Below are positions 1 to 20,856 of a DNA stretch of 20,856 nt, one piece after another. This stretch comes from a virus, in the IMG/VR virus record IMGVR_UViG_3300036832_001327, positions 1 to 20,856 of that record; one strand, written 5' to 3'. How positions within the stretch are numbered: the first letter of the stretch is position 1; every line of letters begins with the position of its first letter. The translations under genes and the position numbers were made by a program. The notes under the pieces are model-generated. The model saw nothing but the letters and a program-made list of their open reading frames with translations. It was not told where the DNA came from and made no database searches.

Positions 1-87
1 AATAGCGGCTTCCGGAACGCCGCGCTTCCTCAGCTCGTCGGCAATGAGCTGGACACCGGTGAGGCTGTAACCGCCCCTGCTAGCCAC
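1..87 (-). CDS. 5' end of an unidentified phage gene (runs off left edge)
   Basis: A GTG start at 87 opens a frame of 29 codons to the window edge with no stop, beginning MASRGGYSLTGVQL and ending ELRKRGVPEAAI. The start overlaps the stop of the Q-rich gene by 8 bases (GTGGCTAG), the same arrangement seen at two other junctions in this operon. A strong Shine-Dalgarno (AGGGGAG) sits 6 bases upstream. The short peptide looks like an amphipathic helix. The phrase 'ELRKRGVPEAAI' recalls the first helix of phage tail lysozyme or muralytic domains, but the visible part is too short to assign. Position after the ejection-like protein would fit an internal virion or ejection protein. Confidence 0.7.
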   Translation of the reverse strand, partial: MASRGGYSLTGVQLIADELRKRGVPEAAI

Positions 88-1435
88 CTAACGCTCCCCT
101 AATCGACGGCGGTCGGACGCGACGCGGATTGAGCGGGACCGGCGGCGTCATCGCGCCGCCCATGGCCAGCGGCCCCATCGGCGCGCCCATCGGCGGTCCG
201 CCCGGAGCGCCGCCCAAGGAAGGCATGCCGGCGGCTGATGCGCCGCGCGGCGCTTGAGTTGCGGCGTTGAGCAGGCCCATATGGATGGCGCGCTTGCCGC
301 CAGAGCCTGGGATCTTGAACACCGCCTGCGGCGCGATCTTGGCTACGTCTTCCGCCATAGGCCCTACCACTTTCGGGTAGGATTTCGGATCGCCTTTGTA
401 GCGGTAGGCGTGGATCGGGATGCCAGAGGGATGCGTGCCGATCCGGGTGATGTCAGTCTTCAGCCGCCGATCGGAGGCGGGAAATAGTGGAAACGCGCCG
501 CCGGCGCCGAATAGGCCGCCAAGCGTCTCCAGGCCGCTTAGCCCCGCCTGCAGCGGATTGGCTGACTGCTGAGTCGTAGTGACCTGGTTGCCCTGCGTCG
601 CCGTGCCATAGGGCGTCATACCGAGCGCGCTCTGCAACGCCCCCAATTGCTGGGTTGGGTAGCCCCAGGCATTCTGGAATTTCTGCTGCTGGGCGTTGAT
701 CTGGTTCTGCGCCTGCTGTTGCTCGCCCTGACCGGCGGTCATCAGTTCGGTGAAGTTGCGCGCCTGATTCAGCTGCGCCTGCTGGCCAAGCCCGGCTAAG
801 CCCTGCGACGCCTGTAAATTGAGCCCGCCCTGATTCTGCTGCGCCTGCTGATTGGCCAGCGCCGCCTGCATCCGGGAAGCGATGTCCTGACCGGCTGCGC
901 CCTGCGCCTGGGTGAAATTGGCTTGGTTCAATTGCGCCGCCATCTGCGCCATGTCCATCGCGCCCTGCGCTTGGGTCACGCCCTGCTGCACCGCGGCGCG
1001 CGAGCCGCCGAACGCGCCCTGCTGGGTGGCGTTGGCCTGGTTGCCCATCATCTGCTGGCCAAGTTGCTGCTGCATGATCGGCAGGGTTGCGTTGATCACG
1101 TCCTGCGTGTACGGATTCATATACGGTTGTAAATTGGTATTTGACAGCTGGCCGGCTGTCACCTGCTGCGGCTGCTGGCCGAGCACGCCCAAATATCCAG
1201 CCTGGGACGCGTCATATTGGTTCTGCCCGACATTGCCGGAGCCGCCCGCCAGATTAAAGGCTTGCTGCTGCTGCGGCCCGAGATCGGCGACCATCTGGCC
1301 CTGATATTGCTGCAGTGGCCGATTGGCGACATTCTGGGCGAAGGCGTAATTTTGCTGCGCCGCGTCGTTAATCCAAGGCGGCAATTGCTGAACTTGCTGC
1401 GATTGCGTCTGCTGCGTGGTGTCTGCGCCGCCCAT
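80..1435 (-). CDS. Q-rich virion protein (ejection/internal type) with short S74 chaperone domain
   Basis: The protein has 451 aa. Residues 1-300 are very rich in Gln, Ala and Asn. They carry the pattern common in podovirus internal or ejection-type proteins: PPWINDAAQ near residue 19, YMNPYTQDVINATL at 105-118 and GAFGGSRAAV at 140-149. Residues 320-375 (ASDRRLKTDI, then VVGPMAEDVAKIAPQAV) match the start of a Peptidase_S74 intramolecular chaperone domain. Known members use the Ser of the SD-RLK motif (here Ser321) and the nearby Lys (Lys326) for self-cleavage. The domain is short: after about 390 it becomes a Gly/Pro/Met-rich tail. It starts 3 bases after the preceding stop, with an AAGGA element about 11 bases upstream. 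The ejection role is inferred from composition and position; the S74 call is firm. Confidence 0.85.
   Translation of the reverse strand: MGGADTTQQTQSQQVQQLPPWINDAAQQNYAFAQNVANRPLQQYQGQMVADLGPQQQQAFNLAGGSGNVGQNQYDASQAGYLGVLGQQPQQVTAGQLSNTNLQPYMNPYTQDVINATLPIMQQQLGQQMMGNQANATQQGAFGGSRAAVQQGVTQAQGAMDMAQMAAQLNQANFTQAQGAAGQDIASRMQAALANQQAQQNQGGLNLQASQGLAGLGQQAQLNQARNFTELMTAGQGEQQQAQNQINAQQQKFQNAWGYPTQQLGALQSALGMTPYGTATQGNQVTTTQQSANPLQAGLSGLETLGGLFGAGGAFPLFPASDRRLKTDITRIGTHPSGIPIHAYRYKGDPKSYPKVVGPMAEDVAKIAPQAVFKIPGSGGKRAIHMGLLNAATQAPRGASAAGMPSLGGAPGGPPMGAPMGPLAMGGAMTPPVPLNPRRVRPPSIRGALGG
94..100 (-). promoter_or_regulatory. Shine-Dalgarno site for the left-edge gene
   Basis: Minus-strand AGGGGAG, 6 bases before a GTG codon. 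It decides the start of the left-edge gene, which would otherwise be missed because it is so short and begins with GTG. Confidence 0.7.
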
Positions 1436-1438
1436 GGC

Positions 1439-1792
1439 TCATAGATCCTTCTGGTAGAGCCAACCTTTTGTCTTGATTCTCCAGCCATGAGCGAGCGCCC
1501 ACGGCATCCATCCCCTACGCCCATAGGTTACAATCGAATCGACAGCCATTTTTTCGGCGAAGTCAGAGATCGTCGCATGCATCGCTTCGCCATCAGCAAG
1601 GTCGCCAATCATCGCGACCACCTGAAGCCTTTTCTTCTGGGGGTATGGGTTGATCTCGGTGATCGCCCAAGTGTTATTGACGGTGAACGACTGCATACGC
1701 CCGTCGCGGATTCGCTCGAGCAGATCGCTGACCGTATAGACGCCGCCCATGGCGTCGAGCACGCGCTTGAGCTTCTGAGGATAGCTGATCAT
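1439..1792 (-). CDS. GNAT-like small phage protein
   Basis: The protein has 117 aa and its start overlaps the preceding stop by ATGA. The layout matches a phage family often described as acetyltransferase-like: an N-terminal helix, a strand pair around WAITEINPYPQKKRLQVVAM, an acidic turn, a helix (ISDFAEKMAVDSIV), then the conserved YGRRGWMPWAL and a final strand ending KGWLYQKDL. The R-x-GW element is the most recognisable feature. I cannot see a convincing acetyl-CoA loop (Q/RxxGxG/A), so catalysis is doubtful. Such genes are commonly found among podovirus tail and internal-protein genes, as here. Real gene: high confidence. Function: low confidence. Confidence 0.8.
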   Translation of the reverse strand: MISYPQKLKRVLDAMGGVYTVSDLLERIRDGRMQSFTVNNTWAITEINPYPQKKRLQVVAMIGDLADGEAMHATISDFAEKMAVDSIVTYGRRGWMPWALAHGWRIKTKGWLYQKDL

Positions 1793-2616
1793 CGCATCCT
1801 CCGCGCCATCATGAATGTGGCTGGCTGCACGGCGACCGTATCAGAATCAAATGTAGCTGAAGCCAAGAGATAAACCGACGTCGTCGCGCTCACCGAGACG
1901 CGCAATGCGGGAGCCGTCAATGTGCAGGCGCCAAGATTGGCCGCCGGCGTCGACATGGAGACGAATGTCGTTTGCGTCGGAGTGCTGCCGAACGACGTCA
2001 GCAGACTTACGCCGGCGAGTAAGACTTCGATGGCGCCCAAATCGGAATCAAAGGCAACCGAGCCCCAAACATCCCAATCCCCAGCCGTAAGATTGAGCAG
2101 AGCGGCGACCGTGATAACATCGGAAGTCAAGGTCATCGAAGCGGCATTGACCAACTGAATCTCACCCAGATGGCCCGCCGCAGCGTCTGAGCCATCCGTG
2201 ACGCCGATGGTGCTGCTGGGAGGGCCTGCGGGCCCAGTCGGGCCAGCGGGGCCGCTCGAGCCTGTCGCTCCAGTCGCTCCAGTCGGGCCAGCCGGACCGG
2301 TCGGGCCAGCAGGCCCAGCCGGACCGGTCGGGCCCGTCGCGCCGCCGCCGCCGAGTCCGAAGACCGCGCCGGGCTTGCCTGTGCCGAGTTGGATCTCGGT
2401 CAATTCAGCATTGGGCGTCCCAGATGTGACCGCCAGGCCGAATCGATAGACGCTCCGGCCGCCGTTTTGATCTTGCATCAGAAGCCCGGTGGTCGCCGAT
2501 GTGGCGTCGACCATCCGGTTCAATCCGTCCTGCATCCAAGCGCGCAGACGGCGCAAATAGTCAGCCACGATCGGCGGCAAGTTGGAGGGCAGATCTGGCG
2601 GCGGCGAGACGGTCAT
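1789..2616 (-). CDS. Collagen-like phage fibre protein
   Basis: The protein has 275 aa in three parts. An N-terminal helical head (about 1-50) probably attaches it to the tail. Residues 92-133 form 14 uninterrupted Gly-X-Y triplets (GPT, GPA, GAT types), expected to fold as a trimeric collagen-like rod. A beta-rich C-terminal domain (about 135-275), with repeated hydrophobic and Thr/Ser strands, would be the trimeric tip. Phage side fibres with GXY shafts are well known. The gene is translationally coupled at both ends (ATGA overlaps) to the nozzle-like gene upstream and the GNAT-like gene downstream. A receptor-binding or decoration role is inferred. Confidence 0.85.
   Translation of the reverse strand: MTVSPPPDLPSNLPPIVADYLRRLRAWMQDGLNRMVDATSATTGLLMQDQNGGRSVYRFGLAVTSGTPNAELTEIQLGTGKPGAVFGLGGGGATGPTGPAGPAGPTGPAGPTGATGATGSSGPAGPTGPAGPPSSTIGVTDGSDAAAGHLGEIQLVNAASMTLTSDVITVAALLNLTAGDWDVWGSVAFDSDLGAIEVLLAGVSLLTSFGSTPTQTTFVSMSTPAANLGACTLTAPALRVSVSATTSVYLLASATFDSDTVAVQPATFMMARRMR
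2218..2343 (-). repeat. Collagen-like GXY codon repeat
   Basis: Fourteen consecutive Gly-X-Y codon triplets within the collagen-like fibre gene. At DNA level they form imperfect 9- to 18-base tandem repeats (for example recurring GGGCCAGC and GGACCGGTC blocks on the plus strand). This is a likely site of length change by slippage or recombination. Confidence 0.9.
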
Positions 2617-4196
2617 CGATCGCCTCTGACGGCAAAGTCAAACAAGTGCTGGCCAACAGTGAAGGGCGTCACTGGCGGCGACGCCACGCTGATTTTCATG
2701 CGCAACGAGCGCCCGGTGATCCGTAGGTCGATATAGCCAGAGCCATCCGCCCTGAGCTGATAGGGTTGCGACCAATTGCCCATCCCGCCCGGCGATCGCG
2801 ACATTTTGCTGTAAAATTGGAATTGCAGATTCGGCAAGGTCTGCCCAGCCGGCATACGTAGGTCTGGCATGAGCTGTTTGAGCGTCACCAGTCTTGCGCC
2901 GGAAGTGAGATTCAGATCAAAGGTCTCGGCCCATGGCAATGGCGTGCCGGCGCTGTAATACTGATCGATCTCGTGCTCATAGACCAGCGTTCCATCCGCC
3001 ATAATGGTTTCTTCGATGTAGCTCGAATCAATGCCGGCTGACCGGCTCATCGTGCCCTGTGACCACCAGCCTTCTTTGTAATTGTAAATCACGCAGCGGG
3101 TGTTGTGCGGCTGGCCGTTTTGCGGAAAGAACCACCACCATTCATTGAAAGTCGAATTGTGCACCGCGCAAGCCTGCTCGCGCACATTGGCTGGGTCGTG
3201 ATCGTCGATAATCCATGGGCGCACCAGGCAAGCGATCGGATTGATCGATGCGCCGTCATAGGAATGCATGCCCTGATCGCTCATCCATAGGACCAGGCTT
3301 GAGGTCGAGACGATCGAATGCGGCGACCATGGCGTGCAGCCATCCGCCAGCTCCTTATAGCCGTAGACGTAGGGCAGGCCCTGATAAGCGCTCAAATAGG
3401 CGCGATGGGCGGTGAAAAACAATACGCCAAATTTGCCGGCGTGCGCGGCGATAATCGGGCTCGCTGGTTCGACGTCGAGAAAGCCAGATTGGGACACCAC
3501 CTCCGTATAGTTCCAAGTGTCAAAAAGCTCTTGGTCACACCAGGCGAAGCGGCGGGATGAACCACCGTCTGCGGTGCCGTCGTGATAGGTTCCGAACGCC
3601 ATCACGAACCGTTCTTGGGTGACAACGAAGCAGCGCGCATGCGGCACGACCGATCCCGCCGCGCCAGCAACCAAAGCCAGCGTTCCGCCGACCGTCGGAT
3701 CCCAGTACAGAAGCTCGCCAGTGATCGAGTTCATCACCAGAAGGATTGCGCCAAAATTATCGACCGACCAGACATTGGGGATGGTCTCGGTCGGCAGCAC
3801 TGTGCCGCTGGCGCGCGGCGTGCCATAGAGGTCGTCGCCATAGAGCAGATCGCCATAACCGCCTTCGCCCGGTCCAGGCGGGCCCGGCCATGGCGTCGCC
3901 GGCGCGACCGGAGAGACGTCGGTTAGCACGCCGCCGGTGTCGATATAGACATGCTGCTCGCAGACATAAGCGATGTGCTTGGTCCCGGTGAGATCGATCC
4001 AGGCATGGATCATCCGGCAGCGTGAGCCAAGCGGATAATGCGATGGATAAAGCAACTGCTTCTGGCCGCCGATCGGCTGCATTTCGCCTTCGATCCAGCG
4101 CACCAGATTGACTTCCGCCCAATTCGACGAGCGCATGTTCTTGGTGGCGTTGGTCACCACGCCGCCCGGAATCTGGATTGGGGTGAACTTGGTCAT
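2613..4196 (-). CDS. Tail nozzle / DNA-stabilisation-like structural protein
   Basis: The protein has 527 aa and begins MTKFTPIQIPGGVVTNAT. I chose the ATG at 4196 because it gives an ATGA overlap with the DUF3309 stop. The frame is open further upstream to 4292, but that extension would lie entirely inside the other gene and is Arg/Pro-rich shadow sequence. The N-terminus has the phage motif 'NLVRW-x-EG-x-MQPIGG' (about 29-44). It is followed by many short beta blades with W/Y-rich turns (LYWDP, WCDQELFDTWNY, WWWFFPQNGQ, YNYKEGWWSQG), suggesting a beta-propeller-like fold. This matches the tail nozzle or hub proteins of SU10-like phages, which correspond functionally to P22 gp10. The protein likely closes or extends the short tail after the adaptor. 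Function is inferred from motifs and context. Confidence 0.8.
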   Translation of the reverse strand: MTKFTPIQIPGGVVTNATKNMRSSNWAEVNLVRWIEGEMQPIGGQKQLLYPSHYPLGSRCRMIHAWIDLTGTKHIAYVCEQHVYIDTGGVLTDVSPVAPATPWPGPPGPGEGGYGDLLYGDDLYGTPRASGTVLPTETIPNVWSVDNFGAILLVMNSITGELLYWDPTVGGTLALVAGAAGSVVPHARCFVVTQERFVMAFGTYHDGTADGGSSRRFAWCDQELFDTWNYTEVVSQSGFLDVEPASPIIAAHAGKFGVLFFTAHRAYLSAYQGLPYVYGYKELADGCTPWSPHSIVSTSSLVLWMSDQGMHSYDGASINPIACLVRPWIIDDHDPANVREQACAVHNSTFNEWWWFFPQNGQPHNTRCVIYNYKEGWWSQGTMSRSAGIDSSYIEETIMADGTLVYEHEIDQYYSAGTPLPWAETFDLNLTSGARLVTLKQLMPDLRMPAGQTLPNLQFQFYSKMSRSPGGMGNWSQPYQLRADGSGYIDLRITGRSLRMKISVASPPVTPFTVGQHLFDFAVRGDR

Positions 4197-4381
4197 CGCG
4201 GCCCGCCGGCTAGGAGCCAGATGATCAGGATGATCAGAATCAGGCCGATCAGGCCGATTCCATAATGGCCGCCGCCATAACCATAGGCCCATGGCGCATA
4301 GCCGACCGGACCACCGACCCCGCCTATTCCGCCGATCAGGATGAGAACCAGGAGAACGACGAGTATTAGGCCGATGCTCAT
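4193..4381 (-). CDS. DUF3309-type two-segment membrane peptide
   Basis: The protein has 62 aa. A hydrophobic segment at about 3-18 (GLILVVLLVLILIGG) is followed by a Gly/Tyr/Trp-rich loop (APWAYGYGGGHYG) and a second hydrophobic segment at about 43-58 (LIGLILIILIIWLLAG). The size and layout match the DUF3309 family of small bacterial membrane proteins, whose function is unknown. It lies 11 bases after the collar gene and overlaps the nozzle-like gene by ATGA. Two membrane spans in a phage raise the possibility of a holin-like or envelope-interacting role. That is inference only, because holins normally sit beside an endolysin and this gene does not. The ATG has no clear Shine-Dalgarno. Confidence 0.75.
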   Translation of the reverse strand: MSIGLILVVLLVLILIGGIGGVGGPVGYAPWAYGYGGGHYGIGLIGLILIILIIWLLAGGPR

Positions 4382-4392
4382 GGGGGCTGACC

Positions 4393-5190
4393 CTATTGGT
4401 ATCGGATGATGAAGTTGATGACGAGAAATGGATGGTAAGTGTTGTGCGGCCCGCTACTGCCAGCTCCGTCGGTGTGATTAATGTTGGTCAAAGCTGGCTG
4501 GACAACGACGCCGGTATAGGCAAAGGCGATGTCGGCAAAAGCCGGGCCAACCGTGACGGTAGGTTGCTGAAAATCGGTAAATCCGCCCTGCGTGGTATAG
4601 GGGCCGACGCCAAGGGAAAAGTTTCCGCCTGGGATGATGACGCCGCCATGCCGGTGCGCGTCTTGCGACGCTGGATGGGTGTGCGGCGAGTTCTGGCTGT
4701 GGACGTGCTGCGGATCATTAATCGGATGCGCATGGCCTGGGTCTTCGATGACATGGGTATGGAGCGGTATTTCCGCTTCGACCAACGTGTGGGCGCTTTC
4801 GCCGCCAACAGCGCCGACAGCCACCGGTCCAAAACTCGCGGTTCCGACGCCAATCGGCGAGCGCGCGCCGAAATCCGGCAGATTGTAAGAACTCGAATCG
4901 ACGCTGCCAAAGCTTGTGCCGATCACGGCAAACAATTTGTCGTAAGGCGCAGTGCGCGGTATTGATGACCCATCACAGAGGAGCCAGTTGTCCGGCGCCG
5001 TCGTGCCGCCAAACATCTTGATTTCGCCGATAACCGTCGAACCGACTTGGATCGCGGTCTGATTGGCGAACACTTGGGCGTCGATCGCCTGCAAGTCGGA
5101 GTTCAGCTTGGCTCCCCAGGTGGCGAGCGAGCCATGGTCGGCGGGCATAACCCAGCCATAGTTGGTAGTTGCGCCATCGATATCGGCCAT
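4393..5190 (-). CDS. Phage tail-collar domain protein with HxH array
   Basis: The protein has 265 aa. The N-terminus has a short conserved segment (YGWVMPADHGSLATWGAKLN) and a helix that may trimerise or attach it. Residues about 53-115 form a Collar domain (PF07484): GEIKMFGGTTAPDNWLLCDGS, then YDKLFAVIGTSFG and YNLPDFGARSPIGVG. Residues 144-181 carry five HxH motifs (H144, H153, H162, H170, H179, each paired two residues later) at spacing of about 9. In T4 gp12 and gp37 such motifs bind metal in the fibre tip. The C-terminus is a beta-rich tip ending in the typical YHPFLVINFIIRYQ. The start codon directly abuts the stop of the 1363-aa gene (TAA then ATG on complementary reading). Probably a short tail fibre or receptor-binding protein. 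Confidence 0.92.
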   Translation of the reverse strand: MADIDGATTNYGWVMPADHGSLATWGAKLNSDLQAIDAQVFANQTAIQVGSTVIGEIKMFGGTTAPDNWLLCDGSSIPRTAPYDKLFAVIGTSFGSVDSSSYNLPDFGARSPIGVGTASFGPVAVGAVGGESAHTLVEAEIPLHTHVIEDPGHAHPINDPQHVHSQNSPHTHPASQDAHRHGGVIIPGGNFSLGVGPYTTQGGFTDFQQPTVTVGPAFADIAFAYTGVVVQPALTNINHTDGAGSSGPHNTYHPFLVINFIIRYQ

Positions 5191-8100
5191 TTACTTAGTA
5201 ACCTGAGTGAAATAGCGCGTTTCCATAAACGCCCCAGCGCCATCGCTTTGGCTTGGATCGGCGAGTCGAGTGACGACCGTGTCAGTCGTTGTCGAAATCA
5301 CCTCACCGGTCTCTACCACCAAATATTTGCCGTCATTGGTGATGTCCATCCAGCCCGGATTTTTGCCGTCGTAAATGTGCGTGTCGCTGCTGGTGGCGAT
5401 GAATTTCAGGTACGTCGGGGCCGAGCCGGTCCGCACCCCCGACACGTCCCAGACCTCCACGCCGTTGGCAGTGCTCGAACCGGCGCCCATGTTGGGGTCG
5501 GCGACATAGAGCTTATTGCCGTCCGGGGTAACCGCGAGCCCGTGTGAGTTCACCACATTGCTGGTGCCGGGTTCCGTGTAGCTCGGCGGTTTTTGCGAGT
5601 CGTACAGCACCGTTCCAGTAGAGGCGTTGCAGACCGCGAAGCCAACCCAATCCTCCAGGTTGACGTAAATTAGGTTATGGCCAAAATCGACGTCGAACGG
5701 CCGCACCCGGCCGTCGCCGGCAGTGAACGGCCCGCAAGTCGTCTGGGTGTGAGCTGAAGTGTCGTACATGGTCACGGAATGCTTGGCCGAGACGCCGCCG
5801 TGAAGGTCGATCGCCGCCATGTAGATCTTGCTCGCCGAGCATTCGGTGTTGTGTGGCCGCACCGCGCCGTTGGCCAAGGCAATGGTGTTGGGGGCGATCT
5901 GCGCCCCGGTAGCGGCGCTGAGCACATACCAGGACGATTGGTAGGTTCCGGTCTGCACGTTCTCGCCGGCCGGGGCATAGATGGTTGAATCGTCAGCCGA
6001 CAAGCAGGCGCGATCGATCGCCGCCAATGCGGTCCCTCCGGAATAGGCCACGTCATAGTCGGCTGAGTTCGAATTTAAATTCCAACTCATCAATCGCGCG
6101 CCAGTGGTGTTGCCCCCGACATTCGTCGTTCCGTAATTGGGGAAGTACAAATGCGTGCCGGTCGAGTCGGCGAACAGACCGCGCAGCCCCTTGACGCTCG
6201 TCGGGAGATTGAAGTCGAGACTGCTCACCCGAGCGAAGTTATTATCGATGTCATAAACCCGGACGTAGCCCTGCGTCGCCGGATAACCGGTGCAGTCAGA
6301 TCCGCCGGAGCTCGGACATTCTGGCGCAGTGGCGGCGTACCAATAATGATGCACCGGCGGCGGCCCTGCGGTAGCGTAGTTCTCATAAGCTCCGACTGAG
6401 GGCGGCGACTTCCAAGCTTTGCCGTCGTGATCGACGATCGGTTGCTGCGCCCCAAGATTGGTGCCGGCGCCGATGAGGCCGGGATTGAAGGTCCCGGTTG
6501 AATCGATCAAGTCCCAGCCAGGATACGGGTGGGTTCCATTGCCGGCCGTATAGCCAGCGCCGCCGTTATATTGCCAAAGACCGGCCGGAGGAAAGCAGTT
6601 CGACCCGCAGTTCGCTCCTGTAGCAGCGATCGCATAGGTGCCGACTGCTGGCGTGGCCGGCCAAAGTCCGGGCCTAGTGACTGAGTATGAAACAAAAAAT
6701 GTGGAGCCGGAGAATGCGGAATTAAGGTGATAGTCAAGGACACCGGAGCCACTGGTTGGGCACTGTGGGTCAGGTCCAATAGACCCGTGAAAGCAGGTGT
6801 TGAACTGCGAGAAGAATGCGGCAATGCCATAGCCGGGATTTGGGTAGGCGGGAGGAGACAGCGGGTTGTAGGAAAGGAACAATGACGACACGCCGGGTAT
6901 ACCGGTGCGGTAGTCGGTGGCCGACCAATTGCTTAATCCGATGAAATTGCCAACCGCGCTATCAGTCTTTATGCCGCCTGTCGATCCAAGCACGCAGTAC
7001 TGCTGTGAGACGGAGGCAGAAGCAACGTTGAACGGTATGGATACGTTGGTTTGTTGCGTCAAGTCGCCGTTTGCCGGATCGCATGAATTGGCGATTACCT
7101 TGTCATTCGAATGCCGATAAATTCCATTCGCTACGTTATTCGATAGAATTGTGGCGAGCGGGACAGCCGTCCCTTGTTGCTTGGACTGATTTCCCGCCTT
7201 TATTGGGTCCCCCATCAGGGTGTTGTGCGCCACAACATTATATGTCCCACCCATTCCTATGCCATTGGTGTTGGCGATGAGCGCGTTATTAGTGACGGTT
7301 GTGACGGAGTATATTTCATCTGTAAAACTAATTCCCTGCCATGTCCGCGGAAAAGGATTCGTCGGATCGGTCCATTCGATAATTTCGTTCTCCATCGCAG
7401 CGTTGTTATAGAATACGTCTGTCTGCTGAGTGCCATGCACCGCGAACTGCATGCCGTCCTGATGCGCCCATAATTCAGTTGGGTCGGTTACTAGGTTATG
7501 GATCAGCCAAATGGAATTATCTGAATAAAGGTCAAAAGCATCAGATGATGTCCATTTGACTTTGTTATTATAAAACATCGATTGGGATGTGAAAAAATAC
7601 TGGAAACCAATGAATGAATCTCTAGCGGTGCTGTCTTTAACCGATAGACAGTAAGAACCCTGGAGATTGTCAATGGGGGAGCCGGCGACTCCGCCCACTA
7701 TAAAGTCAGTTGCTATGTTGTTTAGGAAGTCTGCATGGTTCCAATATCCCGCTGGCTGAACGAGCATCTGATCAGTGAAGGTTATGGGCGCGCTGGACAG
7801 GGCCGCTGTGGTTCCGTTCCAAGGAACTGGACTGCAGGTATTAGGGAGAACATTTACAGGGTCGCAACCGACAACATTCGATGTGGAGCTGTGCGCGAGC
7901 CCTGGATAGTCTGTCGAAGGGCAGCCGGTTTGTTGGTCTGCGACAGGATCACAAGGACCAATGGTTATTGAAGTCGATGTGGCGGAGATGACCTTGGTCC
8001 CGTTGGGGATGCCGGTCGGGTTGAGGGTGAAAGTTCCCGGACCCGGCACATAGTATCCGGGCGACCAAACATATTTACCGACTTGCCCGGTTGCGCTTGA

Positions 8101-9282
8101 TGATGTGTTGATCGTAGTTGCGTGCAGCCCGGATGTGCCGTTGGTGGTTACCACGTTTTCGCCGTACTGATTACTCATTACCGGAGCGGCTGTTACGATT
8201 GTTCCATCTGAAGTTCCGCCAGTGGTTGGATAGTGTGAAGGATACCACGGATCGCTGGAATGCCCCAGCCAAGGTGATAGGTTAAGGCCTTCAAAGTAAA
8301 CATCGTGCAGGGGATTAGTATTGTTCCCGCCCATATTAATGAGGCTGCTTCCCCTAAATTGCTCAACATTAAAATTCTTGAAGACGAAGCCTCCCATACC
8401 ACTCCCTGAATTGATTTGGTGGAGAACCGGAGTCGAAGCAGCAGCAGGGTCTGCCATGATCCAAGTGAAGATCGGATTTCCTGTTGGTGAGCCGCCGACC
8501 GTGCTGTAGCGCCCGCTGCTGTTTATATCGCCAACAGGATTAGAACCGCCCCAACCCGGCTCAAGGTAAATCGTATCACCGGGTTGAATGAGCCTGCCGA
8601 AGATTGCGCCACTGTAGTTGGCAACGCTGTTAAACAGGGCTGTGATGTCTTTGAACGGGCTGCCGGCATGACCAGTAGCACCGCCGGTCTCCGAATGTCC
8701 GTTTACCGGATCGAAATACCAAACGTTAGCAGGGGTCGTGTTTTGGGAGACTGAAGGAATAGTGCATCCAGGAAAGACGGCATGCCCATTTTGAAGGAAG
8801 TGCGCCGGTGGCGCAGGAAGCGCCAGTGTCGGCGATGATCCCATGGTTTCATATGCGGGAGGCGCTGAAGGGGCTGACGCCTCAATCGGCCCAAACCAAT
8901 GACTCGTGCGGGTAGCGGAACCGGAAGAATTGGTCGCCGTGTCGTCAAGCTCGACGACGGTTCCGACCGCGCCCGGCGTCGTCAGAGTGATCGACGTGCC
9001 TGTGCCGAGCGATGTGCCATCCGGCTTGTGCCAAGCGTAGGCGTGGCTTGTCGGACTGTTCGTCCACTGACCCGGCGCCGCCGTCAGCGTCACCGTGCTG
9101 CCAGCTGCAGGGTAATCCAATCCAATGATCTGCGGCATCTCCAGGCTCACCGGCGCGCCGGCTGGCGGCGGACCGGTCCCGCCACCACCTGTCGAGCCGT
9201 TGCCGCGCAACAGCAACGCAAAGCTCGCGTCGCAACCCGCCGCGTAGGCGATCAGAGCCAGAATGACGGCGACAGCTCTCAT
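5191..9282 (-). CDS. Giant exported-type tailspike-like protein: Ig-like, beta-helix, beta-propeller
   Basis: The protein has 1363 aa. It opens with a signal-peptide-like segment (MRAVAVILALIAYAAGC). The AAGC could be a weak lipobox, although the usual Leu at -3 is missing. After a Gly/Pro linker, residues about 45-130 resemble a bacterial Ig-like domain (PAAGSTVTLTAAPGQW, YAWHKPDG, SGSATRTSHW). Residues about 187-780 look like a right-handed parallel beta-helix. They open with WYFDPVNG, run through Asn-rich turns (VFYNNAAMENE, VVAHNTLMGD), and reach a closing VGAYE at 963-967. Residues about 978-1363 look like a YVTN/NHL-type beta-propeller (GLAVTPDGNKLYVADP, DITNDGKYLVVETGE). Eighteen cysteines after the signal fall mostly in close pairs (444/454, 473/483, 892/896, 989/997). 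The likely role is polysaccharide binding or degradation at the host surface. Catalytic residues cannot be named by eye. The middle is markedly AT-rich. Confidence 0.85.
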   Translation of the reverse strand: MRAVAVILALIAYAAGCDASFALLLRGNGSTGGGGTGPPPAGAPVSLEMPQIIGLDYPAAGSTVTLTAAPGQWTNSPTSHAYAWHKPDGTSLGTGTSITLTTPGAVGTVVELDDTATNSSGSATRTSHWFGPIEASAPSAPPAYETMGSSPTLALPAPPAHFLQNGHAVFPGCTIPSVSQNTTPANVWYFDPVNGHSETGGATGHAGSPFKDITALFNSVANYSGAIFGRLIQPGDTIYLEPGWGGSNPVGDINSSGRYSTVGGSPTGNPIFTWIMADPAAASTPVLHQINSGSGMGGFVFKNFNVEQFRGSSLINMGGNNTNPLHDVYFEGLNLSPWLGHSSDPWYPSHYPTTGGTSDGTIVTAAPVMSNQYGENVVTTNGTSGLHATTINTSSSATGQVGKYVWSPGYYVPGPGTFTLNPTGIPNGTKVISATSTSITIGPCDPVADQQTGCPSTDYPGLAHSSTSNVVGCDPVNVLPNTCSPVPWNGTTAALSSAPITFTDQMLVQPAGYWNHADFLNNIATDFIVGGVAGSPIDNLQGSYCLSVKDSTARDSFIGFQYFFTSQSMFYNNKVKWTSSDAFDLYSDNSIWLIHNLVTDPTELWAHQDGMQFAVHGTQQTDVFYNNAAMENEIIEWTDPTNPFPRTWQGISFTDEIYSVTTVTNNALIANTNGIGMGGTYNVVAHNTLMGDPIKAGNQSKQQGTAVPLATILSNNVANGIYRHSNDKVIANSCDPANGDLTQQTNVSIPFNVASASVSQQYCVLGSTGGIKTDSAVGNFIGLSNWSATDYRTGIPGVSSLFLSYNPLSPPAYPNPGYGIAAFFSQFNTCFHGSIGPDPQCPTSGSGVLDYHLNSAFSGSTFFVSYSVTRPGLWPATPAVGTYAIAATGANCGSNCFPPAGLWQYNGGAGYTAGNGTHPYPGWDLIDSTGTFNPGLIGAGTNLGAQQPIVDHDGKAWKSPPSVGAYENYATAGPPPVHHYWYAATAPECPSSGGSDCTGYPATQGYVRVYDIDNNFARVSSLDFNLPTSVKGLRGLFADSTGTHLYFPNYGTTNVGGNTTGARLMSWNLNSNSADYDVAYSGGTALAAIDRACLSADDSTIYAPAGENVQTGTYQSSWYVLSAATGAQIAPNTIALANGAVRPHNTECSASKIYMAAIDLHGGVSAKHSVTMYDTSAHTQTTCGPFTAGDGRVRPFDVDFGHNLIYVNLEDWVGFAVCNASTGTVLYDSQKPPSYTEPGTSNVVNSHGLAVTPDGNKLYVADPNMGAGSSTANGVEVWDVSGVRTGSAPTYLKFIATSSDTHIYDGKNPGWMDITNDGKYLVVETGEVISTTTDTVVTRLADPSQSDGAGAFMETRYFTQVTK

Positions 9283-12200
9283 GGTATCGTCACCACCGAT
9301 CCGAATTTGTAGTATGTCGCATTGGTTGGCGATCCCGTGTGCGTCTCATTATAATCAACCGTGTAGCCGGGGCTGAGCGCGATTGAATGCGTCGTGTCCT
9401 GCGCGCCGCCAAGCATCACTCCGCTATTCGCGCCCGGGCACGCATTGCCTGTGCCGAACGTGACCGTCACTGGACTATTGGTCGTCGGCGCAGCCAGCGT
9501 CGTTCCATACCGCAACGTCCCGGTGCGGGTGGGCGTCGTGCCCGTCGCGCCGTTCGTGCAATACATCATCTTTTTCACGGTCATCGTGCTGGCGACTTGG
9601 GGAACCAATTGCCAATTGGTTTCCACGGTAAACGCCACATTATCAGACAGACCAATGATGTACGGATTAGACGTATTTAGATTGTTGTTGCTCGAAGAGG
9701 CGACAACAGCCTCACCCGGTATCGTCGGATTCCATTGAACCGACACTCCCGGATTAACACCATTGCAAGCCGCGGACGGACAACCGATATCGAGCGAGAT
9801 GGTATCGCCGGCGACAACAGAAAAGGCGGTCGCGCTCGTGCACGCCGCTGCGGTCACCCCACCGATATTGCCGACCGCGCCCACATTGGTGCAGCAACCA
9901 GCGGATACCGTCGTCGTATTTGCCGTGCAGGCGATCCCCGTCGCAGTCCCGTTCTTCATCACTGTATAAGTATGTGGATTAGTGGCGCTCTCATTGGCGT
10001 TGGGAACGACGTACAATCCGGATATCGTTCCGGCGGTCGGCATCAAAGTCGACGCCATCGCCTCATTGGAAATTGAACTATTCCATATCGCATAACCAAA
10101 ACCCTGATAGACATGCGTACTGGCCCCATTTGTGCTGCTGCTATTACCTCCCGAAAGCATAAAGCCAGTCGACGATCCGCTATCGGCTTGAAACTGCGCA
10201 CTGATCTGAAACGGCAGACCCGATGTCTGCGCCCACGTTCCGCCCGGTATCCACTGCCATGTGAGCAGATCACCCTGATTCCAATGCTCAGTAGCAGAAC
10301 CTGAATTGCAAAATTGAGACGCAGAAAAATTGCACGTTAACGTGCCCTGCGTGGTGTTTTTGTAAGAGAAAATGGCTGCGGTCGTAAAGGGCGCGTTCAA
10401 TCCCGCGGCCAGTCCACTCATCGTTCCCGCAATCGGGATCGGGACCTTTCTGGTGGAATTGATAGACGTTACCTGGGCAAACAGCCCGGTTTGCCCAGGT
10501 GTCCATTCATTCGACGTGCCAGATGTGATCGCCTGACTTGAGACAAGAATGGGCGTGATCATATTCGCCACAGACACCGGGGTAGATTGATCAGCGCCGA
10601 TGCTGTTCGAACCAGGCAACGAGTTGTTGAAGAAATCCTGCGAACCAGGCGAAGCGATCGTCTGTCCGGCGCCGAGCATCGGCGAACCGGCGAGCAGCTT
10701 GTAAGCCACAGCCTGAGGCGAAGGATCTCCAGGCGTCGTGTTGGTCGTCAGGCCGCCGCCCGGCGTGGTGAGCGATGGGTTAGCTGTCGTCCCGACCGGC
10801 GTGCTGCCGACCTTCTCGAAGCCGGCTGCTTGGAATGACGCGAGACTGGTATAGGTCGTCGCACCATTGGTTAGAGAAAACGCTCCAGTTGTGTTGAAAT
10901 AATCATTGCCAACCCAGGTCAGCGGCGTCGCCGCGCCGCCGCCATAATTGATGGCGAACGGGATCGTCCCGGTCGTATAGTAAATGTTGTTCGACAGCGT
11001 GCCCGTGACATCCACCGGCCTGCCGCCGCCTGTCGCGATGGCCGCTGCGCCGGCGCGCGATTGATAAATCGTATTGTTGTAGACACTAAGATTGGTGATG
11101 CCGCCATCACCCGCAACGCCATCATTGCCGACGAATAGGCTCGCCGCCTCAGCGGTCGAGACTACGTCGTCATTCTGACTAACATTGAAACGAATAATAT
11201 TGCTGTCGCTCGCGACTATCGGCGGCGAGACGTTTGAGTAGGCGTAAAGCATAAATCCAGGTCCGCCATTGTCGTGGCTGTAATTATATTGCATGATTGA
11301 ATTAGTGGTGCCCGCATCAAAGCCAAACCCGGCGCCGTCATGAGAGCTAGTCGTTCTCTGTCCATACGCCTCATTGTCTTGGACGGTGATGCTGTCTGCG
11401 TCGCCGACCCATATAGCGGTTGTTCCCGGTCCGCTGGTTCCATTGTTATAAGCTAAGCTATTGCTAATCGTTCCGGTTCTGGTCTCACCAATAAAAATAC
11501 CAGCGCCAGCCCAAGCAGACGATGTGGAAATCCCGCTGTTGCCATATGCGGTGCAGTGATCGACGGTGACATTGGTATGCGATGGATTTGTTGTGCCAAA
11601 CGGATAACCAACGCTGCTCGTAACCATAATTCCAGCCGAGCCAGCGCCGCCTGCATACCAAAACGTATTGCCATGCGAGACGACATAGGAAATGGTTACA
11701 TTGTTGAAGCCTGATGATCCTGCGCTTCCTTTCACCAACACCCCACTCGAACCATAGCCGCTCACGTCAAGCCGCTGCAGAGTAATGCCGTTCAGTTTTG
11801 TGTTTCCTGACTGGGTGTTGTTTATGAAAATCCCGTCAATGTGACTGGTCGCTCCTGCGCCGACGAAAATAAGATCCTGAGCGACAAAACCGGCGTTATT
11901 CGTAACGGTAAGGCCGGACGCAGTGCCAGACGAGATCGTCGCGTTGCCCGTGCCATAGCTGCCGATGGTGATCGGCGTCGCTAAGGTTGCGCCGCTCCAC
12001 GAGCTTGCGGTGAAATTGATGCCGCCGGAGAAGGTCTGGCCGCCATTGAACAAGATATTCGTCCCCGGAGCGTAAGTCCGGCCATTAATCTTGCCGATCG
12101 TTTGCCACGGGGTCGATGTCGATAGGCCGTCATTGGTGTCGCTCCCGCTTGTCGAGACGTAATAGGTCGTCGCGGTCGGCGGCGGCCCGACGACCTTCGA

Positions 12201-12305
12201 AGGAGCCAAACCAGGACGGCCAATGGATCCCAGCCCAGGCGCGCCAGCCTGAGCAAAAGCCTGAGTGCAGAACAGCAGACCAACGAGAAAAACTAAAGCC
12301 CGCAT
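9279..12305 (-). CDS. Exported-type parallel beta-helix protein with triplicated C-terminal domains
   Basis: The protein has 1008 aa, from an ATG at 12305 whose last base pairs with the preceding stop (TGATG). An ATG at 12311 or TTG at 12320 would add 2 or 5 residues. The N-terminus MRALVFLVGLLFCTQAFAQA is a textbook Sec signal peptide with an AFA-Q cleavage site. Residues about 47-572 are a right-handed beta-helix: it opens with YYVSTSGSDTNDGLSTSTPW, continues with Asn-ladder turns (VYNNTIYQS, SNNIYYTTG), and ends at SIGADQ. The rest holds three related beta-sandwich-like units (about 600-710, 755-865, 900-1008), each with MxGLxVxx...G...V-type strands and cysteine pairs. Signal peptide plus this beta-helix opening is typical of secreted bacterial proteins. 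In a tail operon it suggests a tailspike or surface depolymerase. The enzyme activity is unproven. Confidence 0.87.
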   Translation of the reverse strand: MRALVFLVGLLFCTQAFAQAGAPGLGSIGRPGLAPSKVVGPPPTATTYYVSTSGSDTNDGLSTSTPWQTIGKINGRTYAPGTNILFNGGQTFSGGINFTASSWSGATLATPITIGSYGTGNATISSGTASGLTVTNNAGFVAQDLIFVGAGATSHIDGIFINNTQSGNTKLNGITLQRLDVSGYGSSGVLVKGSAGSSGFNNVTISYVVSHGNTFWYAGGAGSAGIMVTSSVGYPFGTTNPSHTNVTVDHCTAYGNSGISTSSAWAGAGIFIGETRTGTISNSLAYNNGTSGPGTTAIWVGDADSITVQDNEAYGQRTTSSHDGAGFGFDAGTTNSIMQYNYSHDNGGPGFMLYAYSNVSPPIVASDSNIIRFNVSQNDDVVSTAEAASLFVGNDGVAGDGGITNLSVYNNTIYQSRAGAAAIATGGGRPVDVTGTLSNNIYYTTGTIPFAINYGGGAATPLTWVGNDYFNTTGAFSLTNGATTYTSLASFQAAGFEKVGSTPVGTTANPSLTTPGGGLTTNTTPGDPSPQAVAYKLLAGSPMLGAGQTIASPGSQDFFNNSLPGSNSIGADQSTPVSVANMITPILVSSQAITSGTSNEWTPGQTGLFAQVTSINSTRKVPIPIAGTMSGLAAGLNAPFTTAAIFSYKNTTQGTLTCNFSASQFCNSGSATEHWNQGDLLTWQWIPGGTWAQTSGLPFQISAQFQADSGSSTGFMLSGGNSSSTNGASTHVYQGFGYAIWNSSISNEAMASTLMPTAGTISGLYVVPNANESATNPHTYTVMKNGTATGIACTANTTTVSAGCCTNVGAVGNIGGVTAAACTSATAFSVVAGDTISLDIGCPSAACNGVNPGVSVQWNPTIPGEAVVASSSNNNLNTSNPYIIGLSDNVAFTVETNWQLVPQVASTMTVKKMMYCTNGATGTTPTRTGTLRYGTTLAAPTTNSPVTVTFGTGNACPGANSGVMLGGAQDTTHSIALSPGYTVDYNETHTGSPTNATYYKFGSVVTIP

Positions 12306-14812
12306 CACCATGCCCAGCAAGCTACGCTCGTCGTCGCCGAAGCGATGATGCTTAATGCGGTGTTGGCGCCGAAACCATTCGGCGTCGTATAAGACGGCGT
12401 CGCTGCGTTGAGGGTGATCGTCGGCGCCGTGCCAATCACCGCCGCGCCGAACAAATTGATGCCGACATTGTTAGTGGTGTTGAGATTGGTCACGGTAAAA
12501 CCGTGAATATTGGCGGTCCCAAGACCGGGCGCATTGGCTGCGGTCGTCGTTGCGCTGACCGAGCAATTGATCGGGGTGACGTTGGTCGCGCTCACCACCT
12601 TGGCGTTGTTGTTGCTGTCCATGCTGCTCGACATCTGCTGGGTAATTGTTCCAAGATAGCCCAGCATGCTCGAGCCGCCGGATCCCAGGACCGTCGTCGT
12701 TGGGGCAGCTCCGAACGCTGTGCCTGGCGTGTTGGGCGACAGCGCGACCACCTGAGCCGGATCGGCGGCGACCGGCGACGTCGAAGCCGCCTTGACCGAA
12801 GACACATTGGTCCCGTCAGTGAGCTTGGTGAACCAGGCATTGGCCGCCGTGCCCGGAGGACCTTGAGTCACAGTGCTTGAGCTGCCTGTCGTATTCGTCG
12901 CGATCTTTTTGAGGATGGCGACTTGCGTGCCGCTGCCCGAGCCAGACCAGGCCGCGTCAGCCTGGGTCCCCATAGTGACGATCGATCCATCTGCCAGAGA
13001 GCCAACCGCATAAGCGCCGGAGGCGACCGATCCAGAAGCCTGCGTGACGGCCTGAGTAGCGGGGAAATTCTGTACATGGACCTGAGAACCATTGTCGGCG
13101 TTCAGCGGCGCCTGAAGAGCCTGCGTCGCCGCACCGGTCGGCAGCGGCTGAGAGGCAAGACTGACCGGCTGCGTCGCCGGGAAATTCATCACATGGACTT
13201 GGCTGCCATTATCAGCGTTGATCGGAGCCTGTAGTGAAGCTTGCGCCGCGCCATTCGGCAGGGGGAGCGCCGCCGCGCTGATCGCCACCGTATTGGTGAC
13301 GAATGCATTCGTTCCGGGGAAGAGACCGGTTGGAGCTGTGCCATAGGTCGACGGATTGCCGACCGTCTGAGTCGCCCATTGGGTGATGTTGACATTGCCG
13401 CCGCCGCCGCCGCCGGTCGAGCCGAAACAGGTCGCCGTGCCATCGGGACAAGCGACCAACAAAGGATGGCCAGTCACGCCGATGACATTCGTCCCATCGA
13501 ACAATTTGGTTTGCTGGGTGCCGTTGGTCTGATTAGCGGAGGTCGCCGCGCCGGCCGGCAGCGGCAACGCGGCCGCGCTGATCGGCTGGGTGGCCGGGAA
13601 ATTCATGATGTGAGCGTTGGCGCCGCCGTCGGCGTTGATCGTCGGTTGACCGGACGCGGTCGCCGCATTGGGCGGCAGCACGGAAGACAGCACATTAGCG
13701 TTGACGCCAAACACGCTGAGCGTTGTCGGGGCGGTTCCCCAGACCGAGCCGGATGCGCCGACCATGTTGCCGCCTGAGACCAGCATGCCGTTGAAGGTGG
13801 CTGACGTCGGCGCCGGGGCGGGCGGCGAAACCACGCCAACAGACGCATTCGAGCCTCCACTGCCGCCCGAGCAGCCGGCGATGCAATTGACATTAAAGCC
13901 GCCGCTGGTCGAACCGATCACCGTGCCGCCGCCATCGACAATCTGGGTCTTCTGGCTGCCGCTGGTTTGATTGGTCGCGGTCGATGCATTGGGCGGCAGC
14001 GCCGCAACCGAGCCGGCGATCGTCTTTAAGATCGCGATTTCCGAACCAGATCCGGTCGCCCAGGCCGCGTCGGCTTTGGTCCCCATGGTGATCAGCGCGC
14101 CATCGGCATAGGCGTTGCTCGCCGCAGTCACTGGACCGCCGCCGCTGGTGCAGCCGGAAGCGCAATTGAACGACGGCGTCGATGCGAACCCGGGCAGCGC
14201 CCCCAAGATCTGGGCGTTGACACCCAAGACATTGAGCCCAGTCGGCGCGGTGCCCCAAGGCGAACCGCTGACCCCGACCATGCCGCCGCCGGTGGTCAGC
14301 ATGCCCACATAGGTCGCGGAGGTCGGCGCCGTGCCGGGGACCGGGCTGACCGAAGCGTTCGAGCCCGAGCCGCCCGTGCCGCCGCTACAGCCGGAATCGC
14401 AAATGATATGCGGGACATTAAGCACATTGGCGTTGACATCGAGCACCGTGCCGCCGTTTGGCGGGGTGCCCCAGATCGAGCCTTTCGGACCGATCATATT
14501 GCCCGACGGGTCAGCCAGAATGCCGATGTAGGTTGCATAACCAGGCGGCGGCGAGCCCCATGGCCCTTCCGACAATCCGCCGCCTCCGCCACCGCCGCCT
14601 GACGCGCCGCCGACCGGGGTGAAGGCGTGGGTCGTCTTGTTGACCGACCCCATCTGCGCCCAGATCTTGGAAGCGTCCTGCACGAACACCGGCTCCGGAT
14701 CACTGGTGTGATCGATGCCCATTTTCGCCGTCGAAGGATTGTTCGACGCGGTCTGCGCCTGAGCCCCGTAGGTGACGAAGGCGAACAGTACGGGAACGAA
14801 CAGCCATTTCAT
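12305..14812 (-). CDS. Exported-type modular repeat tail-fibre-like protein
   Basis: The protein has 835 aa and opens with a signal-peptide-like segment (MKWLFVPVLFAFVTYGAQAQ). The body is assembled from repeated modules. Module A is '(Y/F)xGML...GxMxGxxGSxWGTAPT...VNAxxL' at about 95-131, 168-203 and 340-375. Module B is 'ADG-x-I/V-TMGT-x-ADAAW...AILK-x-IA' at 236-266 and 607-638. Module C is 'LP-x-x-A-x-TAxNQTxGxQxT...DG...VIG' at 271-300 and 416-445. Module D is 'xNADNGSQVHVxNFPATQ' in three copies. Three CxxxC-[ST]-G-G motifs (138/142, 217/221, 310/314) recur before Gly-rich linkers. The C-terminal ~95 residues (IHGFTVTNLNTT...) resemble a beta-sandwich end domain found in phage structural proteins. 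Repeats of this kind are typical of phage fibre shafts; the signal peptide is not. ATGA overlap upstream, TGATG downstream. Confidence 0.83.
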   Translation of the reverse strand: MKWLFVPVLFAFVTYGAQAQTASNNPSTAKMGIDHTSDPEPVFVQDASKIWAQMGSVNKTTHAFTPVGGASGGGGGGGGLSEGPWGSPPPGYATYIGILADPSGNMIGPKGSIWGTPPNGGTVLDVNANVLNVPHIICDSGCSGGTGGSGSNASVSPVPGTAPTSATYVGMLTTGGGMVGVSGSPWGTAPTGLNVLGVNAQILGALPGFASTPSFNCASGCTSGGGPVTAASNAYADGALITMGTKADAAWATGSGSEIAILKTIAGSVAALPPNASTATNQTSGSQKTQIVDGGGTVIGSTSGGFNVNCIAGCSGGSGGSNASVGVVSPPAPAPTSATFNGMLVSGGNMVGASGSVWGTAPTTLSVFGVNANVLSSVLPPNAATASGQPTINADGGANAHIMNFPATQPISAAALPLPAGAATSANQTNGTQQTKLFDGTNVIGVTGHPLLVACPDGTATCFGSTGGGGGGNVNITQWATQTVGNPSTYGTAPTGLFPGTNAFVTNTVAISAAALPLPNGAAQASLQAPINADNGSQVHVMNFPATQPVSLASQPLPTGAATQALQAPLNADNGSQVHVQNFPATQAVTQASGSVASGAYAVGSLADGSIVTMGTQADAAWSGSGSGTQVAILKKIATNTTGSSSTVTQGPPGTAANAWFTKLTDGTNVSSVKAASTSPVAADPAQVVALSPNTPGTAFGAAPTTTVLGSGGSSMLGYLGTITQQMSSSMDSNNNAKVVSATNVTPINCSVSATTTAANAPGLGTANIHGFTVTNLNTTNNVGINLFGAAVIGTAPTITLNAATPSYTTPNGFGANTALSIIASATTSVACWAW
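13031..13642 (-). repeat. Three copies of an in-frame fibre repeat (module D)
   Basis: Approximate units at 13559-13642, 13139-13222 and 13031-13105, all read on the minus strand. They encode INADGGANAHIMNFPATQP and two closer copies with NADNGSQVHV and NFPATQ. Plus-strand signatures include GGGAAATTC followed by ACATGGAC. The two leftmost copies are near-adjacent and most alike, which suggests a recent duplication. Confidence 0.85.
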
Positions 14813-15105
14813 GACGGCGACCCCATATAGCTGTAGACCGCGATGACCATGTCGGACGGCACGACTGCAATTTCAGTCGATGTCCAGTAGACGTTGCGAT
14901 TGGTGTCGATGTGGAAAGAGCCGTCGACGGTGGTGAAGGTGACGCCGTTGATGATCAGCTCGCACAGGCCGCCATAGGGCGTATGGCTGACCCGGGGCAG
15001 CGTATTGATCGCCGTCGGGATCAGCCGCTCCATACTGTCAAGCAAGACCAGAGACATGGCTCCGCATCCGTCAGTTTCGACCCAAGAATTGAACACCAGG
15101 CTCAT
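14809..15105 (-). CDS. Small beta-rich tail-associated phage protein
   Basis: The protein has 98 aa, with a TGATG junction to the adaptor gene and an ATGA overlap into the 835-aa gene. The centre (CELIINGVTFTTVDGSFHID...NVYWTSTEIAVVPSDMVIAVYSY) has the 'ELxxNGV ... F ... WxS ... L-xxxD-x-V-x-A-x-Y' pattern. That pattern occurs in small beta-sandwich proteins or domains encoded next to phage fibre genes. There are two cysteines and no membrane segment or signal peptide. It may link the fibres to the adaptor or nozzle. I cannot name it more precisely. Confidence 0.7.
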   Translation of the reverse strand: MSLVFNSWVETDGCGAMSLVLLDSMERLIPTAINTLPRVSHTPYGGLCELIINGVTFTTVDGSFHIDTNRNVYWTSTEIAVVPSDMVIAVYSYMGSPS

Positions 15106-15749
15106 CAGCCAAAGCTCCGGCGCGTACGGGTGAGACGGGAGCCGGACGCTTTCGAGCGCTGATGCTCTTGGTTGAGCTTCTGGATGGCGTCTTCGGCCAG
15201 CGCCTTCATATTGGCGGCGCTCTGTTCTTCGCCGATCGCATGCAATTCGGCATGCATCAGCGCAGCATACAAATACAGACTGGGATATTTGCTATAGACC
15301 CAGGACGGCGTGGCGTCGGCAAAGACCGGGACTTCGGCATAATAGGCGATCTTGTAAGGCGTGCCGTTGACTTCATCCGGTTGGCCGCCGAAGTAGATCG
15401 TCCGGCCAATCAGCGTATAGAAGCGCCAAGTCTGTTGGATGGCGCTGGTGTCCCTAACCGCCTCAGTGCGGAAGAATTCTTCGCGCGTCTTGTAATGAAT
15501 CGGACAAAAACCAGTCGACGCCCAGCCGGCGGCGATCTGCACCAAATCCATCTCCAACCAATCGTCGGGCAATGGGCCGCAGGCGTCGGTGACGGTGTTG
15601 GAGGCGTATTTGATCATGCGAGCGATGCGCAGTTCAGAATTGAGCTTCTGCTCGGCGGCCCGCACATAGGACATGACCAGGGCGTCCGACCAATCCTGCC
15701 GGTTGGCCCAGTCCTTCAGCGTGGCGACGAAGTCGCTGTAATCGCTCAT
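15105..15749 (-). CDS. Head-to-tail adaptor protein (SU10-like)
   Basis: The protein has 214 aa. The N-terminus 'DFVATLKDWANRQDWSDALV' followed by 'YVRAAEQKLNSELRI' is characteristic of the SU10-type phage adaptor family. It is followed by LPDDWLEMDLV and a strand-rich middle (TLIGRTIYFGG, YKIAYYAEVP), then a long C-terminal helix (YLYAALMHAELHAIGEEQSAANM...) and a basic tail (KASGSRLTRTRRS). In known relatives, twelve copies bind under the portal ring and connect it to the nozzle. The length is normal for the family. The ATGA overlap with the lysozyme gene and TGATG with the next gene place it firmly in the operon. Confidence 0.88.
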   Translation of the reverse strand: MSDYSDFVATLKDWANRQDWSDALVMSYVRAAEQKLNSELRIARMIKYASNTVTDACGPLPDDWLEMDLVQIAAGWASTGFCPIHYKTREEFFRTEAVRDTSAIQQTWRFYTLIGRTIYFGGQPDEVNGTPYKIAYYAEVPVFADATPSWVYSKYPSLYLYAALMHAELHAIGEEQSAANMKALAEDAIQKLNQEHQRSKASGSRLTRTRRSFG

Positions 15750-16198
15750 AATTGCCCGATCCGGGCGACATAGCCGCCAAGGAACTGCACGTACTCGCCC
15801 TGCCGTCTCTCGATGATTTCCGGTGGATCATTCCACCATAGGATGGCCTCCGCGCAGCCGAGTGCGTCACCTAAGTTGAAGCGCTCGGCGAATGTCGAAC
15901 CGGCAAACCCGCTCTGACCGATGTTGAAACAGATCGAGACAAAGGCGTCATACTGGTTCTGGGTCATCCGCTTTACGATGACCTCATTGACCGTCGATTC
16001 GTAAGAATTGAGATCCCGATCGAAGAGCGCGTCGGCCTGATCCTGAGTGATGCATAGGCCGGGCTTGGGCTCCGGCGGCCCGGCCGCCGCGGTGTGGCCG
16101 ACGCCGATTGTCCACACGCCGACGCTGTCGACATAGGCTTCGAGTTCGCAGCCTTCGCGGTTTCTTAAAGTGTCGACGCCGGCGTCGGAAATCCTCAT
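15746..16198 (-). CDS. Phage lysozyme, T4-type muramidase (GH24)
   Basis: The protein has 150 aa. The active-site region is intact: Glu15 in 'RNREG', Asp24 in 'YVDSVG' and Thr30 in 'VWTIGVGHT'. The spacing (9 and 6) is identical to Glu11, Asp20 and Thr26 of T4 lysozyme. Further conserved parts are MTQNQYDAFVSICFNIG and ERRQGEYVQF near the end. It should cut the peptidoglycan backbone. There is no signal peptide or N-terminal signal-anchor, so release would need a holin, or the enzyme is carried in the virion. Its position between capsid and adaptor genes, with ATGA overlaps on both sides and no obvious holin or spanin beside it, makes a virion-associated role worth considering. Confidence 0.95.
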   Translation of the reverse strand: MRISDAGVDTLRNREGCELEAYVDSVGVWTIGVGHTAAAGPPEPKPGLCITQDQADALFDRDLNSYESTVNEVIVKRMTQNQYDAFVSICFNIGQSGFAGSTFAERFNLGDALGCAEAILWWNDPPEIIERRQGEYVQFLGGYVARIGQL

Positions 16199-16413
16199 TC
16201 GTCCTCCTGGATCAGCCGGCTGACCTCAGCGCAGGTTTCGGTCACCGCAACGAACCTGCCGTCGCCGGTATGGATCAAGCAATGCACGTTTTTGTCGAAA
16301 TGGCCTTCGCCGCGCGGCTCCCGGAGAGAGACGATCTCATCCGGATTGATGGAGATCTTCTGCCCGTCAGGACCTGTGACGATCACAAGGGTGAGGGCCA
16401 GAAGCACCATCAC
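16195..16413 (-). CDS. Small FlbD-like protein
   Basis: The protein has 72 aa from a GTG start that overlaps the preceding stop as GTGA. An ATG one codon later (16410) is an alternative start. The N-terminus is hydrophobic (VLLALTLVIVTG) but short for a membrane span. The rest reads 'DGQKISINPDEIVSLREP ... HCLIHTGDGRFVAVTETCAEVSRLI'. This follows the pattern of FlbD-like proteins and of similar small phage proteins: strand, IN-x-D-x-I, strand, DGR-x-VAV-x-E, final helix. The hydrophobic start may therefore be a beta strand. The role is unknown. It is directly upstream of the lysozyme, so a lysis-associated membrane peptide is a less likely alternative. Confidence 0.7.
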   Translation of the reverse strand: MMVLLALTLVIVTGPDGQKISINPDEIVSLREPRGEGHFDKNVHCLIHTGDGRFVAVTETCAEVSRLIQEDE

Positions 16414-16703
16414 ACCCGCCCCCTCCAGATCCGGTATTGCTCGTTGGCGCTGTCATTTAGCCAATGGTCGAGTTCATCCGGGTCCATCGAGAGCACCCGA
16501 TCGGCGTGCACCGCCGGGATCGACGCCGCGAGCCTGTTGGGCCCGTGCTTGTTCATCAATTCGCGGTTGCGGGCGATGCCGGTCATGATCTCGTCGATCT
16601 GTTGCTCGGCATAGACCGAAACCTCATCCGGTTTTTCGTCTTCCCAGACGAGCGTGCGGCGGACTCCATCCCGATCTTGGTAGGTTTTGCGGTGTTGGCT
16701 CAT
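16410..16703 (-). CDS. Conserved phage protein downstream of the capsid gene
   Basis: The protein has 97 aa and is mostly polar. An N-terminal basic strand region (RKTYQDRDGVRRTLVWEDE) is followed by a helix (IDEIMTGIARNRELMNKHG). Then comes 'RLAASIPAVHADRVLSMDPDELDHWLNDSANEQYRIWRGRV'. The pattern 'RN-x-EL ... ASIP ... WLND-x-x-N ... R-x-W-x-GRV' belongs to a small protein family that I recognise from positions just after the capsid gene in podovirus-like phages. I know of no assigned function. It has an ATGA overlap with the preceding short gene and GTGA with the next. No membrane segment. Confidence 0.8.
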   Translation of the reverse strand: MSQHRKTYQDRDGVRRTLVWEDEKPDEVSVYAEQQIDEIMTGIARNRELMNKHGPNRLAASIPAVHADRVLSMDPDELDHWLNDSANEQYRIWRGRV

Positions 16704-16837
16704 GCCACGCCTCTAGGCGTCACGCCGACCACCAGGGCGATGCGCTGGATGAGGTCTTCGAGCCGCGCCAGAGTCTGAGAGATCTGGCGCAATTCGTCGA
16801 CCACTTGCAGCGCGACCATGAGCTGGTCTTCGCCCAT
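16700..16837 (-). CDS. 45-aa coiled-coil peptide
   Basis: From an ATG at 16837, 5 bases after the capsid stop, a 45-residue peptide reads MGEDQLMVALQVVDELRQIS, then a leucine-rich helix (LARLEDLIQRIALVVGV). It is likely a single amphipathic or coiled-coil helix. An ATG at 16903 would add 22 residues but would lie inside the capsid gene and lacks a ribosome site. An ATG at 16819 with GAAGA upstream is also possible. It ends with an ATGA overlap into the 97-aa gene, supporting that it is real. Function unknown. Confidence 0.55.
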   Translation of the reverse strand: MGEDQLMVALQVVDELRQISQTLARLEDLIQRIALVVGVTPRGVA

Positions 16838-16842
16838 TGGCG

Positions 16843-17844
16843 TTACGGCTTGATCGAGTTGAACAGGATATGCGCCAGTGGATTGCGCATTTCGATGCCC
16901 CATTCGACCACGATCATGCGCGTCTCCGCATCGCCGACCCGAGCCATCAGGAACTGGCGGAAATTGCGGAAAAAGGCGAAGGCAAGATAGTCTTGATCGA
17001 GCAAGAGCCCGACATCGGTCGGAATCCAGCGCGACGGGGCGACTTTGATCCGGCCGAAATCGGTGGCGATCACGTCGACCGTCGACACCACTTCCGTCTT
17101 GCCGACCAGGACTTGGGTGGTCGACCGGCCGGTGAAGGTCGACACCGTCCGCTTCACGCCGGGCGGCACGATCAAGAGGGTCGGGCTCGCGCCATTGACA
17201 TAGGCCTGCTGCATCGCCGCGCCGAGCATCGCTTCGGTGATCTGCACCGCGGCGCCGGGCGTCGGGAACACCGCCGTGGCTGTATAAGCGCCGGGCAGCG
17301 AAGTGCCTGGCGCGACAGCGCCATTGACCGCGCCGGTGCGGTCGGTGGCGCGCCCCAGCCAGTGGCAGATGGCTTCGGTCGTTCGGGGCGTCGGGGTCGA
17401 ATCGTTGCCGGCGTTGAGCGCCTGACGCGAGCAGGCGATCGTCTCCAGGTCGCTTTTCAACACTTTGGCGGTCATCGCCATCTGATGCGCCATTTCCGAC
17501 GACTTGCCGGCCGCATCCACTTCTTCTTGCGAACCCGAGACCGTAGCGTCCCGTTTACTGATTTGCGTAGCGTTGCTCTGTCTCAAGGTCGGCTGAGCCG
17601 GCGAATTGAGCAACAGAAAACCTTCCGGCTGCGCATTGTTCGGATCGACGGTCGGCAGAAATTCCGTCTGCCAGTCGAAGGTTCTGTTTTTGGTGTTCCG
17701 GCGCTTGGAGCCGGACATCACCGGCGTATCAAACGGATCTATATTGTAGATTGCGTTTGACAAGTCTTCGCGGTTACCAGTCGCGGAATAGGTAGTAAAG
17801 GCAGAGGTTACCTTACCTGTGCTTTCGACATTGTTAACGGCCAT
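16843..17844 (-). CDS. Major capsid protein (DUF5309 / SU10 type)
   Basis: The protein has 333 aa. The N-terminus 'ATGNREDLSNAIYNIDPFDTPVMS' followed by 'RNTKNRTFDWQTEFL' is diagnostic of the DUF5309 (SU10-like) HK97-fold capsid family. The later parts also fit: LLIVPPGVKRTVSTFTGR, VVSTVDVIATDFGRIKVAPSRW, and LDQDYLAFAFFRNFRQFLMARVGDAETRMIVVEWGIEMRN near the C-terminus. About 415 copies would build a T=7 shell in this family. It follows the scaffold gene by 10 bases, with a good Shine-Dalgarno (GATGAGG) 8 bases upstream that overlaps the scaffold stop. A separate strong ribosome site is expected for the most abundant virion protein. Confidence 0.95.
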   Translation of the reverse strand: MAVNNVESTGKVTSAFTTYSATGNREDLSNAIYNIDPFDTPVMSGSKRRNTKNRTFDWQTEFLPTVDPNNAQPEGFLLLNSPAQPTLRQSNATQISKRDATVSGSQEEVDAAGKSSEMAHQMAMTAKVLKSDLETIACSRQALNAGNDSTPTPRTTEAICHWLGRATDRTGAVNGAVAPGTSLPGAYTATAVFPTPGAAVQITEAMLGAAMQQAYVNGASPTLLIVPPGVKRTVSTFTGRSTTQVLVGKTEVVSTVDVIATDFGRIKVAPSRWIPTDVGLLLDQDYLAFAFFRNFRQFLMARVGDAETRMIVVEWGIEMRNPLAHILFNSIKP

Positions 17845-17852
17845 GATTGATG

Positions 17853-17859
17853 CCTCATC
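17853..17859 (-). promoter_or_regulatory. Shine-Dalgarno site of the capsid gene
   Basis: Minus-strand GATGAGG, 8 bases before the capsid ATG. It overlaps the last codons and TGA stop of the scaffold gene, so scaffold termination and capsid initiation are adjacent. Confidence 0.65.
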
Positions 17860-19105
17860 TGATGAATTGCTTCATTACTAGCGCGGCGTCATCCAAACGC
17901 CCTGTTTTGGCCAGTCTTTTCTGCGCGGCATCAATCTGTCGGCGTGGCGCATTCCCCATGGGCGTAGCGCTACCGGGTATCAATGTCTTGCCACTGTCTG
18001 GTGAAACTGCCTTAGGCGGATGAGCCTGAGACAGGTCGTACAATGCCGCCTTCCGCAATACCCTGTGCATTCTGCGGTCGTAGACGGCATGGATCTCTGG
18101 CGACGAAAAGCCTTCTTTGAGCGCATAGTCGTGCATCATCGCCACGGCTTCGTCGACTTCCTGTTTGTTGCGAAAGCCTGATTCCGCAACAAACTGGGTC
18201 CATTCTCTCACTGCATAGTCGTTGGCTTGCTTGTCGTACTCCTGCTGCTCTTTGGCTCTTTCTTCAGCCATAGCCTGCTGGATCATCGCCCGTTTGTGAT
18301 AGACGCTTTGGAACGCCTTCTGATTGTCGCGGGCGCGCTTGGCGTCGATGGCGAATTCCTGATCCCAGTCCGGCTCCGGCGGCGTCATATCGGCCAGAAT
18401 CCGGTCGGCCAGCGTCAGCTTGTCCTCTAATTCCTGTCGCTTGTGGCCGATCGTCTGAACTTCGCCCTGCACCGCTTGACGAGCCTGGTCGACTTGACTC
18501 ATCCGCTGGTGAAAGGTCTGCTCGCGGATATAGCCTTTGACGCATTCCTCCAGAGTGACCGGCTGCGGCCGGCCGTCGATCGTCACTTCCAGCTGTTCGA
18601 CCGGCTTGCCGTTGCGGATTACCTGCCAGCTTTCGGCGTCCGGCTCTGATGGCCCTTCGGAACTGGGCCCTTCGTCTGATTCCTCAGCGTCTTGATCGTC
18701 CCCGGTCCGTTGGTCACCAAGCCGCTCCGGCTCCGCTTCGGCTCCCGCGTGTCGGCCGTCGGCGGCGGCATGCTCTGATCCCGTCCCGGCATCGCGACCA
18801 TGTTCTTTACCCGGCCTTTGACGGCGGGCGGTCGTTTGTCGAGTCCCTTCGGCATCCCTTTCGTCAGTCCAACCATCGGCTGCCTTCCTTTCATGGGCGG
18901 CAAGACGCGGGTCGTCGCCGCCGTCGCTTAGATCTCCGGTTTCCGGGTCGCCTTCGAGCGGCCGCGGCGCGAACATCGGCTCGGGCCGTTCGCGGACTTG
19001 GGTGAATCGCCCGGTTTCCGCATCGCGCGATCGATCCGCAACCGGCGATTGAGGCTGAATCTCCGCCTGAAACGCGGCGGCGGCGTTATCGACGCCCTCA
19101 GCCAT
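17855..19105 (-). CDS. Capsid scaffolding protein
   Basis: The protein has 416 aa from the ATG at 19105 (MAEGVDNAAAAFQAEI), which overlaps the preceding stop by 8 bases (ATGGCTGA) and has GGAGA/AGGGG upstream. The ATG at 19138 would add 11 residues but lacks a ribosome site. The first ~175 residues are highly charged, low-complexity and probably disordered (GDPETGDLSDGGDDP, AEESDEGPSSEGPSEP). A globular motif follows at about 170-210 (WQVIRNGKPVEQLEVTIDGRP, then LEECVKGYIREQTFHQRMSQ). Next come long helices (QAVQGEVQTIGHKRQELEDKL; RAMIQQAMAEERAKEQQEY). The C-terminus 'AAQKRLAKTGRLDDAALVMKQFI' resembles the capsid-binding end of phage scaffolds. Position just before the capsid gene fits. Confidence 0.88.
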   Translation of the reverse strand: MAEGVDNAAAAFQAEIQPQSPVADRSRDAETGRFTQVRERPEPMFAPRPLEGDPETGDLSDGGDDPRLAAHERKAADGWTDERDAEGTRQTTARRQRPGKEHGRDAGTGSEHAAADGRHAGAEAEPERLGDQRTGDDQDAEESDEGPSSEGPSEPDAESWQVIRNGKPVEQLEVTIDGRPQPVTLEECVKGYIREQTFHQRMSQVDQARQAVQGEVQTIGHKRQELEDKLTLADRILADMTPPEPDWDQEFAIDAKRARDNQKAFQSVYHKRAMIQQAMAEERAKEQQEYDKQANDYAVREWTQFVAESGFRNKQEVDEAVAMMHDYALKEGFSSPEIHAVYDRRMHRVLRKAALYDLSQAHPPKAVSPDSGKTLIPGSATPMGNAPRRQIDAAQKRLAKTGRLDDAALVMKQFIR

Positions 19106-19349
19106 GCCCCTGTCTCCGGCTGGCGCTTTGGTAATCATTGATGATTGTCTGCAGCATCGGCTTCAAAAGCTCGATCGCCTTGTACAATTGCACGAGTTCA
19201 AGTTTGCGCGCGTCCGCCGTCCGGTTGAGCACCATCTCAGCCATGACCAGCTCTTTGGCTTTGGCGAGCGCCTCATTGAGGATGGGGTCCTCAATGAGAT
19301 TACGCGCGCCGACCGCTTTTTCGCGTAAGACTTGAACGTTATCGCTCAT
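19098..19349 (-). CDS. Small helical phage protein before scaffold
   Basis: The protein has 83 aa and is almost entirely helical by composition: VLREKAVGARNLIEDPILNEAL, AKAKELVMAEMVLNRT, then LELVQLYKAIELLKPMLQTI. The layout 'ARNL-x-x-DP-x-L-x-EAL ... T-x-x-x-D/A-R-x-x-L ... L-x-KAI' matches a small uncharacterised phage family encoded between portal and scaffold. It may be a structural helper or packaging-related protein, but I cannot assign a function. It starts 27 bases after the proline-rich gene with only a weak ribosome site, and its stop overlaps the scaffold start. Confidence 0.8.
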   Translation of the reverse strand: MSDNVQVLREKAVGARNLIEDPILNEALAKAKELVMAEMVLNRTADARKLELVQLYKAIELLKPMLQTIINDYQSASRRQGHG

Positions 19350-19376
19350 TCACGAACTCGGCTTTTTCTCAGTAGT

Positions 19377-19790
19377 TTATTGAGAAGGCGTCGGATGCGG
19401 ACCCTCCGGCTTGATGATGCCGACGGTGATCCAGCCATCCTGCTGCGTCCAAGCCGCATGCCATTCGATCTTACTCTGGTCTTCCGGCGGATCGACCGGC
19501 GGTCCAGGCAAGATTGGGCCGCCGCCCACGACTGGCGGGAAACCTTCTCCCGGCGGGAATGGTCCAGGCCCAGCAATCGGATGCTCCGGATGTGGCGGAA
19601 CGTTGGGGTAATTCGGCGGCTTGCCGCCGCCGGGAGGCTGCGGCCCCGGTCCGCCGATATCCGGATAGGGATCGATCGGGCCGCCGCTAATTCCAAGTCC
19701 AGTAAGGGTGGCTGCACCGACAATCGTAACAGCCCTAGAACCGGTTTCGTCCGTTAGGCTTCCGTTAATTGTAATAAGAGCTGCCGCCAT
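19377..19790 (-). CDS. Proline/glycine-rich phage protein
   Basis: The protein has 137 aa. A short strand-rich N-terminus (ALITINGSLTDETGSRAVTIVG) leads into a long Pro/Gly segment at about 35-103 (PQPPGGGKPPNYPNVPPHP, EHPIAGPGPFPPGEGFPP). It closes with a compact strand pair (IEWHAAWTQQDGWITVGII). Proline-rich proteins with a 'P-x-PEHPI' phrase and a C-terminal 'W...GW-x-x-V' unit are frequent in phage head operons. Their function is unknown; a flexible capsid decoration or spacer is possible. It has the clearest Shine-Dalgarno in the window and follows the largest intergenic gap, so it may be a translational restart point. Confidence 0.85.
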   Translation of the reverse strand: MAAALITINGSLTDETGSRAVTIVGAATLTGLGISGGPIDPYPDIGGPGPQPPGGGKPPNYPNVPPHPEHPIAGPGPFPPGEGFPPVVGGGPILPGPPVDPPEDQSKIEWHAAWTQQDGWITVGIIKPEGPHPTPSQ

Positions 19791-19796
19791 TTCCTT

Positions 19797-19801
19797 CTCC
19801 T
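19797..19801 (-). promoter_or_regulatory. Shine-Dalgarno site of the proline-rich gene
   Basis: Minus-strand AGGAG, 6 bases before the ATG at 19790. Stronger than most sites in this operon, where starts are mainly coupled to the preceding stop. Confidence 0.75.
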
Positions 19802-19812
19802 ACTAGTGAAAA

Positions 19813-19831
19813 GTGTTTCACTGTGAAACAC
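19813..19831 (-). terminator. Perfect hairpin with short T-run in the largest intergenic gap
   Basis: A 9-base perfect inverted repeat around one central base (minus strand GTGTTTCAC-A-GTGAAACAC) lies in the 43-base gap between the 66-aa and proline-rich genes. In the direction of transcription it is followed directly by TTTT. The stem is AT-leaning and the T-run is short, so it would be a weak or leaky terminator at best. An RNA-processing site, a stability element or a binding site for a dimeric protein are alternatives. The structure is seen; the function is inferred. Confidence 0.5.
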
Positions 19832-19833
19832 CC

Positions 19834-20034
19834 TCAGGGCTCTTCGATCTCGTTCAACACCCGCTCGACCCACATTTGCGCGGTGTGCAGGTGGCTAAGC
19901 GCCTGTTCCGCCGTCTGGCTGAGCTTGGAGTCGTCCCGATTGTGTTCTTGCACCAGCTCGATCATGTCGGCGAACCGTTGCTCAAAGAAGTCGCGCTGCT
20001 CTTGCTTCGATAAATCGCCTGTTCTTCTAGCCAT
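19834..20034 (-). CDS. 66-aa helical hairpin protein, Acb2-like candidate
   Basis: The protein has 66 aa and its start overlaps the portal stop by 8 bases (ATGGCTAG). Two helices are evident: SKQEQRDFFEQRFADMIELV, then after a polar turn (EHNRDDSKL) SQTAEQALSHLHTAQMWVER. The second helix carries 'L-x-x-A-x-MW-x-x-R-x-L'. This matches the end of the two-helix Acb2/Tad1-type hairpin family (phage sponges for cyclic nucleotide signals of CBASS defence) as I remember it. That is a motif-level resemblance only; the alternative is an unrelated small portal-associated protein. No signal peptide or membrane segment is present. Confidence 0.75.
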   Translation of the reverse strand: MARRTGDLSKQEQRDFFEQRFADMIELVQEHNRDDSKLSQTAEQALSHLHTAQMWVERVLNEIEEP

Positions 20035-20856
20035 TCTTGCTTTCCGGTTTGGGTTTCATCGCCGCCGTCGCCATGGCGGTCTCAGCCGACATTTCCGCCG
20101 CCTGACGCGCCTGCTCGGCCTTCATTTGCGCGATTTGGTAGTCATTCAGCATCTTTTCGCGCGCCAGTTGCGCCTGAGTCTGAGTATCGTGGAAATCGGT
20201 CGCGCCCTTCACATTGGTCGCGTGCACGTCGGCGGCGACTTTGGCGTGATCGGCGGAAGTGTCTTCCTGCGGCGAGCCCTGCATCGCCTCAAGTCCGGCC
20301 TTGGCGCGATCGACCTGGATCTTCTGGTGTTCGAACCAGGCTTTCTGCGCCAATTGCGCATGGCGGTAGGCGTCGTCCTGTTGCTGCTTGTGCAATTGCA
20401 ATTGCTGGTCGCCGACGCCCTGCGCGGCTTCGGCCTTGACCTTCTCGAACTGGGCCCGGGCGGCGATGGTCATCGCGTCCGGCTCTTTCGGCTGACTCTG
20501 GATCTGCTGCAGCACCTGAGGCGGCGGACGCTTGAAGTAGCGGCCGATGTTCTTGATGTTGGCGATCGCCGCCATGTCTTCGATGGTGTTGAGCATTTCC
20601 GGAATGCCGACCACCGGATTCTGCGGCCCGAATTGGGTGAACACCATCGCCTGATCCTGTTTGATCTGGCTCAGGGTCATCATCCGGACTTGGTCGGAGC
20701 CCTTTCCTAAGGTGGAATTGACTTCGACCCCCATGGAGGCGTCGAAGGTTCCAGTGTCGATGTCGGTCCACTTGCCGTTGATGCGAAGCGTCCGTCTCTG
20801 GTTCGGGGCCTCCGCAATTTCATTATAGAGGCCAGTGAAAAGCTCCTTAAACCCGG
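20027..20856 (-). CDS. Portal protein, C-terminal part (5' end beyond window)
   Basis: The frame is open to the right edge; the 276 visible codons are the C-terminal part. An internal ATG at 20734 is not the true start, because upstream codons continue in frame (LYNEIAEAPNQRRTLRINGK, then WTDIDTGTFDAS). The segment 'TLRINGKWTDID ... VEVNSTLGKGSDQVRMMTLSQIKQDQ' matches the conserved stem-to-crown region of P22-like portals. After a KEP turn, the last ~145 residues are Gln/Ala/Lys-rich helices (FEKVKAEAAQGVGDQQLQLH ... AQMKAEQARQAAEMSAE), resembling the C-terminal helical barrel of P22 portal. Twelve copies would form the DNA channel at the capsid vertex. Confidence 0.9.
   Translation of the reverse strand, partial: GFKELFTGLYNEIAEAPNQRRTLRINGKWTDIDTGTFDASMGVEVNSTLGKGSDQVRMMTLSQIKQDQAMVFTQFGPQNPVVGIPEMLNTIEDMAAIANIKNIGRYFKRPPPQVLQQIQSQPKEPDAMTIAARAQFEKVKAEAAQGVGDQQLQLHKQQQDDAYRHAQLAQKAWFEHQKIQVDRAKAGLEAMQGSPQEDTSADHAKVAADVHATNVKGATDFHDTQTQAQLAREKMLNDYQIAQMKAEQARQAAEMSAETAMATAAMKPKPESKNG

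Follow-up and report, generated by a model that had tools for sequence, protein, structure and literature searches.

Predicted Sec signal peptides on three giant proteins encoded where an SU10-like podovirus would have its long-tail-fibre genes

Known systems and the position of the locus

Virions of the Caudoviricetes are held to assemble wholly in the cytoplasm, and their tail proteins are not thought to be exported. In the Kuravirus SU10, the long tail fibres are gp12 and gp13, whose genes lie between that of the adaptor gp11 and those of the short fibre gp16 and the nozzle gp17, and the available part of the SU10 description presents both as fibres on the assembled virion, with no mention there of an export signal (PMC9509320). 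Phage proteins that use a host Sec signal are exemplified by Lys44 of fOg44 and the SAR endolysins (reviewed in PMC6116005); these are lysis enzymes, however, whereas the proteins considered here are products of a tail-fibre locus. A limited search of the open literature returned neither a report of signal-bearing tail-locus proteins nor a precedent for tail fibres attached from the periplasm.

The window, that is, the whole stretch of DNA analysed here, is a viral fragment of 20,856 bases from a soil phage (IMGVR_UViG_3300036832_001327), and the genes named below lie on its minus strand. The order is portal, scaffold, the SU10-type major capsid protein (16843..17844; PF17236, SU10_MCP, E 5e-74), small genes, a lysozyme-like gene and the SU10-type adaptor (15105..15749; PF24175, E 3e-23). 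These are followed by a 98-aa protein at the junction of adaptor and cassette (14809..15105), which is kept in the related contigs L004, L129, L132 and L051, and then by three giant proteins, a collar-domain tail fibre without signal peptide (4393..5190; PF07484, E 1e-16), a small hydrophobic protein, a nozzle-type virion structural protein (2613..4196; phrog_3287, E 3e-57), a collagen-like protein and an S74/ejection-type protein. Capsid, adaptor and nozzle proteins of SU10 type, in that sequence, place the window in an SU10-like podovirus, and these three proteins are homologous to their counterparts in SU10 itself.

The three giant genes occupy the same adaptor-to-short-fibre/nozzle position as the genes of gp12 and gp13 (PMC9509320), and the likeness is one of position; in Pfam and PHROG, the cassette matched no known fibre family. 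The closest isolate by capsid, Ochrobactrum phage vB_OspP_OH (MT028492; 67% identity), has capsid, adaptor, collar fibre, nozzle and S74 protein in the same order as the window; unlike the window, it has just two small genes between adaptor and collar, neither with a signal peptide. Among the structural genes tested in the closest isolates (OH, phiM5 and ppBeUSDA76-2), no signal peptide was found.

Signal peptides and cysteines of the giant proteins

The first-pass annotation of this DNA had claimed that the proteins of 835, 1008 and 1363 aa each begin with a Sec-type signal peptide, and had proposed signal-peptide prediction as a check. This was run with a rule-based scorer written for this analysis (cut-off 4.0), which turns down any sequence that has a further hydrophobic helix close to its start and which was calibrated on 161 E. 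coli K-12 proteins from six annotated genome stretches, where it called 34 of 39 known exported proteins and 2 of 122 from the cytosol. All three giant proteins are positive and none is low (4.77, 5.25 and 6.08, respectively), which bears the claim out. Chance hydrophobic starts are ruled out by these scores together with the pass rates of random 80-mers of each protein's own composition (0.55%, 0.24% and 0.18%); nor does any internal segment of the three proteins reach the cut-off. Because the starts of the three ORFs overlap upstream stops (ATGA at 14812/14809, TGATG at 12305 and ATGA at 9282/9279), the hydrophobic segments are truly N-terminal, and mis-called starts are likewise ruled out.

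Each of the three segments combines a basic n-region, an uncharged hydrophobic core and an AXA-like cleavage site at a true N-terminus, as expected for Sec/SPI substrates. Protein 1 (835 aa, 12305..14812, minus) begins at a coupled ATGA with the predicted signal peptide MKWLFVPVLFAFVTYGAQA (14756..14812, minus), followed by Q at the predicted site AQA/Q, and its mature part is rich in C-x3-C and 'NFPATQ' repeats. Protein 2 (1008 aa, 9279..12305, minus) begins at a TGATG-coupled start with MRALVFLVGLLFCTQAFA (12252..12305, minus), followed by Q at AFA/Q, and continues into a GH136-like beta-helix and a C-terminal all-beta module. In protein 3 (1363 aa, 5191..9282, minus), the predicted signal peptide (9217..9282, minus; ATGA-coupled start) is either MRAVAVILALIAYAAG, followed by C at a lipobox-like AAG/C site, or a longer one ending in DASFA before L at an SPI site (SFA/L); a Gly-rich linker and an Ig-like/beta-helix body follow, with a possible beta-propeller, judged by eye, at the C-terminus.

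It had also been stated that nothing else in the operon carries such a segment. This holds for signal peptides, as 16 other window ORFs all score below the cut-off; two of these, nozzle and scaffold, were read from wrong starts, but members of their families score 0 of 34 and 0 of 62, respectively. It does not hold for hydrophobic segments at large, as a 62-aa ORF (4193-4381, minus) that overlaps the nozzle start has two hydrophobic helices. This ORF is not a signal peptide, is weakly DUF3309-like (19.4 bits against a cut-off of 22.3) and is possibly a holin-type or other small membrane protein.

Cysteines were counted in the mature part only. Their number is even in 25 of 28 signal-bearing proteins from the window and its relatives (binomial P 1.4e-5); among signal-less cassette proteins, the figure is 27 of 60 (Fisher P 6e-5). 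These P values are approximate, given that the set includes related proteins and that a few of the 60 ORFs are incomplete or doubtful. Such even counts, as a sequence pattern, point to disulfides and hence to an oxidising compartment. The 1008-aa protein, with 11 mature cysteines, is one of the three exceptions.

Recut cassettes and domains among relatives

Relatives were retrieved by adaptor and capsid protein, and genes were called by codon usage on about 115 related contigs; the evidence is computational, comes from uncultivated viruses and uses a scorer and a gene caller of our own. Across these contigs, a signal peptide is absent from all 447 core genes scored (capsid, portal, scaffold, adaptor, collar, nozzle, S74 and small genes), and the large signal-bearing proteins are concentrated in the stretch from adaptor to collar fibre, an exchangeable cassette. 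This stretch measures 12.5-13.2 kb in the window's clade, where adaptors are 96-97% identical, as against 3.0-6.1 kb in signal-less relatives. Signal-bearing proteins occur in 4 of 29 distinct contigs with a fully covered adaptor-collar interval, and on the adaptor tree the trait requires at least three changes across well-supported branches. As most relatives' cassettes are signal-less, the signals are not a general property of the phage group; host DNA at a contig edge is also ruled out, as the cassette sits between adaptor and collar and recurs in three sister contigs. In L047, L084 and L026, signal-bearing proteins lie next to signal-less fibre-like genes, so that the former need not be fibres. 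A few small signal-bearing proteins adjoin the cassette stretch, for example 121 aa in L092 (11072-11437) and 128 aa in L007 (2431-2817), both in the interval between capsid and adaptor; the latter is similar (33%) to the C-terminal end of the 835-aa protein's homologue in L129.

The cassette is recut among the sister phages. L132 and L005 have homologues of all three proteins, each with a signal, and the protein 1 homologue in L129 and L132 is about 90% identical, with a signal peptide that has diverged but looks functional. In L004 and L133, protein 1 is shared in its first half, and the second and third proteins are different ones, each signal-bearing: in the second, the C-terminal module of the 1008-aa protein stands by itself (32% identity), and the third joins a beta-helix of the 1008-aa type to a body of the 1363-aa type behind a single signal, the 1363-aa body corresponding to the interior (residues 595-1996) of the 2583-aa L133 protein. 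The C-terminal module also stands alone, with its own signal, in L130 (32%, as in L004) and in L118, L126 and L047 (29%). A signal on stand-alone modules and a single one on fusions mean that the signal tracks polypeptide N-termini and not particular domains. Furthermore, dN/dS for the signal-peptide codons between window and L132 is 0.11-0.31 (few codons, with dS near saturation for two genes). Both features argue against leftover signals, and comparison across relatives indicates that the signals are selected and kept by purifying selection.

Searches with Pfam, PHROG and NCBIfam returned nothing on the three giant proteins as a whole, and Pfam and NCBIfam found neither an anchor nor a second export signal on them. 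For the 835- and 1363-aa proteins, tblastn against isolate phages gave nothing useful and a PDB sequence search gave no match; with the 1363-aa protein, a scan of viral contigs gave nothing useful and alphaproteobacterial genomes gave weak partial matches only, and the same genomes gave no match to the stand-alone module of L118.

The beta-helix domain of the 1008-aa protein (residues 43-577; 10575..12179, minus) matches the GH136 lacto-N-biosidases 7v6m (E 4.8e-31) and 6kqs (E 5.8e-15) in hmmsearch, and a fold search matched GH136 and AlgE4 (alginate epimerase) structures; judged by these matches, the domain is a homologue of the GH136 lacto-N-biosidases. In ErLnb136, D568 and D575 serve as acid/base and nucleophile (PMC7335108), and Asp323 and Asp330 of the window protein have the same spacing of 7 in an equivalent context. 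However, the window protein is phage-encoded, is fused to another module and is a predicted enzyme, and in the same hmmsearch no region of it matched the additional GH136-I domain reported for the lacto-N-biosidases. In the L132 homologue (L132:8001-11036 against window 9279-12305), both catalytic Asp residues are lost from a protein about 77% identical, so that catalysis is not needed everywhere. A homologous beta-helix without signal occurs in L151, a Hyphomicrobiales prophage, beside prophage lysis genes. In the AlphaFold model of the 1008-aa protein, only residues 42-499 are informative. The C-terminal module (residues 581-1008; 9282..10565, minus) is all-beta, and a model of moderate quality tentatively suggests that a single chain may hold three tandem C1q/TNF-like jelly rolls.

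Probable export, possible virion attachment and alternative readings

It is quite likely that the three giant proteins are exported across the host inner membrane via Sec, a reading supported by the even cysteine counts and by exosortase-type proteins in the same clade. The latter are small proteins with a Sec signal and a PEP-CTERM-type C-terminus, found in the early region of a near-complete 39-kb sister contig (L159:11552-12211, minus) and, near the portal gene, in eight other relatives (L067:2968-3537, L077:681-1328, L085:5038-5751, L089:3391-3951, L091:1198-1875, L096:4360-5082, L099:3052-3654 and L116:4300-5019); the sister's protein and six of the eight others pass the Pfam cut-off for PEP-CTERM. 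These are apparent phage-encoded exosortase substrates, whose hosts presumably possess an exosortase, and with them the phages of this clade appear to make envelope-directed proteins routinely. Since such a signal persists in relatives through gene exchange and recutting, some host-recognition proteins of these phages probably leave by way of host secretion.

What the exported proteins do may be pictured as follows. The three genes make up a swappable cassette at the site of the long-tail-fibre genes, and their products, carrying Sec signals, would cross the inner membrane during infection. In the periplasm, the signal would be cleaved and disulfides would form, and the mature proteins would fold into glycan-directed modules, which from their sequences may be a GH136-like beta-helix, an all-beta head and a third, beta-rich protein. 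Once the envelope is broken at lysis, the virions, themselves put together in the cytoplasm, would meet this periplasmic pool and acquire their spikes, some of which might also be released free and clear glycans of neighbouring cells. The complete chain up to attachment at lysis is a possibility that we hold tentatively. Against it count the odd cysteine number of the 1008-aa protein and the signal-less structural genes of the closest isolates; in addition, the mature N-termini of the three proteins show, by eye, no obvious common virion-docking motif.

The main competitor to this chain is that the proteins are exported via Sec and never join the virion, acting instead on glycans as secreted or surface-held products of the structural operon, whether to clear matrix, to release progeny from debris or to prevent superinfection. 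This is a tenable account, although short of likely. It is in keeping with a beta-helix whose nearest relatives are extracellular GH136 and alginate-epimerase enzymes, complete with the spaced Asp pair, with the PEP-CTERM envelope proteins of phage origin in related phages and the window's sister, and with the three contigs that pair signal-bearing proteins with signal-less fibre-like genes. However, the genes are start-stop coupled within a structural operon, in the fibre position, where they replace the signal-less fibre-like genes in the window's clade; neither an anchor nor a second export signal was found on the products; and the L132 homologue has lost both Asp residues. Moreover, no further long-fibre gene is evident in the near-complete sister contig, and this, with the coupled position in the structural operon, favours a role in the virion. 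Of the two readings, both of them among the options of the first-pass annotation, periplasmic maturation followed by virion attachment is slightly favoured over a purely secreted role.

That the hydrophobic segments instead are uncleaved anchors or, for protein 3, a lipoprotein signal, holding the proteins on the inner membrane and facing the periplasm, seems improbable. In its favour, the lipobox-like AAGC of protein 3 is followed by Asp and kept in L132, but the cysteine is absent from the recut third proteins of L004 and L133, which have an SPI-like site there; proteins 1 and 2 have canonical AXA sites, and a further hydrophobic helix close to the start is a ground for rejection by the scorer. 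The least probable reading, that the signals are relics of captured secreted bacterial genes and no longer export most of the product, had been raised in the first-pass annotation as leftovers of capture and would suit both the kinship of the beta-helix with secreted bacterial enzymes and the signal-less homologues in prophage L151 and phage contig L134, but it is largely excluded by signals that survive cassette exchange, fusion and fission, even on modules that are interior elsewhere, by purifying selection on their codons, by at least three origins and by the even cysteine counts.

A swappable cassette at the fibre locus with Sec signals and even cysteine counts would imply either extracytoplasmic maturation of spikes or a set of glycan enzymes that the phage secretes and encodes in its structural operon. 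Returning to virion attachment, we tentatively propose that spikes are built in two compartments, with capsid and tail made in the cytoplasm and the spikes exported via Sec, folded with disulfides and attached at lysis, and that this arrangement has several origins. If so, disulfide-rich domains of the secreted-enzyme type could serve as spikes. Either reading would alter the prediction of receptor-binding proteins in environmental phages, because annotation would label proteins of this kind as secreted by the host.

Finally, four other phage contigs (L131, L134, L135 and L136) resemble the window in having consecutive large tail-region proteins with Sec signals and mostly even cysteine counts, and L135 and L136 also have a related beta-helix. 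These contigs are metagenomic too, and as far as we found have not been described. They differ from the window in the tail genes of L134 (phrog_394/376) and in the head gene of L136. In the latter contig, five consecutive large signal-peptide proteins with even mature cysteine counts (L136:4262-11470) accompany a capsid protein of phrog_371 and yet a related nozzle protein.
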